A stretch of 64,000 nt of DNA, taken from NCBI RefSeq assembly GCF_003418935.1, contig NZ_QVMT01000003.1, forward strand, positions 124,001-188,000. The letters are read 5' to 3'. The translations under genes were made by a program, and so were the position numbers. The notes beneath the pieces were generated by a model. The model was not told the DNA's origin. It searched no databases and saw nothing but the letters and a program-made list of their open reading frames with translations. The stretch is from Emticicia sp. C21 (GTDB lineage: Bacteria > Bacteroidota > Bacteroidia > Cytophagales > Spirosomataceae). Positions within the stretch are counted from its first letter, which is position 1. Each line of letters starts with the position of its first letter. Of this stretch, positions 1 through 64,000 are shown piece by piece.

Positions 1-1137
1 TCAGGTGAATGTCAGATTGTAGCTGTCTGTGATGTTGACGACAGACAAATCAAGCAATGTCTGGGAGAAATAGGCAAACTGACTAACGACCAACCGAAAA
101 TCTATAAAAACTATCAGGAATTACTGCAAAAAGAAAAACCTGAAATTGTCATCAATGCTACACCTGACCACTGGCATGCTTTGATTGCCATTGATGCGAT
201 GAAAAGCGGAGCACATGTGTATCTGGAGAAACCCATCGGACATACCATTAATGAGGGAAAAGCCATTGTAAAAACTGCCCGTGATACCCAAAAAATCTGT
301 ATTACAGGTTTCCATCGCCGTTATTCGCCACATAACGTGAGCGGACAGGAGTTTTTGAAATCGGGTAAAGTGGGTAAAATCAAAGAGGTACGCGCCTTTG
401 TAACTTATAATTTCGGGCAAGGTAAAGTGGTGCCTGATGAGCCTACTCCGGCAGAAATAGATTGGAATATGTGGTGTGGCCCGGGCCCTTTAGTGCCTTA
501 TAACCGAGCTATTCACCCGAGAAACTGGCGTAATCAGATAGATTTTGCCAATGGTATGGTTGGCGACTGGGGCCCACACTGGTTTGACCAGATTTTGTGG
601 TGGACAGACGAAATTGCCCCTAAAAAAGTATATTCAATGGCAAGTACAAAGTTTAATACCAATAACAATAATGCCCCTGAGAGTCAGGTAGTAGCTTATG
701 AGTTTGAAGATTTTACGTGTACGTGGGAACATAGTACGTTAAATGGCAGACCTACTTCAAAAACAGAAGAAGTAGGGGTATATTTCCATGGCACAGAGGG
801 TACTTTCCATATGGGTTGGACTAAAGGCTGGACATTTTTCCCGAGAGATACCAAGAAAGAAATCATCCATCAGGATCCTGTTTTGAATTTGCCGGATTTG
901 CAGAATATTGACCTGGTTTTTGCTGACTTATTAAAGTCTATCAAATCAAAACAATTGCCATTTGCAGATATTCTGAAAGGCCATAGAGCTACCAATATGA
1001 GTTTATTAGGTATGGCAGCGTTGAAAGCAGGTAAAAGCCTGGAGTGGGATAGAGAAAAAGAAGTTTTCCTTGACCCAACTGCTAACAAGTACCTGAGCAG
1101 ACAGTATAGAAAGGGTTGGGTGTATCCGAAGGCTTGA
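1..1137 (+). CDS. Gfo/Idh/MocA family oxidoreductase, 5' truncated by the window edge
   Basis: The reading frame is open from base 1, so the start lies outside the window. About 378 codons are visible. The protein is an NAD(P)-dependent oxidoreductase acting on sugars or related polyols, probably cytoplasmic or exported (the N-terminus cannot be seen). The first visible residues fit the second half of the Rossmann fold (a VAVCDVD strand), followed by the family signature EKPIGH with its conserved lysine. A TPDHWH stretch before it is typical of the subgroup often found with secreted sugar-processing genes in Bacteroidota. The C-terminal half is the alpha/beta substrate domain (GDWGPHW region). 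The substrate cannot be told from sequence. Confidence 0.9.
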   Translation, partial: SGECQIVAVCDVDDRQIKQCLGEIGKLTNDQPKIYKNYQELLQKEKPEIVINATPDHWHALIAIDAMKSGAHVYLEKPIGHTINEGKAIVKTARDTQKICITGFHRRYSPHNVSGQEFLKSGKVGKIKEVRAFVTYNFGQGKVVPDEPTPAEIDWNMWCGPGPLVPYNRAIHPRNWRNQIDFANGMVGDWGPHWFDQILWWTDEIAPKKVYSMASTKFNTNNNNAPESQVVAYEFEDFTCTWEHSTLNGRPTSKTEEVGVYFHGTEGTFHMGWTKGWTFFPRDTKKEIIHQDPVLNLPDLQNIDLVFADLLKSIKSKQLPFADILKGHRATNMSLLGMAALKAGKSLEWDREKEVFLDPTANKYLSRQYRKGWVYPKA

Positions 1138-1419
1138 TGCTATTTAACCCCACACCCCAACGGCAGCGGCCGACCGTCCCTCTCCCCATTGTTGGGGAGA
1201 GGGGCACTTTGTTCTCTTCCCCATTGTTGGGGCGGACGCCGCGGAAGGGTTAGGGATGGGGTTCTTTCCGAAAACTTTTAAGATACTTCTCTATTACGCT
1301 ATAACCACTCTCATCAAATAAATCCCTACCATATTCCCACCTTTCCAACACCTCATCACATATCGGTTTGCATTGTAGCAAAATATCGACTTAATTTATT
1401 CAAAAATTAGCTAATCGAA
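1138..1419. repeat. Intergenic palindromic repeat (CCCTCTCCCC family)
   Basis: A perfect 10-base inverted repeat lies at 1178-1187 and 1194-1203 (CCCTCTCCCC, ATTGTT loop, GGGGAGAGGG). A second, partial TCCCCATTGTTGGGG follows at about 1218. Outer arms pair AACCCCACACCCC (about 1145) with a TAGGGATGGGGTT stretch near 1250-1264. The GC-rich composition contrasts with the AT-rich flanks, which fits a REP-like mobile repeat. It may also end transcription of the upstream oxidoreductase. Confidence 0.65.
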
Positions 1420-2826
1420 ATGCCAACTTACGGACAAATTAAAAGACAGATAGATTTAAACCCTTTCGCCCTATTGATGCTTCGGAATGAGCTAAAGGCT
1501 TTACCAAGCATTATTCAGGAAGATGAATACATTGATGCCTCAGTGCATGGCTACTGGAACAACCGACATGTATTGCTTTTGGCTACTACTAAACGCATCT
1601 TGTTGGTAGATAGTGACCAATATGGCGATGTAGAGGTGATTGAATTTCCCTACGATAAAACTGTAACGGTGCGCTGTCCGACACCGGATTCTGTGGTTTT
1701 TGGTACGGCTGAGCGAAAGGTAAAAGTTGACAATACCATAGAAGAATATATAGATGCTTTTTATAAAGTAGTAAATGCCCGACTGGAAGGAAAAGAACCA
1801 CAGATTTATCGGGAGCGCGATATCTATTCCAAAAATGCTGAGCAGGGACAGGAGGCATATTCAGAACAAAATCAGCCGGAATATACCAGTAATCCGTTTC
1901 ATGTATTACTGAAAGGCCTGGATGGAATTACGAAGATGATTAATCCTGATGTAAAGGTCAATCAGACAGAAAATGCGAAGCCTCACAAACCAACCGAGCA
2001 GATACCAGCCGTACCGGAGCAAACTTTAGATGAGCTTTTAGCTGAACTGAATGCTTTAGTAGGCTTGCAGAATGTGAAAGATGAGGTGAGTAGTCTGGTG
2101 AATGTATTGAAAATTGAAAAAATAAGAAAAGAGCAGGGTATCAAAGTGCCGGAGCGCTCGCTACACATGGTTTTTCATGGAAACCCGGGTACTGGTAAGA
2201 CAACTATTGCCCGATTATTAGCCAAGATTTTCAAGGCTTTGGGTGTTTTAAGCAAAGGACATTTGTATGAAACCGACCGCAGTGGTTTAGTGGCTGGATA
2301 CACCGGACAAACCTCTTTAAAAACCCGGGAGGTTTGTGAGAAATCGGAAGGTGGAATTTTATTTATTGATGAAGCCTATGCTCTTAATACAGACGATACT
2401 TATGGCCCTGAGGCGGTGAATACGATTGTAAAATATATGGAAGACCACCGCGACGATTTTGTGGTGATTGTGGCAGGCTATGAAGAGAAAATGACCGAGT
2501 TTATCAATTCCAATCCGGGGCTACATTCGAGGTTTAATAAGTATATTGGTTTTAAAGATTATACACCGGAAGAGATTCTGGAAATATATCTGATACAGGC
2601 TAATAAAGTGCAGTTGAAAGTAGAAGAAGGGGCTAAGAAAAAGGTGTATAAGCTATTCAAGAAGCTCTACGAAGACCGCGATTCATCGTTTGGGAATGGT
2701 CGTCTGGCACGTAATATTTTTGAAAAAACCTATGAGAAGCAAGCCAATCGTTTAGTAAAAGAGGGTATCGAAAAAGCAGACATCAGTCTGATAAAAGAGG
2801 CCGATATTCCGGTGATGGAAGATTAG
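1420..2826 (+). CDS. AAA+ ATPase of the CbxX/CfqX/SpoVK type with N-terminal PH-like region
   Basis: 468 residues. Residues about 1-120 resemble a bacterial PH-type domain (strands around HVLLLATTKRILLVD), which in other proteins binds partners or membranes. A low-complexity linker (130-200) follows. The AAA+ core begins near 203 with Walker A GNPGTGKT (254-261), Walker B ILFIDEA (313-319) and an arginine-finger-bearing LHSRFNKY segment. This core matches the CbxX/CfqX family of remodelling ATPases, whose best-known members are Rubisco activase-like. No RuBisCO is present, so the client is unknown. The ATG at 1420 follows an AT-rich leader without a clear Shine-Dalgarno sequence. The gene stands alone on its strand; the next start is 107 bases downstream. 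Confidence 0.85.
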   Translation: MPTYGQIKRQIDLNPFALLMLRNELKALPSIIQEDEYIDASVHGYWNNRHVLLLATTKRILLVDSDQYGDVEVIEFPYDKTVTVRCPTPDSVVFGTAERKVKVDNTIEEYIDAFYKVVNARLEGKEPQIYRERDIYSKNAEQGQEAYSEQNQPEYTSNPFHVLLKGLDGITKMINPDVKVNQTENAKPHKPTEQIPAVPEQTLDELLAELNALVGLQNVKDEVSSLVNVLKIEKIRKEQGIKVPERSLHMVFHGNPGTGKTTIARLLAKIFKALGVLSKGHLYETDRSGLVAGYTGQTSLKTREVCEKSEGGILFIDEAYALNTDDTYGPEAVNTIVKYMEDHRDDFVVIVAGYEEKMTEFINSNPGLHSRFNKYIGFKDYTPEEILEIYLIQANKVQLKVEEGAKKKVYKLFKKLYEDRDSSFGNGRLARNIFEKTYEKQANRLVKEGIEKADISLIKEADIPVMED

Positions 2827-2905
2827 CCTTTATCCTCGAAAATAGCCTGTTATCCTATCATAAATCCATCTCTATAATTAATGTACTATGGTATTATGGA
2901 AATCT

Positions 2906-2913
2906 TATATTTG
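2906..2913 (+). promoter_or_regulatory. Candidate -7 element TATATTTG
   Basis: TATATTTG matches the Bacteroidota -7 consensus TAnnTTTG and sits 20 bases before the ATG at 2934. The -33 element is not clear. Confidence 0.4.
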
Positions 2914-2933
2914 TAATAGTAAATGAAAATAAG

Positions 2934-3416
2934 ATGAGAAACACATTTAACTATTTAAAAAAAGCACTCGATAATAAAGTTGATATTTTAGACAGAGATG
3001 CAGAGGTGGGTTATGTACAGTTCGAAACTTTTAAAACTGATGTAGCAGGAGTATTTAAGCACAAAAAGTACGTTTTTAAAAAGAAGAACTTCTGGAGTGC
3101 TAATTACGATATTTATAGAGAAGACAATCAGCAATTGATTGGTGAAGTGATATTCTCTGTCTGGAAAGGGAAGGCCGATATTACGCTGATAAACGGAGAA
3201 AAGTTTACGATGAAGGCTAAAAATTTCTGGAATACCCAATGGAGTCTGGATGATACGAATAGAGAGGTAGTAGACTTTGAACAAACCAAAAACTTCTGGA
3301 CTGACGAGGGGACGGTTACAGTGACAAGCAATGATAGTGAGAAAATGGGCCTACTGGTGCTGTTAAGCGTTTTTGTGAATTTTGTTTATCGCAGAAGGGC
3401 GGCAGAGGCAGCTTAA
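2934..3416 (+). CDS. Small beta-rich protein with three KNFW motifs, unknown function
   Basis: 160 residues, no signal peptide. The motif KNFW occurs three times (51-54, 96-99, 119-122), each between beta-prone segments, so the protein may be a repeat-built beta sheet of the LURP-one/tubby-like kind; that comparison is a guess from the pattern. A hydrophobic stretch near residues 139-151 (LLVLLSVFVNFVY) followed by RRR could be a C-terminal membrane anchor with a positive cytoplasmic tail. It has a plausible promoter at 2906 and a hairpin terminator at 3473, so it is probably transcribed alone. Confidence 0.7.
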   Translation: MRNTFNYLKKALDNKVDILDRDAEVGYVQFETFKTDVAGVFKHKKYVFKKKNFWSANYDIYREDNQQLIGEVIFSVWKGKADITLINGEKFTMKAKNFWNTQWSLDDTNREVVDFEQTKNFWTDEGTVTVTSNDSEKMGLLVLLSVFVNFVYRRRAAEAA

Positions 3417-3472
3417 GCGAATGAACATTGAGTGATTTAGTGATTAGGAAATTAATTATTTGAATACCGTAG

Positions 3473-3505
3473 AGAGGTTGATAGATCATATCAACCTCTT
3501 TTTTT
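3473..3505 (+). terminator. Rho-independent terminator
   Basis: AGAGGTTGATA (3473-3483), a 5-base loop and TATCAACCTCT (3489-3499) form a perfect 11-bp stem followed by a run of T. It ends the KNFW protein transcript. Because it lies before 3610, it also argues against upstream starts for the next gene. Confidence 0.85.
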
Positions 3506-3609
3506 GTTGCCAACCGCCCAGTAAATTTTCAGATAGGCTTTCGTATAATCCTTTGGTTTTGTGTGCTTCATTACAAATTTTTGCAGGCAGAAATCCAAAC
3601 ATATATTTT

Positions 3610-5589
3610 ATGAGAACCTACACTTTACTTGTTTTATGTACCTTATCAGGGCTTTATTCTTTTGCCCAATCTTCGGCTGCTACTATTTTGCCTAATACGG
3701 CCACTTTTAAAACCAATATCAGCAATGGATATGCAGGGTATTTTGAAACCAATCACGCCTCTAATCCTTCGCCTGTGCTAGGTGCTTTTAACAAGTCTAT
3801 CGGTCCGGGCGGATGGTTTTCAATTGATAATGTCAACAATTTTTCACCTACTATCTATGCTACGACGGTTGGTTCGGGGACTGTTATTCAGGGTAGAAAT
3901 ACGGGTACAGGCATCGGGGCAGGGTTTTCAATTGAGAATCCTTCAAACACTAATACAGCATTATATGCTATTACCGATGGCAAAGGTGGAGCGGCAAATT
4001 TTCAACTGAATAATACTACATCGACTGTCCATGCACTGAATGTAACAAACATGGGTACGGGTTTTGCCATCAATGGAGTTACCATAGGTACAGGCGGTGC
4101 AGGAAGATTTGAAATCAGTGCAGCCGGTAACACTGCCCGCACAATATATGCCACCAATAAAGGCAAAGGAAGAGTGGGTTATTTTCAAACCGCTAATACT
4201 CTCAGCGACTCAGTTACTTTGGCGGCTGTTACCAACGGTCAGGCAAATGCCTTTGAGGCTTATACCACCGGTGGTGGTATGGCAGGGTATTTTCAGATAA
4301 ACAGCCCATTCAGCACCAATAAGGCATTGTATGCCCTTTCTAATGGTACCGGGCCTACGTTTTCATCTCAGGCTATTGGAAATGGTCGGGCAGGTGAATT
4401 TTTTGTGAATTCGGCAGGTAGTGCAGCACAGGCTGTTTTTGCTTATGGTAGCGGTACCGGAAGCACCATTGAATCGCGGGCTGTTGGGAGTGGTACTGCT
4501 ATCAATGCCATCAGTACAGGTTCAGGGCCGGCGGGTGTTTTTGTCAATCAAAGTGCCAATTCAACTACCTCTTTATGGTCTTCAACCTATGGGTTTGGTA
4601 ATGCCGGGAATTTCCAGACCGGAAATGCCTCAAATCCGGCTGCAACGATATTTGCCAGTGGTTTTGGTAGTGGTAATACAATTGAGACTGTTAGTAATGG
4701 TACTGGTCGGGCGGCTTATTTTTTTGTAGATAATATGAATAGTGTAGCCACTGCGGTTCTGGCTAAAACATCGGGTAGCGGTATTGTTTTTGAAAGCCAG
4801 ACTACAGGCACCGGCAAGGCAGGGCATTTTCAGATTACTAATACCGGTAATACTAATTCTGGTATATATGTTACAACTAATGGTACAGGCAAAGCAGGAG
4901 AGTTTTATGCAACTAATAATAACAATGCAAATGCGGCAGTTTTTGCCAAAACAGTTGGTACAGGAGAAGCAGGTCGTTTTGAAGTGGAGAATGAGTTTAC
5001 GACCAATCCGGCATTATATGCGGTGAGTAACTCGAGCGAAGGGCCAGCTTTAATGGCTCGCACCACCAATGGCCTGGGCGATATAGCTATTTTTAAAGAC
5101 CAGGGTAATTTTAATGTAGCTCGCATCAATTATCAGGGTACAGGGTATTTTAATGGCGGTACGCAAATCATGGGTGCCGATTTAGCCGAAGCATTCGAAG
5201 TAGAAGGAGAGAAGTCTGAGTACGAACCGGGTGATGTATTAGTGATTTCTGAAAGCACGGATAGAACCGTAGAAAAATCAAGCCAGGCTTATTCATCCTT
5301 AGTGGCAGGTGTATATGCGACCAAACCGGGTGTATTATTGAGAGAAGATAATGTAAATAATGATTTGGATAAGCAAGTACCTATGGGGGTAGTAGGAGTA
5401 ATACCCACCAAAGTTTGCAACGAAGGCGGGAAAATCAAAAGAGGTGATTTACTGGTAACTTCCTCAAAAACAGGCTATGCCATGAAAGGTGACCCTGCTA
5501 AATTGGGCTTCGGGCATATTCTCGGTAAAGCGTTACAGGATTTTGACGGAACAGAAGGCAAAATCAAAGTACTGGTAAATGTCAGATAA
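3610..5589 (+). CDS. Secreted Gly-rich repeat protein with conserved C-terminal domain
   Basis: 659 residues from the ATG at 3610. An in-frame TTG at 3460 is rejected because it would place a terminator inside the gene and mask the signal peptide (TLLVLCTLSGLYSFAQ). Residues about 30-520 are imperfect repeats of roughly 24-35 residues with the pattern GTGxAGxFxxxNxxNxxxALYAxTxGxG, likely a beta-solenoid or fibre shaft. The C-terminal ~140 residues form a distinct domain starting GADLAEAFEVEG and containing EPGDVLVIS, VPMGVVGVIPTKV and KRGDLLVTSSKTGYAMK. It resembles C-terminal domains of phage tail-spike-like and autoproteolytic surface proteins, though the assignment is uncertain. No T9SS C-terminal signal is obvious. 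Confidence 0.75.
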   Translation: MRTYTLLVLCTLSGLYSFAQSSAATILPNTATFKTNISNGYAGYFETNHASNPSPVLGAFNKSIGPGGWFSIDNVNNFSPTIYATTVGSGTVIQGRNTGTGIGAGFSIENPSNTNTALYAITDGKGGAANFQLNNTTSTVHALNVTNMGTGFAINGVTIGTGGAGRFEISAAGNTARTIYATNKGKGRVGYFQTANTLSDSVTLAAVTNGQANAFEAYTTGGGMAGYFQINSPFSTNKALYALSNGTGPTFSSQAIGNGRAGEFFVNSAGSAAQAVFAYGSGTGSTIESRAVGSGTAINAISTGSGPAGVFVNQSANSTTSLWSSTYGFGNAGNFQTGNASNPAATIFASGFGSGNTIETVSNGTGRAAYFFVDNMNSVATAVLAKTSGSGIVFESQTTGTGKAGHFQITNTGNTNSGIYVTTNGTGKAGEFYATNNNNANAAVFAKTVGTGEAGRFEVENEFTTNPALYAVSNSSEGPALMARTTNGLGDIAIFKDQGNFNVARINYQGTGYFNGGTQIMGADLAEAFEVEGEKSEYEPGDVLVISESTDRTVEKSSQAYSSLVAGVYATKPGVLLREDNVNNDLDKQVPMGVVGVIPTKVCNEGGKIKRGDLLVTSSKTGYAMKGDPAKLGFGHILGKALQDFDGTEGKIKVLVNVR

Positions 5590-5591
5590 AC

Positions 5592-6299
5592 TTACAACAT
5601 ACCATCCGGATTAGGTACAAAATTCAGGAATGAATCTGAATGCGTCTGGTATTTCTCGGTATCTAATTTATAGAGGAATGCGCCTTTCTTCGAAAATCCT
5701 TTTTGCTTCTCTTTTAATTTGATTAAAAGTCCGGTAGAAAGGATTTTTCTGCTGAAATTCCGTTTATCGAAATTACTGCCATAAATGGCTTCGTAGAGAT
5801 TCTGTATCTGTGGAATTGTAAAGGTTTCAGGCATTAATTCAAATCCAATCGGGTGAAAGGCTGCTTTATAACGCAGGCGTTCAATCGCCATTTTTATCAT
5901 TTCTGCATGATCAAAGAGCAATTCAGGTAAATCGTGCATCGAAAACCAATGGGCATGGTAAGTATCCGAAATTTTTGTTTCGTAGTCTTTTACATTCACT
6001 AAAGCATAATAAGCTACAGCCACCGTTCTTTCAACCGGATCACGGTTAGGGTCGCCAAAAGCGCCTAATTGCTCCAGAAATACACCTGTCAGGTTGGTTA
6101 GTTCAAATAAAATCCGGTCAGCTGCCTGGTCGAGGCTTTCAGAGGGCTTCAACCAGCCACCCATCAACGACCAGGTATCGCGGTCGGTCTGAACGCCTCT
6201 TTTAACCAGTAATAATTTTAATTCTTCTCCATCGAACCCGAAAATAATCGAGTCGAGTGCTACCAGGCACTTGGTTTGTTGTTTATATTGTTCTAACAT
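5592..6299 (-). CDS. NUDIX-fold transcriptional regulator (NrtR/AraR-like)
   Basis: 235 residues. The N-terminal NUDIX fold spans about 10-150 and a C-terminal winged helix about 155-225 (TIPQIQNLYEAIYG, then KRNFSRKIL). The NUDIX box starts GGWLKPSE near residue 47, but the catalytic RE..EE core reads RILFEL, so two of the three metal-binding glutamates are replaced and the TG follows a two-residue insertion. Known relatives are NrtR (NAD metabolism) and AraR (arabinose) in Bacteroidetes, where the NUDIX domain senses a ligand instead of hydrolysing it. The gene ends 3 bases from the convergent repeat protein and is divergent from the ABC ATPase gene at 6431. The target is not known. Confidence 0.85.
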   Translation of the reverse strand: MLEQYKQQTKCLVALDSIIFGFDGEELKLLLVKRGVQTDRDTWSLMGGWLKPSESLDQAADRILFELTNLTGVFLEQLGAFGDPNRDPVERTVAVAYYALVNVKDYETKISDTYHAHWFSMHDLPELLFDHAEMIKMAIERLRYKAAFHPIGFELMPETFTIPQIQNLYEAIYGSNFDKRNFSRKILSTGLLIKLKEKQKGFSKKGAFLYKLDTEKYQTHSDSFLNFVPNPDGML

Positions 6300-6410
6300 T
6301 TCCTGTTGAGCTTGCAGGTATTTTCTCTTTTAGGTTAATTAATATTTAACAATATTATGAAAGTGAATGCCCACCCACAACAAAAAAGCAGAATTTCTAT
6401 AAAAAAGCCC

Positions 6411-6418
6411 TAATTTTG
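6411..6418 (+). promoter_or_regulatory. Candidate -7 element TAATTTTG
   Basis: An exact TAnnTTTG match 12 bases before the ATG at 6431, which implies a very short leader for the ABC ATPase gene. The -33 box is weak. It lies in the divergent region shared with the NUDIX regulator. Confidence 0.5.
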
Positions 6419-6430
6419 TAATAAAAACGA

Positions 6431-7390
6431 ATGCCATTGCTCAAAATACAGCATCTGTCCAAATCATTCGAGGATAAAAAAGCGGTTAATCATATTTCAT
6501 TTACCTTAGAGAAAGGAGAGATTCTGGCGATTCTGGGCGAAAGTGGTTCAGGAAAAACCACCTTGTTACACCTCGTTGGTGCCTTTAAAGAACCTGACGA
6601 GGGAATATTGCTACTGGATGATAAGCGCATTACTCCCCCCTCTGAAAAACTCATTGCAGGCCACCCCGATATTAAGCTTGTCAGACAGGATTACGGACTT
6701 TTCCCGAATATCTCCATCCGTGAAAATATCGCTTATGAACTTCGGTATTATGAGGAAACTTATCGGAATAAACGCGTTGATAAACTCTTAAAATTAAGTG
6801 GTTTAGACAAAGTGCAGGTACATTTGCCTCGCGAAGTATCAGGTGGAGAGCAACAGAGAGCCGTAATTGTAAAGGCCATTGCCGAGCAACCGAAACTCTT
6901 GTTGTTAGACGAACCTTTCAGCCATCTGGATGCCGTTAATAAACGAAAGCTGAAAGCAGAAATACTAAAACTGATTAAAGCCGAAGAGGTAAGCTGCATC
7001 TTCGTAACACACGATGTGAGTGATGCCTATGGCATGGCTGACCATCTGGCTATTATGCGTAAAGGCAAAATACTGCAATTGGATACTCCGCAAAAGGTCT
7101 ATCAGAACCCGATGAACCAATATGTAGCTGAGATTACAGGCGAAGTAAATGTGGTAAGTAAAGAGTGGTTAGAGAGCGTTGGGGTATCGGATTTACTTAA
7201 TGTATTTATTCGCCCTGAGCAGATTTCTATTGCTGCTTCATCAAATTTGAAAGCTAAAGTTTTATCCCTGAAATTTCTGGGTAGTTATTATGAAGTATTG
7301 ATTAAAATCGGGGCACAAGAATTGAAGATGTTTAGTTTCGAGCCTTTGATAGTGGGGCAGGAGATAGGGGTGGGTATTCGTCGTTTGTAG
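6431..7390 (+). CDS. Orphan ABC transporter ATP-binding protein (PotA/FbpC-like)
   Basis: 319 residues. Walker A GESGSGKT at 36-43, a Q-loop (VRQDYGLFPN) near 85, signature VSGGEQQRA near 136, Walker B LLLLDEP and an H-loop (FVTHD). A C-terminal TOBE-like regulatory region (about 235-319) is typical of ATPases serving polyamine, iron(III) or sugar importers. No permease or binding protein lies beside it, so it either energises a distant transporter or works with another partner. It is divergently transcribed from the NUDIX-fold regulator, a layout that suggests control by it (inference). Confidence 0.88.
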   Translation: MPLLKIQHLSKSFEDKKAVNHISFTLEKGEILAILGESGSGKTTLLHLVGAFKEPDEGILLLDDKRITPPSEKLIAGHPDIKLVRQDYGLFPNISIRENIAYELRYYEETYRNKRVDKLLKLSGLDKVQVHLPREVSGGEQQRAVIVKAIAEQPKLLLLDEPFSHLDAVNKRKLKAEILKLIKAEEVSCIFVTHDVSDAYGMADHLAIMRKGKILQLDTPQKVYQNPMNQYVAEITGEVNVVSKEWLESVGVSDLLNVFIRPEQISIAASSNLKAKVLSLKFLGSYYEVLIKIGAQELKMFSFEPLIVGQEIGVGIRRL

Positions 7391-8029
7391 TTCTTCCATT
7401 GATTTGGCTCTCTCTGAATAACAATTAAAGTCCTAAACCAATCAAACTATACAATTCCCCATTTATAAAGAGTGCTCTGTCAAAATTTGCTAAAGCATCT
7501 AACAAAGCACTGATAAAGCATATATCAAAGCAATGCAAAAGCACTTACTAAAGCATTGATAGTGCAGATAAATCAGAAATAAAATAACCTATTAAACCAA
7601 AAAAAGTATAATCTGTCAAAATTGATTAGCATTCAGGAATAAGCGTTCTTAAATGTAAAATAAAAATACATTTAAAGGGGCGCAACGTAGAGACAGGGCA
7701 ATGCTCTGTCTCTACAATTTAGGCAATCCAAAAAACGGGTATTTTAAAAAACTACATCAGTTCCGACTTTATCTTTAGGTGAAATTTCTGAAAGCTGACA
7801 ACCCAGACTGGCCGCCCACAACTGCCGTCCACCCAATAAATTTGCCCAAATATATGTCGTATAAAACAACATAAGACTTATAACCACCTCTTCAAGAGTA
7901 TGATTATTCCAAAAACCTCATCAAACACTTTGAAAACATAATACTAAGTGGGAAATTTAGGAGGATGCCCAGTTGAGAAGCCCAGTAAGGAGCACCCTGC
8001 CTTGGGTAACCATTTGCATAACTATTGAC
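7391..8029. other. Long non-coding gap with AAAGCA-rich and GTAGAGACAG palindromic segments
   Basis: I see no convincing gene here. The stretch at about 7490-7565 repeats the word AAAGCA six or more times at irregular intervals. A perfect 10-base inverted repeat GTAGAGACAG (7687-7696) / CTGTCTCTAC (7706-7715) belongs to a family seen again at 59367 and 62538-62679. The rest is AT-rich and unstructured by eye. Confidence 0.6.
7687..7715. repeat. Palindromic repeat, GAGAC family copy 1
   Basis: GTAGAGACAG and CTGTCTCTAC flank a 9-base GGCAATGCT centre. The same layout (GAGAC arms around a GCAATGC-like centre) recurs at 59367-59389, 62538-62574 and 62658-62679, so this is a dispersed repeat rather than a gene-specific site. 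Confidence 0.7.
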
Positions 8030-8383
8030 ATGAACGAAGAGAAAAAAAGAGCTGTAAGCATAATTAAAGTGACATCAGAAAAGGTGACCAATAAAGTGGG
8101 AACCTTTTTGAACAGGGACAGCATCGGAAGCCTGTTTGGAAGGATGATAGGCTATACTTATGAGCAGGTAGTTTCGAAATGTGGCAATGTTCAGATCACT
8201 CAAACTGCATCAGAAAAGGTTACCAATATGGTAGGAACCTTTTTGAAAAAAGACTGCGGTGGTTTCCAGATTATCAGTGTACCTACAATTCAAGCGGCAT
8301 CAAAAAAGGTTACCAATATGGTGGGAACCTTTTTGAAAAAAGAATGTGATGGTTTCCAGATTATCAATGTTCAAACCACTTAA
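8030..8383 (+). CDS. Repeat-containing ORF with premature stop (EKVTNMVGTFLKK units)
   Basis: 117 codons from the ATG at 8030; a TTG at 7973 is a less likely start. The protein carries three copies of a unit with the core SEKVTNxVGTFL. Copies 2-4 are exactly 90 bases apart in DNA (GCATCA at 8207, 8297, 8387). The fourth copy lies beyond the stop: TAA at 8381-8383 occupies the place of the CAA codon in copies 2 and 3, and the frame then stays open to TGA at 8447-8449. At DNA level each unit also has inverted arms (AAAAGGTT 8214-8221 / AACCTTTT 8236-8243), so the array may be structural rather than coding. I do not recognise the product. Confidence 0.4.
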   Translation: MNEEKKRAVSIIKVTSEKVTNKVGTFLNRDSIGSLFGRMIGYTYEQVVSKCGNVQITQTASEKVTNMVGTFLKKDCGGFQIISVPTIQAASKKVTNMVGTFLKKECDGFQIINVQTT

Positions 8384-8449
8384 ACGGCATCAGAAAAGGT
8401 TACCGATATGATGGGAACCTTTTTGAAAGAGAGCAGCCGTAATAAATGA
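8073..8449 (+). repeat. Four-copy hairpin-forming tandem repeat, 90-bp period in copies 2-4
   Basis: Units start near 8073, 8207, 8297 and 8387. They share the core AAAGGTTACCAATATGGT followed by (A/G)GGAACCTTTTTGAA. Arms AAAGGTT/AACCTTT can fold back on themselves in each unit. Copy 1 is more diverged and 134 bases from copy 2. The codon-length period suggests coding origin; the conserved arms suggest an RNA or DNA structure. Confidence 0.7.
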
Positions 8450-8554
8450 GATTACCAGAATACTCGATGTGATTTTATAGGTGTTAAATTTTAAAAATTA
8501 GACAAATTCCATTAGTAAATTCTGGAAAATCAAGTCTTTTCAAAATTTACTCCC

Positions 8555-8562
8555 TAAATTTG
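8555..8562 (+). promoter_or_regulatory. Candidate -7 element TAAATTTG for hisB
   Basis: An exact TAnnTTTG match 28 bases before the hisB ATG. The upstream -33 region is TTTT-rich without a clean TTTG. Confidence 0.45.
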
Positions 8563-8589
8563 TTGTAAAAAAACACTATTCAAAAAGCA

Positions 8590-9705
8590 ATGCAGAAAAT
8601 TCTTTTTATCGACCGCGACGGTACTATTATTGATGAGCCAAAGACAGATTTTCAGATAGATTCTCTCGAAAAGTTATTTTTTCTTCCTAAAACCCTTTCA
8701 AATCTTCGTAAAATAGCTGAAGAAACTGATTATAAACTGGTAATGGTCACCAACCAGGATGGTTTGGGTACAGATGCTTTTCCGGAGGATACTTTCTGGC
8801 CTGCACATAATAAAATGATGCAAGGGTTAGAGAACGAAAATATTCACTTTGCTGCCGTTCATATAGACCGTAGCTTTCCGCATGAGAATCTGCCCACCCG
8901 TAAGCCGGGCACAGGATTGCTTACTGAATACCTGAATGGAAACTATGATTTAGCTAATTCATATGTGATTGGCGATAGAGTAACTGATGTGCAGTTAGCG
9001 GTAAACCTGGGGGCTAAAGCCATTTTTATAGGTGAAAATCCGGAATTGAATTCAGAGCAGGAACACGTGACCAAATTAGTAACAACTGAGTGGGATAGCA
9101 TTTATGAGTTTCTGAAATTGCCTCCACGTATTGCTACGATAGAACGTAATACCAAAGAAACCCAGATTAAGATTGAACTAAACCTTGATGGCAAAGGGAA
9201 ATCTGATATTCATACAGGACTAGGTTTCTATGACCATATGCTCGACCAGGTTGCCAAACACTCAGGCGCAGATTTGACTATTCATGTGAATGGCGATTTA
9301 CATATTGACGAACACCATACAATAGAAGATACAGCCTTAGCTTTAGGAGAAGCTTATCTGAAAGCTTTGGGAGATAAAAAAGGTATTTCGCGCTATGGAT
9401 ATTTATTACCAATGGATGATGCTTTAGCACAAGTTGCTATTGATTTCTCCGGCCGCCCATGGATAGTGTGGGACGCAGAGTTTAAGCGCGAAAAAGTGGG
9501 AGAGATGCCAACCGAGATGTTCTACCACTTCTTTAAATCATTCTCTGATACTTCAAAATGTAATCTGAATATCAAATGTGAGGGGCAGAACGAACACCAT
9601 AAAATTGAGGCTATTTTCAAGGCATTTGCTAAATCTATCAAAATGGCAGTAAAACGCGATTTGAAAGAGATGGATAGTTTGCCTAGTACTAAAGGGGTAT
9701 TATAA
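8590..9705 (+). CDS. hisB: Bifunctional histidinol-phosphatase / imidazoleglycerol-phosphate dehydratase
   Basis: 371 residues, the usual size of the fused HisB. The N-terminal HAD phosphatase half (about 1-165) has the nucleophile motif DRDGT (Asp8, Asp10) and a [10 protein letters not shown] motif for the magnesium site. It acts on histidinol phosphate. The C-terminal dehydratase half (about 180-371) has the metal-binding [10 protein letters not shown] and DEHHTIED motifs of IGPD, which makes imidazole-acetol phosphate. Both act in the cytoplasm in histidine synthesis. No other his gene is next to it, so the pathway is split in this genome, or this end of a his operon was separated. Confidence 0.95.
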
Positions 9706-10012
9706 TACGATTTGAAGAACCGTGTATTATAGAATTAAATACACTCGTTGGGTGGAATAGATTTGAAGGCTTTAATATATCGTCCCTACGGGACTTTGGC
9801 TCTAAAAAGGAGTATTTTTACTACCAATATAACATCCCTACGGGGATGCCCAGCCGGGATATTTTTTAAGTCCCGGAGGGACGATATATTGGTAGTAAAA
9901 ATAATCTTTCCGAATACCAGTATCCCGTAGGGATAATATATTAATTTCACCCAACGGGTTAAAAACGTATAAAAACGCCGATTTAGCCTTCTCCCATAAC
10001 CACTTATTAGCA
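9706..10012. repeat. Long palindromic element (CGTTGGGTG termini)
   Basis: The gap between hisB and the next gene is almost wholly one inverted-repeat element (about 9741-9960). Outer arms CGTTGGGTG (9746-9754) and CACCCAACG (9948-9956) enclose a perfect 18-base inverted pair at 9813-9830 and 9886-9903. The centre carries short hairpins around CATCCCTACGGGGATG. ORFs read through it on both strands are by-products of the palindrome. It looks like a non-autonomous mobile repeat. Confidence 0.8.
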
Positions 10013-11035
10013 ATGAATAAAAGTCGCAATCAAATTAATATAGCGGTTATTGGACTAGGCCGCATGGGTAAGATACATCTTAGGAATCTCTTACAAGCTA
10101 TCCCTCAGGCAAATGTAGTTCTGGTAGCTGACCCGGTGTATCCAGAGGATGACTTTAAAAAAGAATATCCGGGCATACGATTTATAAAAAATACCGAAGA
10201 AGCCATAGCATTGCCAGAGGTAGATGCAGTAGTCATTACCACACCTACCAGCACTCATGCAGCACTGGTTGACCAGTGCATTAGCAATAGCAAACATGTA
10301 TTCTGCGAAAAACCTTTGGATTTGTCTCTGGAAATAACAAAGACCTTGCTTGAAAAAGCAAAAGAATCGGGCATCTCATTAATGATTGGCTTTAACCGTC
10401 GCTTTGATCCTGATTTTATGCAGGCCAGAAAATCAATAAGCGAGGGTAAAATTGGCAATCCACAAATAGTAAAGATTACCAACCGCGATCCGGCGCTGCC
10501 AAACATTGAATTTGTAAAAACATCAGGGGGTATGTTCATGGATTTTACGATTCATGATTTTGACATGGCTAGATACCTGATGGGCAAGGAGGTGGTAGAG
10601 GTCTATGCTAAAGGATTAGTGTTTTTTGATGAGGCTATTGCGGAAGTTGGAGATATTGACACAGCTCTGACAACCTTGACTTTTGAAGATGGAACGTATG
10701 CTGTGCTAGATAATAGTCGCAAGGCTGTATTCGGTTACGACCAACGTCTGGAAGTATTTGGTGATAAGGGCATGATACAGGTAGATAATAATCTTTATAA
10801 TAGGAATATTCTTTATAACGAACACGGTATTCATCAGGCGCTTCCGTTGAATACCTTTACCGAAAGATATATCCATTCGTATGGCAAAGAGATGGAATCA
10901 TTCATTGATGCCTTATTAAACAATAAGCCAGTGCCTGTCAAAAATGAGGATATTATTATGGCAACTTTATTGGCCTATGCGGCAAAGAAATCTTTGGATG
11001 AGGTGCGTCCTGTGAAAATATCTGAGATATTGTAA
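10013..11035 (+). CDS. Inositol 2-dehydrogenase-like Gfo/Idh/MocA oxidoreductase
   Basis: 340 residues, cytoplasmic, no signal peptide. The N-terminal Rossmann motif GLGRMG is near 14-19, and the catalytic-lysine motif EKP has Lys at 100. The substrate domain motif DFTIHDFDMARYL provides the Asp/His pair typical of myo-inositol dehydrogenases (IolG type), which oxidise myo-inositol to 2-keto-myo-inositol with NAD+. No other iol genes are adjacent, so specificity for inositol rather than another polyol is an inference from the motif. The gene is followed 45 bases later by the deacetylase in the same direction and may be co-transcribed with it. Confidence 0.82.
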   Translation: MNKSRNQINIAVIGLGRMGKIHLRNLLQAIPQANVVLVADPVYPEDDFKKEYPGIRFIKNTEEAIALPEVDAVVITTPTSTHAALVDQCISNSKHVFCEKPLDLSLEITKTLLEKAKESGISLMIGFNRRFDPDFMQARKSISEGKIGNPQIVKITNRDPALPNIEFVKTSGGMFMDFTIHDFDMARYLMGKEVVEVYAKGLVFFDEAIAEVGDIDTALTTLTFEDGTYAVLDNSRKAVFGYDQRLEVFGDKGMIQVDNNLYNRNILYNEHGIHQALPLNTFTERYIHSYGKEMESFIDALLNNKPVPVKNEDIIMATLLAYAAKKSLDEVRPVKISEIL

Positions 11036-11080
11036 TTATCTATAATGTATCCAACTGACAACTATAACTGAATTGCACAA

Positions 11081-11902
11081 ATGAAATCGACCTTTGCTTT
11101 ATACCTGAAAATTTCTCTGCTTTTATTCGCGAGCTTAACCAGCTTGGCACAAACTCAGCCATTCAAATGGCCAAAAGGCGCTCGCACGGCTATTAGTCTT
11201 ACTTTTGATGATGCCCGCGGTAGCAATGCTACAAAAGGTGCGCCTTTGCTGGATGAATATGAGGTAAAAGGGACTTTCTATGTGGTTCCGTCGGCTGTGA
11301 AAGGTCAACTGGAGGGATGGAAAAAAGTAGTTGCTAAAGGGCATGAAATAGGCAATCACTCCTTAAATCATTCGTGTAGTGGCAATTTTGTGTGGTCGAG
11401 AAATAGCGCATTGGAGAATTATACGATAGAGAAAATGCGTGCAGAATTACTGGAAGCCAATAAACAGATTGAAGCGTTGCTGGGTGTAAAAGCTGAATCA
11501 TATGCCTATCCATGCGGACAAACTTTTGTCGGGCGAGGTAAAAATACCCAAAGCTTTGTACCTGTCATTGCAGACCTCTTTGCCTCAGGCAGAACCTGGC
11601 TCGATGAAGCACCTGTAGACCCGGGCTATTGTGATATGGCACAACTCACAGGTATAGAAATGGATGGAAAAGATTTTGAGCAGATTCTCCCGATTATAGA
11701 AGAAGCCAGAAAAAACGGACAATGGTTGGTACTAGCGGGCCATGAAACTAATGACTCAGGCTACCAGACAACCAGATTAGCTACGCTTCGTAAACTCTGC
11801 GCCTATGCTAAAGACCCTGCCAATGGGATATGGATTGCACCTGTTAGTGAAGTGGCGAAGTATGTAAAGGCTGAACGGAAAAGGTTGGGTTTGGTGGAGT
11901 AG
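11081..11902 (+). CDS. Secreted polysaccharide deacetylase (NodB domain)
   Basis: 273 residues with a signal peptide (LLLFASLTSLAQ, about 1-24). The NodB-fold motifs are present: TFDD (Asp43, Asp44) and the metal-binding HSLNH (His93, His97), followed by the YPCG region typical of carbohydrate esterase family 4. It should remove N- or O-acetyl groups from a polysaccharide in the periplasm or outside the cell. The stop is 12 bases from the convergent end of the flavoprotein gene. It may be co-transcribed with the inositol-dehydrogenase-like gene upstream. Confidence 0.88.
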   Translation: MKSTFALYLKISLLLFASLTSLAQTQPFKWPKGARTAISLTFDDARGSNATKGAPLLDEYEVKGTFYVVPSAVKGQLEGWKKVVAKGHEIGNHSLNHSCSGNFVWSRNSALENYTIEKMRAELLEANKQIEALLGVKAESYAYPCGQTFVGRGKNTQSFVPVIADLFASGRTWLDEAPVDPGYCDMAQLTGIEMDGKDFEQILPIIEEARKNGQWLVLAGHETNDSGYQTTRLATLRKLCAYAKDPANGIWIAPVSEVAKYVKAERKRLGLVE

Positions 11903-11913
11903 GCATTATCCCT

Positions 11914-12660
11914 CTACAACCCAATTTTCCCCTCTACCCAATAGGGCTGTGTAATGATATTTCTGCCGCTTACGCCTTTTTCTTTCAGGGCTTTTCTGAA
12001 ATTCTGTATTGATTTGCCGTTTCCTATCAGATAAAATACTCCGGTGCGCCATAGCTCCCATACTTGCTCCGGCAGGTTTTTTAAAAGTACAATGGCATTT
12101 TGGGCTTTATCGGTGGATGCCGCAACAATATCAAGTACGAAGTTGGTTTTGATTTCATAGTTCATCGTATTCGTGTCTAATTCAAGAATACCGATATAAT
12201 TCTGGCTATTCTCTTCAATAGTAGTTTTGAGGCTCTCAAAAAAACCTATAGTGGTCTCATCACCAAAAAAGAAATGGTATTCATGTTCTTTCTTGTAAAA
12301 ATCGTACCCACGTGGAAGACCAACGCTCACCACATCATTTAGTTTCAAGCTATTGATATAATGACTGCCCGGCCCATTTCCATGCAAATGAAAAATCACT
12401 TCAAAAACCCCTGCTTCACTATTCCAATAGGAAGGAGTATAATTGCGGAAATTGGTATCATCTACTCTGATAAAAATAGCCCAACCGACTTTAAATCTGA
12501 CATTACTTATGTCGCCTTTGAAAGTGATTTTTTTGATAAAGGGGTTCAGATACACAATATCAGTTACTAATACTTTCCTGCTTTTTCCGCTAAAGACACT
12601 CTCCATAGCATCTGCAACCCACTTTGGAACTGTTGGCATAAGAAATTTTTTTTCTTGCAA
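11914..12660 (-). CDS. Siderophore-interacting protein / FAD-dependent ferric reductase
   Basis: 248 residues, cytoplasmic. The FAD-binding part has RNYTPSYW (the RxYT FAD motif) and HLHGNGPGSHY. The C-terminal NAD(P)H-binding lobe includes YHFFFGDETTIGF and ends with the family's YWVEGK segment. Members reduce ferric siderophore complexes to release iron. An AraC-type regulator gene lies 53 bases upstream on the same strand, so the two probably form an iron-responsive pair. Confidence 0.85.
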   Translation of the reverse strand: MQEKKFLMPTVPKWVADAMESVFSGKSRKVLVTDIVYLNPFIKKITFKGDISNVRFKVGWAIFIRVDDTNFRNYTPSYWNSEAGVFEVIFHLHGNGPGSHYINSLKLNDVVSVGLPRGYDFYKKEHEYHFFFGDETTIGFFESLKTTIEENSQNYIGILELDTNTMNYEIKTNFVLDIVAASTDKAQNAIVLLKNLPEQVWELWRTGVFYLIGNGKSIQNFRKALKEKGVSGRNIITQPYWVEGKIGL

Positions 12661-12713
12661 AATACCGTAATAAAAGTGAAGAGATGGTTTTATGAAAAAA
12701 GGGAATGATTGGA

Positions 12714-13571
12714 CTATTCGCGGAATTTGTTCCGGAATGAAAGAGGAGTTTCGTTGGTGAGTTTTTTAAATAAACGCGAAAAATAGGTGTGGTCTTCAAA
12801 TCCTAAATCAAAAGAGATTTTCTTGACATCTGTATTGGTATAATACAGGCTTCTCTTAGCTTCCAGCAGCATAGCCTGCTGAAGAAACTGGGTGACTGAC
12901 AGGCCGATAGTAGCTTTCACACAATCATTCAGATGGGAGGTAGTGATATGCAATTTGTCGGCATAGAAAGAAGCGATATGCAGAAAAGAATGCTCAGAAA
13001 CCAGTTCTTTAAACTGCTGTGTAATACTGAAAGCCTGATTCCTTTTGCGGCCTTGCTTTTGTTGAGAAGCTAAAAACAGCGCAGCAATATGAATAATTAA
13101 AGCATTTAACAAATGGTTGGTTATCTGAGCTTTAAAAGGATTACCAGCATTAAATGCCTGATGCAAGACCTCCGCCATTTGAAGAATACTCTTCATCTCC
13201 ATGTTTGAAAGTCTCATACTTTGCTCTGACACCGCAGTATTCTCAAAGATATTCCGACAAAACTCGGGAACAAGGAAAGGGGCAATGCTGATAAAATAAG
13301 CCTCAGCATCTTTACTGATGATTTCTATTGAATGCACCTGATAGGGTTTTATCAGCATAATACTTTTTGGCCGAACTGAGATAGACTCCATATCACAGGT
13401 GATAGCCCCGGTTCCTTTGATACCAATAGCCAGACTATAATATTCGTCTCTATGTTCATTTAGCTTGTTGATGGTCTGTTCATCTTTCTGATAAATCATA
13501 TGCAATACATCAACCCCACCAATAGCCGTTATCTGTTGTTGATGAATCGGTATTTTGGTGAGAGATGGCAT
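12714..13571 (-). CDS. AraC family transcriptional regulator
   Basis: 285 residues. An N-terminal cupin-like sensing region (about 20-150, including SIMLIKPYQVHSIE) is followed by the C-terminal double helix-turn-helix (about 185-285), with LHITTSHLNDCVKATIG and the hallmark DLGFEDHTYFSRLFKKLTNETPLSFR. It lies directly upstream of, and in the same direction as, the siderophore-interacting protein gene, so local control of that gene or an iron uptake set is likely. The effector is unknown. Confidence 0.9.
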   Translation of the reverse strand: MPSLTKIPIHQQQITAIGGVDVLHMIYQKDEQTINKLNEHRDEYYSLAIGIKGTGAITCDMESISVRPKSIMLIKPYQVHSIEIISKDAEAYFISIAPFLVPEFCRNIFENTAVSEQSMRLSNMEMKSILQMAEVLHQAFNAGNPFKAQITNHLLNALIIHIAALFLASQQKQGRKRNQAFSITQQFKELVSEHSFLHIASFYADKLHITTSHLNDCVKATIGLSVTQFLQQAMLLEAKRSLYYTNTDVKKISFDLGFEDHTYFSRLFKKLTNETPLSFRNKFRE

Positions 13572-13643
13572 GCTACAATTAGAAGAAGTTTTTAAAACTA
13601 TCGAACTATTTCAAAAATTGACATAAACTGTTGATAAACCACC

Positions 13644-14204
13644 CTACTTCAACCTATCAGGATTCTCACTCACAAATGCCGACCAACCTTTTTTCTTGGA
13701 GGCATTGCCTGTTAGGGCCTTGGTTTTGCCGTGCATATAATGGCATACTGCTACACCCACAGCATCAGTAGCATCATAAAACTGGGTATCCAGTTTCATT
13801 TTCAAGGTATGTTCAAGCATATAGGCTACCTGCTCTTTGCTGGCATTCCCGTTTCCTGTTACCGATTGCTTGACTGTTTTGGGCATATATTCTACAATAG
13901 GTACGTCACGGTTGAGAGCCGCGGCAATGGCTACCCCCTGTGCACGACCCAGTTTCAGCATTGATTGTGCATTTACGCCATAAAACGGGGCTTCAATCGC
14001 CATTTCATCGGGAAGATACTCTTCAATAATCTGAGTCATTCTTTCATAAATCTTCTTTAGTTTCAGCTCATGTGTACTATATTTGTCGAGTCTTAAAACA
14101 CCATATTGAATCAGGGAAAGGGTATTGCCATCAACAGAAATAATCCCATAACCCATGATTCTCGTACCGGGGTCGACACCCAAAATTATTTTCTCTTTAT
14201 TCAT
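13644..14204 (-). CDS. ruvC: Holliday junction resolvase RuvC
   Basis: 186 residues, standard length. The four acidic catalytic positions are visible: GVDPGTRIMGYG (first Asp), AIEAPF (Glu) and DATDAVGVAVCH (two Asp), with the GRAQGVA helix between. It resolves four-way junctions with RuvAB during recombination repair. No ruvA or ruvB is nearby. The start codon (complement of 14202-14204) is only two bases from the start of the divergent membrane-protein gene, so the two promoters must overlap the neighbouring coding sequences or leaders are very short. Confidence 0.95.
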   Translation of the reverse strand: MNKEKIILGVDPGTRIMGYGIISVDGNTLSLIQYGVLRLDKYSTHELKLKKIYERMTQIIEEYLPDEMAIEAPFYGVNAQSMLKLGRAQGVAIAAALNRDVPIVEYMPKTVKQSVTGNGNASKEQVAYMLEHTLKMKLDTQFYDATDAVGVAVCHYMHGKTKALTGNASKKKGWSAFVSENPDRLK

Positions 14205-14206
14205 AC

Positions 14207-15193
14207 ATGCAAATTAACTCAAAAATCTTAGAGCAAGGTCTGTGGATATTAAAAAATATCCTCTTTGCCGGAGTATTATATGCTGTGTATATTTTGCTGA
14301 AAGAAAAAGGAGAAAGTATAGAAGAAGTGTTTATGTATTTCAGACAAATACCCTTTACTATTACTATATGGATAGTATTAATTCTGATTCCAATCAACTG
14401 GGCTTTTGAAGCCTGGAAATGGCAACGACTGGCAGCAAAGATCGAAAAAATCAGTTTCTGGGAGGCTTATCAGGGAGTGCTGGCAGGATTGGCTCTAGCC
14501 AATTTTACCCCCTTGATGATTGGCGATTATGCCGGAAAAATACTGATGCTTAGGACCCGGAAGCGTTCCGCAAGTATTGGGGCTATTTTGTTAGGTAATG
14601 GCATGCAACTCTACGTATCTCTATTGTTTGGCGCTATCAGTTATGGTTATTTTCTTTATATAGCCAAACCAGAGCCTTTTATATTACATATTAGTATAGT
14701 AGAATTCCTCATCGTGCTTTTGCTGATTGGCCTCTGGGTGGCCTTTAATCTTCAAAAACTCAACTTTACCAGAGATGCCCGATTTTTTCAATATATCAGG
14801 CAATACCTGATTGTATTAAAGGAGTATACATTGTCTGAAATCAGCCATATATTTCTGATAGCTACCGGAAGATATATCGTTTTCAGTATCCAGTTTTTAC
14901 TCATATTACAATTGTTTCAGGTCAACCTACCTATTACGGTATTGCTTGCAGGTATCGGCATTGTTTTCTTAACTAAATCACTGGGGGCTGCTTTTAACTT
15001 TCTGGGTGATTTAAGTATGCGCGCCATTACTGCCATCTACTACTTTGGGTATTTTGGTGTGAAACTTTCTTTGATTACCACAGCCACTTTTACAATCTGG
15101 CTCATGAATGTTTTAGTGCCTGTTATTATCGGTAGTCTATTTCTTTTAACTTTGAGGTTTTCAACCAGGAATCTAAAGACTTCTACTGAATAG
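14207..15193 (+). CDS. Flippase-like membrane protein (lysylphosphatidylglycerol synthase TM region family)
   Basis: 328 residues with about eight hydrophobic segments across the length. The pattern (WEAYQGVLAGLALANFTPLMIGDYAGKI near the start, GLGDLSMR-like AFNFLGDLSMRAI near the end) fits the UPF0104/AglD-type membrane family, which is linked to glycolipid or lipid transfer. The gene ends 24 bases before a family 2 glycosyltransferase in the same direction, which supports a role in making or flipping a glycolipid. The chosen ATG forms CATACATG with the divergent ruvC start; a later internal start cannot be ruled out. Confidence 0.82.
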   Translation: MQINSKILEQGLWILKNILFAGVLYAVYILLKEKGESIEEVFMYFRQIPFTITIWIVLILIPINWAFEAWKWQRLAAKIEKISFWEAYQGVLAGLALANFTPLMIGDYAGKILMLRTRKRSASIGAILLGNGMQLYVSLLFGAISYGYFLYIAKPEPFILHISIVEFLIVLLLIGLWVAFNLQKLNFTRDARFFQYIRQYLIVLKEYTLSEISHIFLIATGRYIVFSIQFLLILQLFQVNLPITVLLAGIGIVFLTKSLGAAFNFLGDLSMRAITAIYYFGYFGVKLSLITTATFTIWLMNVLVPVIIGSLFLLTLRFSTRNLKTSTE

Positions 15194-15217
15194 GTCTTTA
15201 TTAACGCTAGAATCATA

Positions 15218-16366
15218 TTGCTTGTAACTATCCTCATATCTATTGCTTTAGTCTATTTCTTCATGAACGCAGGCTTGGTGATTGTCTGGCTCAGTAATAG
15301 ACCCTATCAGAAACAAACTAAGCAAAACTCTCTACTTTACATATCGGTAATTATCCCCGTTCGGAATGAAGCAGGTAATATCATCAATCTATTAAAGGAC
15401 TTAGAAAACCAGAGCTATCCGAAAGACCGGTTTGAGGTAATTGTGGCCAATGATGATTCAACAGATAATACTTTGATACTTCTGGAGAGTTTTCAGAAAA
15501 CAACTTCCTTACGATTGATTATTAATTCACTGTCCACTGAAGGAAATAATGCTTCACCTAAGAAACGGGCTATTAATTCTTCTATTCAACTAGCACACGG
15601 AGATTTGATTGTGACTACCGACGGTGATTGCAAAGTAGGGGAGCGTTGGCTCGAAACCATTGCTCATTTTCAGGCTGAGAAAAAGGCTTATCTTATAAGT
15701 GCACCCGTTACTTTTATAAATGCTGACGGCTTTCTGAAAAGCCTTTGGCAGAAAATTCAAACCATAGAATTTAGCAGTCTGATAGGTTCCGGAGCATGTG
15801 CTATGCTTATCAGAAAACCTAATATGTGCAACGGAGCCAATCTGGCCTATCTGAAATCTGTATTTCATGAAGTAGGTGGGTTTGCAGGCAATGACAATCT
15901 GGCATCTGGCGATGATGAATTTCTGATGCACAAGATTGCCGACCGTTTCCCTGAGCATATTCACTTTTTGAAAAGTCAGGATGTGATTGTAGAAACACAA
16001 TCGCATGAATCGCTGAAATCATTTTATTACCAACGCAAAAGATGGGCGAGTAAATGGAAACATTATAATAATCCCATTACTACGGCTTTAGCAGTCTTTA
16101 TTTTCCTTGCTAATTTTTCGTTAATTGTGGTGGCAACCCTCTACTTATTTCAGCAAATAGATGTAGTAAATCTGTTGATAATATTTTCACTGAAATTTTC
16201 AGCAGAGCTTCTTTTTTTAATCCTTGTTCTTAGCTTTTTGCGTAAAAAAAGTTTAATTTGGCTCATTCCTTTTGTACAACTCATTTACCCTTTCTATGTA
16301 AGCTTTTTCGGTTTAGTAGCACAAGGAAAAAACGAATACATCTGGAAAGGACGAAAACTCCGGTAA
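15218..16366 (+). CDS. Membrane glycosyltransferase, family 2
   Basis: 382 residues from TTG at 15218. The first in-frame ATG is at 15263 but would cut into the N-terminal membrane helix (VTILISIALVYFFMNAGLVIVWL). The GT-A domain has VIIPVRNEAGNI, DDDST-like NDDSTDNT, the DGD metal site (TTDGDCKVG) and the QRKRW acceptor-site motif of processive GT2 enzymes. Two or three hydrophobic segments at the C-terminus anchor it. It follows the flippase-like gene by 24 bases and precedes the dipeptidase gene by 47 bases, so one operon is likely. Confidence 0.88.
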   Translation: MLVTILISIALVYFFMNAGLVIVWLSNRPYQKQTKQNSLLYISVIIPVRNEAGNIINLLKDLENQSYPKDRFEVIVANDDSTDNTLILLESFQKTTSLRLIINSLSTEGNNASPKKRAINSSIQLAHGDLIVTTDGDCKVGERWLETIAHFQAEKKAYLISAPVTFINADGFLKSLWQKIQTIEFSSLIGSGACAMLIRKPNMCNGANLAYLKSVFHEVGGFAGNDNLASGDDEFLMHKIADRFPEHIHFLKSQDVIVETQSHESLKSFYYQRKRWASKWKHYNNPITTALAVFIFLANFSLIVVATLYLFQQIDVVNLLIIFSLKFSAELLFLILVLSFLRKKSLIWLIPFVQLIYPFYVSFFGLVAQGKNEYIWKGRKLR

Positions 16367-16413
16367 AAGCATTTAAGCGAGATTGATCAACTGACGTCAC
16401 CAAACTAAACTGA

Positions 16414-17640
16414 ATGAAACTATTACTCCTGCTCCTCTTTTTACCTGCCCTGATTTTTGCGCAAAGCAAAGAAGAACAACGTCTTCTGAAAAAAGCGGAT
16501 AAAATCCATGCACGTGCCTACACGGTAGATACCCATGCCGATGTGCCTATCAATATGATGGAAATCCCAGGCTTTGATATTGGTGCCAAACATAATTATG
16601 CCGAAGACGGCACGCAGATAGATTTCCCACGGATGAAAGAGGGGGGCATGGATGCCATGTTTTTTGCAGTGTACCTGGCACAAGGCAAACGAACTCCTGA
16701 AGGAGAAGCAGAGGCGAAAGCGAATGCATTGAAAATTTTTCAGTCTATACATGATGCCGTGAAGAAATACCCTGATATGGCCGAACTGGTTACTACGCCA
16801 AAAGAGGGATTTGCCACCCATAAAAAAGGAAAATTAGGGGTATTTATAGGCATGGAAAATGGGTGGCCTGTCGGGCACGATTTAGCAAATTTGAAATTAT
16901 ACTATGATTTAGGTCTACGCTATATTACGCTCTCTCATTCCTTTAATAATGATTTAAGCGATTCCTCCGGCGACCCTGAGGGAGGTGAGCATGGCGGGAT
17001 CAGCAAATTAGGTGAGGCATGTATAGCAGAGATGAACAAATTAGGCATTATTGTTGACGTATCGCATATATCAGATTCGGCTTTTTATGACGTGATGCGT
17101 TTGAGCAAAGCTCCTGTGCTTGCTTCACATTCCTCTTGTAGAGCGTTGAGCGATGTAAAAAGAAATATGACTGACGACATGATTAAACTCATGGCTTCAA
17201 AAGGAGGAGTTATTCAAATCAATTTCGTGTCTGATTTCCTGAGGAAGCCCTCAGAAGAAGTAATGATATCTATCAGGACCTTGCGTATGCAGGCCATGAA
17301 AGCTGATGCTACGCCAGAAGACAAACAGCGAATCAATGCCGAATTACGTCAGTTAAAATACAAATACCCTGGTGAAGCCCCGAGTGTGAAAACAGTGGTA
17401 GACCATATAGACCACGTAGTGCAGATAGCAGGGATAGACCATGTAGGTATTGGCATGGATATGGATGGAGGCAGTGATGTAGTAGGCTGCGAAGATGTAA
17501 GCAAAATCAAGAATGTAACCATTGAATTATTACGCCGGGGTTATTCAGAAAAAGACATACGTAAAATCTGGGGAGAAAATACAATGCGCGTATTGGCGGC
17601 TGCCGAAAAAGTGGCTGCAGATTTGAAAAAATCCCATTGA
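16414..17640 (+). CDS. Secreted membrane-dipeptidase-like protein (peptidase family M19)
   Basis: 408 residues with a signal peptide (LLLLLLFLPALIFAQ). Metal-binding motifs of renal/microsomal dipeptidases are present: DTHADVP near residue 39, the bridging-Glu motif GMENGWPVGHD, SHS(F)N, VSHIS and ASHSSCRAL, and the late DHVGIGMDMDG aspartate. It hydrolyses dipeptides, possibly D-amino-acid containing ones from peptidoglycan, in the periplasm. It is the last gene of the flippase/GT2 cluster; the gap after it is nearly 800 bases. Confidence 0.92.
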   Translation: MKLLLLLLFLPALIFAQSKEEQRLLKKADKIHARAYTVDTHADVPINMMEIPGFDIGAKHNYAEDGTQIDFPRMKEGGMDAMFFAVYLAQGKRTPEGEAEAKANALKIFQSIHDAVKKYPDMAELVTTPKEGFATHKKGKLGVFIGMENGWPVGHDLANLKLYYDLGLRYITLSHSFNNDLSDSSGDPEGGEHGGISKLGEACIAEMNKLGIIVDVSHISDSAFYDVMRLSKAPVLASHSSCRALSDVKRNMTDDMIKLMASKGGVIQINFVSDFLRKPSEEVMISIRTLRMQAMKADATPEDKQRINAELRQLKYKYPGEAPSVKTVVDHIDHVVQIAGIDHVGIGMDMDGGSDVVGCEDVSKIKNVTIELLRRGYSEKDIRKIWGENTMRVLAAAEKVAADLKKSH

Positions 17641-17747
17641 TAAAAAAAATATGTTTTTTCTTAGAATTGCAAAAGCGGTTTAGTATAGTACAATTTTAAC
17701 TTTGAGCAATACAATCTTATATTCTTAAATTAAAATGAAACCAATAG

Positions 17748-17779
17748 TTGACTTTTATTCAATAAAACCTTTATATTTG
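17748..17779 (+). promoter_or_regulatory. Candidate distal promoter TTG-N21-TATATTTG
   Basis: TTG (17748-17750) and an exact TAnnTTTG (17772-17779) are 21 bases apart. If used for susC it would give a leader of about 650 bases that includes the dyad at 17882. Confidence 0.4.
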
Positions 17780-17881
17780 TCAAATTATAACATTTTCAAT
17801 AATGCTTATAATAAAATGAACTTCCAATAAGTTAATATATAAAAATACTAAGAAAAATTTGGAAGCATTATTCAAAGTGTT

Positions 17882-17910
17882 TAATATTGTATCTAATTGA
17901 TACAATATTA
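17882..17910. promoter_or_regulatory. Perfect 12-bp dyad, operator or RNA hairpin
   Basis: TAATATTGTATC, a 5-base TAATT centre, then GATACAATATTA. The arms match perfectly. No T-run follows, so a classic terminator is unlikely. The half-site TTGTATC/GATACAA recurs in looser form at 34154-34180. Confidence 0.65.
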
Positions 17911-18303
17911 GCTATTGACTAACTGAATGATTATTATCCTTACGTGATTATAATGGCAAAACCTCAAGTACTGACCTGATTTTCGGCTTTCATAGCTCAA
18001 CGTACTTCATCAAACAATTAATTCACAATTTAGAAAATTCCCACAGCAGAAATATAAACGTAGAAATTTTTTGCCCTTACCGGGATAGCATATTTTAAAG
18101 AAAAAATTGCAGGATAGAGATGATTCACAACCTAATTTTTTTAAAAAACATCTTGATTCCGAACTTTCTATATTCCACAGCTTCATAATTAATAGTAGGT
18201 TTTTCACGAAATAAGTTTTTTTTGATTTTGCAGAATTTTATTTGGCATAAATAAGATGTAAGTTTATTGTGCATATTTAAATTTATAAAAAAAACGTGAA
18301 AAA

Positions 18304-18335
18304 TTTGGAAAATTTGGAGTGTGTTTCTATAATTG
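18304..18335 (+). promoter_or_regulatory. Candidate proximal promoter of first susC
   Basis: TTTG (18304-18307), 20 bases, then TATAATTG (18328-18335), one mismatch from TAnnTTTG. The second susC has the same arrangement at 23768-23798 with a similar TTTGGAAAA start, which supports function. Confidence 0.55.
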
Positions 18336-18437
18336 TACCGAATACACTTATTAAGATAAATCAAAAAAATCTTGATATAGTATAAAATCTTTAATTACAA
18401 TTTATTTTTTACTTTTTTTTTTAACTAAAACAAAACT

Positions 18438-21400
18438 ATGAAACAAAACTACTTTGTGCCCATACGGGGTGCTCTGATTTGTGGACTACTTTGGATGATG
18501 TCTATTGTAGCGTTTGCACAAAAATCTGTTAGTGGTAAAGTAAGTGATTCAAAAGGAGAGGGCGTTCCGGGTGCCAGTGTTTCCGTAAAAGGAACTACTA
18601 CAGGTACAATTTCAGATGCAGAAGGTAACTTCAAAATTAACGCTCCGAATGCAGGCGGTACATTAGTAATCAGCTCAATTGGTTACAAAACAGTAGAAAT
18701 TGCCATAGGTAATCAAAGTACTATTAATGTGACACTAGAAGACGATGCTGCAAGCCTTGATGAGGTTGTTGTAACTGGTTATTCAGTTGATAAAAGACGT
18801 GAGTCAACCGGTGCTATCTCAACTGTGAAAACGAAAGACCTTACAACAGTTCCTTCAGCTAGTGTTGAGCAACAATTACAAGGTAGAGTAGCAGGTTTGA
18901 CAGTTGTAACAACGAGCCAGCCAGGTTCTGGTAGCCAGATTCGTGTACGTGGTTTTGGTGCATTCGGTGGTAACGAACCCTTAACAATCGTTGATGGGTT
19001 GCCTAGTGATGCAGGTTTCTTAAACCCGGAAGATATTGAGTCTACTACAGTATTGAAAGATGCTTCTGCTGCTTCAATCTATGGAGCAAGAGCTGCCAAT
19101 GGTGTAATTATCTATACTACGAAGAAAGGCAAGAAAAATGCTAAAAAATTGAACGTTACTTATGATGGTGTGTTTGGTTTTACAGATCCGGGTAAAGGTC
19201 AGCAAATGATGAATCCACAAGATCAGGCAGATTGGACATGGACTGCACTTAAAAACTCTGGTGCTCCATTATCTCACCCACAATATGGTACGGGCGCAAC
19301 TCCTATCATTCCTGACTATCTTAAAGTAGGAAATAGAAGTGGAGTTGTTGGTACTATTGATCTGGAAGCAGAGAGATTAAAATATAACATTACTGGCCCA
19401 ACAATCGGCGATTACTATCAGGTAATTAAAGCTAATAAAGAAGGTACTGACTGGTATAAAGCATTGACTCAAACCGGTACAATTCAAAGACATTCATTAG
19501 GTTTTGAAGGTGGTGGTGATGCTTCGCGTTTCTATGTAGGATTATCATTGCAAGACCAACAAGGTATTTTGCCTAGCCAGAGAGCAAAGCGTATTGCTAT
19601 GCGTGTAAATTCTGAGTTTGATCTTTTCAAAAACGTAAGAATTGGTGAAAATATCCAGTTGACTTACCTTCAGATCTTAGGTCGTCAGGGTGGTAATAAT
19701 GGTCTTCAGTCATCACAAGATGAAAACGACATTCTTGGTGCATTCAGATCTCCAACTATTCTTCCTGTATATGACGAATTTGGCGGATATGCCGGTACAA
19801 CTGCGCTTGGTTTTGGTCAGGGTTCAAACCCTGTTGCTAACCAGATGGCAGGAAAACTAAACAGAAACTTTAATGCTATAGCCTCAGGTAACTTCTATAT
19901 TGAAGTTGATCCGATCAAAGATCTGACATTACGTTCTTCAATTGGTGGACTTTATAACAACTTTTATGGCTGGGGATATGGTCGCCCAATTTATGAAACT
20001 CTTGAAAATAAAGGTGTAGTATGGTCTTATAACGAAAATGGTGGTTTCAGATTAGGCTGGACTTTTACGAATACAATCAATTATAAGAAGAAATTTGGTA
20101 TTCATAATATAGATTTATTAGCTGGCCAAGAGGCTCTTAATACCGGACATGGTAAAAACCTTTCGGCTGACGGTCGTGCACCATTCTCTGGTGACCCTAA
20201 CTATATTACTATATCTACGTTGGATATTAGAAACCCTGCAAATAGTACTAAAGAAAACGGTGTTAATTTCAACTCATATTTTGGTAGAGCTATCTATAGC
20301 TTCAAAGATAAATATATCATAACAGGGGTTATCAGACGCGACGGTTCATCTCGATTTGGTTCAAACAACAGATACGGTGTATTCCCTGCGGTTTCTGCTG
20401 CATGGAGACTTTCAGATGAATCATTTATGAAAGGTCTTGCCTGGGTAACTGATTTAAAAATCAGAGGGGGTTATGGTACAATGGGTAACTCAAATAACGT
20501 TTCACCTGCCAACCAGTTTAACCTTTATGAGCAAAACGTTGGTACTTCAGGTTATGATATCAATGGTACAAACGCCGGAATCGTAGGTGGATTCAGACAA
20601 TCAAGAATTGGTAACCCAAATGCGAAATGGGAAACCAGTATTACCAAAAACATTGGTTTTGACGGATCATTCCTGAAAGGTAAATTAGATGTTATCTTAG
20701 ATTTGTGGCAAAAAGATACCAAAGACTTATTGTATCAATTACCAATTACACAGACAGTGGGTGGGGCTACTGCTCCGTCAGTGAACGTAGGTACAATGGT
20801 AAACAAAGGTATTGACATTCAGGTAATTACAAGAGGTAAATTCGGTAGCGAAGTAGGATACGAATTTGATGTGACAGGTAGTTTCCTTCATAACGAAATC
20901 ACTGAAATCGGTGGTGGTCTTACATACTTACAAGATGTGAATCCTGGTTTCAGAGGTGTAAACCCTATTCGTAACCAATTGGGTCGTTCATTGTCTTCTT
21001 TCTTTGGATACCAGGTAGTTGGTTTATTCCAGACACAAGAGGAAGTTGACCAGGCTTTGAAAACTACATCTACGCCTGGTGCTGCCATTCCAACGCAAAC
21101 TGGTGCAGGTCTTGGTCGTTTCCGCTATGCTGACTTAAATGGTGATGGTAATATTACTGCAGATGACCGTACTTATTTAGGTAGCCCGGTTCCTAAATTT
21201 ACAGGTGGTTTGAACTTCAGACTTACTTACAAGAATTTTGAACTACTATCTTATTTCTATACTTCAATTGGTAACAAAATCTTTAATATCTCTAAAAGAT
21301 TTACAGATTTTTATCCATTATTTGCAGGTGCTGCTATCTCTGAGCGTGTTAAAAATTCTTGGTCTCCATCAAACAGAGATACTGATATTCCACGTTTCGA

Positions 21401-21695
21401 ACAAAATGATGGTTTCAGTACTGGTTCGCAATCAAGCAGCTTCTATGTTGAAGATGGATCATACCTAAGATTCCAAAACTTGTCACTTGCTTACAATTTG
21501 CCAACAACACTTGCCAACAAAATGAAGTTAAGCAGAGTTCGTGTTAACGCCGCTGTTAATAACCTATTCACAGTGACTAAATATGGTGGCTTGGACCCTC
21601 AGGTAGCAGGTGCTGCTGATACCAACTTTGGTGTAGACTTGGGTAACTTCCCAATGACTCGTCAGGTAACTTTTGGTTTAAGTGTTGGATTCTAA
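18438..21695 (+). CDS. SusC/RagA-type TonB-linked outer membrane protein
   Basis: 1085 residues. Signal peptide (about 1-28, ending IVAFAQ), then the carboxypeptidase-regulatory-like domain (GKVSDSKGEGVPGASV, 32-110), the plug domain (about 115-240, with LQGRVAGLTV, RVRGFGAFGGNEPLTIVDG and LKDASAASIYGARAANGVI) and a 22-strand type barrel ending in ...QVTFGLSVGF with terminal Phe. It forms the energy-dependent uptake channel for a glycan or peptide ligand held by the SusD lipoprotein encoded 24 bases downstream. The first ~45 residues are almost identical to the second SusC in this window, while the rest is clearly diverged. No SusE/F or glycosidase is adjacent. Confidence 0.95.
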   Translation: MKQNYFVPIRGALICGLLWMMSIVAFAQKSVSGKVSDSKGEGVPGASVSVKGTTTGTISDAEGNFKINAPNAGGTLVISSIGYKTVEIAIGNQSTINVTLEDDAASLDEVVVTGYSVDKRRESTGAISTVKTKDLTTVPSASVEQQLQGRVAGLTVVTTSQPGSGSQIRVRGFGAFGGNEPLTIVDGLPSDAGFLNPEDIESTTVLKDASAASIYGARAANGVIIYTTKKGKKNAKKLNVTYDGVFGFTDPGKGQQMMNPQDQADWTWTALKNSGAPLSHPQYGTGATPIIPDYLKVGNRSGVVGTIDLEAERLKYNITGPTIGDYYQVIKANKEGTDWYKALTQTGTIQRHSLGFEGGGDASRFYVGLSLQDQQGILPSQRAKRIAMRVNSEFDLFKNVRIGENIQLTYLQILGRQGGNNGLQSSQDENDILGAFRSPTILPVYDEFGGYAGTTALGFGQGSNPVANQMAGKLNRNFNAIASGNFYIEVDPIKDLTLRSSIGGLYNNFYGWGYGRPIYETLENKGVVWSYNENGGFRLGWTFTNTINYKKKFGIHNIDLLAGQEALNTGHGKNLSADGRAPFSGDPNYITISTLDIRNPANSTKENGVNFNSYFGRAIYSFKDKYIITGVIRRDGSSRFGSNNRYGVFPAVSAAWRLSDESFMKGLAWVTDLKIRGGYGTMGNSNNVSPANQFNLYEQNVGTSGYDINGTNAGIVGGFRQSRIGNPNAKWETSITKNIGFDGSFLKGKLDVILDLWQKDTKDLLYQLPITQTVGGATAPSVNVGTMVNKGIDIQVITRGKFGSEVGYEFDVTGSFLHNEITEIGGGLTYLQDVNPGFRGVNPIRNQLGRSLSSFFGYQVVGLFQTQEEVDQALKTTSTPGAAIPTQTGAGLGRFRYADLNGDGNITADDRTYLGSPVPKFTGGLNFRLTYKNFELLSYFYTSIGNKIFNISKRFTDFYPLFAGAAISERVKNSWSPSNRDTDIPRFEQNDGFSTGSQSSSFYVEDGSYLRFQNLSLAYNLPTTLANKMKLSRVRVNAAVNNLFTVTKYGGLDPQVAGAADTNFGVDLGNFPMTRQVTFGLSVGF

Positions 21696-21719
21696 TCTGA
21701 GTTAAATTAAAATAAGACA

Positions 21720-23441
21720 ATGAAAAAAATAAAAATATTTATTTCCAGCGTTATCCTGTTTTCGGGGATGTATGCTTGTAGTGATAGCTTTCTAGACGTG
21801 CCCCCAACGGGTACGCTTTCTAAAGACCAGTTAACCAGTACTGCCGGCTTAGAAGGATCTTTAATTGCAGCTTACGCTCAGTTAAGTGCCTTGAGTCAAA
21901 CGCACTCTGGTCCATCAAACTGGTTGATCGGTAGTATCAGAGGTGGGGATGCTAATAAAGGAACTGACCCTGGTGATGGTACTGAAATGATTCCTGTTCA
22001 AAGATATGAGTATGTATCTACTGATGCCGTTGCAGCAAACGTTTACCAAAGTTATTTTGATGGCGTTGCCAGAGCCAATTCAGTATTAGCTCTTTTAAAA
22101 GAAGCTCAGGCAAGTGTTAAAGATGATGTTAAAGCCAGAATTACCGCTGAAGCTCGTTTTATCAGAGGCCACTTTTATTTCCAATTGAAGAGAAACTTCA
22201 ATATGGTTCCTTACGTAGATGAAAATATCGGTGTAGGTAACGGAATTGAGAAAGTAAAAAATGATCAGGATTTATGGCCAAAAATCGAGGCTGATTTCAA
22301 AGCAGCTTATGATGCTTTACCAGAAACATCTTCTTCGGTAGGCCGTGCCAATAAATGGGCTGCAGGTGTATACTTGGCAAAAACATATTTGTATCAAAAG
22401 AAATATGCAGAAGCAAAAGCACTTTTCGACCTGATTATTGCTAATGGTAAAACAACTGGTGGTAAAAAATACGCACTACTACCTAAATATTCTGACCTAT
22501 ACCGTGTTGCTAACGATAATAACGCAGAATCAGTTTTTGCTGTTCAGGCAACGGTAAAATCAGGTAACGGAAACAACGCCAATGGTGATTTACAATTGAA
22601 CTTTATCCAAGGTGTTGACCCAGGTACTTGTTGTGGATTCTTCCAACCATCATTTGAGTTTGTAAACTCATACCGTACTGATGCTAATGGTTTACCATTA
22701 TTGGATAATTCTTACAATAGCCCTGCCAATGCTGTTAAGACAGATATGGGTATTAAATCTGATCAGCCTTTTACGCCAGACGCTGGTCCTTTAGACCCAA
22801 GAATAGACCATTCAATAGGTCGTAGAGGTATTCCTTTCTTGGATTGGGGTCCGCACACAGGTTTCAGTATGATTCGTAACCAACCGAATGGTGGTCCTTA
22901 TTCTCCTAAGAAATATATATTTACTAAGGCAGAAAAAGCTGCAGGTTTGACAGAAACAGGTGGTTGGGGACACCAGACATACAATGCTTACAACGTAACA
23001 ATTATCAGGTTTGCAGATGTTTTATTGATGGCTGCAGAATGTGAAATTGAGGTTGGTTCATTAGCAAAAGCACTTGAATATACAAACATGGTAAGAGGTA
23101 GAGCTAGCAATGCAGCTGACTTTGTAATGCTAGATGGTGCGCCTGCTGCTAATTACAAAATTGGATTGTATAGTTCTTTCCCTACAAAAGAATATGCCAG
23201 ATCAGCTGTTAGATTTGAGAGAAGAATAGAGCTTGGAATGGAAGGATACCGTTTCTATGATTTAGTTCGTTGGGGTGAAGATGTTGAAGCACTTAACCGT
23301 TACCTGAAATATGACCAAGCGTTATTGCCAGGTTCTTTAGGAGGTGCTACTTATACAGCAAATAAAGCTTTGTTCCCAATACCACAAGCTCAGATTGACC
23401 TTGTAGGTGCTAGTATATTGAAACAAAATCCTGGATATTAA
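21720..23441 (+). CDS. SusD/RagB-type surface glycan-binding lipoprotein
   Basis: 573 residues. Lipoprotein signal with lipobox cysteine at about 20 (GMYAC), then the SusD fold: N-terminal TPR-like helices (ITAEARFIRGHFYFQLKR is a family hallmark) and a C-terminal region with TIIRFADVLLMAAECEIEVG and the RFERRIELGMEGYRFYDLVRWG motif. It caps the partner SusC barrel at the cell surface and delivers ligand. It is co-transcribed with susC (24-base gap). Two hairpin terminators follow, so the second pair is a separate transcription unit. Confidence 0.95.
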   Translation: MKKIKIFISSVILFSGMYACSDSFLDVPPTGTLSKDQLTSTAGLEGSLIAAYAQLSALSQTHSGPSNWLIGSIRGGDANKGTDPGDGTEMIPVQRYEYVSTDAVAANVYQSYFDGVARANSVLALLKEAQASVKDDVKARITAEARFIRGHFYFQLKRNFNMVPYVDENIGVGNGIEKVKNDQDLWPKIEADFKAAYDALPETSSSVGRANKWAAGVYLAKTYLYQKKYAEAKALFDLIIANGKTTGGKKYALLPKYSDLYRVANDNNAESVFAVQATVKSGNGNNANGDLQLNFIQGVDPGTCCGFFQPSFEFVNSYRTDANGLPLLDNSYNSPANAVKTDMGIKSDQPFTPDAGPLDPRIDHSIGRRGIPFLDWGPHTGFSMIRNQPNGGPYSPKKYIFTKAEKAAGLTETGGWGHQTYNAYNVTIIRFADVLLMAAECEIEVGSLAKALEYTNMVRGRASNAADFVMLDGAPAANYKIGLYSSFPTKEYARSAVRFERRIELGMEGYRFYDLVRWGEDVEALNRYLKYDQALLPGSLGGATYTANKALFPIPQAQIDLVGASILKQNPGY

Positions 23442-23471
23442 TATTCATTCGGATTAGTTTATTTTATCAGA

Positions 23472-23498
23472 AGAGATGGCATCTTGCCATCTCTTTTT
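23472..23498 (+). terminator. Rho-independent terminator after first susD
   Basis: AGAGATGGCA (23472-23481), TCT loop, TGCCATCTCT (23485-23494) and TTTT. The stem is closely similar to the terminator after the second susD at 29501. Confidence 0.88.
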
Positions 23499-23611
23499 GA
23501 TTTATAAACTAGTGTGTTAAAGTTCTTGATGGAAAAGGTATTCTATTGCATGGTAATGGATGTAATAATAGATAGGTAAATCTATAACAGGATACGAAAA
23601 TTTAGTGTTGT

Positions 23612-23650
23612 AAAAAAGGAGAAGTGTCTGAAATATACTTCTCCTTTTTT
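23612..23650 (+). terminator. Second hairpin terminator before the second susC unit
   Basis: AAAAAAGGAGAAGT (23612-23625) pairs with ACTTCTCCTTTTTT (23637-23650), a 14-bp stem with A-run and T-run, so it could work in both directions. Confidence 0.8.
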
Positions 23651-23767
23651 ACGTATAGTGTATAAGTTAATAATTTTTTTAAGTATTTTTAAAAAAAATC
23701 ATAAATCACTTATTAATAGATTAAAAAAATTAAATGGAGATTAAAATTTAGAAAATAAATAGAATAA

Positions 23768-23798
23768 TTTGGAAAAATTAAAGAATAACTCTAATTTG
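23768..23798 (+). promoter_or_regulatory. Candidate promoter of second susC
   Basis: TTTG (23768-23771), 20 bases, then TAATTTG (23792-23798), a -7 box one T short of consensus. Spacing and the TTTGGAAAA context match the first susC promoter. A start here gives a ~640-base leader. Confidence 0.5.
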
Positions 23799-23850
23799 TG
23801 TCGATTATAGTTACAAAGACAAAATATAATCTGTTTTTTAGCTATAAAAG

Positions 23851-24443
23851 TACTAACCTATGAAATATATCTACGTTTTGCTTTGAAAGCATAATATTTG
23901 AAACCTGATATAGTTCAGAGAATAAATTAACCTAATTGTAAAACTAATACTAAGAAAAGCCTATGGGATAAATTTCCTTGTATTATTCTACTGCGTTTTA
24001 ATAAATCTCTACACATCTTACCTCAGAATGCCTATTTATTCTGAATACTATAAAACCTAATTCTGACTGAATACTATAAAAAGCGTATGAAAGAAATTTT
24101 CCTATTATCATTATTGGCGAGCCCTTCGCTCTGATGTGTTTCAGAACGACTGAATGCTTATATTTCTATTTTGCTGATAACCAATTTAAAAAGCGTATGA
24201 AAGATTAATCTCTTTCTTCTATCTATAATATACTTTACCTGTGCTCTTAAGTACAGGTTGATTTTGTGTAATTAAGAATTTATTTTTTATCAATATTTTC
24301 TTTGCTGTTACCTGTTTTTTAAAAAGCGTATGAAAGATTAATTTCTTTCCCTATCAGTCATGTACTTTACTTGTGCTTATTAAGTACAGGCTGATTTTGT
24401 ATAATTTATAATTTATTTTTTTAACCAAATTAAAACAAAGCGT
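23851..24443 (+). repeat. Degenerate tandem copies of the susC start region in its leader
   Basis: ATG codons preceded by similar AT-rich context occur at 23860, 23963, 24087, 24197, 24330 and finally 24444 (the real start), spaced 103, 124, 110, 133 and 114 bases. The last four share AAAGCGTATGAAAGA. The decoy frames close at once: MKYIYVLL, MG, a 15-residue hydrophobic peptide, MKD and MKD. Copies at 24197 and 24330 also share a downstream stem-loop (24238-24257 and 24370-24390) and the GATTTTGT(G/A)TAATT stretch. A 15-base direct repeat CTGAATACTATAAAA lies at 24041 and 24067. Confidence 0.75.
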
Positions 24444-27400
24444 ATGAAAGAAAACTACTTTGTACCTATAAGGGGTACTCTGATTTGTGGTATGCTATGG
24501 CTTATGTCCATTGTAGCGTTTGCACAAAAATCTGTTAGTGGTAAAGTAAGTGATGCAAAAGGGGAGGCTATTCCAGGTGCCAGTATTACCTTAAAAGGTA
24601 CTACAACAGGAACAATCACAGATGCTGAGGGAAATTACAAAATCAATGTTCCTAATTCCGGGGGTATCTTGGTAGTAAGTTCAATTGGTTATAGAACCCA
24701 GGAAGTAGCCGTTGGTAACCAATCTACATTAAGCTTAGTTTTAGAATCAGACGAAGCCGCGCTAGATGAAGTGGTTGTAACAGGATATGGTACTCAGTCA
24801 AAAAGAGATATTACCGGAGCTGTAACAACCGTAAATGCAAAAGATTTACAATCAGTACCCGCTACTACCTTTGCTCAACAATTGCAAGGACGAGCCTCGG
24901 GTCTTAGTATCGTAAACGATGCAACACCGGGTGGTAACGCAACTGTTCGTATCCGTGGTTTTGGTACAATCGGTAATAACGATCCTCTATTTATTATTGA
25001 TGGTATTCCTACAGAAAACCAGGGAAACCTTAACCCGAATGATATTGAAACCATACAAATTCTGAAAGACGCTTCTGCTTCATCAATTTATGGGTCTCGC
25101 GCGGCTAATGGTGTGGTAATTATCACGACAAGAAAAGGGAAAATAGGCCCTGCTAAAATTAATTTTTCTGCGTACTATGGCACACAAAAAGTGTCAGAAA
25201 ACGTAGAGTCTTTAAATGCAGCTGAATTAGGTAAATACCTTTATTTGGCAGATAAATATGCCGGAAAAACTCCATCGCATGGTCAATACACTTTTGGCCC
25301 TAACGGTGAGGTGTCAATTCCTGCGTACGTATTCCCAAGTGCAGGTAAAGAGGGAGCAGCCAATACAAACCCGGCTTTATACTCATTGACTCCAGACAAT
25401 ATTTATCCTATCACTAAATCAGCAGATACTTACTGGTGGGGTGAAGTTACACAAACAGCACCTATCCAGAATTATCAATTGACAGCCAGTGGTGGTTCAG
25501 AAAACAGCCGTTATGCGCTATCAGTAGGGTATTTCTCTCAAGATGGGGTTGTTAAATTTATCAGCTACGACCGCTATACTTTGCGTTCGAACACCGAGTT
25601 TTCGGCAATTAACAAGAAACTAAGAGTAGGCGAAAACTTCACAGTATCATTTGATAACCGTAAAGGTGGTTTCGGTAATAACGAAGAGCAGAATGCTGTT
25701 TCTGGTTCTTACAAACACCATCCTTTGCTACCTGTATATGATATTAATGGGTTCTTTGCAGGCTCACGTGGAGCTAATCTGGGTAATAACTCAAACCCTT
25801 ATGCAACTATGGCACGCGCTGCTGATAATAGAAGATACCGTTTAAGAGGTTTTGGTAATATCTACGGTGAATACGATATTCTTCCATTCCTGACTTTCAA
25901 AACAAGCTTAGGTCTTGACATCACTACTGAAAATGGTAAATACATTGGTCGTGCAAACCCTGAGTATATTGAGGGTAGCTTCAACAACGGTTCAGAATCA
26001 AACACCAGTTACGACTACCAATGGGTATTCCAGAATACTTTATCGTTCAGCAAAATATTCAACACAGTACATAAAGTTGATGCTTACGTGGGTACTGAGG
26101 CTATCAAGCAATTTGGTGAGTATTTCGGTGCAACACGTAACGGTTACGCTTTTGAAACTCTACCAATCATCAGCTACTTAGACTTGGGAGATCCTACCAG
26201 AGTAGGTAACTATGGTAGAGTTGGTAATGACTATACTTTGTTCTCACAATTCGGTAAATTCAACTATGCTTACAACGATAAGTATTTATTCCAGGCTATT
26301 ATCAGAAATGACGCTTCTTCTCGTTTCTTATCAGCTTCCCGTAATGCGCTCTTTCCTGCGTTTAGTTTAGGTTGGCGTTTATCGGAAGAGAAATTCATTT
26401 CTACAAACCTTCCGTTTGTCAGCGATTTGAAAGTCCGTTTTGGCTGGGGTAAAACAGGTAACCAGAAAATTGGTAACTACAATGCTTACACTACGTATCG
26501 TTCTGATATTTGGCATGCAGGTTATCCGATTGATGGTAATCAGACTACTCCTACAATCGGTTATGATACACAGGCATTCGGTAACCCTAATGCGAAGTGG
26601 GAGGCAACTACTTCAACAAACTTTGGTATAGATGCTTCTTTGTTCAAAGGGAAATTAGGCTTTGAAATAGATTTCTGGAAACGTGTGACAACCGATATGT
26701 TGTTTACTACACCTTTGACCTTCACTGTCGGTGATGCTGCTGCGCCATCTTTCAACGTAGGACAAATGACCAATAAAGGTCTTGATTTGGGGGTCAACTA
26801 TAAGAGTAATATCAATAATTTTCGTTATAGTATTGCTGCCAACTTGTCAACTTACAAAAACACAGTTGATAAACTAGATGCCAGCCCTAATACCCGCTAC
26901 TTCGGATACGGCTCTCGTGTACCTGCTGTTACTTTAACACAAGCCGGCTTACCGATTTCATCATTCTATGGTTACCAGGTAGTAGGTCTCTTCCAGTCAC
27001 AATCAGAAGCTGATGCATGGCCTAAGTATGGAGATTACAACAAACCTGGTAAATTTAAAATGGCCGATGTTAACGGTGATGGTGTAATCACAGATGCTGA
27101 CCGTACAATCATCGGTAATCCTCACCCTGATTTCGTATATGGGTTGAACCTGAGTCTTGGTTGGAAAGCATTTGATTTGACTATCTTCTGCAACGGAACA
27201 CAAGGTAATGATGTATTTAATTACACGCGTTATTTCTCTGATTTCAATACATTCCAGGGTAACCGCTCAAAACGCGCTTTGTATGATGCATGGCAGCCAA
27301 CCAATACTTCCGGCACTGTACCTATTATGGATGCTAACGACCAGGTATCAAGCCGTCCGTCAAGCTATTTCATCGAAGATGGTTCATATTTCCGTATCAA

Positions 27401-27620
27401 AAACGTGCAGTTGACTTACTCCCTTCCAGCCAGAATTGCCGGTAAAACTGCTCTGGACAACGCGCAAATTTATCTGCAAATGCAAAACTTAGCTACGTTT
27501 ACGAAGTATACTGGTCTTAACCCTGAGATTCAGACAGGAACTGATAATACTTTAGGTTTTGATGGTGGATATATGCCAGTATCAAGAACATTTATTGTAG
27601 GTGTTAACTTTGGTTTCTGA
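24444..27620 (+). CDS. SusC/RagA-type TonB-linked outer membrane protein (second copy)
   Basis: 1058 residues. Layout as in the first copy: signal peptide to about 28, carboxypeptidase-regulatory-like domain (32-110), plug (LQGRASGLSI, RIRGFGTIGNNDPLFIIDG, LKDASASSIYGSRAANGVV) and barrel ending in Phe (TFIVGVNFGF). It is the transport channel partner of the SusD encoded 45 bases downstream. Start at 24444 is chosen because the N-terminus is nearly identical to the first SusC. A run of 45 bases is identical between 24510-24554 and 18504-18548. The leader before it is unusual, with repeated decoy starts. The ligand is unknown. Confidence 0.95.
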   Translation: MKENYFVPIRGTLICGMLWLMSIVAFAQKSVSGKVSDAKGEAIPGASITLKGTTTGTITDAEGNYKINVPNSGGILVVSSIGYRTQEVAVGNQSTLSLVLESDEAALDEVVVTGYGTQSKRDITGAVTTVNAKDLQSVPATTFAQQLQGRASGLSIVNDATPGGNATVRIRGFGTIGNNDPLFIIDGIPTENQGNLNPNDIETIQILKDASASSIYGSRAANGVVIITTRKGKIGPAKINFSAYYGTQKVSENVESLNAAELGKYLYLADKYAGKTPSHGQYTFGPNGEVSIPAYVFPSAGKEGAANTNPALYSLTPDNIYPITKSADTYWWGEVTQTAPIQNYQLTASGGSENSRYALSVGYFSQDGVVKFISYDRYTLRSNTEFSAINKKLRVGENFTVSFDNRKGGFGNNEEQNAVSGSYKHHPLLPVYDINGFFAGSRGANLGNNSNPYATMARAADNRRYRLRGFGNIYGEYDILPFLTFKTSLGLDITTENGKYIGRANPEYIEGSFNNGSESNTSYDYQWVFQNTLSFSKIFNTVHKVDAYVGTEAIKQFGEYFGATRNGYAFETLPIISYLDLGDPTRVGNYGRVGNDYTLFSQFGKFNYAYNDKYLFQAIIRNDASSRFLSASRNALFPAFSLGWRLSEEKFISTNLPFVSDLKVRFGWGKTGNQKIGNYNAYTTYRSDIWHAGYPIDGNQTTPTIGYDTQAFGNPNAKWEATTSTNFGIDASLFKGKLGFEIDFWKRVTTDMLFTTPLTFTVGDAAAPSFNVGQMTNKGLDLGVNYKSNINNFRYSIAANLSTYKNTVDKLDASPNTRYFGYGSRVPAVTLTQAGLPISSFYGYQVVGLFQSQSEADAWPKYGDYNKPGKFKMADVNGDGVITDADRTIIGNPHPDFVYGLNLSLGWKAFDLTIFCNGTQGNDVFNYTRYFSDFNTFQGNRSKRALYDAWQPTNTSGTVPIMDANDQVSSRPSSYFIEDGSYFRIKNVQLTYSLPARIAGKTALDNAQIYLQMQNLATFTKYTGLNPEIQTGTDNTLGFDGGYMPVSRTFIVGVNFGF

Positions 27621-27665
27621 TATTTAAACCAACGAACAATTAAATTAAACAAATACGATTCAAAT

Positions 27666-29462
27666 ATGAAAAGTAATAATATTGTTAAAATATTTCTGGC
27701 TGCAGGTCTCACAGTTGGTTTTGCTATTGGTTGCAGTGATGATTTCCTGACCCGCGAGCCACAAGCCCAGTATAGCCCTACTTCATTAAAAACTGCCAAA
27801 GGTGTAGAAGGTGTATTATTGGGAGCCTACGCTATGATTGACGGAACAGGTCTTGACGGCCAGGACCCATGGATGAATGATATTCATAACTGGGTTTTTG
27901 GAGGAGTACCTTCTGACGATGCTTATAAAGGAACCGATGCTGGTGACCAACCGGAAGAATCATTTATTGAAAGATGGGACTTCCAGCCTACCAACAACCA
28001 TATCCGTAACAAATGGAGAGGTTTATTCAAAGGCGTAGCTCGTACAAACGACGTTATCAATACACTAAAAGATGTAAAAGATATAAGCGAAGCCAGAAGA
28101 GCGCAGATTTTAGCAGAAGCTAAATTCCTGAGAGCCTTATTCCATTTTGAAGCAAAGAAAATGTGGAAGAATATTCCTTACATTGATGATGCTATTTTTA
28201 ATCTGGATAACCTTGAAAGCACCAAAGTTCCTGTTGATCCTCAGGCCTGGGCTAAAATCGAAAAAGATCTGGCCGACGCGGCAGCTGTATTACCTGTAAC
28301 TCAGGCGCAGGTGGGTCGCCCTACAAAATGGGCTGCGAAAGGTCTTCAGGCTAAAGCTTTGATGTACCAGGGATTTGATGTAAATACAGGTGCAGCTAAT
28401 GCGGCTAAATTAACAGCAGCAAAAGCTATTTTGGAAGAAATTATGAATAGTGGCAAATACAGACTGGTTGATCTTTACAGAGATAACTTTGACGCCAGCA
28501 CCCGTAACAATGCCGAATCAATCTTTGAAGTACAATTCGCTTCTTCAAGTGCAACTGGTGATGCTGCTAACCAGGGTGTAGGTCTGGCTCACCCTTATGC
28601 TTCTCCCTGGGGATGTTGCGGTTTCTACCAACCATCACAAAACCTGGTAAATGCGTTCAAAACGGGGGCTGATGGTTTGCCATTGATTGATACTTTTAAT
28701 GATTCCGACGTGAAAAACGACCAGGGCTTAAAACTGGAAGACCCTTACACACCGTATGAGGGTATGTTAGATCCTCGCTTAGACCATACTGTTGGTCGTC
28801 GTGGTATTTTGTTCATCGACTACAAAATTCATAATGTAGACTTCATCCGTGACCAGACTTATGCAGGACCGTATTCTCCAAGAAAACATATCCCTTCTAA
28901 AGCATTTACAGGTGTAAACGGTTGGGGGAATCTAACTAGCAACAACTACCGCTTATTACGTTATGATATGATTTTGCTTTGGTTGGCTGAATGCGAAGTT
29001 GAAATCGGAAGCCTTGAAAGAGCCAGAGAACTGGTAAATATGATCAGAACCCGTGCAGCAAACCCTGCAGGTTTTGTTCAGAAAGCTACCCAAGGTGCTA
29101 CCCGTGATGCTTATACGCTTGTATTTGATGCACAGGGAAATCCGGTTCCTGCTGCCAATTACAATATCAAAAACTATACTACTCCCTGGACAGACAAAGC
29201 TTTAGCGCGTAAGGCCGTGCGTTTTGAAACCCGCTTAGAGTTTGGTATGGAAGGCCACCGCTTCTTCGACCTGTCAAGATGGGGAATAGCAGCCGATGTA
29301 TTGAACAAATACAACGCAGTAGAATCAAACAAACGTGTGTATAAGAAAGGGGCGGTATTTACCAAAGGTAAAAACGAATTCTATCCGATACCACAGGAGG
29401 CTATAGATCGCTCTGAAAAAGATGGTAAAGCAACTTTAGAGCAAGATCCGGCTTATAAATAA
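27666..29462 (+). CDS. SusD/RagB-type surface glycan-binding lipoprotein (second copy)
   Basis: 598 residues. Lipobox cysteine near residue 23 (VGFAIGC), TPR-like region with ILAEAKFLRALFHFEAKK, and C-terminal RLLRYDMILLWLAECEVEIGSLERA and RFETRLEFGMEGHRFFDLSRWG motifs. It pairs with the preceding SusC. Cysteine pair WGCCGFYQPSQNLVNAF has a counterpart (GTCCGFFQPSFEFVNSY) in the first SusD, so the two proteins belong to one subfamily. A strong terminator follows at 29501. Confidence 0.95.
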   Translation: MKSNNIVKIFLAAGLTVGFAIGCSDDFLTREPQAQYSPTSLKTAKGVEGVLLGAYAMIDGTGLDGQDPWMNDIHNWVFGGVPSDDAYKGTDAGDQPEESFIERWDFQPTNNHIRNKWRGLFKGVARTNDVINTLKDVKDISEARRAQILAEAKFLRALFHFEAKKMWKNIPYIDDAIFNLDNLESTKVPVDPQAWAKIEKDLADAAAVLPVTQAQVGRPTKWAAKGLQAKALMYQGFDVNTGAANAAKLTAAKAILEEIMNSGKYRLVDLYRDNFDASTRNNAESIFEVQFASSSATGDAANQGVGLAHPYASPWGCCGFYQPSQNLVNAFKTGADGLPLIDTFNDSDVKNDQGLKLEDPYTPYEGMLDPRLDHTVGRRGILFIDYKIHNVDFIRDQTYAGPYSPRKHIPSKAFTGVNGWGNLTSNNYRLLRYDMILLWLAECEVEIGSLERARELVNMIRTRAANPAGFVQKATQGATRDAYTLVFDAQGNPVPAANYNIKNYTTPWTDKALARKAVRFETRLEFGMEGHRFFDLSRWGIAADVLNKYNAVESNKRVYKKGAVFTKGKNEFYPIPQEAIDRSEKDGKATLEQDPAYK

Positions 29463-29500
29463 TATTTTGAGTTATTGTTTTAGAAAAAAAAGTTAATTTT

Positions 29501-29534
29501 ACAGAGATGGTAGCTTTACCATCTCTGTTTTTTT
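29501..29534 (+). terminator. Rho-independent terminator after second susD
   Basis: ACAGAGATGGTA (29501-29512), GCTT loop, TACCATCTCTGT (29517-29528) and seven T. The same AGAGATGG stem core as the terminator at 23472. Confidence 0.9.
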
Positions 29535-29556
29535 AGATCACTACCTAATTTTACAA

Positions 29557-32500
29557 ATGAGACCTGTTTTTTTTAATTACCCATTCAGAAAGTTATTGCT
29601 TCTATTGTTAATCCCTGTGCTTTTTTCATGTAGAAAAAAAACGGATACTGTTTTTACCAAACTCCCATCTGACCAGACAGGCATTCAGTTTTCTAACCGG
29701 ATTACAGAAAACGACACGATGAACATTATAGCCTTTGAGTACGTCTACAATGGGGGTGGCGTTGCTATGGGTGATTTTAATAATGATGACAAAGTAGACG
29801 TATATTTTACGGGCAATCAGGTAGCAAACAAGCTTTATCTGAATAAGGGTACGGATAAGAACAATGAATTGAAATTTACGGATGTCACTACACAGGCTAA
29901 TGTAAGTGGCGAGGGTAAATGGTGTAACGGTGTAGCTGTAGTTGATATTAACAATGATAATCTCTTGGATATCTATATATCGGCGTCTGTTAAAAAAGTG
30001 GCTAACCAACGGGCAAATATATTATATGTGAATCAGGGCGTAGGAAAGAATGGTATTCCGACTTTCAAAGAAATGGCAGCCGACTATGGCATTGCCGATA
30101 CCACCCATACCACCAACTCAGTCTTTTTTGATTATGACAACGATGGAGATTTAGACCTCTATGTCTTGGTTAATCAAATGGAAGATATTAATATACCTAA
30201 TATGTACCGTCAGAAACTCGTGGATGGTACCTCTAAACGCACGCACAGACTTTACCGCAATGATTGGGATGAAACTAAAAAACACCCTTATTTCACAAAC
30301 GTATCGAAAGAGGAGGGAATATTGATGGAGGGATTCGGACTAGGGGTAAATATTACAGACATTAATCAGGATGGCTGGAAAGATATTTATGTAACCAACG
30401 ATTTCCTGACCAATGATTTACTCTATATTAATGTGCACCAGGACGGAAAACATATTGGTTTTGTAGAGCAGGCCAAAGACTATTTCAGACATACCTCATA
30501 CTCAGCTATGGGAAATGATGTGGCAGATATTAACAACGATGGTCTGGCAGATATAATAGCTGTTGATATGATGCCATTTACCAACAAGCGGAAAAAAATG
30601 ATGACAATGGCAAATAATTATCAGACTTTCCAGAACAACGATAAATATAATTATACCTACCAATATCCGCGCAATACCCTGCAAATCAATCAGGGCAAAA
30701 ATCCACTAACCGGCAAGCCGTTATTCAGTGAAATCGGCCTGGCAGCAGGTGTCGCTCAAACTGACTGGAGCTGGGCACCAATGGTAGTTGATTTTGACAA
30801 TGATGGATTGCGTGATATTCTCATTACCAATGGTTTCCCGAAAGATATTACTGATCTTGATTTCATGGCCTATCGGGCAGAGGTAGCTAATCTGGCAACC
30901 TCTAGTTATTTGTCAGATTATATTCCATCGGTTAAAATCAAAAACTTTGCTTTTCAGAATAAAGGCAATTTTCAGTTTGAAGATGTAAGTGAAAAGTGGG
31001 GTATGGCAGAGCCATCTTTCTCTAACGGTGCTGCCTATGCGGACCTTGATAATGATGGCGACCTGGATTATATCGTTAATAATATCAATGATTCAGCTTC
31101 GGTTTACCGGAACAATTCAATGCAAATCAAACCACAGGAAAGTAATTACCTAAGGGTGAAATTCAAAGGTAGTCTGCCCAATATTATGGGTTTAGGGGCA
31201 ATGGTAGAAATCCAGTATAATAACGGTCAGAAGCAGGTCTATGAACATACGCCTTATCGTGGATATATATCATCTGTTGAACCTGTGGCACATTTTGGAC
31301 TGGGCAAGATTCAGAAAATCGACCAGTTGAAAGTAGTCTGGCAAAGTGGTAAAACTCAGGTATTGAAAAATATCAAATCTAATCAGGTATTAAGTATTAA
31401 GGAATCTGATGCCGCAGCAGAGCCCGCTGTAGAACCAAAAGTAATTCCTACACTATTTACTGATATAAGCGACCAACTGAAAGTGCCTTATGTGCATGAG
31501 GAAGATGATTATATTGATTTCAATGTGCAAAAATTGTTACCTCATAAACTATCTCAATATGGCCCTGCCATAGCGGTAGGAGATGTAAATGGTGATGGAC
31601 TGGAAGATATGTTTGTGGGTGGAGCCAAATATCGCAAAGGTAAATTCTTGATTCAGAACAAAGAAGGCAAATTCAACATACAGGATTTGCTATCTGGTGA
31701 GGCTGGATTCAAGAAAATATCAGAAGATATGGGTGTTTTGCTTTTTGATGCTGATAATGACAAAGATTTAGACCTTTATATTGTAAGCGGTAGTTATGAG
31801 TTTAATGTGGGCACTCCATCTTTGCAGGATAAGTTTTATAGCAACGATGGCAAAGGACATTTTACCTTGAACGAACAGGCCATTCCGGCTTTTCTGAAAA
31901 GTGGTTCTTGTGTGAAAGCTGCTGATTATGACCACGATGGAGATCTGGATTTGTTTGTAGGAGGACGTGTAGAACCGAGTGCTTATCCTAAGCCTGTATC
32001 AAGTTACATTCTCAGAAATGACACTTCAAACGGGCAAGTGAAATTTACAGATGCTACTGCTCAGGTAGCGGCTAATCTACAAAATATTGGCTTGGTATGT
32101 GATGCCATCTGGAGCGATTACGACAATGATGGCTGGCAGGATTTAGTCATGATAGGAGAGTGGATGCCTGTTACCATCTTAAAAAACAACAAAGGTAAAT
32201 TGGAGCCGATGGCACAAAGTGGCGCATTAGCATCTAAAATAGGCTGGTGGACAAGTATTACTTCAGGCGATTTTGACAATGATGGCGACATCGATTATAT
32301 AGCAGGTAATTTAGGTTTGAATTCCCTGATGCAAGCCAGCGATACCCAACCCGTAGGTATGTATGCCAAAGATTTCAACAATGATGGTTTCTTTGATGCC
32401 ATCCCTACAGTGTTTTTCCTCGATGAGGACGGTGTGCGGAAAGAATTCCCTTTTAATACCCGCGATGATTTAGCTAAACAGTTTATCCAGACACGTCAGC

Positions 32501-33162
32501 GTTTTCAGAATTATGCCAAGTTTTCAGAAGCTACTATTGACAAAATCCTGAAACCGGAAGAATTGCAGGGAGCATTGGTTTTAAAAGCTAACTGGATGAA
32601 AAGCAGCTATATAGAAAACAAAGGAAATGGACTGTTTGAGATAAAAGAGCTTCCTATCCAGGCGCAGTTTGCTCCGATTTATGGAATGGTAACCGAAGAT
32701 TATGACCAGGATGGAAACCTGGATGTATTGATAACAGGTAATGATTTCGGTACAGAATTATTAGTCGGCCGGCATGATGCACTGAACGGATTACTGTTGA
32801 AAGGAGATGGTAAAGGTAATTTTGCTCCTGTACTACCGGAAGCAAGTGGCTATTGTGTAACAGGTGATGCCAAGAGTTTGGTGCGTGTGAAAAATGCCAA
32901 GGGCCAGGCACTAATAGTAACCTCTCAAAACAAAGGCGATTTACGCTTCTTTGATTATAAAAAACCTGTAAAAAGTGTCGACGTACTACCCAATGAAACA
33001 ACGGCCATATTGAAACTGAAAGGTGGCAAAAGCAGAAAGGAAGAATTGACTTATGGCTCATCATTCTTATCTCAATCCTCTCGTAGCTTAGTCGTACCTG
33101 CTGATATAGTGAGTGTTGAGTTGGTGGATAATTCAGGTAAGAAGAGGGTTGTAAAGCCTTAA
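29557..33162 (+). CDS. FG-GAP/VCBS repeat lipoprotein with ASPIC/UnbV domain
   Basis: 1201 residues. Lipoprotein signal with cysteine 25 (VLFSC). Many FG-GAP repeats carry calcium-binding DxDxDG-like loops (DFNNDDKVD, DYDNDGDLD, DLDNDGDLD, DYDHDGDLD, DYDQDGNLD), forming one or two beta-propellers. An ASPIC/UnbV segment lies near residues 540-630 (AHFGLGKIQKIDQLKVVWQSGK). Such proteins commonly follow SusC/SusD pairs in Cytophagales and are thought to be surface ligand-binding or scaffold proteins; the function is unproven. A terminator separates it from susD by 94 bases, but read-through is possible. Confidence 0.88.
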   Translation: MRPVFFNYPFRKLLLLLLIPVLFSCRKKTDTVFTKLPSDQTGIQFSNRITENDTMNIIAFEYVYNGGGVAMGDFNNDDKVDVYFTGNQVANKLYLNKGTDKNNELKFTDVTTQANVSGEGKWCNGVAVVDINNDNLLDIYISASVKKVANQRANILYVNQGVGKNGIPTFKEMAADYGIADTTHTTNSVFFDYDNDGDLDLYVLVNQMEDINIPNMYRQKLVDGTSKRTHRLYRNDWDETKKHPYFTNVSKEEGILMEGFGLGVNITDINQDGWKDIYVTNDFLTNDLLYINVHQDGKHIGFVEQAKDYFRHTSYSAMGNDVADINNDGLADIIAVDMMPFTNKRKKMMTMANNYQTFQNNDKYNYTYQYPRNTLQINQGKNPLTGKPLFSEIGLAAGVAQTDWSWAPMVVDFDNDGLRDILITNGFPKDITDLDFMAYRAEVANLATSSYLSDYIPSVKIKNFAFQNKGNFQFEDVSEKWGMAEPSFSNGAAYADLDNDGDLDYIVNNINDSASVYRNNSMQIKPQESNYLRVKFKGSLPNIMGLGAMVEIQYNNGQKQVYEHTPYRGYISSVEPVAHFGLGKIQKIDQLKVVWQSGKTQVLKNIKSNQVLSIKESDAAAEPAVEPKVIPTLFTDISDQLKVPYVHEEDDYIDFNVQKLLPHKLSQYGPAIAVGDVNGDGLEDMFVGGAKYRKGKFLIQNKEGKFNIQDLLSGEAGFKKISEDMGVLLFDADNDKDLDLYIVSGSYEFNVGTPSLQDKFYSNDGKGHFTLNEQAIPAFLKSGSCVKAADYDHDGDLDLFVGGRVEPSAYPKPVSSYILRNDTSNGQVKFTDATAQVAANLQNIGLVCDAIWSDYDNDGWQDLVMIGEWMPVTILKNNKGKLEPMAQSGALASKIGWWTSITSGDFDNDGDIDYIAGNLGLNSLMQASDTQPVGMYAKDFNNDGFFDAIPTVFFLDEDGVRKEFPFNTRDDLAKQFIQTRQRFQNYAKFSEATIDKILKPEELQGALVLKANWMKSSYIENKGNGLFEIKELPIQAQFAPIYGMVTEDYDQDGNLDVLITGNDFGTELLVGRHDALNGLLLKGDGKGNFAPVLPEASGYCVTGDAKSLVRVKNAKGQALIVTSQNKGDLRFFDYKKPVKSVDVLPNETTAILKLKGGKSRKEELTYGSSFLSQSSRSLVVPADIVSVELVDNSGKKRVVKP

Positions 33163-33171
33163 GCGTCAAAA

Positions 33172-33307
33172 TTTTAACCACGGAGTGGCACGAAGCGACC
33201 GACGCTCAGTTTAATAAATAGAGTTTCACAGAGTTTGAGAAAGCACGCCTCCGTGTAATTCAGTGCAAAACCGGGCGTCGGTCGCTCGGTGCCACTCCGT
33301 GGTAAAA
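33172..33307. repeat. Long inverted-repeat element (ACCACGGAGTGGCAC termini)
   Basis: The left arm (about 33172-33216) reads TTTTAACCACGGAGTGGCAC then GAAGCGACCGACGCTC. The right arm (about 33272-33307) is its near-perfect reverse complement, ending GCCACTCCGTGGTAAAA. The loop has TTTCACAGAGTTTGAGA. Arms of about 35 bases with few mismatches suggest a MITE-like element. It lies just past the FG-GAP stop and faces the convergent regulator, so it may also end both transcripts. Confidence 0.78.
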
Positions 33308-33339
33308 CAATCAATTAAACACTAAGACAGCCATTAAAT

Positions 33340-34083
33340 TCAGGATTTACTAGCTGTCTTGCTATCAAAACTATACAAATAAGGTGCTTTATGCGCACCA
33401 CCTGTTATTTTTTTATCTAATCTCTTCAGCATATGTAAGCCCAATACTTTTCTCTGAAAATTGGAGCGGGCAATTTTTTCTCCCAGAATCGTTTCATATA
33501 AACTCTGAAACTCATTCATCGTAAAAGTTTCCGGTAGTAGATTGAGACCGATTAATTTTTCGTCTAAGTTCGCTCTGAGTGTATGTAAAGCTTTTTGCAG
33601 GATAAAATCGTGGTCAAAAATCAGAGTAGGAATTGTGTCTAAATCATACCATTCGCATGAGGCTGAAAAAGCATCGGGTTTAGGTCTGGCTTTCGAAAAA
33701 TCAATAAGCGCATAATAGCCAATAGATATAAATCTGTTTAGCAGGAAATGCCCTGGCCTCAGCATAATTCCACTGCCATTCATTAATTCATGATGAGTGG
33801 CATCGAAGCGTCTGTTTTTATCCCCAAATACATAATATTGTTCCAGATATATATGCTGGAGTCCAGTCCGTTCTTCTAAAACTCTTGCGGCTGCGTCTTC
33901 TAAATTTTCGTCTTGGTTGATAAATCCTCCCGGCAAAGCAAAAAAATCTGTGTTTTTATACCTGAGTAGTAGTATTTTCAATTGATTAGCGTGAAATCCG
34001 AAAATAACACAATCAATTGAAACACTGGGAAGTGGCAAAGGCCTTGCTTCCCAATACTCTTTCAAGTCGGGATTGTCTGTCAT
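33340..34083 (-). CDS. NUDIX-fold transcriptional regulator (NrtR/AraR-like), second copy
   Basis: 247 residues from the ATG at 34083; an upstream TTG (34119) would overlap the promoter. The NUDIX fold occupies about 20-160 and the winged helix about 175-240 (FTMNEFQSLYETILGEKIARSNFQRKVLG). The NUDIX box GGFINQDE...RVLEERTGL keeps one or two acidic positions but has Val and Arg where catalytic Glu are expected, so ligand sensing is more likely than hydrolysis. It is divergent from the esterase region, whose genes may be its targets (inference). Confidence 0.83.
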   Translation of the reverse strand: MTDNPDLKEYWEARPLPLPSVSIDCVIFGFHANQLKILLLRYKNTDFFALPGGFINQDENLEDAAARVLEERTGLQHIYLEQYYVFGDKNRRFDATHHELMNGSGIMLRPGHFLLNRFISIGYYALIDFSKARPKPDAFSASCEWYDLDTIPTLIFDHDFILQKALHTLRANLDEKLIGLNLLPETFTMNEFQSLYETILGEKIARSNFQRKVLGLHMLKRLDKKITGGAHKAPYLYSFDSKTASKS

Positions 34084-34110
34084 TGAAAAGGTTAAATGTA
34101 TAAAATTAGG

Positions 34111-34124
34111 TTTGTACAAAAATA
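34111..34124 (-). promoter_or_regulatory. Promoter and TTTGTACAAA palindrome before the NUDIX regulator
   Basis: On the minus strand TATTTTTG (34117-34124) is an exact -7 match, and the perfect 10-base palindrome TTTGTACAAA (34111-34120) overlaps it and the expected start of transcription. Autorepression is a natural reading but is not shown. Confidence 0.45.
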
Positions 34125-34565
34125 AAGAAAAATTTGTAATATCCCAAGAATGTTTGTATTATTGTCACAAGATGATACAATGACTTTGTTTGATTTAATT
34201 AAATATTAGAAAAGTTATAAAAAAGTAATATCGTCATCCTATAATTTAAAAAATCGCCACAAAAAAGCGTTAGATAGGCTAATTCAACTAATAAGTCGAC
34301 TCTTAAAAAAGTAAATCCCATTGCCGTTGTAGATTAGAGACGATTTTTTTGAATAGGCCTGTAAAAGTTGCCCACGCTCGTGCTTTCGACTTCGCATGAG
34401 CGGGGCCGCCTAGTCACTGGTTAATAAGGAAATTAATATAATAACGATATTCGTTGTAATAATAAATAGATTAGTCGTGGCATCATGCTCTTTTAATCAC
34501 TAAATCGCTCACTCATTCAATCACTAAATTTCCCAAGTCTTTCAACCTTTTTAAATGTATAACTT
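34120..34565. other. Regulatory gap between NUDIX regulator and Tat esterase
   Basis: No gene is evident. A nested dyad TTGTAT (34154-34159), TTGTCACAA (34162-34170, itself palindromic) and ATACAA (34175-34180) sits about 35-60 bases upstream of the regulator's promoter. A GC-rich patch at about 34360-34415 has CGCTCGTGC facing GCATGAGCG. At 34492-34531 there is a run of ACTAAAT/TCACT heptads that also occurs at 39519 and, in the opposite sense, at 3427 and 39372. Confidence 0.5.
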
Positions 34566-36227
34566 ATGAAATCTAATAGACGTAACTTTATTCAGACACT
34601 GGGTCTTGGTGCAGCTGGGGCAGGTCTGGGCAGTGCTATGCCTTTAACCTCCAATGCCCACGATTTTGGTTATAAAGAGAAGGAAGATGAGCAGATACTA
34701 TTTGTAGGAGATAATATTGCTGTAGCTAATACAAGCTACGGAAAAGTGCGCGGGTATATCCTGAGAGGTATTAATACTTTTTTAGGTATCCCATATGGTG
34801 CAGATACAGGAGGAGCTAATCGTTTTATGCCTCCTCAAAAACCTCAACCATGGACAGAGGTAAAACCAACCGTTTGGTGGGGTAACAGCGCACCACAAAT
34901 CATGGAAAAACGCTATGCTGACCAATACTCTTCGTTTGTTGACCATTGGAATTATGACGATGTGAGCGAAGATTGTTTAAGAATCAACGTCTGGACTCCG
35001 GCATTAGATAGTAAAAAAAGACCGGTTATTGTATGGTTGCACGGTGGCGGATTTGTGAATGGTAATGGCATTGAACAGGATGGATACAGTGGCGAGAATA
35101 TCAGTCGTTTAGGTGATGTGGTGTATTGCTCATTGAACCACCGCTTAGGTACTTTAGGTTTTACCAATCTTGCAGGTGTTGGTGGCGATAAATTTGCTGC
35201 ATCGGGCAATGTGGGTATGTTGGACATTGTAGCTGCTTTGGAATGGGTGAAAGAAAATATTGCCAATTTCGGTGGTGATGCTAATAATGTGACTATCATC
35301 GGTCAGTCGGGTGGAGGAGCGAAAGTAACTACTTTAATGGCTATGCCATCTGCCAAAGGGCTATTCCATAAAGCAGTGGCGCTAAGTGGTACTTCATTAA
35401 CAGGTGTTCCTAAAGAATATTCTGAGAAATTAGGTGCTGCTGTGTTGAAGGAAGCAGGTTTAGGCCCCAATGATATTGATAAATTACAGCAGATTCCGTG
35501 GAGACAATATATTGATATTGCCAACAAAGCGGTTGCGGCAATGGCAGAAGAAGCCAAAAGAATGAATCTGCAAAGAGGGGGCTATGCTCCGGTTGCTGAT
35601 GGGAAATTCCTGAGCGACAAACCTTTCTTCTCTGATGCCAATCATTTTTCTGCCGATATACCATTGATTGTGAGCACCACCTTTAATGAAATGTCACCAA
35701 GTCGCACCAATGCTGCACTTGAAAAAGTATCCTTGGATGAGGTGAAGGAAAAAATAAAAGCAAGATTCGGCGATAAATCAGGCGAAATTACTGATGCTTA
35801 TGCGAAGGTTTTCCCTAACAAGAAACCCGTCGAAATCTGGTCGATGATTATGAGTAACCGCAAAAATGCCATTGCCGCTGCAGATGCTAAAGCGAAACAA
35901 AAAGCCCCTGTATATGTAGCATGGTTCGGCTGGCAGCCTCCGCTATTTGATGGTAGAATGAGGGCTTTCCACTGCGATGATATTTGTTTCTGGTTTTATA
36001 ATACTGATTTAATGCTGACACATACAGGTGGTGGCGCAAGACCTCGCCGATTGTCAGAAAAAATGGCCAAATCATTCCTCAATTTCGTTCGAACAGGCAA
36101 CCCGAATGGCGGTGGACTACCCAACTGGGCGCCATATACCACTGCCAACGGCGAAACCATGATTCTGGATGATGTATGTGCAATGAAGAATGACCCTGAT
36201 CGTGAGGCACGCAAGGCGATTGTTTAA
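34566..36227 (+). CDS. Tat-exported type B carboxylesterase
   Basis: 553 residues. The N-terminus MKSNRRNFIQTLGLG is a twin-arginine signal, cleaved around residue 32 (SNAHD). The alpha/beta-hydrolase core carries the oxyanion LHGGGFVNGNG, SEDCLRINVWTP and nucleophile elbow GQSGGG (Ser248; the usual form is GESAGG). The FHCDDICFWFYN segment supplies the late catalytic His. The C-terminal FVRTGNPNGGGLPNW motif is typical of the family. It should cleave carboxylic esters, perhaps on sugar or lignin-derived substrates, in the periplasm. A large gap precedes it; the palindromic element at 36262 follows. Confidence 0.9.
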   Translation: MKSNRRNFIQTLGLGAAGAGLGSAMPLTSNAHDFGYKEKEDEQILFVGDNIAVANTSYGKVRGYILRGINTFLGIPYGADTGGANRFMPPQKPQPWTEVKPTVWWGNSAPQIMEKRYADQYSSFVDHWNYDDVSEDCLRINVWTPALDSKKRPVIVWLHGGGFVNGNGIEQDGYSGENISRLGDVVYCSLNHRLGTLGFTNLAGVGGDKFAASGNVGMLDIVAALEWVKENIANFGGDANNVTIIGQSGGGAKVTTLMAMPSAKGLFHKAVALSGTSLTGVPKEYSEKLGAAVLKEAGLGPNDIDKLQQIPWRQYIDIANKAVAAMAEEAKRMNLQRGGYAPVADGKFLSDKPFFSDANHFSADIPLIVSTTFNEMSPSRTNAALEKVSLDEVKEKIKARFGDKSGEITDAYAKVFPNKKPVEIWSMIMSNRKNAIAAADAKAKQKAPVYVAWFGWQPPLFDGRMRAFHCDDICFWFYNTDLMLTHTGGGARPRRLSEKMAKSFLNFVRTGNPNGGGLPNWAPYTTANGETMILDDVCAMKNDPDREARKAIV

Positions 36228-36261
36228 TCTCACCTGCCAACGTTTCACCCAATGAAGTGGC

Positions 36262-36383
36262 CGGACCGCCGAAGCGGTGGCTAAGATAACAAAGGAATAA
36301 TTATCTATGTAAGCCGGACTTAAGTCCGGCGATGTATTCAAACATTCCTTTGTTATTTAGCCGGCGACCGCGACGGCGGACCG
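36262..36383. repeat. Palindromic element between esterase and hydrolase genes
   Basis: Outer arms CGGACCGCCG (36262) and CGGCGGACCG (36374-36383) face each other, inner arms AACAAAGGAAT and ATTCCTTTGTT pair, and a central GCCGGACTTAAGTCCGGC is a perfect palindrome. This is a separate family from the neighbours. Confidence 0.72.
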
Positions 36384-36450
36384 TTTTATTCGCTGTTCAG
36401 TGGTTGAAGCGAAGTGCAGAAAGTATAGAATATAACAACCTATTATTATT

Positions 36451-37329
36451 ATGAAAAAAACGATATTATCTGGTTGCTTGATGCTGGCTACTCTGGGAAT
36501 GGCGTGTGCACAAAACGTGATTCCCTTATACGCCGGCAAAGCGCCTGGTTCAGAAAGCTGGACATGGGATGAGGCAGAGAATAACAAGAACATGTTCAAC
36601 ACAAGGGTAGTGTATAATGTAACAAAACCTACCCTTACAACTTATCTGCCCGACCCGGCTTTAGCCAATGGAACGGCGGTGGTTATTGCACCTGGTGGTG
36701 GTTTTCATACACTTTCGATTGATAGTGAGGGAATAGATGTGGCTAAATGGCTTAATTCTAAGGGTGTTACCTGTTTTGTATTAAAATATCGCCTAGTACA
36801 TTCATTAACCGAAGACCCGGTAAAGGAACTAATGGCAAAAATGGGTAAACCCGATATGGATAAACAAAATGCGGAGGTTATTCCATTAGCCGTAAAAGAT
36901 GGTCTGGAAGCCATGAAATATGTGCGCACGCATGCGGCAGAGTACAAAATCAAACCTGATAAAATAGGTTTTATGGGCTTCTCGGCAGGGGGAACAGTAA
37001 CGATGGGAGTAACCTATGAGTATACGCCGGAAACCCGCCCTGATTTTATTGCGCCTATTTATGCTTACACTGCTGCATTCCCGAAAACACCTGCACCTAA
37101 GGATGCACCACCAGCCTTTATTGTAGTAGCCAGTGACGACCAATTGGGCTTAGCACCACATAGCATTCAATTATATAACGATTGGCTGGCAGCTAAAAAA
37201 CCGGTTGAACTCCATGCCTATGTAAAAGGTGGTCATGGATTTGGTATGAGAAAAACAAATATCCCTACCGAAAAATGGATAGAACGTATGGGAGAATGGA
37301 TGGAAGTACAAGGATTATTAAAAAAATAG
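36451..37329 (+). CDS. Secreted alpha/beta hydrolase (esterase/lipase type)
   Basis: 292 residues with a signal peptide ending ATLGMACAQ. Motifs: oxyanion-loop APGGGFHTLSIDSEG, nucleophile GFSAGG (Ser178), an Asp in VASDDQLG and the final catalytic His in KGGHGFG. This layout is that of the BD-FAE/acetyl-xylan-esterase-like hydrolases common in glycan utilisation loci of Bacteroidota. It probably removes acetyl or feruloyl groups in the periplasm. The substrate is not established by the sequence. Confidence 0.87.
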   Translation: MKKTILSGCLMLATLGMACAQNVIPLYAGKAPGSESWTWDEAENNKNMFNTRVVYNVTKPTLTTYLPDPALANGTAVVIAPGGGFHTLSIDSEGIDVAKWLNSKGVTCFVLKYRLVHSLTEDPVKELMAKMGKPDMDKQNAEVIPLAVKDGLEAMKYVRTHAAEYKIKPDKIGFMGFSAGGTVTMGVTYEYTPETRPDFIAPIYAYTAAFPKTPAPKDAPPAFIVVASDDQLGLAPHSIQLYNDWLAAKKPVELHAYVKGGHGFGMRKTNIPTEKWIERMGEWMEVQGLLKK

Positions 37330-37368
37330 AGATACTTTAAGATATTACCCCGAACCTTGAAATAGCCC

Positions 37369-37410
37369 GCGTGTCACCCCTCTACTCGTCCGAGGAAGGG
37401 GGTGGCACGC
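37369..37410. repeat. Palindrome GCGTGTCACCCC / GGGGTGGCACGC
   Basis: Near-perfect 12-base arms (37369-37380 and 37399-37410) around a 18-base loop, followed by ATAAGTGCTTAATG. The GTGGCACGC end is shared with the longer element at 48007-48193, so the two may be one family. Confidence 0.6.
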
Positions 37411-37529
37411 ATAAGTGCTTAATGAACTATCAATTAAGAAATAAATGAAATTCTTATCCTTATGTACATAGGGGCAATGTTATTTCAGCAAAATAATATT
37501 CTAGAATATCATCACATACCCTCTTTAAA

Positions 37530-37562
37530 TTTGGATTTAAAGACTGTTTGATTGTATATTTA
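37530..37562 (+). promoter_or_regulatory. Candidate promoter of the tandem esterase pair
   Basis: TTTG (37530-37533), 21 bases, then TATATTTA (37555-37562), one mismatch from TAnnTTTG. It lies 33 bases before the ATG at 37595. Confidence 0.4.
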
Positions 37563-37594
37563 CTACTTATTCACCTTTAACCTTTACATCTACA

Positions 37595-38470
37595 ATGAAA
37601 CGCATTTTATATGTGCTGTTTTTATTGGTAACGTCTGCTACGTTCGCTCAACAAGGCATTGTAAAAGAAAGTCTTACTATCAAAAGTGCGCTGATGGGTA
37701 AAGACATCAGATACAATATTTATCTTCCGGCCGACTATACTACTTCTAATCGTTCGTATCCTATTTTATACTTATTACATGGCTTTGGCGATGATGAAAC
37801 AGGCTGGGTTCAATTCGGTGAAGCTAATGTCATTACTGATAAATTAGCTAATAGTGGCGAAATTGCTCCCATGATTATTGCCATGCCAGATGGTGGTGTG
37901 AGTGGATATGTGAATAGCTTCGATGGCAAAGTACCTTACGAAGATTTCTTCATCAAAGAGTTTATCCCTTATATAGAGAAAAACTACCGTGTTCGTGCCC
38001 AAAAACGTTACAGAGCTATCGCCGGACTTTCAATGGGTGGTTATGGAACCTTAGTGATGTCGACTAAACATCCTGAATTATTTGCAGCTTCAGCACCCCT
38101 AAGTGCAGGTGTTCGTACAGACGAAGAAGTAATTGCCATGCCTGATGCACAATGGGCTAATTCTTATGCTCAACGCTATGGAAAAGATTTAGTCGGCAAT
38201 GCCCGCCTGAATGAGCATTATAACAAAAACTCTATCCTGAAAATTATTGAAACGGCTAATCCGGAAGATATTAAAAAAGTAAGATACTATATTGATTGCG
38301 GCGATGATGATTTTCTGATTAAAGGCAATATGGCTTTGCATGCCCTGATGATAGATAAGAAAATTCCGCATGAATTCCGCGTTCGTCAGGGAGGGCATAC
38401 CTGGACATATTGGCGTACAGCCTTGCCTGAAGTGCTGAAATTTGTAAGTGAAAGTTTCCATCAAAAATAA
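37595..38470 (+). CDS. Secreted esterase D-family hydrolase, first of tandem pair
   Basis: 291 residues with a signal peptide (LYVLFLLVTSATFAQ). It belongs to the putative esterase family (PF00756; feruloyl/acetyl-xylan esterases, S-formylglutathione hydrolase, mycolyltransferases). Motifs: YLLHGFGDDETGW (oxyanion region), GLSMGG with nucleophile Ser146, acidic DCGDDDFL, and His in GGHTWTYWR. It likely de-esterifies plant or algal polysaccharides in the periplasm. The next gene is a close paralogue starting 17 bases after its stop. Confidence 0.9.
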   Translation: MKRILYVLFLLVTSATFAQQGIVKESLTIKSALMGKDIRYNIYLPADYTTSNRSYPILYLLHGFGDDETGWVQFGEANVITDKLANSGEIAPMIIAMPDGGVSGYVNSFDGKVPYEDFFIKEFIPYIEKNYRVRAQKRYRAIAGLSMGGYGTLVMSTKHPELFAASAPLSAGVRTDEEVIAMPDAQWANSYAQRYGKDLVGNARLNEHYNKNSILKIIETANPEDIKKVRYYIDCGDDDFLIKGNMALHALMIDKKIPHEFRVRQGGHTWTYWRTALPEVLKFVSESFHQK

Positions 38471-38486
38471 ATCCTCTAACACCCTG

Positions 38487-39365
38487 ATGAAAAAGATACC
38501 TGTATTATTTCTGCTATTGGTTTCAACGTTCAGCTTTGCACAACAAGGCATTGTGAAGGAAAGCCTGAAATTGAAAAGTAGTACTTTAGGCAAGGAAGTA
38601 AAGTATAATATTTATTTACCGGCCGACTATGAGAAAAACAATCGGCTGTATCCTGTTTTATACTTATTACATGGCTATACTGACGACGAAACAGGTTGGA
38701 CACAATTCGGACAAACACCGGAGATTGCCGACAAAGTAATTAATAGTGGCGAAGCACCTCCGATGATTATTGTAATGCCAGACGCGGGAGTAACGTGGTA
38801 TATGAATACGTTTGACGGAAAGACAAAATTTGAAGATTTTTTCATAAAAGAGTTCATTCCATATATCGAAACCACCTACCGCGTTCGTTCTAAGAAGGAA
38901 TTCAGAGCTGTGGCAGGCCTATCAATGGGAGGACTCGGTACTCTACTCTACGCAACAAAACATCCGGATATGTTTACAGCAGCAGCACCTCTAAGTGCAG
39001 CCGTGTGGACTGATGATGAAATCGTAAACGGAAATCAGGATCAACAACGCTGGAACTACGTATTCGGAGATTTATATGGAAAAGACTTAAAAGGCAAAGA
39101 CCGCTTATCAGAGCATTATTATAAAAATGCTCCGATTAAGATTGTAGAGACTGGCAATGCCGATGATTTGAAAAAAGTGAAATTCTATATCGATTGTGGC
39201 GATGATGATTTTCTGATTAAAGGCAATATGGCTCTGCATGCTATGATGATTGACAAGAAAATTCCACATGAATTCAGAGTAAGAGATGGCGGCCACACGT
39301 GGTCATACTGGCGTACGGCTCTACCGGAAGTATTGAAGTTTGTGGGAGATAGTTTTCATAGATGA
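38487..39365 (+). CDS. Secreted esterase D-family hydrolase, second of tandem pair
   Basis: 292 residues from ATG 38487, chosen because it begins the signal peptide (IPVLFLLLVSTFSFAQ); an in-frame ATG at 38448 would overlap the previous gene. The same family motifs are present at matching positions (GLSMGG, Ser146; DCGDDDFL; GGHTWSYWR). Identity with the upstream gene runs through most of the protein, so this is a tandem duplication. Differences cluster in the substrate-side loop near residues 170-200 (VWTDDEIVNGNQDQQRWNYV), so specificity may have diverged. Confidence 0.9.
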   Translation: MKKIPVLFLLLVSTFSFAQQGIVKESLKLKSSTLGKEVKYNIYLPADYEKNNRLYPVLYLLHGYTDDETGWTQFGQTPEIADKVINSGEAPPMIIVMPDAGVTWYMNTFDGKTKFEDFFIKEFIPYIETTYRVRSKKEFRAVAGLSMGGLGTLLYATKHPDMFTAAAPLSAAVWTDDEIVNGNQDQQRWNYVFGDLYGKDLKGKDRLSEHYYKNAPIKIVETGNADDLKKVKFYIDCGDDDFLIKGNMALHAMMIDKKIPHEFRVRDGGHTWSYWRTALPEVLKFVGDSFHR

Positions 39366-39600
39366 ACCATTGAGTGATTGTGTGAATGAGTGATTTAGTG
39401 ATTATTTTTAATCGTCTTGAACTGTGATTTACTGGATTAACCTGATTGTTGTGATTTACATTTGAGTTAGACATCAGCGAAATACTTAAATCATTTCAAT
39501 CAGAGTTTAAGATAATAATCATTCATTCACTAAATCACTAATTCACTCAATCACTAAATATTTTTTAACAACATTATCCATTTTATTAACCTTATCAAGA
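39366..39600. repeat. Intergenic heptad-rich inverted repeat (GTGATTTAGTGATT)
   Basis: TTGAGTGATTGTGTGAATGAGTGATTTAGTGATTA-type wording at 39370-39405 faces its reverse complement at 39519-39560 (ATTCACTAAATCACTAATTCACTCAATCACTAAAT wording, quoted only in part elsewhere). The same words occur at 3427-3446 and 34492-34531. The function is unknown; it may be a simple-sequence spacer family. Confidence 0.5.
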
Positions 39601-40131
39601 ATGAATCGTAGAGAAGCTGTTCAGAGACTGTCCCTGTTAGTTGGAGGGGTGTTGTCTCCACCGGTGCTTGCTGGTGTAATGGGACAAGTATTGAATACAG
39701 GCGAAAGCGTAATGACTACCGCCGGACAAGAGGCATTGTTAGCCGAAGTAGCCGATGTCATCATTCCAACAACTGATACCCCGGGTGCTAAAGCCGCGGG
39801 AGCAGAGAAATTTATCGTGAGAGTCATGCGTGATTGTTTCGTGAAAGACGACCAGGATAAATTCTATGCAGGTCTGGCAAAATTAGATGCCGATAGCAAA
39901 ACCAGATTTGGCAAAGACTTTACCAGTTTGAGCGCAGCCGACAAAATCGAAATGGTGAAACAAACCATGTCGACTGATAAGGCTTTCTTCCTGAGAATGA
40001 AGGAACTCACAACTGTAGGTTATTTTACTTCTGAAATAGGTGCTACACAGGCATTGGAGTATTTACCAATTCCGGGTAGATTCGATGGTTCTGCCCCATA
40101 CAAACCAGGTCAGAAAGCCTGGGCTATCTAA
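39601..40131 (+). CDS. Gluconate 2-dehydrogenase small subunit (subunit 3) family protein
   Basis: 176 residues. The start MNRREAVQRLSLLVGG is a Tat-type signal. The body matches the small (gamma) subunit family of membrane-bound FAD dehydrogenases (PF13618), with LLAEVADVIIPTTDTPGAKAAG and the C-terminal TVGYFTSEIGATQAL stretch. In the known complexes this subunit carries the Tat signal and brings the folded flavoprotein, which lacks one, across the membrane. The partner GMC gene starts 40 bases downstream in the same direction. Confidence 0.9.
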   Translation: MNRREAVQRLSLLVGGVLSPPVLAGVMGQVLNTGESVMTTAGQEALLAEVADVIIPTTDTPGAKAAGAEKFIVRVMRDCFVKDDQDKFYAGLAKLDADSKTRFGKDFTSLSAADKIEMVKQTMSTDKAFFLRMKELTTVGYFTSEIGATQALEYLPIPGRFDGSAPYKPGQKAWAI

Positions 40132-40171
40132 TTTCTTTAACCTATTCACAGATTAAAATTTACAGACAAAA

Positions 40172-41890
40172 ATGAACTTAAATATAGATGCTATTAAAGC
40201 TCAGACCTACGATGCCATTATCATTGGCTCGGGTGTAACCGGAGGTTGGGCAGCTAAAGAATTAACCGAAAAAGGTATGCGTGTAATTATGCTTGAAAAA
40301 GGCAGGCAATTAGAGCACGTAACAGGATACGAAAATGCCATGAAAGACCCCTGGCAAATGCAGTATAACGGACGCTTGACAATTGAACAAAAAGAAACGC
40401 ATCCGAAACTATCTCGTGATTATCCTTACAATGAAATGACAGAGAAATACTGGATGAATGATTCAGATTCGATGTATAAAGAAGATAAAAGATTTGACTG
40501 GTTCCGTCCGGGTATTGTGGGTGGTAAATCAATCATGTGGGGACGTCAATCGTATCGTTTGAGTGATATCGATTTTGAAGCAAACTTAAAAGATGGAATC
40601 GCTATCGACTGGCCTATCCGTTATAAAGATATAGCTCCCTGGTATTCTTACGTAGAGAAATTCGTAGGTATTTCAGGAGAGAAACTGAACTTGCCTCAGT
40701 TACCTGACAGCGAATTTTTACCGCCGATGGAAATGTATGCCGTTGAGAAAGAGGTTCGTAAACGCATCGAGAAAAACTTCCCTGGCCGCAATATGACTAT
40801 TGGTCGTGTTGCTAACCTTTCTGAGGCAGCTAAAGCACAGTTGGGTGTAGGTCGTGCGTCTTGTCAGTATCGTAATAAATGTTCGTTGGGTTGTCCATTC
40901 GGTGCTTATTTCAGTACGCAATCCTGTACGCTCCCGCCGGCAGCTAAAACCGGTCGTTTGACTTTACGCCCTGATTCGGTAGTAACTGAAATCACCTACG
41001 ACGAAAACAAAAAACGTGCAACAGGTGTAAAAGTGACCGATGCCGTAACACTTAAACAAACAGAATATTTTGCGAAGGTTATCTTCGTTTGTGGTAGTGC
41101 CCTGGGCTCAACAGCTTTATTATTGAACTCAAAATCTAACCGTTTCCCTAATGGATTTGGTAATGATTCGGGTGAATTAGGACATAACCTGATGGATCAC
41201 CACTTCAAGATAGGTGCATCTGGTGTATGGGATGGCGACCTGGATAAATATACTTATGGCCGTCGTGCGAATGGTATTTATATACCTCGCTACCGTAATA
41301 TCGGTAACGATAAACGTGATTATATCCGTGGCTTCGGCTATCAGGGTGGTGCAGGTGCAGGCCGTCAGGGATGGCAACGCAACGTGGCTGAATTAAGCTT
41401 CGGTGCTGATTACAAAAACGAAGCAACCAAACCCGGCTTATGGACAATGGGCTTAAGTGGCTTTGGTGAAACTTTACCATACCACGAAAACAGAATGTAT
41501 TTACATGCGACAGAAAAAGACAAATGGGGTATGCCATTGGTAGTTTTCGATGCTGAGTTTAAAGAAAATGAGAAGAAAATGCGTATCGATATGCAGAACG
41601 ATGCCAAAGAAATGTTGGAAAGCGCAGGGGTGAAAAACGTTCGTGCCTATGACAATGGTTCTTATTTAGGTATGGCGATTCACGAAATGGGTACTGCCCG
41701 TATGGGACGCGACCCTAAAACTTCGGTACTAAACAGTAACAATCAGGTTTGGGGTGTGCCAAACGTATTTGTAACTGATGGTGCATCAATGGTTTCGGCC
41801 TCTTGCGTAAATCCGTCATTAACTTATATGGCATTGACCGCTCGTGCAGCTGATTTTGCTGTGAACGAAATGAAGAAGAAGAATATATAG
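40172..41890 (+). CDS. GMC oxidoreductase, FAD catalytic subunit of gluconate-type dehydrogenase
   Basis: 572 residues, no signal peptide of its own. The FAD-binding GSGVTGGWAAKEL motif is near residues 17-30 and the C-terminal GMC motif has HEMGTARMG and NPSLT, which provide the catalytic His and Asn. A cysteine set C231-x5-C237-x3-C241 (SCQYRNKCSLGCPFGAYF) matches the spacing that binds a [3Fe-4S] cluster in bacterial FAD glucose and fructose dehydrogenases. Its partner is the Tat small subunit 40 bases upstream, and the CxxCH lipoprotein at 42129 is a candidate electron acceptor. The substrate is a sugar or polyol, not resolvable here. Confidence 0.92.
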   Translation: MNLNIDAIKAQTYDAIIIGSGVTGGWAAKELTEKGMRVIMLEKGRQLEHVTGYENAMKDPWQMQYNGRLTIEQKETHPKLSRDYPYNEMTEKYWMNDSDSMYKEDKRFDWFRPGIVGGKSIMWGRQSYRLSDIDFEANLKDGIAIDWPIRYKDIAPWYSYVEKFVGISGEKLNLPQLPDSEFLPPMEMYAVEKEVRKRIEKNFPGRNMTIGRVANLSEAAKAQLGVGRASCQYRNKCSLGCPFGAYFSTQSCTLPPAAKTGRLTLRPDSVVTEITYDENKKRATGVKVTDAVTLKQTEYFAKVIFVCGSALGSTALLLNSKSNRFPNGFGNDSGELGHNLMDHHFKIGASGVWDGDLDKYTYGRRANGIYIPRYRNIGNDKRDYIRGFGYQGGAGAGRQGWQRNVAELSFGADYKNEATKPGLWTMGLSGFGETLPYHENRMYLHATEKDKWGMPLVVFDAEFKENEKKMRIDMQNDAKEMLESAGVKNVRAYDNGSYLGMAIHEMGTARMGRDPKTSVLNSNNQVWGVPNVFVTDGASMVSASCVNPSLTYMALTARAADFAVNEMKKKNI

Positions 41891-41901
41891 TTGCTTGATT
41901 C

Positions 41902-42038
41902 CTTGGCGCGGCCTTCGACTCCGCTCAGGCACCGGGCTAGGCTGCATTAATTTTTTTATTTATTGTTAAACAATGAATAAGTGTAAAGATAGCAACTCCT
42001 TTTCGGTGCCTGAGCGCAGTCGAAGGCACTTGCCAAAG
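41902..42038. repeat. Palindromic element (CCTTCGACTCCGCTCAGG arms)
   Basis: The left arm from 41902 and the right arm ending 42038 are near-reverse complements. Both contain the CTTCGACT(C/G)CGCTCAGGCACCG word. The arms are about 32 bases, separated by an AT-rich 70-base loop. It sits between the GMC gene and the cytochrome-like gene, which weakens the case for one continuous operon. Confidence 0.72.
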
Positions 42039-42128
42039 AACTATCCTTTCAAGCAATAACACCAATTCTGTAACCTCTCTGGCACTCCGCCGGAGAGGTT
42101 AATTTTATCAACAAACCCAAACTTTACA

Positions 42129-43661
42129 ATGAAATTATTTAGAATAATAAGCTTCTTTGCCTTTCTGAGTTTATTATTCATGATTAGCTGCAAATACACG
42201 CAAGAAGCTACCCGTCAAACCGGCGAAGAACTAGCCAAAGTACATTGTGCCTCCTGCCACCTATTTCCTGAACCCGAATTATTAGATAAATCTTCATGGA
42301 CGAATAATGTATTGCCTGATATGGCTTTGCAATTGGGTTTTCAGATGAATGGGGATATGATATATCCTGACATTCAACAGGAAAGGCGAGGGGATTCAAC
42401 CTATTGGGTTAGTAAGTCAGCCATGAGTATTGAAGACTGGAATAAAATTGTGGCTTATTATACTGAACACGCACCGGAGAAAATTACCCCGCAGAACCGT
42501 CCACCCATAAAAGAAATTACTTCTTTATTTGATATTTCAGCCAGCCCTGTGCAAAAAAATGGTTTTCCCGCTGTCTCTTATCTGAAGATTGATGAAGGAA
42601 ATCAACAGATTTATGAAGCCAGCCATTTTGATAGTTCGCTCAATGTATTTGATAAAAACCTGAAACCTGTATCATCAAGAAAGCTGAAAGCGAATATTGT
42701 AGATATTGATTTTGCGGAAGATTTGAAAAAGGCGGGATTAAGGAGTGGTTTTATGACAAGCATAGGTATTATGCACCCGAATGATTTAAGGAAAGGTAAG
42801 CTATTAGATTTTAATGCCACTGTTAAAAGCAAAGCACTGATAGATAGCCTGCAAAGACCCGTGCAAAGCTTTGCTATTGATTTAGACAATGATGGCTATA
42901 AAGACCAGTTAATTTGCAGTTTCGGGAATAAAAATGGGGTATTGGCTTGGTATAAAAATCTGCAGAATAAGGGTTATGCAAAAAAAGTAATCAGAGAATT
43001 ACCGGGGGCAATTAAAGCCTATATCAGTGATGAAAACAAGGATGGCTTGCCTGATATCTGGGTACTTTTTGCACAGGCTCAGGAAGGAGTCTTTCTGTTT
43101 ATGAATAAAGGCAACGGAGAGTTTGATACGAAAGAGATTTTGCGTTTCCCATCGGTTTATGGCTCATGCTATTTTGAAATGATAGACTTGAATCAGGATG
43201 GATACAAAGATATTTTATATGTAAATGGAGATAATGCAGATTTGACAAGGCATGTGCTGAAAAATTATCATGGCGTTTATGCATATCTGAATAATGGAAA
43301 AAATCAATTCAAACAAGCGTTTTTCTTTCCGATTAATGGTTGTTACAAAGCCATTGCCAGAGATTTTGATAAAGACGGTGATATAGATATTGCTACCATT
43401 TCGTATTTCCCGGATAAGAAAAATCAACCACAAGAGGGATTTGTATATCTGGAAGGTCAGGGGAAATTAAACTTCAAACCTTATACTATTAAAGAGGTCA
43501 AAGCTGGCAAGTGGCTATTGATGGACTCAGGCGATATTGATGGTGATGGCGATGAAGACCTGATTATCGGTAGTCTTGATTTTACTAATCAGTATAACCC
43601 GGAGGCATCCCGGAAAGACACCGCCTTTTTATTATTGAAGAATCGTACAATCAACCCTTAA
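42129..43661 (+). CDS. Lipoprotein with cytochrome c haem motif fused to FG-GAP repeats
   Basis: 510 residues. Lipobox cysteine near residue 21 (FMISC), then a single c-type haem site CASCH (40-44) within a region of about 110 residues, and then FG-GAP repeats to the end with DLDNDGYKD, DLNQDGYKD, DFDKDGDID and DIDGDGDED loops, probably a propeller. A c-type haem next to a dehydrogenase gene suggests the electron-carrying third subunit of that complex. The methionine that would be the second haem ligand is not assigned; candidates lie in LPDMALQLGFQMNGDM. The fusion to FG-GAP is unusual for such a subunit. Confidence 0.85.
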   Translation: MKLFRIISFFAFLSLLFMISCKYTQEATRQTGEELAKVHCASCHLFPEPELLDKSSWTNNVLPDMALQLGFQMNGDMIYPDIQQERRGDSTYWVSKSAMSIEDWNKIVAYYTEHAPEKITPQNRPPIKEITSLFDISASPVQKNGFPAVSYLKIDEGNQQIYEASHFDSSLNVFDKNLKPVSSRKLKANIVDIDFAEDLKKAGLRSGFMTSIGIMHPNDLRKGKLLDFNATVKSKALIDSLQRPVQSFAIDLDNDGYKDQLICSFGNKNGVLAWYKNLQNKGYAKKVIRELPGAIKAYISDENKDGLPDIWVLFAQAQEGVFLFMNKGNGEFDTKEILRFPSVYGSCYFEMIDLNQDGYKDILYVNGDNADLTRHVLKNYHGVYAYLNNGKNQFKQAFFFPINGCYKAIARDFDKDGDIDIATISYFPDKKNQPQEGFVYLEGQGKLNFKPYTIKEVKAGKWLLMDSGDIDGDGDEDLIIGSLDFTNQYNPEASRKDTAFLLLKNRTINP

Positions 43662-43673
43662 TATGAATGAAAA

Positions 43674-45212
43674 ATGAAGAAAATTCTATTCCTGTGTCTG
43701 ATAACTCTACTAGCTAAGGCGCAATCAAAAGCACCTTTTGAAACTGTGCGTACGCAAAATGGTGCGGTATCGGGTATCTATAGCAATGGGGTGAATGTTT
43801 TTAAGGGTATACCGTTTGCTGCGCCACCTATAGGTGAATTACGTTGGAAAGCACCGCAACCAGCAGCTAACTGGCAGGGAATACGCAAATGCGATACTTT
43901 CTCCGCCAGTGCCATGCAGCCAAAACCTGCGCCATTTATGATGTATACAACAGAATTTTTAGCTCCACCAGAACCATTGAGTGAAGATTGTTTATATCTG
44001 AACGTATGGACTGCTGCCAAATCAGCCAATGAAAAGAGACCTGTGATTGTCTGGATTCATGGTGGAGGATTTTCAAGTGGTTCGGGTTCTGTGCCTTTAT
44101 ATGATGGAGAAGATTTAGCCAAAAAAGGAGTAGTATTTGTAACAATAAACTATCGTGTAGGTGTTTTTGGCTTTCTGGCTCATCCTGATTTGACTAAAGA
44201 AACTAATGGGAAGGGCGTAGGGAACTTTGCATTCCTCGACCAGATTGCTGCTTTTGAATGGGTAAAGAAAAATATTGCTGCCTTCGGCGGAGACCCGAAT
44301 AATGTAACCTTATCGGGACAATCAGCAGGAGCATTTAGTGTGAATGTTTTGATGGCTTCACCTTTGGCAAAAGGTTTGTTTCATAGAGCGATTGCCGAGA
44401 GCGGTGGAATGTTCGGTCACTCATTACGAATGAAATCTGTAGCTGATGCTGAACAGACAGGTGTGGCTTTTGCCAAGAAGTTACAGGCTAATTCAATAGC
44501 AGATTTAAGAGCTAAATCTGCGGAGGAAATACTAAAAGCGGGAGGTAGTATTACAAGCCCGGTATTAGATAATCATGTGATTGTAGGAGATATGTACACC
44601 CTGTTTAGCAAAAACAAACAAAATGATGTACCCTTATTGACTGGCTGGAATGCAGGTGATAGATTCCCTTCACCTAAAACCCTGACAGCCGCAGAATTTA
44701 AAGCAGATGCAGAAAAGAAATATGGCACTTTGGCTAATGATTTTCTGAAGGCATACCCTGCCAATACTGATGCTGAAGCCAAACAATCTCAATTGGAAGT
44801 AGGTGGACATACACTTTTTGCCTGGCAGAATTATACCTGGGCTAAATTGCAGGCTTCTCACGGCAGGAATAAATCATATTTATATTTCTTCAGACATGTA
44901 CCGCCTCATCACCCTGATAAACCTGATTTTGGTGCATTTCATTCTGCTGAATTTGGCTATACGTTACACACTTTAAGAAACTGGGATAGACCATTCACCG
45001 AAGTAGACAGGAAACTGGAAGACCAGATGTCGTCCTATTGGGTGAATTTCGCTAAAACAGGTAATCCAAATGGTAAAGGATTACCGGAATGGAAAGCATT
45101 TGATGCAAACAGTCAGCAAACCATGATATTTGGCGATACTCCGAAAACTGAAACGCTTCCGTTTAAACCTCAGTTTGAATTCTGGGATAAATATCGGGAG
45201 ACATTGAAGTAA
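43674..45212 (+). CDS. Secreted type B carboxylesterase
   Basis: 512 residues with an N-terminal signal peptide (FLCLITLLAKAQ). Core motifs: FKGIPFAAPPIGELRWKAP, SEDCLYLNVWT, WIHGGGFSSGSG, and GQSAGA with nucleophile Ser217. The late His is in FGAFHSAEFGY, and the C-terminus has FAKTGNPNGKGLPEW. It starts 12 bases after the haem-FG-GAP gene, so the two are probably co-transcribed. It is paralogous to, but well diverged from, the Tat-exported esterase at 34566. Confidence 0.92.
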   Translation: MKKILFLCLITLLAKAQSKAPFETVRTQNGAVSGIYSNGVNVFKGIPFAAPPIGELRWKAPQPAANWQGIRKCDTFSASAMQPKPAPFMMYTTEFLAPPEPLSEDCLYLNVWTAAKSANEKRPVIVWIHGGGFSSGSGSVPLYDGEDLAKKGVVFVTINYRVGVFGFLAHPDLTKETNGKGVGNFAFLDQIAAFEWVKKNIAAFGGDPNNVTLSGQSAGAFSVNVLMASPLAKGLFHRAIAESGGMFGHSLRMKSVADAEQTGVAFAKKLQANSIADLRAKSAEEILKAGGSITSPVLDNHVIVGDMYTLFSKNKQNDVPLLTGWNAGDRFPSPKTLTAAEFKADAEKKYGTLANDFLKAYPANTDAEAKQSQLEVGGHTLFAWQNYTWAKLQASHGRNKSYLYFFRHVPPHHPDKPDFGAFHSAEFGYTLHTLRNWDRPFTEVDRKLEDQMSSYWVNFAKTGNPNGKGLPEWKAFDANSQQTMIFGDTPKTETLPFKPQFEFWDKYRETLK

Positions 45213-45301
45213 GGAGAAAGGAACATGGAGGATGGAAAAAGAAGTAAGAGAACCGAACAATGCAGAACGTCGCCCGGAAAAATCTGAAATGTAAAACCGA
45301 A

Positions 45302-45332
45302 AAAGGAGAAGGGTTTTTAAATCTTCTCCTTT
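45302..45332. terminator. Bidirectional terminator between convergent genes
   Basis: AAAGGAGAAG (45302-45311) and CTTCTCCTTT (45323-45332) form a 10-bp stem with A/T runs on both sides, placed where the esterase and the minus-strand gene converge. Confidence 0.75.
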
Positions 45333-45343
45333 CTCTAATCAAT

Positions 45344-46048
45344 TTAATTACACTCAGTAGTATAAGCCCACAAGTGCTCATCGAATTTTACCCAACGATG
45401 GTCGTCTTTGATTTTTTTCAGAAGATCCGGACAATCTTTATATAAGCCCAGATAGGCTTTATCATAATCAGCCTTTTTGATTTTTACTGCAGCAGCTTCA
45501 CCTACTTTTACATAGTATGATTTATCATCACCCCCGGCCATAGTAATACCAGCCACACCAAAGCGCATGCTTTCTTGCGCACGTGGGTCATGATATACTT
45601 TAATTTTCTGGCTGAATGAAGGATTAACCATCTGCATCAATAACGTTTCAATGTCTTTCTTGATTCCAACAGTTGATTTCTCAAAGTACGCATAGCCTTT
45701 GTTGATGATTTCCATGTTTACGTTGTTGTCTTTCCATTTCTGTGCATTAAAAGCTTGTTCGGAAGAGTTTACCAATTTGTTATAGCCACTGGCTGGTAGA
45801 TACATGGTTTTGATGTCTTCGGCCTTTATTGTACGTTTTTTCTTTTCGCCTGTCGGCTTAATAACTATTTCTTCAATCAAGCCTTTTTTGCGGTCGATGT
45901 CATCAATAGTACCTTCGACTTTAGTACCATCTTCTAAATTGATATAAGCGATTTCTTTGCCTGAAAAACGATCAAAAGCAGGAATAAACGACTGAGCAAC
46001 AGCAGTAGAACTGCCCAACAAGCAGTAAAACAGAACAATTTTTTTCAT
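45344..46048 (-). CDS. Secreted hypothetical protein
   Basis: 234 residues from ATG 46048, the codon before KKIVLFYCLLGSSTAVAQ (signal peptide); the codons further upstream add little. The N-terminal part has a small beta-rich segment (EIAYINLEDGTKVEGTIDDIDRKKG) like an SH3 or Sm-type fold. The C-terminal part is mixed. I do not recognise the family. It stands alone, divided from the neighbouring minus-strand GMC gene by an inverted repeat at 46146-46199. Confidence 0.75.
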   Translation of the reverse strand: MKKIVLFYCLLGSSTAVAQSFIPAFDRFSGKEIAYINLEDGTKVEGTIDDIDRKKGLIEEIVIKPTGEKKKRTIKAEDIKTMYLPASGYNKLVNSSEQAFNAQKWKDNNVNMEIINKGYAYFEKSTVGIKKDIETLLMQMVNPSFSQKIKVYHDPRAQESMRFGVAGITMAGGDDKSYYVKVGEAAAVKIKKADYDKAYLGLYKDCPDLLKKIKDDHRWVKFDEHLWAYTTECN

Positions 46049-46145
46049 AAGAAGCATTTAGGTTTTAAATTAATATTAAATAAAAGGTAGTTTTCTTGCT
46101 TAGTAAAAGAAGAATGGAAAACGGATGAATAACAGAAAAATGTAA

Positions 46146-46199
46146 AACCGAAAAAGGACTTTAAAGCTTTCTCCCTTTTACATAATACATTTTTCGGTT
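46146..46199. terminator. Inverted repeat downstream of the second GMC gene
   Basis: AACCGAAAAA (46146-46155) and TTTTTCGGTT (46190-46199) are perfect 10-base arms adjoining the GMC stop at 46202. A nearby variant of the AAAACCGAAAAAGGA word occurs at 45293. It could end the minus-strand GMC transcript. Confidence 0.55.
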
Positions 46200-46201
46200 C
46201 C

Positions 46202-47920
46202 CTAAAGATTCCCCCTTTTCAATTCTGTCACGGCATAGTCAGCGGCACGGGCTGAAAGCGCCATATAGGTTAGTGATGGATTCTGGCATGGCGATGAGGT
46301 CATGCAGGCGCCATCTGTACAGAAAACGTTTTTCACTAGATGGTGTTGGTTATACTTATTGAAAACTGAGTTTTTGGCATCTTTACCCATACGGGCAGTG
46401 CCCATTTCGTGGATACTTAAACCAGGATGTGCTTGTCGGTCATAGGCTTCAATATTAGTGAATCCTGCCTTTTCCATCATGATAACAGCCTGTTCTTTGG
46501 CATCTTTGCGCATTAAGGCTTCATTTTCTCTATAATGCACATCCATTTTCAATACGGGCTGTCCCCATTTGTCTTTTTTCTCATTGGTCAATGTTACTTT
46601 ATTGTCGTAATAAGGCATACACTCACCAAAGGCATCCAATATCATTTTCCAGTCGCCGTAGGTGGCTATTTTTTCTTTAAATTCTGCTCCCATGCCATCC
46701 ATGCCCATCGAGTGTTGCCAGCCATCACGCCAGGTATACACTTCAAATCCATAACCTCTATTGAATGGTTGTTTGTCCTTACCCGGTAAATTACGGAATC
46801 TGGGTACATATAATCCCGCAGGGTGACGGCCATAATAAATCTTATCCAAATCCTGCTGATAATCGGCCGTGGCACCTACATGAAAATGATGATCCATCAG
46901 GTTATGTCCTAATTGTCCGCTATCGTCCATTCCATTCGGGAAACGATTAGAGGTAGAATTCATCAGAATAAAAGTTGAACCTAAAGCAGAGGCATTCAGA
47001 AAAATGATTTTTGCCGAAAACTCCAGCCATTCGTTGGTCTGTTCATCAATTACTCTTACACCCGAGGCTTTGCCCGATTTCTCATCATAAATAATCGAAT
47101 TGACAATTGAATGAGGTCTAAGGGTCAGATTCCCTGTGCGACGTGCTGCAGGCAAAGTAGCCGATTGGGTACTGAAATAAGCCCCAAACGGACAGCCACG
47201 CATACATCGGTTACGATACTGACAACTGGCACGTCCTAAGGCTAATTGCTCCTCGGTAGGTGCAGTCAAATGCGCTGCACGGGCAGAGATAACCTTTCTG
47301 TCTTTGAAATTGCTATTGACAACGCTTCTGAAATGTGATTCTATACAATTATCAGGCATGGCAGGTTGAAATTGTCCATCGGGTAGCTGAGGAAGACCAT
47401 CACGGTCTCCGGCTATGCCTGCAAATTTCTCTACATAATCGTACCAGGGAGCTATATCTTTATAACGGATAGGCCAGTCGGTGGCAATACCCTCTTTGGC
47501 ATTGGCTTCAAAATCGAGATCTGAAAAACGGAACGAATAACGCCCCCACATTAGCGAACGCCCGCCTACATGATAGCCGCGTATCCAGTCGAAAGGTTTT
47601 TCTTCTACGTATGGGTTCTCTAAATCATTCACAAAATGGTGATGCGTAGATTCCATGATAGCAAAGCCTGTGCGGTTTTGCACCTGATAGTTTTTCAGCA
47701 AATCATTAGGCATTTGTAAATCATGGTGCGGAAAATCCCAGGGATCCTTATTGGCAGTAATATAATCGGTTACGTGCTCAATCATTCGGCCACGCTCTAA
47801 TAGCAGTACTTTTAATCCTTTCTCGCAGAGTTCTTTTGCTGACCAACCGCCCGAAATACCCGAGCCTACCACAATCGCATCATATTGGATATTTTCTTTT
47901 GTTTTCCCTTGAAAATTCAT
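46202..47920 (-). CDS. GMC oxidoreductase, second gluconate-dehydrogenase-like flavoprotein
   Basis: 572 residues from ATG 47920, in line with the paralogue's length; an upstream in-frame ATG at 47977 adds a hydrophobic extension that is unlikely. The FAD motif GSGISGGWSAKEL is near 17-30, the C-terminus has HEMGTARMG and NPSLT. The cysteine set C233-x5-C239-x3-C243 (SCQYRNRCMRGCPFGAYF) is conserved with the paralogue at 40172. No small subunit gene is adjacent, so it may use the one at 39601 or a distant one for export. Confidence 0.92.
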   Translation of the reverse strand: MNFQGKTKENIQYDAIVVGSGISGGWSAKELCEKGLKVLLLERGRMIEHVTDYITANKDPWDFPHHDLQMPNDLLKNYQVQNRTGFAIMESTHHHFVNDLENPYVEEKPFDWIRGYHVGGRSLMWGRYSFRFSDLDFEANAKEGIATDWPIRYKDIAPWYDYVEKFAGIAGDRDGLPQLPDGQFQPAMPDNCIESHFRSVVNSNFKDRKVISARAAHLTAPTEEQLALGRASCQYRNRCMRGCPFGAYFSTQSATLPAARRTGNLTLRPHSIVNSIIYDEKSGKASGVRVIDEQTNEWLEFSAKIIFLNASALGSTFILMNSTSNRFPNGMDDSGQLGHNLMDHHFHVGATADYQQDLDKIYYGRHPAGLYVPRFRNLPGKDKQPFNRGYGFEVYTWRDGWQHSMGMDGMGAEFKEKIATYGDWKMILDAFGECMPYYDNKVTLTNEKKDKWGQPVLKMDVHYRENEALMRKDAKEQAVIMMEKAGFTNIEAYDRQAHPGLSIHEMGTARMGKDAKNSVFNKYNQHHLVKNVFCTDGACMTSSPCQNPSLTYMALSARAADYAVTELKRGNL

Positions 47921-48006
47921 CGTATAGGTTAAAATAGAATAGAGCTTAAAGGTAGAGAAAATAAAGAAATATGCCAATTAAAGTTGAATTTGCATGTCAC
48001 GTAGCG

Positions 48007-48193
48007 TGGCACGCCTATACTCTGACTAAAATGGGCCGGACGCCGCCGCGGGTGTCACGCTTAAGCGCTAAGTGGCCTTTCTATTACCTATTTTAAGTAG
48101 TTTTGTAGTTTTTTTATAGTTTGGAAAGTAAACTGAGTATGCGTAGCACCCACGCGGTGTCCGACCCTTTTATAGACGAGTATACGCGTGCCA
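48007..48193. repeat. Long palindromic element (TGGCACGC termini)
   Basis: TGGCACGCCTATACTC (48007-48022) faces GAGTATACGCGTGCCA (48178-48193). Inner GGGCCGGACGCCG pairs imperfectly with CGGTGTCCGACCC. It has the GGCACGC end of the 37369 palindrome. It lies between two minus-strand genes and ends 12 bases from the peptidase stop. Confidence 0.72.
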
Positions 48194-48204
48194 AACTTGA
48201 TAGT

Positions 48205-49326
48205 TTATTTCAGCTTATTATACTTTTTGCTCAATTCCAATACCTTATCTACGGGTAATGCCTGAATGACGCCGTTTGCACCCTTAGTAGTTTGAGCGGC
48301 AAACATAGAGTTGAGAATGGCCTCTTCGGTGGCTTCAATAACTGCCAGAAATAAAGGAGATATATCATCGTTACGAAGCTCGGTTACTTCATAAAACTTG
48401 GTTGGGTTACTATGTGGTACTCGCAATTGTTTGGCAGTCGAAAAAGCGATTACATAATCTCCACTACCATTTGAAGCTATTCCACCGGTTTTGGCCAAGC
48501 CGAAAATGGCTCTTTTGGCTAATCTTTCTAAATTGCGAGAGGTCAATGGGGCATCAGTAGCTACTACTATCATGCAGGAACCATCGGCCGGGTCATTCAA
48601 TTGGTCATTCAGAAAATATTGTTTGAGTTCTTCCCCTACAGGTACACCGTTTACCTGTAATACTCCCCCGAAGTTAGTTTGTACAATTACACCTACTGTA
48701 TAGCCGCCAGATTTAGACGGAAGTACTCTGGATGCTGTACCGATGCCGCCTTTCCAGGCAAAACAAATGGTACCCGTTCCTGCCCCTACATTTCCTTCTT
48801 CTACTTTGCCGGGTACAGCTATTTCTATCGCTCTTAATACATCCTCTTTCTTTACATGTCGGCCGGTAATATCATTCAGAAAACTATCGTTGGTTTCTCC
48901 CACTACAGGATTTACCGAGCGAACTTTTTCATTGCCCTTTTGGGCTAAGGTATAATCAATTACTGCATCGGCGGCTGTGGGTACTGAAAGCGTATTGGTT
49001 AAGATAATCGGTGTTTCAATATTGCCTAATTCCTGCACCTGACTGATACCTGCCAATTTCCCAAAACCGTTAGCAATGAATATAGCAGCAGGTACTTTCT
49101 CCTGAAACAGATTCCCTTCGTGTGGAATAATAGCTGTTACTCCTGTACGGATTTTCTCTCCTTCAATCAGACTCATTTGTCCGACTTTTAACCCTGCCAC
49201 GTCTGTAATGGCATTGTTCTGTCCGGTTTTCATCACACCAATTTTGATACCTAATTCACGCGGACGTTTATTTTGCGCTTGTGTTAGAATGCTGAGAAGT
49301 GTAAGAGAAAAAAGGAGAAATTTCAT
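48205..49326 (-). CDS. Secreted P1 family peptidase (DmpA-like aminopeptidase)
   Basis: 373 residues with a signal peptide (LLFSLTLLSILTQAQ). DmpA-family features: GIKIGVMKTGQNNAITDVAGLKVG at the start, the NPVVGETNDSFLND substrate-side loop, GGIGTASRVLP, and the autoprocessing site GSGDYVIAFSTA whose Ser (after Gly) becomes the N-terminal nucleophile of the beta subunit. Such enzymes release N-terminal D- or L-amino acids or beta-peptides. The gene lies next to no other peptidase. Periplasmic location is inferred from the signal. Confidence 0.92.
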   Translation of the reverse strand: MKFLLFSLTLLSILTQAQNKRPRELGIKIGVMKTGQNNAITDVAGLKVGQMSLIEGEKIRTGVTAIIPHEGNLFQEKVPAAIFIANGFGKLAGISQVQELGNIETPIILTNTLSVPTAADAVIDYTLAQKGNEKVRSVNPVVGETNDSFLNDITGRHVKKEDVLRAIEIAVPGKVEEGNVGAGTGTICFAWKGGIGTASRVLPSKSGGYTVGVIVQTNFGGVLQVNGVPVGEELKQYFLNDQLNDPADGSCMIVVATDAPLTSRNLERLAKRAIFGLAKTGGIASNGSGDYVIAFSTAKQLRVPHSNPTKFYEVTELRNDDISPLFLAVIEATEEAILNSMFAAQTTKGANGVIQALPVDKVLELSKKYNKLK

Positions 49327-49392
49327 GTGAATTTTTTGTTGGTGATAGTGATTTTTAATAAGAATTGGGGGTTACATAATGTTAAGATTCTT

Positions 49393-49812
49393 TTAGATGA
49401 ATACATTAAGTTCTTCTTCAAAATAGCGTCTTGATTTATCTTTATTATTTACAGTAAGAAAATAATAATATTTTTGTTCTTTCAAGTGCCAACCTATTTC
49501 ACGTATAACTCCAATGATAGGTCTTCGAATTTCTATAACTTTTTCGCCAAATTTAAACATAGGGGGAAATGGTAATAATAGAAGAATGCTTGTAGGCTTT
49601 ATCTTTAAAACTACATTTTTTTTATGCCGAATTAATAGATGATTATCTTCTACATCAATACAATTAACAAGACCTAATTTTTCATTGGGCAAAATTATGG
49701 ATTTATCAGAAGGGTTTTTATAGTCCCAGTTTTTATATCCACTCAAATCATCTTTCCAATAAATTGTATCATGGTAAAACCACTTTCCAATAAAATCATT
49801 TAAGGCAGTCAT
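49393..49812 (-). CDS. Hypothetical protein, 139 residues
   Basis: No signal peptide, no recognised motif. The sequence is rich in Lys, Ile and Tyr, and base composition is more AT-rich than its neighbours, which may mark a recently acquired or weakly constrained gene. A hydrophobic stretch ILLLLPFPPMFKFG near the middle could be buried core. The gene ends about 67 bases downstream of the peptidase start and begins 46 bases from the end of the next minus-strand gene. Confidence 0.55.
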   Translation of the reverse strand: MTALNDFIGKWFYHDTIYWKDDLSGYKNWDYKNPSDKSIILPNEKLGLVNCIDVEDNHLLIRHKKNVVLKIKPTSILLLLPFPPMFKFGEKVIEIRRPIIGVIREIGWHLKEQKYYYFLTVNNKDKSRRYFEEELNVFI

Positions 49813-49857
49813 TTATATATTATTGAAGAAGTTGTTGACCTTCATTTTCGTTGAAAA

Positions 49858-51165
49858 TTATCTGCTAAACCCATCCTCAAACACTACTTTCCCATCGCCT
49901 TTAGATAGTTTTACCTCATCAACTAATCCGGAACCCTGAAAACGGTAGGTGATACCCATAATTTTGCTGACAGCACCTTTGTGCGAAAATTCATAAGCCA
50001 GTTTATTATCGACAAATATTTTCACTTTGCCGTTAATAGACTCACAACGCACTTTAACGAAATCTTTAAAATCATTGCCAAAAGCCGACAAGTCATGCTC
50101 TTTGCCTGAGATGTCCTGGTCTACAAAATAGATGCCATTGTCAGAAATACAACCTTTGGCTGAAAGGCGAATAATAATAGCAGTACCTTCACAGCGCAAA
50201 CCTATTGTGGTAAACTGGCAAACGGAAGCTCCTTCACGAAAGGTATTTTTAACAGAGGTTTCAAATATAAAATTATCGGTTTTTATATCACCAAAATCTT
50301 TCAGATTGGCGTATTCCACAAAAGGTGCAGCTGGTTTCAAAGGAACATTCTGTGCCTGAATGGTCTCTACTGATAAACCCAGTTTACCATCGTTAATAGC
50401 ATCTTCCTGTTTGAAATATAATGGGACAGGGTCTTGTTCAATCAAAGGCAGCCAACCATCCGTCTGAATGAACAGATTATGCTCTTTTACGACCTGTTTG
50501 CCTATCACCAATTTTGCCAGAAATGAACCCGGACGATAGTAAACAGAAGTATGCTGATGCTGATTTTTTGACACTTTTATCCGTCTGGAAGGATCCCAGT
50601 CCTGCTGGATATACACAGAGTCATCTGGTGCTTTGGAAGCATCATAATCAAAAATGACAGAATTTGGCACTCCTACAGAAATCACCTTTTTACTGGTAAA
50701 TGTGAAATCGGCAGGGTTTATCTGCGCAGGGGCATCCTGCGCCTTTGATAGAAAATACCAGCTTACGGCGCCTGACACTAACAGAATTGGTAGAATAAGC
50801 GAAAATAAATAAGGTAGCTTGGCAGTTTTGGCTATTTCACCATTCGTATGGATAACAGGTCTTTCAACTTCAATAGGCTCACTTTTAGGAAAGTGATTCT
50901 GACGGAAAGCCCGCCAATGCTCAAAGCCTATGAATTGAGCCAGTGTATTAAGCGTGGTGACAGTAGGGGCAGAGTCATATTTTACTTTCCCCCAGATTCT
51001 TTTCAGTGTAGTAGGACTAAGGGTAACGGCTGTTACTGCAAAAATACGTTGCGAAAGGTCTTCAAAATCCTGATTAGTCCATTTCTCACTATTTCCCCAA
51101 CCGATTTTTTCTTCAATCAGTTTTTTGCAATGTGCTAATAATATGTCTTCCGATTCGATAATCAC
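49858..51165 (-). CDS. Membrane-anchored protein with cytoplasmic HTH-like and periplasmic beta domain
   Basis: 435 residues. Residues about 1-90 are helical (TLKRIWGKVKYDSAPTVTTLNTLAQFIGFEHWRAFRQ) and look like a small DNA- or protein-binding helix-turn-helix. One membrane segment at about 117-138 (YLFSLILPILLVSGAVSWYFL). The remaining ~300 periplasmic residues are beta-rich: an Ig-like part (VPNSVIFDYDASKAPDDSVYIQQDWDPSRRIKVSK) followed by a LamG/concanavalin-like part (FRFQGSGLVDEVKLSKG). This type is common in Cytophagales and may link surface sensing to gene control, but that is inference. Confidence 0.75.
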   Translation of the reverse strand: MIIESEDILLAHCKKLIEEKIGWGNSEKWTNQDFEDLSQRIFAVTAVTLSPTTLKRIWGKVKYDSAPTVTTLNTLAQFIGFEHWRAFRQNHFPKSEPIEVERPVIHTNGEIAKTAKLPYLFSLILPILLVSGAVSWYFLSKAQDAPAQINPADFTFTSKKVISVGVPNSVIFDYDASKAPDDSVYIQQDWDPSRRIKVSKNQHQHTSVYYRPGSFLAKLVIGKQVVKEHNLFIQTDGWLPLIEQDPVPLYFKQEDAINDGKLGLSVETIQAQNVPLKPAAPFVEYANLKDFGDIKTDNFIFETSVKNTFREGASVCQFTTIGLRCEGTAIIIRLSAKGCISDNGIYFVDQDISGKEHDLSAFGNDFKDFVKVRCESINGKVKIFVDNKLAYEFSHKGAVSKIMGITYRFQGSGLVDEVKLSKGDGKVVFEDGFSR

Positions 51166-51248
51166 CTGGTAATTAATGATTTGTAATGATGAATGAACTT
51201 GAATGAATTTGGAAAGATCATGACTAAACTTGACAAGATCATCTTGCC

Positions 51249-51256
51249 TAATTTTG
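51249..51256 (+). promoter_or_regulatory. Candidate -7 element TAATTTTG
   Basis: An exact TAnnTTTG match about 54 bases before the ATG at 51310, in the divergent region shared with the membrane-anchored protein. The -33 box is not clear. Confidence 0.4.
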
Positions 51257-51309
51257 CTTCATCAATTCGATAAAAGGAATTTATTAATCTTAAAACATCT
51301 AACAAAGCT

Positions 51310-51837
51310 ATGCAAAAGAACACAAAAAAAATGGGTCTATTGGCGATTTTTTTCGCTTTATCGTTCATCTCATTCACCCTTTTAGCACAGGATGATAAAG
51401 CAAAACGTCCATCGCCTCCGGCTACTGCTAGTGGAGATATTAATGGCAAGAAAGTAACCGTTAATTACGGACAACCATCTGTAAAAGGCCGTGAAGTATG
51501 GGGGAAATTAGTGCCTTATGGTGAAGTATGGCGTGCAGGTGCTAATGAAGCAACCACCATTGAGTTTTCGAAAGATGTAAGTATTGAAGGCAAAACACTT
51601 CCGGCTGGCAAGTATGGTTTCTTTACGATTCCGAATACCAACGAATGGACTATCATCTTCAACAAAGTACCAAACCAATGGGGAGCATTTAAATATGATG
51701 CAGCACAAGATGCACTACGTGTAACTGTGAAACCTAAGAAATCGAAAACTTTTAACGAAAAACTATGGTATGCCATTAACAAAAATTCGGTAATCCTTGC
51801 CTGGGAAAATGCAGAAGTAGCATTTGCTGTAAAGTAA
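51310..51837 (+). CDS. DUF2911 family secreted protein
   Basis: 175 residues, signal peptide IFFALSFISFTLLAQ. The domain holds the family landmarks YGQPSVKGREVWGKLVPYGEVWRAGANEATT, the PAGKYGFFTIP segment and a WGAFKYDAAQDALRV stretch. The function is unknown. A second member with a C-terminal TPR region is at 61386. A short secretory ORF that looks like a truncated gene begins 7 bases after the stop. Confidence 0.9.
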   Translation: MQKNTKKMGLLAIFFALSFISFTLLAQDDKAKRPSPPATASGDINGKKVTVNYGQPSVKGREVWGKLVPYGEVWRAGANEATTIEFSKDVSIEGKTLPAGKYGFFTIPNTNEWTIIFNKVPNQWGAFKYDAAQDALRVTVKPKKSKTFNEKLWYAINKNSVILAWENAEVAFAVK

Positions 51838-51843
51838 TGCTTC

Positions 51844-51954
51844 GTGAAAAAGTTATTAACACTCACATTTCTCCTGAGTTATGCTATTGGTATGGCTCAG
51901 GAGAATGTTCCATTTGATTCTCTGAGATGGACAACCAAAGCCCAAGTCATGTAA
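51844..51954 (+). pseudogene. Truncated secretory ORF (36 codons), probable gene remnant
   Basis: GTG at 51844 opens a frame reading KKLLTLTFLLSYAIGMAQ, a complete signal peptide, followed by only ENVPFDSLRWTTKAQVM and TAA at 51952. The sequence after it has no continuation in any frame that I can see. A signal peptide with almost no mature part points to a 3'-truncated or deleted gene rather than a functional peptide. It is too short to assign a family. Confidence 0.45.
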
Positions 51955-52328
51955 AGTTTCAGAATAATTTAAATTCATCATAGGTCAGATAAATACCTGC
52001 GGTTTTGCGAGTATTTATTTTAGTCCCTAACCGTATGACGGACCGGCCCAAAAGAGGGATTTTTATCTAGGTTTAATCTTCTTCTTCTCAATTGAAAGAC
52101 TCCCTCGCCGCTGCGGTCGAAGGCCGCAGCCAGGAAAAAAATCACCGATGCCCTTGCCCTCTGCCCCAAGCCCCCTGCTACAACCCGAAAACACCCTTTT
52201 TTACATGGACAAAATATGGACAATTGCGTTTTGATGAACGTATAGTATTGACGTTACCTGATTGTGAAGTATAATTTTACCGACACAAGTAAATGTATCC
52301 CTCAAAAATTAGACAAGTAAGCCTTCCT
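51955..52328. other. Non-coding gap between truncated ORF and ELWxxDGT protein
   Basis: An imperfect hairpin at about 51990-52016 (AAATACCTGC facing GCGAGTATTT, then ATTTT) could be a terminator. The rest includes a GC-rich patch (about 52095-52135, CCGCTGCGG... GGCCGCAGCC) without a convincing gene. Small ORFs on both strands here are likely chance. Confidence 0.5.
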
Positions 52329-55300
52329 ATGAAACAGTTTTTTACTCGCAAATACGGCCTTTTTTTAGTTTTATTTTTGTGTCTGGCGAAACTCAGCTCT
52401 GCACAAATGCCCTACATAGTTAAGGATATTAATAAAGGAGGTATTGCCTCTGTTAATAATCTTATTAGTGCAAATGGCGTCTTGTTTTTTACTGCTTATG
52501 ATACAGGTTATGCGCATGGTGAAGAACTTTGGAGAAGTGATGGTACTGCCGCAGGAACCTATCTGGTAAAAGATATTAATCCGGGAGGGGGAAGTTCTGA
52601 AATAACTGGCATGACCAATGTAAACGGAACGCTGTACTTCAGAGCTACTGATGCCAGTGGTATCCGTAGATTATGGAAAAGTGATGGTACTGAACAAGGA
52701 ACAATTGCTGTAAGCACAGAGGTTTCGGCAAATGGGTATATAACAAACGTTGGTAGCACTATCTATTTTATGGGTAATACCTCAACGTATGGTACTGAAT
52801 TATGGAAAACAGATGGCACGGCAGGTGGTACTATGATGGTGAAAGATATTAATCCGGGAAGTGGAAGTCCTTTTGTAAGCGAGTTAGCCAATATCAATGG
52901 CACTTTGTATTTAAGAGCTGCTTTTAACAATACCGTACAATTATGGAAGAGTGACGGTACTGATCAAGGAACTGTATTAGTGACACAAATTAATTCTCCA
53001 TGGGCTGATATACGCCAGTTTACTAACTTCAACGGTACTTTGTTTTTGATAATAGATGATACTATACACGGCAGGGAACTCTGGAAAAGCGATGGTACTG
53101 AACAAGGAACTGTTATGGTGAAAGACATTAATCCGGGTTTGGACGATGCTTATATTAGCGGGATGCTTATCATGAAGGATACTTTATATTTTTCAGCCAT
53201 TACTAATGCTACTGGCCGTGAACTGTGGAAAAGTGATGGTACAGAAGCAGGAACAAAGATGATAATAGATTTAAATCCGGGTGATGGTTCATCCTATCTG
53301 GATTTCATTATTAATGTGAATGATACACTGTATTTTGTAGAAGATGATGGGGTGCATGGTAGAGAATTGTGGAAAACAGATGGTACTGCCGCAGGCACAG
53401 AACTGGTAAAAGATATTTATCCGGGTAGTTGGGGCTCATCTATATTGAATATCTTGAACGTAAACGGAACCATTTATTTTGCGGCCAATACGGGGTCTGG
53501 TGGACCTGAATTATGGAAAAGTGACGGCACAGAAGCAGGAACGGTACTGGTAAGAAATATAGCTCCGAGTGATGATTATCAGTACATAGATTTCATGACT
53601 AATGTAAACGGGAGGTTATATTTTATGTGTAGCACTGCGGTGGATGGCACAGCGTATAAGTCAACATTATGGAGCGTAGGTACTTGTACACCTGCTAATA
53701 CTGGTATCAATACAATCGAAAAAACAACACCTTATAATAGTCAGGTACAAAGTTCATCTAATACTACCTGCTATTGTAATGTTTTTAACGAACTGATTGC
53801 GACAGTAGAATCATCAGGTGAAGCTCCTGTGAACGGAAATATTTCTGTAAAAGAATGGTTATATCCACCGCTTGACGGAAATTATGTGCGTCGTCAGTAT
53901 GAATTGTATCCAGAAACTGACACAGATAATGCTACAGCTAAAGTAACGCTCTATTATACTCAGAGCGATTTTAATGAGTACAATAGCTATGATTACACTG
54001 CAAATTCACTTAAACTACCTGTAGACAGTAGCGATATAAAGGGCATTAGAAGCATACGCATCGAAAAACATGGGGGCACCAGTTCTAATGATACAGGTTG
54101 GCCGATTACTTATCCGGGTGCTATGACTGAGATTAATCCTGATGATGCCGATATAGTCTGGAATAGCACCGCCAAACGCTGGGAAGTGAATTTTGAAACA
54201 ACAGGCATGGGCGGATATATTATCAGAACCTTGGAATTAACTGACCCTACGGCTGTATCGGTAAGTGACACGGCCATTTGTAGTGGTCCAGATATTACAT
54301 TATCAGCCACCTGTGCCCAGGGAACTTTAAACTGGTATGCAAGTGCTTCGGGTGGTAGTAGTATCGGCACAAGCTCACCTTTGATTCTTTCTCCTACTGT
54401 CACTACAACTTATTATGCCGCTTGTGAATATGGTCTGAACAGCACGAACAGAATAGCTACCAGCGAAGTAGTGGTTACTACGATGCCCACTTCACCTGAA
54501 AATATATCTATAGATAAAACGGATATCTGTAGCGGAACAAATGTGGAATTAACGGCTACCTGCCCGATAGGAAGCGTAAAATGGTATACGCTGGCCAGTG
54601 GTGGTAGCGCCTTTAGCACAGCATCAAGTTTACAAGTGTCCCCTCCCTATAACACTTCTTATTATGTGGCCTGTGAAAATGGTGATTGTAAAACCGACAG
54701 GGTTTGGGTAGGAGATGTAGTAGTAACTGATCAGCCAGACAATCCGACGAGTGTTTCGATTGACCAGACCAATGTATGTTCTAACAATTATGTCGGATTC
54801 TCTGCCAGTTGCGACTATGGTACTGCCACTTGGTATAAAGGTGAATATGACCTGACAAGTATAGCTACTGGTAATTGGGGGGAAGTACCTGGTATAACGA
54901 CGTCTTATTATGTAGCTTGTGAAAACGGCGATTGCAAGAGCGAAAGAATATCTGCAGGTACAGTAACTGTAACAGAACAACCAATTGACCCCACAGATGT
55001 TTCAGTAAGTCTGACATCTATTTGTAGTGGTACAGATATTACTTTATCTGCTTATTGTTCGATAGGAGAGGTTGCCTGGTATAAAATAGGACAGGATGAA
55101 GATATATTTCTTGAGACGGGGTCTATTATTACCCAAACTCCGCTGGTCACCACTAAATATTATGCCATGTGTATAAATGGTATTTGCGAGAGTAGCAGGG
55201 TAATTACTGAACAAGTAGTAGTAACAACCATGCCTTCTAAACCAACGGGTGTTTCAGTTGATAAAACAGCTGTTTGTAGTGGGACGAGCATTATACTATC

Positions 55301-57887
55301 TGCTACTTGTGATATTGGTACAATTACCTGGTATAACGATTCAATAGGTGATACCAGCATCGGTACAGGAAATAATCTGCAATTGACCCCAACTGATACT
55401 TATACCTATTATGCTACCTGTTTTAATGGCGATTGTGAAACGAATATGGTAGCTACAGATATGGTGACTGTGACTACTCAACCGACCAATCCGGTTAATG
55501 TAGCCTCTTATAAGTCTGCTGTTTGTAGTGGTGAACCTGCCAGCCTGTCTGCCAGTTGTGCAGTTAGCGAGCCAGTATGGTATAATTCTGCTACAGCCGC
55601 TACTGCTTCAGGTACAGGCGATTATTTTGACCCCACTCCCGCATCCACTACAAGGTATTATGTAGCCTGCGAGAATGGCAGCTGCAAAAGCGAAAGAGTA
55701 GCCACAGAAGAAGTAACCGTAAGACCAACACCGACCAAGCCAACCAATCTTTCCCAGTGGGATACAAAGACTTGTGGTGAAATGTCTATAGATTTAAGCG
55801 GTTCCTGTGCTACCGGAACACTCAAATGGTATGATTCTGCTACAGCTATTACACCTGCTTATGAGGGCTCAGTTGTTTATGCTTATGTAACCAAAACTAC
55901 TACTTATTATGCCGCCTGCGAAACCACTTATTGCAGCAGTGAAAGAGTAGCTATGGAAGAAATCGTGTTTTATGCCAGACCTCAGGATCCTACCGGAATA
56001 ACAGTTAGTAAAACAGCTATCTGTAATGGTGATAGTGTTAGTTTATCGGCTACTTGTTCTATTGGAGAGGTAAAATGGATAAGAGCCTATACAGCCGCAG
56101 GAGTGGAACAATATGACCTTGTGCCTACACACACACCTACAGAAAACAGTATATATTATGCCTATTGTATGAATGGACCTTGTATAAGCAGCTATTTACC
56201 TACCGAGGCAGTAGTTGTAACCGAGCAACCAACTATTCCGACCGACTTGTTTCAGGGTGGAACACAAGTTTGTATAGGGACCGGCATTTATATGACGGCC
56301 TCTTGTGCTATAGGTACGCAAACATGGTATGACTCATCTACCGGAGGAGCAGTGTTAGCAACTGGAGATTATTTCGCTCCTCAACCTACCACAACTACTA
56401 CCTATTATGTGGCGTGTGAGAATGGCAATTGTAAGAGTGCAAGAGTTGCTATGAATCAGATAGTAGTTTATCAACAACCTGTCAACCCAACAGGAGTAGC
56501 AGTGAGTAAAACAGCCATTTGTAATGGCGAAACCATTACTTTATCAGGCTCATGTCTGATTGGTACTTTGCGATGGTACAAAACCAGTATGGATCCCGAT
56601 ACTGCCTTTACCTATAAACCTAAAGTGAACACTACATATCATGCCTTTTGTTCAAATGTAGAATGTTCAAGTGGGATTGTAGCTACTGCCGAGGTGGTAG
56701 TAACACAGCAACCAGTTAATCCGACTAATGTTGGCGTGAGTAGTACGGATATTTGTAAAGGCGATAGTATTACATTAACTGCAAATTGCACTGTCGGCAC
56801 CGTTACATGGTATACCTCAACAACCGGCACAGTCGTTGTTGGTACAGGTGATAACCTCAGCCAGAGTCCAAGCGTAGCTACTAAATATTATGCAGCCTGT
56901 GTAAATGGGATATGTAATAGTGGCAGAGTAGCTACTAGTGAGGTAACAGTAAAAGCAAAACCGGTAACACCTGTTATTTCAGGTAGAAACGCTATTTGTG
57001 CCGGCGAAAGTGTAACCTTAATGGCTTCCGCCCCTGCTAATCATCCTGATGCCACTTTCCATTGGTCTGGTGGCTCTGTAGGAATTTCGCTGACTACTTC
57101 TCCGGCAACAATAACTAATTATAGAACAGTCGCCTCTTATAATGGTTGTAATAGTGATTCATCAGCTGTATTTACCGTAAGTGTAGGCAGAGTGCCTGAT
57201 CAACCTGCTATTACTGCTGATAATGCCACTATCTGTAAGGGTAGTGCAGTTATTCTCACCGGACAATGTTTAAGCACAACAGACAGCTTTTATTGGAGTG
57301 GTTCTGCAATTACCAATACAAATAGTCTTCAAGGTACTTTTTATAAAAACACAAGACAAATAACAGAGCCGGGTACTTATAAAGGCTGGTGCGAATCGAA
57401 TACCGGTTGTAAAGGAGCTGAAAGAAGCATTACTATCAATCCCGGAAACAACTGCAATGGCAAAAACTTTATTACTATCACTCCTGCGAAACCTGTTGTT
57501 TGTCCCGGTGCATCCGTTACCTTAACAGCCGCAGGTTGTACCGGAACAGTTAGCTGGTTAGGTGGTGTAAGCACACAGACGGGAACATCAATTAGTGTAA
57601 AGCCTACAGCGAATACTACTTACTTTATACAATGTAGCGCAGGTGGCTCTGCCACAGTTGATGTAACGGTAGTAACTTCCGCGGTGGTGATGAGTGCAAA
57701 TATCACTACAGGCAATGAACTGATTAAAGCAGTCAACAGCATTGAATCAAATAAAAAAATCGGCGACCCTGATTTTTCACCTGCTCCCATAGTCACATTT
57801 GAAGCAGGTAAATCAATTTTGCTAAAACCAGGCTTTGTAGCCGATGCCAAAACTGTATTTACTGCGCAGATAAAGGGGTGTAATTAA
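52329..57887 (+). CDS. Giant secreted surface protein: ELWxxDGT repeats, Ig-like array, GCX-type C-terminus
   Basis: 1852 residues from ATG 52329, chosen because it begins the signal peptide (GLFLVLFLCLAKLSSAQ); an upstream ATG (52293) adds 12 unlikely residues. Residues about 30-470 hold eight ELWxSDGTxxGT repeats (beta-propeller-like). After a spacer domain (about 470-640), at least 14 Ig-like repeats of ~80 residues follow, most with the frame PTxVSVxxTAICxGxxxxLxATC and YYxACxNGxCxSxRVAT. The C-terminus has a VTFEAGKSILLKPGF coat-hanger-like segment and ends Gly-Cys-Asn. The layout suggests a large adhesin or binding protein displayed at the surface. Confidence 0.9.
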   Translation: MKQFFTRKYGLFLVLFLCLAKLSSAQMPYIVKDINKGGIASVNNLISANGVLFFTAYDTGYAHGEELWRSDGTAAGTYLVKDINPGGGSSEITGMTNVNGTLYFRATDASGIRRLWKSDGTEQGTIAVSTEVSANGYITNVGSTIYFMGNTSTYGTELWKTDGTAGGTMMVKDINPGSGSPFVSELANINGTLYLRAAFNNTVQLWKSDGTDQGTVLVTQINSPWADIRQFTNFNGTLFLIIDDTIHGRELWKSDGTEQGTVMVKDINPGLDDAYISGMLIMKDTLYFSAITNATGRELWKSDGTEAGTKMIIDLNPGDGSSYLDFIINVNDTLYFVEDDGVHGRELWKTDGTAAGTELVKDIYPGSWGSSILNILNVNGTIYFAANTGSGGPELWKSDGTEAGTVLVRNIAPSDDYQYIDFMTNVNGRLYFMCSTAVDGTAYKSTLWSVGTCTPANTGINTIEKTTPYNSQVQSSSNTTCYCNVFNELIATVESSGEAPVNGNISVKEWLYPPLDGNYVRRQYELYPETDTDNATAKVTLYYTQSDFNEYNSYDYTANSLKLPVDSSDIKGIRSIRIEKHGGTSSNDTGWPITYPGAMTEINPDDADIVWNSTAKRWEVNFETTGMGGYIIRTLELTDPTAVSVSDTAICSGPDITLSATCAQGTLNWYASASGGSSIGTSSPLILSPTVTTTYYAACEYGLNSTNRIATSEVVVTTMPTSPENISIDKTDICSGTNVELTATCPIGSVKWYTLASGGSAFSTASSLQVSPPYNTSYYVACENGDCKTDRVWVGDVVVTDQPDNPTSVSIDQTNVCSNNYVGFSASCDYGTATWYKGEYDLTSIATGNWGEVPGITTSYYVACENGDCKSERISAGTVTVTEQPIDPTDVSVSLTSICSGTDITLSAYCSIGEVAWYKIGQDEDIFLETGSIITQTPLVTTKYYAMCINGICESSRVITEQVVVTTMPSKPTGVSVDKTAVCSGTSIILSATCDIGTITWYNDSIGDTSIGTGNNLQLTPTDTYTYYATCFNGDCETNMVATDMVTVTTQPTNPVNVASYKSAVCSGEPASLSASCAVSEPVWYNSATAATASGTGDYFDPTPASTTRYYVACENGSCKSERVATEEVTVRPTPTKPTNLSQWDTKTCGEMSIDLSGSCATGTLKWYDSATAITPAYEGSVVYAYVTKTTTYYAACETTYCSSERVAMEEIVFYARPQDPTGITVSKTAICNGDSVSLSATCSIGEVKWIRAYTAAGVEQYDLVPTHTPTENSIYYAYCMNGPCISSYLPTEAVVVTEQPTIPTDLFQGGTQVCIGTGIYMTASCAIGTQTWYDSSTGGAVLATGDYFAPQPTTTTTYYVACENGNCKSARVAMNQIVVYQQPVNPTGVAVSKTAICNGETITLSGSCLIGTLRWYKTSMDPDTAFTYKPKVNTTYHAFCSNVECSSGIVATAEVVVTQQPVNPTNVGVSSTDICKGDSITLTANCTVGTVTWYTSTTGTVVVGTGDNLSQSPSVATKYYAACVNGICNSGRVATSEVTVKAKPVTPVISGRNAICAGESVTLMASAPANHPDATFHWSGGSVGISLTTSPATITNYRTVASYNGCNSDSSAVFTVSVGRVPDQPAITADNATICKGSAVILTGQCLSTTDSFYWSGSAITNTNSLQGTFYKNTRQITEPGTYKGWCESNTGCKGAERSITINPGNNCNGKNFITITPAKPVVCPGASVTLTAAGCTGTVSWLGGVSTQTGTSISVKPTANTTYFIQCSAGGSATVDVTVVTSAVVMSANITTGNELIKAVNSIESNKKIGDPDFSPAPIVTFEAGKSILLKPGFVADAKTVFTAQIKGCN

Positions 57888-57894
57888 AATAAAA

Positions 57895-58048
57895 TTGTGG
57901 TGCGAACCTCCAGTTCGCGGTTTAGGCGACTAAATCAAGATTTAGATTGAAACTGGAGTGAGAGATTTAGGAAGAATAAAATAATTCAGTTTTTGAAATT
58001 ATAGATATGTTACCTAAAAAACCGCGAGCTGGAAGTTCGCGCCACAAA
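57895..58048. repeat. Long palindromic element (TTGTGGTGCGAAC termini)
   Basis: The left arm 57895-57923 and right arm 58018-58048 are near-reverse complements (about 29 bases). Words include GTTCGCGGTTT on the left and AAACCGCGAGCTGG on the right. They enclose an AT-rich loop. It starts 8 bases past the giant gene stop. It may serve as its terminator. Confidence 0.75.
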
Positions 58049-58085
58049 TTTCTCCATAAAAAATACTTAAGGAAATGTTAATGTT

Positions 58086-58116
58086 TTTGCGTCAATCAGT
58101 TTTCTTCTTTACTTTG
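58086..58116 (+). promoter_or_regulatory. Candidate promoter of the thioredoxin-fold gene
   Basis: TTTG (58086-58089), 19 bases, then TTACTTTG (58109-58116), one mismatch from TAnnTTTG, 21 bases before the ATG at 58138. Confidence 0.5.
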
Positions 58117-58137
58117 TTGCTTCATTAAAGTCTTAAT

Positions 58138-59337
58138 ATGAAGAGAATATATTTATTGCTTGTTTGTGCACTATTGGCACAATTTACTTTCGCTCAGGGT
58201 ATTGTTTGGGAAACTGATATTGAGACTGCATTCAAAAAAGCCAAGGCAGCTAATAAATTGGTTTATGTAGAATGTTATTTACCCACCTGTCCTATCTGTA
58301 TGAGTTTTGAGCCTATACTTAAATCGGCAAAAGTAGGGGAGTTTTATAACAAAAACTTTATCAATTATAAACTCAATGGCGAAAAACCCGAACAGGTAAA
58401 ATTTCTGAATAGTAAGAATATTCATTTGCCTAATTTTCCATTGTTTTTGTATTTCGACCCTGATAAAAATCTGGTACATCAGGCAGAAGCAGGCGAGCCT
58501 AAGGAAGACGGGGTTATTAATATAGGAAAGATAGCTCTTGACCCTGATAAAAGAGCATCAAGCTATAAAAAGCGTTATGAAGCCGGGGAGAGAGACCTGA
58601 ATTTCTTAATTAACTATGCTTACTATAGCCGTGTGGTAAAAGATACAGCTACCAATCTGGTTGTTGCCAAAGCAGTATATGATGTATTCCCAAAAGATGA
58701 TCTAAACGGCCCGATTAGCTGGGCTATTACAAAAAAAGTAGTAGAAGATATTGATAATGGTTTTGCCCAATACTGGCTGGAACACGTAGATGCTGCTAAA
58801 CAATATGAAGCTGCCGGAGGACACCCAGGCGGCGAACAGAATATCTATGGCGTGATTATCCAGAGCTCTTTATATAGTTTGAGAGGCCAGTCTTATTCTT
58901 CTGCTAAAATCAATAAGATTAAGGAATACATGAATAAAGTAGGCTTCGGACAATATGCCGAGGGTGCTACCTGGCAATTTGAAGCTAAAGCTTTAGTACG
59001 GGAGGGGCAAACCGCATCAGCAATAGGAGTCATAGATAATTTTGCTAAGAAACTGGCCACCAATGGCGCTGCACTCACCTTTATAGGGTCTTTTGTATTA
59101 GACATCACTACTGATAATACTTATGTACCGCAAGCTGAAAAGTATATCATGCAAGGGAGACCTCTCTTGAAAGACAATACGCAACTTACAGAATCTTATT
59201 ACCAGGCTGCCAGAGCGAAACAACGAAAAGGAGATATAGTTGCCGCCAAAAAGGATCTGGTTGAGGCCAGAAAATATGCTACGCTAGGGAAAATTGATTT
59301 GAAGAAGATTAATGATTTGGAGGCAGGGTTGAAATAA
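58138..59337 (+). CDS. Secreted thioredoxin-fold protein with CPIC motif and helical C-terminus
   Basis: 399 residues. Signal peptide to about 20 (LVCALLAQFTFAQ). A thioredoxin-like domain (about 25-130) carries CPIC (Cys51-Pro-Ile-Cys54), where typical thioredoxins have CGPC, with a cis-Pro-type LPNFPLFLYFD strand. The remaining ~270 residues are helical with TPR-like pairing. It is likely a periplasmic thiol reductant or chaperone, but the redox partner is unknown. The C-terminal helical repeats suggest protein binding. Confidence 0.82.
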   Translation: MKRIYLLLVCALLAQFTFAQGIVWETDIETAFKKAKAANKLVYVECYLPTCPICMSFEPILKSAKVGEFYNKNFINYKLNGEKPEQVKFLNSKNIHLPNFPLFLYFDPDKNLVHQAEAGEPKEDGVINIGKIALDPDKRASSYKKRYEAGERDLNFLINYAYYSRVVKDTATNLVVAKAVYDVFPKDDLNGPISWAITKKVVEDIDNGFAQYWLEHVDAAKQYEAAGGHPGGEQNIYGVIIQSSLYSLRGQSYSSAKINKIKEYMNKVGFGQYAEGATWQFEAKALVREGQTASAIGVIDNFAKKLATNGAALTFIGSFVLDITTDNTYVPQAEKYIMQGRPLLKDNTQLTESYYQAARAKQRKGDIVAAKKDLVEARKYATLGKIDLKKINDLEAGLK

Positions 59338-59366
59338 TACTAAAAGGACTTTAATGTGCAAACAAG

Positions 59367-59389
59367 GAGACAAGGCATTGCCTTGTCTC
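59367..59389. repeat. Palindromic repeat, GAGAC family copy 2
   Basis: Arms GAGACAAGGCA and TGCCTTGTCTC (11 bases) flank a single central T. The same core GAGAC and GGCATTGCC centre as in the copies at 7687 and 62538-62679. Confidence 0.72.
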
Positions 59390-59436
59390 TACTCCGCAAA
59401 TGTTATAATTCAGAGAGATTATTTATATTTTAAATA

Positions 59437-60219
59437 TCAAAATTTCCTCAACCCACTTAAATACGAAGGGCCACCCAACGCACGCATCTGGCGGGAGATT
59501 TGTCCGGTACGGCGCACCACATAAGGGCCTGGTTTAGATATAGACCATTTGATAGGGCTTGGTAATACGGCTGCTATCCGAGCGGCTTGTTCACGGGTCA
59601 GGTCATTGGCTGATTTTCTGAAATAACGTTTGGAGGCTTCTTCTACACCAAAAGTCATATCTCCCATTTCGGCTACATTAAGGTATACTTCCAGAATGCG
59701 TTGTTTACCCCATATCAATTCTATCAGTGCCGTAAAATATACTTCAATGGCTTTTCTGATATAACTTCGGGTTTGCCACAAAAATACATTTTTTGCTACC
59801 TGCTGCGAGATAGTACTAGCACCTCTGATCTTCTTACCTTTCATATTACGCTGAAAAGCATTGCCCATCGATTTAAAATCGAATCCATAATGTTCCGGAA
59901 AAAGCTGGTCTTCAGCTGCTACTACTGCCAGTGGTGCTTCTCTTGATATTTTATCGTACGATGTCCAGTCGTAATAAATTTCACTTTTTTTCCCGTCAGC
60001 TATCGCTTCTATTTTTCTTGAAAGCATAGTAACTGTAAATGGCACAGGCACGAATTTGAACAGGATAACTGCCCCAATAGTAGAGGTAAAGAAAAATATA
60101 ATGAATTTGATAAGTGTGCTCTTAAGCCTAACCCATACCGAAGCCAATCGGGATTTGGGTGGTGCAGTTTTAACTTTAGCGGGTGGAGGTGTTTTGCTTC
60201 GGAATGTATTTTTAGCCAT
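59437..60219 (-). CDS. mtgA: Monofunctional biosynthetic peptidoglycan transglycosylase
   Basis: 260 residues. N-terminal membrane anchor (about 37-55) and then the GT51 transglycosylase domain. Motifs present: AAEDQLFPEHYGFD (catalytic Glu), RGASTISQQVAKN, KQRILEVYLNVAEMG and the GVEEASKRYF(RK) stretch. It polymerises lipid II into glycan strands at the inner membrane. The 60-base gap upstream of the start holds a perfect 14-base palindrome (CGCAAAATTTTGCG, 60265-60278) between it and the PhzF gene end. Confidence 0.95.
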   Translation of the reverse strand: MAKNTFRSKTPPPAKVKTAPPKSRLASVWVRLKSTLIKFIIFFFTSTIGAVILFKFVPVPFTVTMLSRKIEAIADGKKSEIYYDWTSYDKISREAPLAVVAAEDQLFPEHYGFDFKSMGNAFQRNMKGKKIRGASTISQQVAKNVFLWQTRSYIRKAIEVYFTALIELIWGKQRILEVYLNVAEMGDMTFGVEEASKRYFRKSANDLTREQAARIAAVLPSPIKWSISKPGPYVVRRTGQISRQMRALGGPSYLSGLRKF

Positions 60220-60264
60220 AGGGCGTAAGTTAAATGGTTAAGGGTGTTTAGGTAATACAAAAAT

Positions 60265-60278
60265 CGCAAAATTTTGCG
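60265..60278. promoter_or_regulatory. Perfect palindrome CGCAAAATTTTGCG
   Basis: A 14-base self-complementary site between the stop of the PhzF gene and the start of mtgA. It could be an operator for mtgA or part of a small terminator; no T-run on the minus-strand exit favours the former. Confidence 0.5.
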
Positions 60279-60279
60279 T

Positions 60280-61164
60280 TTACACAAACCATTTACCTTG
60301 TGCTACTAATTTTACTTTGCCGCCTACCTGTAATTTATAACTTCCCTCTTGGTTTAATTCTCCTTTGATATTGATTAATGACGGGCGTTTCATTTCGTAT
60401 CCCTGCTCTACCAGTTTATGTATCATCGGTAATTCATGTTTAAGCAGGTAAGCCAATAAACAAGAGTTAGCACTTCCGGTGGCGGCATCTTCTACAATTT
60501 TGTCATTTTCTAAGCAAAACATACGGGCGTGCAAATGATTGGCGTGGGCATGGGTTTCAGCTGTAAAGGCGAAGAAAGCAACCGTCAGACCATCGGGCGA
60601 GTTGGTTTTGTAGAGCTTATTTCGTGTCAACCAATCTTTAATAGCTACTTCTTCCAATCGCATTTCCTGAATGGCTTTTAACGTTTTTACAGGAATAATC
60701 AGATAAGGTAATCCAGTAGACACCAGCTGTATAGGCATGATTTCGTCTATATCTTCCGGTTTTATACTTAGTAAGGGTGCTACATCGGTAGTAAAAGTTT
60801 CTCCAAAGGTCGGATTAGTGATTTCGAGCCAGAGTATTTCGTTTGCTACATTCACAGGAACTCTTCCAACTTTGAGATTCAGCGTTACTTCAGTTTCTGA
60901 TTCCTTCATTAAAATATAAGCTGTGCCGAGTGTCGGGTGTCCGGCAAAGGGCACTTCGTATTCAGGAGTAAAGATTTTTACGTCATAAGCCCCTTCTACT
61001 GCTTTATCTGAAAGAATAAAAGTTGATTCCTGAAAACCGATTTCGCGGGCAATCCGAAGCATCTGTTCGTCAGTCAAGCCATTGGCATTATGAAAAACAG
61101 CTAATTGATTACCTTGATATTTTTGCTCGGCAAATACATCGACAATTGAAAAATCTAATATCAT
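60280..61164 (-). CDS. PhzF family isomerase-like protein
   Basis: 294 residues from ATG 61164; an in-frame ATG at 61188 would lie beyond the likely promoter. Family landmarks: DVFAEQKYQGNQLAVF at the start, catalytic-Glu motif GFQESTFIL (about residue 44), PFAGHPTLGTAY, and EDAATGSANSCLLAYL. Members catalyse isomerisation or epimerisation-type steps; the best-known one acts in phenazine synthesis, but no phenazine genes are near, so it is probably a housekeeping homologue of unknown substrate. It is followed by mtgA in the same direction. Confidence 0.92.
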   Translation of the reverse strand: MILDFSIVDVFAEQKYQGNQLAVFHNANGLTDEQMLRIAREIGFQESTFILSDKAVEGAYDVKIFTPEYEVPFAGHPTLGTAYILMKESETEVTLNLKVGRVPVNVANEILWLEITNPTFGETFTTDVAPLLSIKPEDIDEIMPIQLVSTGLPYLIIPVKTLKAIQEMRLEEVAIKDWLTRNKLYKTNSPDGLTVAFFAFTAETHAHANHLHARMFCLENDKIVEDAATGSANSCLLAYLLKHELPMIHKLVEQGYEMKRPSLINIKGELNQEGSYKLQVGGKVKLVAQGKWFV

Positions 61165-61185
61165 AGCCTTATTGTTTAAGATTCG

Positions 61186-61193
61186 CAAAAATA
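61186..61193 (-). promoter_or_regulatory. Candidate -7 element TATTTTTG for PhzF gene
   Basis: An exact TAnnTTTG on the minus strand about 22 bases before the ATG. A CAAA (minus TTTG) lies at 61217-61220, spacing about 23 bases. Confidence 0.45.
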
Positions 61194-61385
61194 GAATTTT
61201 TCCAGAGGAATTAAGGCAAAATAGCGTGTTTGAGTGTTGAAAAAGATGCTTTCTGATAGCAGAATCTGATTAACAACGAAATATCCCCACAAATGGGTGA
61301 TGGAGAACGCATTTTTTTTTAGTTATTTGCCGTGCTTCTGATAAGCCTCATTATTACTATTATTTAATCAACAATCATTAAAATC

Positions 61386-62501
61386 ATGAAAAAGACAATT
61401 CTACTTGCTATGGGTTTGCTATTAGCAGGCTTTATGACATTTGCCCAGGGTGACCTCACTGCTGCTCCTGACGGAGGAAACAAAAAAGCATCAGTATCAG
61501 AACAGATCGGGATAACCAACATAACCATTAATTATGGTCGCCCTGCTGTAAAAGGACGTGAGGGTAAAATCTGGGGTACCCCAGTCGCACACTATGGTCT
61601 GGTTGACTTAGGTTTTGGAACCAGCAAAGCTGCTCCCTGGCGTGCAGGTGCCAATGAAAATACCACTATCAGCTTCTCTAATGATGTAAAAATAGAAGGG
61701 AAAGATTTAGCCGCAGGCACGTATGGCTTTCATATTATTCTGGGCGAAACTGACAATACACTAATCTTCTCTAAGGCTAATAATTCCTGGGGTAGTTTTT
61801 ACTATGACCCTGCACAGGATGCGTTGCGTGTAAATGTAAAAAGCCAGCCTTTAGATAAAAGCGTAGAATGGCTGAAATATGAGTTTATGAACGAAACAGA
61901 TAATTCGGCTACTATTGCGCTGTTATGGGAAAAACGCATGATTCCTTTTAAAGTAGAAGTAGATGTAAATAAGGTTCAATTAGCGTCTTTCAGAAACGAA
62001 TTACATACCAAACCCGGTTTTAAATGGCAATCTTTTGTGCAGGCGGCTAATTATTGCATGCAAAACAATGTAGCATTAGAACAGGCACTTGCCTGGGCTG
62101 ATGAGGCTATTACAGCACGTTTTGTAGGCCAAAAGAATTTTCAGACTTTAAGTACCAAAGCTGGTGTATTAGCCAGACTAAACAGACTGGGAGAAGCCAA
62201 AGCCTTAATGGATGAAGCGGTTCCGATGGGCAGTATGGTTGAATTACATCAGTATGGTCGGGTTTTAATAGGAATGAAACAATCGCAGGAGGCACTGAAA
62301 GTTTTTAAAACTAATTATGACAAAAATCCAAATCAATTTACTACCAATGTTGGTTTAGGTAGAGGATACTCAGCTGCAGGAGATTATAAAAAGGCATTGG
62401 AACACATGAAGGTAGCCCTGACCCAAGCACCGGATGATTTGAATAAGAACAGTGTAGAGGGAATGATAAAGAAGCTGGAAGAGGGAAAGGATGTTAATTG
62501 A
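61386..62501 (+). CDS. DUF2911 protein with C-terminal TPR region
   Basis: 371 residues with a signal peptide (LLAMGLLLAGFMTFAQ). The DUF2911 domain spans about 25-190 with YGRPAVKGREGKIWGTPVAHYG, WRAGANENTTISF, GTYGFHII and WGSFYYDPAQDALRV, and it has an insertion relative to the paralogue at 51310. The C-terminal 170 residues form TPR-like helical pairs (ALMDEAV, ALKVFKTNYDKNPNQFTTNVGLGRGYSAAGDYKKALEH). Function unknown. The TPR suggests a protein partner in the periplasm. Confidence 0.9.
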   Translation: MKKTILLAMGLLLAGFMTFAQGDLTAAPDGGNKKASVSEQIGITNITINYGRPAVKGREGKIWGTPVAHYGLVDLGFGTSKAAPWRAGANENTTISFSNDVKIEGKDLAAGTYGFHIILGETDNTLIFSKANNSWGSFYYDPAQDALRVNVKSQPLDKSVEWLKYEFMNETDNSATIALLWEKRMIPFKVEVDVNKVQLASFRNELHTKPGFKWQSFVQAANYCMQNNVALEQALAWADEAITARFVGQKNFQTLSTKAGVLARLNRLGEAKALMDEAVPMGSMVELHQYGRVLIGMKQSQEALKVFKTNYDKNPNQFTTNVGLGRGYSAAGDYKKALEHMKVALTQAPDDLNKNSVEGMIKKLEEGKDVN

Positions 62502-62811
62502 TTAATAACAGGCTACTAAAATTTATTGTGTTTCGTAGAGATGTAACGGTTCGCCGCGCGATGCATTACGTCTCCATTAGCCTGTGCGCATAAAAATGAT
62601 TGTTTATGCTTTTGATTCAGTCATATAAACATATTTGTATGATTAGACAGTCCCTAGGAGACGTATCGCAATACGTCTCTACGAATGCATTCTTATATAT
62701 TCAATAATCCTTTGCTTTTTCAGTCTATTTTATAGTCTCATACGATTTGGTAACTTTACACGTTTTTATGAACTAAGTGAGTTTTATTTATTACAAATTA
62801 TATAATTATCT
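62502..62811. repeat. Gap with two GAGAC-family palindromes, copies 3 and 4
   Basis: Copy 3 (62538-62574) has arms GAGATGTAA and TTACGTCTC, one mismatch. Copy 4 (62658-62679) has perfect arms GAGACGTAT and ATACGTCTC around CGCA. The two copies are about 120 bases apart. No gene is seen between; the next ATG is at 62812. Confidence 0.7.
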
Positions 62812-64000
62812 ATGAAAAAAATAGCATATATGCTTCTGACTATGGCCGTAATGACGGCTTGTACCAGAAAAGCATCTGTAAGTTCTTCAACCTCCACACA
62901 AAAAGATAACCTCTATCAATTCTCTGTTGATTTGACCAAAGTTGAAAACGATAAATTAGAGGTGACTTTAGTTGCGCCGAAAATTAATACAGACCAGATA
63001 ACTTATTTCCTGCCTAAGATTGTACCGGGTACTTATGCCAATTATGATTTTGGCCGTTATGTATCAGATTTTAAGGCATTTAATGCGAAAGGAGAAGCAT
63101 TGCCTGTTGATAAAGCCGATGTTAATAGCTGGACTATCAGAAATGCTCAAAGTCTTAGCAAAATTACCTATAAAGTAGATGATACCTGGGATTCTCCGGA
63201 AATTAAAGGTGAGAAAATTTTTGAGCCAGCCGGAAGTGATATTGATGCCAATAAGAAATTTGCGATCAACACTTTCTGTTTCTTCGGCTATTTTGATGGT
63301 ATGAAAAAATTACCTTATCAGATTTCCTTCACCAAGCCTACAGGATTCTACGGAGCTACTTCAATGAACTTTGCTTCTACTACGGCAACCAGAGATGTAT
63401 TCGAAGCAGCTAATTACATGGATTTATCTGATGCGCCAATCCTTTATACGCAACCAGATACAACTGTGTTGAAAATCGGTGGTGCTGATATATTAGTCTC
63501 GGTATTTTCTCCTAACAAAGAGGCTAATTCTAAAGAAATCGCTGCCAATATCAATTCCCTGCTTAATGCACAGAAAGAATACCTGGGTGGTAAATTGCCT
63601 ATTCAAAAATATGCTTTCCTGATTGTATTATCTGATAATCCGAATCTGATGAGTTATGGCGCCTTAGAGCATTCATATTCATCATTCTACTATTTACCTG
63701 AGGGCACTTCTAAAGAGCTTTCGCAAACTGTGAAAGACGTGGCATCGCATGAATTTTTCCATATTGTTACGCCTTTAAGTATCCACTCAGAAGAAATAGG
63801 TGATTTTGATTACAATACACCTAAAATGTCGAAACACTTATGGTTATATGAGGGACTAACAGAATATGCTGCCGGACATATGCAGATTAAATATGGTTTG
63901 ATAGAGATGCCTCAGTATCTGGATATGTTGCGCCAGAAAATGACAACCATGAAGATGATGAACGATAAGCTACCATTTACTGAAATGAGCTTAGGGGTAT
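62812..64000 (+). CDS. M61 family (glycyl aminopeptidase-type) metallopeptidase lipoprotein, 3' truncated by the window edge
   Basis: 396 complete codons are visible and the frame runs off the end. Lipobox MTAC with Cys at 17, so probably a lipid-anchored protein. The N-terminal beta-domain (about 25-220) is followed by the zinc peptidase motif HEFFH (His313-His317, codons from 63748) inside DVASHEFFHIVTPL, with the ELTEYAAGH-like segment LWLYEGLTEYAAGHMQ giving the third zinc ligand. It should cleave N-terminal residues from periplasmic or surface peptides. Specificity is not visible in the partial sequence. Confidence 0.88.
   Translation, partial: MKKIAYMLLTMAVMTACTRKASVSSSTSTQKDNLYQFSVDLTKVENDKLEVTLVAPKINTDQITYFLPKIVPGTYANYDFGRYVSDFKAFNAKGEALPVDKADVNSWTIRNAQSLSKITYKVDDTWDSPEIKGEKIFEPAGSDIDANKKFAINTFCFFGYFDGMKKLPYQISFTKPTGFYGATSMNFASTTATRDVFEAANYMDLSDAPILYTQPDTTVLKIGGADILVSVFSPNKEANSKEIAANINSLLNAQKEYLGGKLPIQKYAFLIVLSDNPNLMSYGALEHSYSSFYYLPEGTSKELSQTVKDVASHEFFHIVTPLSIHSEEIGDFDYNTPKMSKHLWLYEGLTEYAAGHMQIKYGLIEMPQYLDMLRQKMTTMKMMNDKLPFTEMSLGV

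Follow-up and report, generated by a model that had tools for sequence, protein, structure and literature searches.

Control of susC translation by small RNAs (sRNAs) and titration of sRNAs by decoy sites are both already described. In Bacteroides thetaiotaomicron, according to the available text of PMC11697453, susC mRNAs are kept from being translated by FopS sRNAs that bind next to the start codon; these form a family of 14 members with the seed at the 5' end, which acts on several PULs and whose structure is deposited in Rfam. In the available part of PMC4098024, ChiX of Escherichia coli and Salmonella targets chiP and is titrated by a decoy in the chb mRNA, and CsrB-type RNAs carry multiple sites for CsrA. 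The 64-kb stretch of the Emticicia sp. C21 genome analysed here (the window, to which positions refer unless a contig is given) holds a susC gene, susC2, whose leader carries copies of its own start region. We favour the reading, at a probability of roughly 0.6, that a dedicated trans-encoded sRNA targets this leader at several sites and that the extra sites act as a sink in cis. Like FopS and GibS, as far as the available text of PMC11697453 describes them, the candidate sRNA is antisense to a susC start-codon region in the same phylum and would regulate the translation of a transporter; unlike FopS as portrayed there, it has one locus, its seed adjoins the terminator, and its presumed target is a single mRNA bearing two or three strong extra sites. 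With ChiX/chb (PMC4098024, available part) the locus would share an mRNA site that titrates an sRNA repressing an outer-membrane uptake protein, but that decoy lies in another mRNA whereas the presumed decoys here are in tandem within the regulated one. The multivalent titration by repeats recalls the CsrB-type RNAs of the same source, which bind a protein while the presumed ligand here is RNA. Tandem start-site mimics in a regulated leader are a layout for which we did not find a described case in the literature searched. If the reading is right, this would be an independent case of sRNA control of SusC, in a distant Bacteroidota lineage and with the tandem layout in cis.

susC2 (24444 to 27620, forward strand) encodes a SusC/RagA TonB-linked outer-membrane protein (TIGR04056 at 878.6 bits, together with Pfam domains) and is the presumed regulated gene. 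Its partner susD2 (27666 to 29462, forward strand; SusD_RagB and SusD-like_3) is presumably co-transcribed. A first pair, susC1/susD1, lies 5' of them at 18438-23441. Between susD1 and the promoter-like site of susC2 there is a perfect 16-bp inverted repeat with a terminal T-run (23610-23652), probably the terminator of the first operon, which agrees with separate transcription of susC2. The promoter-like site, TTTG-N20-TAATTTG at 23768-23798 of the forward strand, is identified against what we take to be the Bacteroidota promoter consensus; both boxes and their spacing are kept in all four species with the array. It predicts a 5' end of the susC2 mRNA at about 23805 and a leader of about 639 nt. 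Sigma-70-type sites show no excess between 23500 and 24600 (3, against 7.6 in shuffles). The preliminary description had assigned to susC2 some 500 leader bases more than to susC1: among the 30 susC paralogs read the array is indeed confined to susC2, while the length difference depends on promoter-like sites, that of susC1 judged by eye.

The leader has ATGs at 23860, 23963, 24087, 24197 and 24330 ahead of the true start at 24444, with spacings of 103, 124, 110, 133 and 114, exactly where they were first reported. The last four positions also have the common sequence ascribed to them, AAAGCGTATGAAAGA, exact at 24080, 24190, 24323 and 24437; these three leader sites and the susC2 start are its only four perfect copies in the 6.64-Mb genome, and no gene start other than that of susC2 matches the 15-mer with up to one mismatch. 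All on the forward strand, the array comprises site 1 (23854-23867), distantly similar to the start region; site 2 (23957-23970), a degenerate relative reading AAGCCTATGGGATA; sites 3 (24081-24094), 4 (24191-24206) and 5 (24324-24339), the strong ones, placed 114-357 nt 5' of the susC2 start codon; and the true start region (24438-24451). The picture of five repeated copies therefore holds for 24087, 24197 and 24330, which have the 15-mer of the true start, and has to be relaxed for 23963 and 23860. Likeness between units is confined to a short core of 15-30 nt, the units otherwise differing, with units 4 and 5 additionally alike over 42 nt at 90%; Tandem Repeats Finder reports no array over the leader. 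Since the leader contains four more ATGs (24028, 24134, 24154, 24360), the shared core is the signal and not the number of ATGs. The best upstream match to the susC2 start region (-9 to +12) is 18/21 against a null mean of 12.6, a value equalled in none of 200 Markov-resampled leaders.

Start-region copies of this kind are no general habit of susC genes. The genome has 57 stretches matching TIGR04056, 33 above the family cut-off, of which 30 were read; in 700 nt upstream compared with 200 resampled leaders, several starts being first-ATG guesses, susC2 alone among the 30 paralogs has upstream copies and the other 29 stay at p of at least 0.10. The same method covered 15 of 19 loci of SusC relatives (the start of L118 is uncertain, and L124, L125, L128 and L129 were omitted because their N-terminus is unmatched). 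It retrieves the array at three Emticicia loci (p 0.00-0.01, 200 resamplings) and finds no start copies at the 12 others tested (p of at least 0.26), so that an old trait of this SusC lineage is likewise rejected. Of the 222 family genomes, four show the two-copy pattern.

A search of related genomes reveals the same array in three other Emticicia species, BO119, 21SJ11W-3 and E. agri 17J42-9 (G001, G002 and G008; the window genome is G000), whose leaders can be aligned over most of their length. Outside the sites, 29% of the leader columns are invariant among the four species. The invariant columns number 14/14 at site 5 and at the start, 13/14 at sites 3 and 1, and 10/14 at site 2. At site 4 the window genome and E. 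agri have an identical core, BO119 lacks the site and 21SJ11W-3 has it in decayed form; strong leader sites number three in the first two species and two in the others. Pairwise identity of the array species at four-fold degenerate positions of susC2 is 48-58%, against which the preservation of sites 3 and 5 disfavours tandem duplication by slippage, one of the two origins initially put forward. The leader repeats are real and not neutral debris. That they might nevertheless be neutral relics of a tandem duplication of the start region, as the long likeness of units 4 and 5 and the variable copy number would allow, is hardly credible with sites 3 and 5 near-invariant in a leader otherwise conserved at 29%.

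The other origin put forward, a translational control array, stands in so far as the leader looks regulatory and belongs to the second susC only; capture of ribosomes by mini-ORFs is not its best-supported agent. The decoy frames are short, as described, encoding MKYIYVLL, MG, MKEIFLLSLLASPSL, MKD and MKD, with 24197 and 24330 both reading MKD-stop. Start-site mimics loading or capturing ribosomes on such mini-ORFs could tune susC2 translation without any sRNA, and wherever sites 3-5 occur they do retain the start codon with its flanking sequence. MKD-stop is found at site 5 in all four species and at site 4 in two; the remaining peptides vary from species to species, so that a conserved leader peptide, as in a uORF attenuator, is not found among the four apart from these MKD-stops. 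Site 1 lacks its ATG in 21SJ11W-3 despite its conserved columns, one unit is missing altogether in another species, and the core of sites 3-5 is exactly complementary to the invariant part of the co-occurring candidate sRNA. We consider this alternative improbable, the more so as it leaves the antisense copy in an sRNA-like locus unexplained.

This locus emerges from the 14-mer AAGCGTATGAAAGA, which has one additional noncoding copy in each of the four array genomes, all four belonging to one homologous intergenic locus; further copies in G001, G007 and G010 lie inside open frames. A reversed-pattern control yields 0-2 extra 14-mers per genome, so one extra copy is not rare and the weight lies on synteny and conservation. 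The candidate sRNA gene occupies about 90,735-91,050 of contig C1 in the window genome, on the forward strand, opposite to the motif and divergent from the adjoining histidine-kinase gene. In its promoter-like segment 77% of columns do not vary, compared with 29% in the variable body. The 3' part, GTTAGATTCTACATGAATCTTTCATACGCTTGTAGC, is nearly invariant with one variable column and is followed by the terminator; it includes a 13-nt seed invariant in the four species, and the invariant CUUUCAUACGCUU is exactly complementary to the array core. The terminator has an 11-pair stem conserved in the four species with one U-A/A-U compensatory pair, a covariation that is weak on its own (84 of 500 shuffles are equally good). 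The locus is free of open frames reaching 100 codons. Judged from sequence, promoter-like segment and intrinsic terminator delimit an independent intergenic unit, and the locus has the appearance of a gene for a trans-encoded sRNA some 284-303 nt long; we infer that this RNA is made, pairs with susC2 and represses it by pairing. A known RNA family was rejected for the leader region and for the sRNA, all matches at E <= 1 being below cut-off (one in 17500-25000, eight on the sRNA loci); none of the hits obtained on the four sRNA loci at this E-value was recognisable as an Rfam model of FopS or GibS.

At E <= 1e-60 the adjoining histidine kinase (PF06580) has matches in those same four of the 11 genus genomes, and the next gene looks by eye like a LytTR-type response regulator. 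Between the kinase (end at 4552 of L204) and the sRNA promoter, ATCAT-like repeats are seen by eye in at least three of the four species; they are possible binding sites for the neighbouring regulator.

The longest runs complementary to the candidate sRNA on both strands of the window are those of sites 4 and 5 (16 nt each) and of site 3 and the start (14 nt each); the next run is 13, and a reversed-sRNA control reaches at most 12. At the susC2 start codon the antisense complementarity thus extends over 14 nt, and sites 3-5 offer 14-16 complementary nt outside the initiation region, as expected for decoys. Duplex energies computed along the window in 5-nt steps put the three leader sites first and the start fourth at -21.4, tied with one other position; in the leader, 100 or more shuffled seeds average -12.7 with a best value of -21.6, against -23.3 for the real seed. 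When local folding is included (site 1 and site 2 of G000 and G002 left out), 15 of 16 scored sites in the four species range from -6.9 to -19.6, one E. agri site reaching only -2.8. The background averages between -3.0 and -6.3 depending on the genome, and no single background window falls below -9.8. With local folding the true start outbinds every leader site in all four species, which counts against the idea that the leader sites are the better traps. A GAAAGA/UCUUUC hairpin can form 3' of the ATG at sites 4 and 5, whose predicted accessibility is mostly under the leader median; most of the seed is likewise of low predicted accessibility in three of the four species.

Pairing with the sRNA is not the sole constraint on the leader, since site 1 is conserved though a poor sRNA match. 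This site, together with the hairpin of sites 4 and 5, which sRNA pairing does not need, could suggest that core and hairpin are sites for an RNA-binding protein and that the copy in the sRNA serves as a decoy or a second ligand. Given where its promoter-like segment and terminator lie, the sRNA strand carries the complement of the core and not the same sequence; this speaks against the protein-site explanation, to which we give very little credit. Two stem-loops, of nine pairs each, are confirmed in two of the units: one with a T-rich tail between sites 4 and 5 (24237-24258, forward strand), which is terminator-like, and one at 24370-24390. The latter falls within a stem-loop between site 5 and the start (24353-24395, forward strand) in which 88.6% of cells are paired among the four species. 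The co-variation earlier claimed for the stem-loops is seen there as two pairs changed on both sides, but 31 of 500 shuffles do equally well, so this structure is only suggestive. Terminator-like hairpins number 3 in the scanned stretch against 0.2 expected; the hairpins between sites being weakly terminator-like, prematurely ended leaders could become free-standing multi-site sponges.

In the favoured reading, CUUUCAUACGCUU in the invariant 3' segment of the sRNA would pair with AAGCGUAUGAAAG over the susC2 start codon, which should block ribosome entry. The two or three strong upstream copies, with the degenerate ones, would bind the sRNA without directly blocking the susC2 ribosome because they lie too far upstream. 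They would form a sink in cis that is transcribed ahead of the start, so that each susC2 mRNA would absorb several sRNAs and would go unrepressed until the sRNA:mRNA ratio passes a threshold. The least certain part of this model is the sign, namely that repression is weakened and not strengthened by the extra sites. Its most specific form, in which the tandem mimics evolved as a multivalent sink that soaks up a dedicated anti-start-codon sRNA and gives the transporter a sharp translational threshold, is put forward tentatively.

The same sRNA could act with the opposite sign, the extra sites rendering the susC2 mRNA hypersensitive: several bound sRNAs would raise the local density or recruit a nuclease, with silencing or destruction at low sRNA. 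All evidence of pairing between sRNA and leader fits this equally well, as does the singularity of the 15-mer at the susC2 start. It has to be taken seriously as a rival, since in each of the four species the start is the strongest predicted binder and would not be out-competed by the leader sites. Against it, the strong sites are too distant for a direct ribosome block and no processing element is identified; we regard it as unlikely. The natural variants, with three or two strong sites, and the array-free relatives provide a compact test of site number against sRNA threshold.

Four of the 11 genus genomes carry the sRNA locus (E <= 4.9e-47), and they are the four with the array; the other seven give nothing better than 0.0117. 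susC2 itself is present in six, two of which (G003, G010) have neither array nor sRNA and start susC2 with AACTATGAAACAAAA, as susC1 does. The simplest inference is that the start of the array species, including E for Q at the third codon, is derived and arose jointly with the sRNA. In a tree of 9 of the 11 genomes the four array genomes group together with support 1.000, the one grouping used because the outgroup row is a wrong protein and G005 a long branch. As the four form one clade, the co-occurrence of array and sRNA counts as one evolutionary event. An sRNA directed against the array-free susC2 starts of G003 and G010 was rejected, the single other match in each being the start of another gene. 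The susC2 orthologs of these two genomes (L154 and L155; about 400 nt before position 1501) also have long intergenic leaders, with the common stem-loop-like stretches CTCGTAAAGTATTCCCACGAG and CTCTCTTCTTCGAGTTATAGG; long susC2 leaders may be general where the array is not.

An RNA covariance model of the sRNA gives four matches at E <= 1.5e-22 in 222 family genomes, one strong match per array genome, the next being at 3.4e-5. At E <= 0.01 there are matches in 70 of the 222 genomes and five in G000, the weak ones mostly terminator-based where inspected. Distant homologs were rejected on the three weak matches inspected by alignment, which rest mainly on the terminator; two of them (G173, G009) retain UUCAUA in the seed. 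L229 (G009:C25:58890-58977), in an array-free Emticicia, and L220 (G173:C3:147052-147136), in another genus, carry CUUUCAUA or CUUCAUAC right before the terminator, which is anti-start-codon-like; they are possible distant relatives of the sRNA with another seed. A different conserved 3' end, TTTAGTTAAAAAGTAAAATAAATTGTAATTAAAGCAAAA followed by a C/G-rich stem and a T-run, is present among the model matches in three of the four array genomes (L236, G000:C1:215079-215173, reverse strand; L237, G008:C52:14509; L238, G001:C1:690160) and may mark another sRNA or a gene end that they have in common.

The genome of Emticicia sp. C21 has 32 GCGTATGAAA sites, of which 30 were read as candidates for other targets. 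Further plausible gene starts are L188, with 12 complementary nt, and L201 and L185, with 11. L188 (G000:C12:582599-582608) belongs to a 305-aa gene that resembles a sugar-binding protein by eye and whose start reads AAGCGTATGAAA; it is a possible second target of the sRNA. Elsewhere in the window, a 90-bp tandem repeat of 2.6 copies (8198-8428) lies mostly within a predicted ORF (7973-8383). Intergenic 8-bp tandem repeats (ATTGAGTG and TCACTAAA-like) are found at 3427-3445, 39369-39403 and 39517-39559, those around 39369-39559 running in opposite senses.
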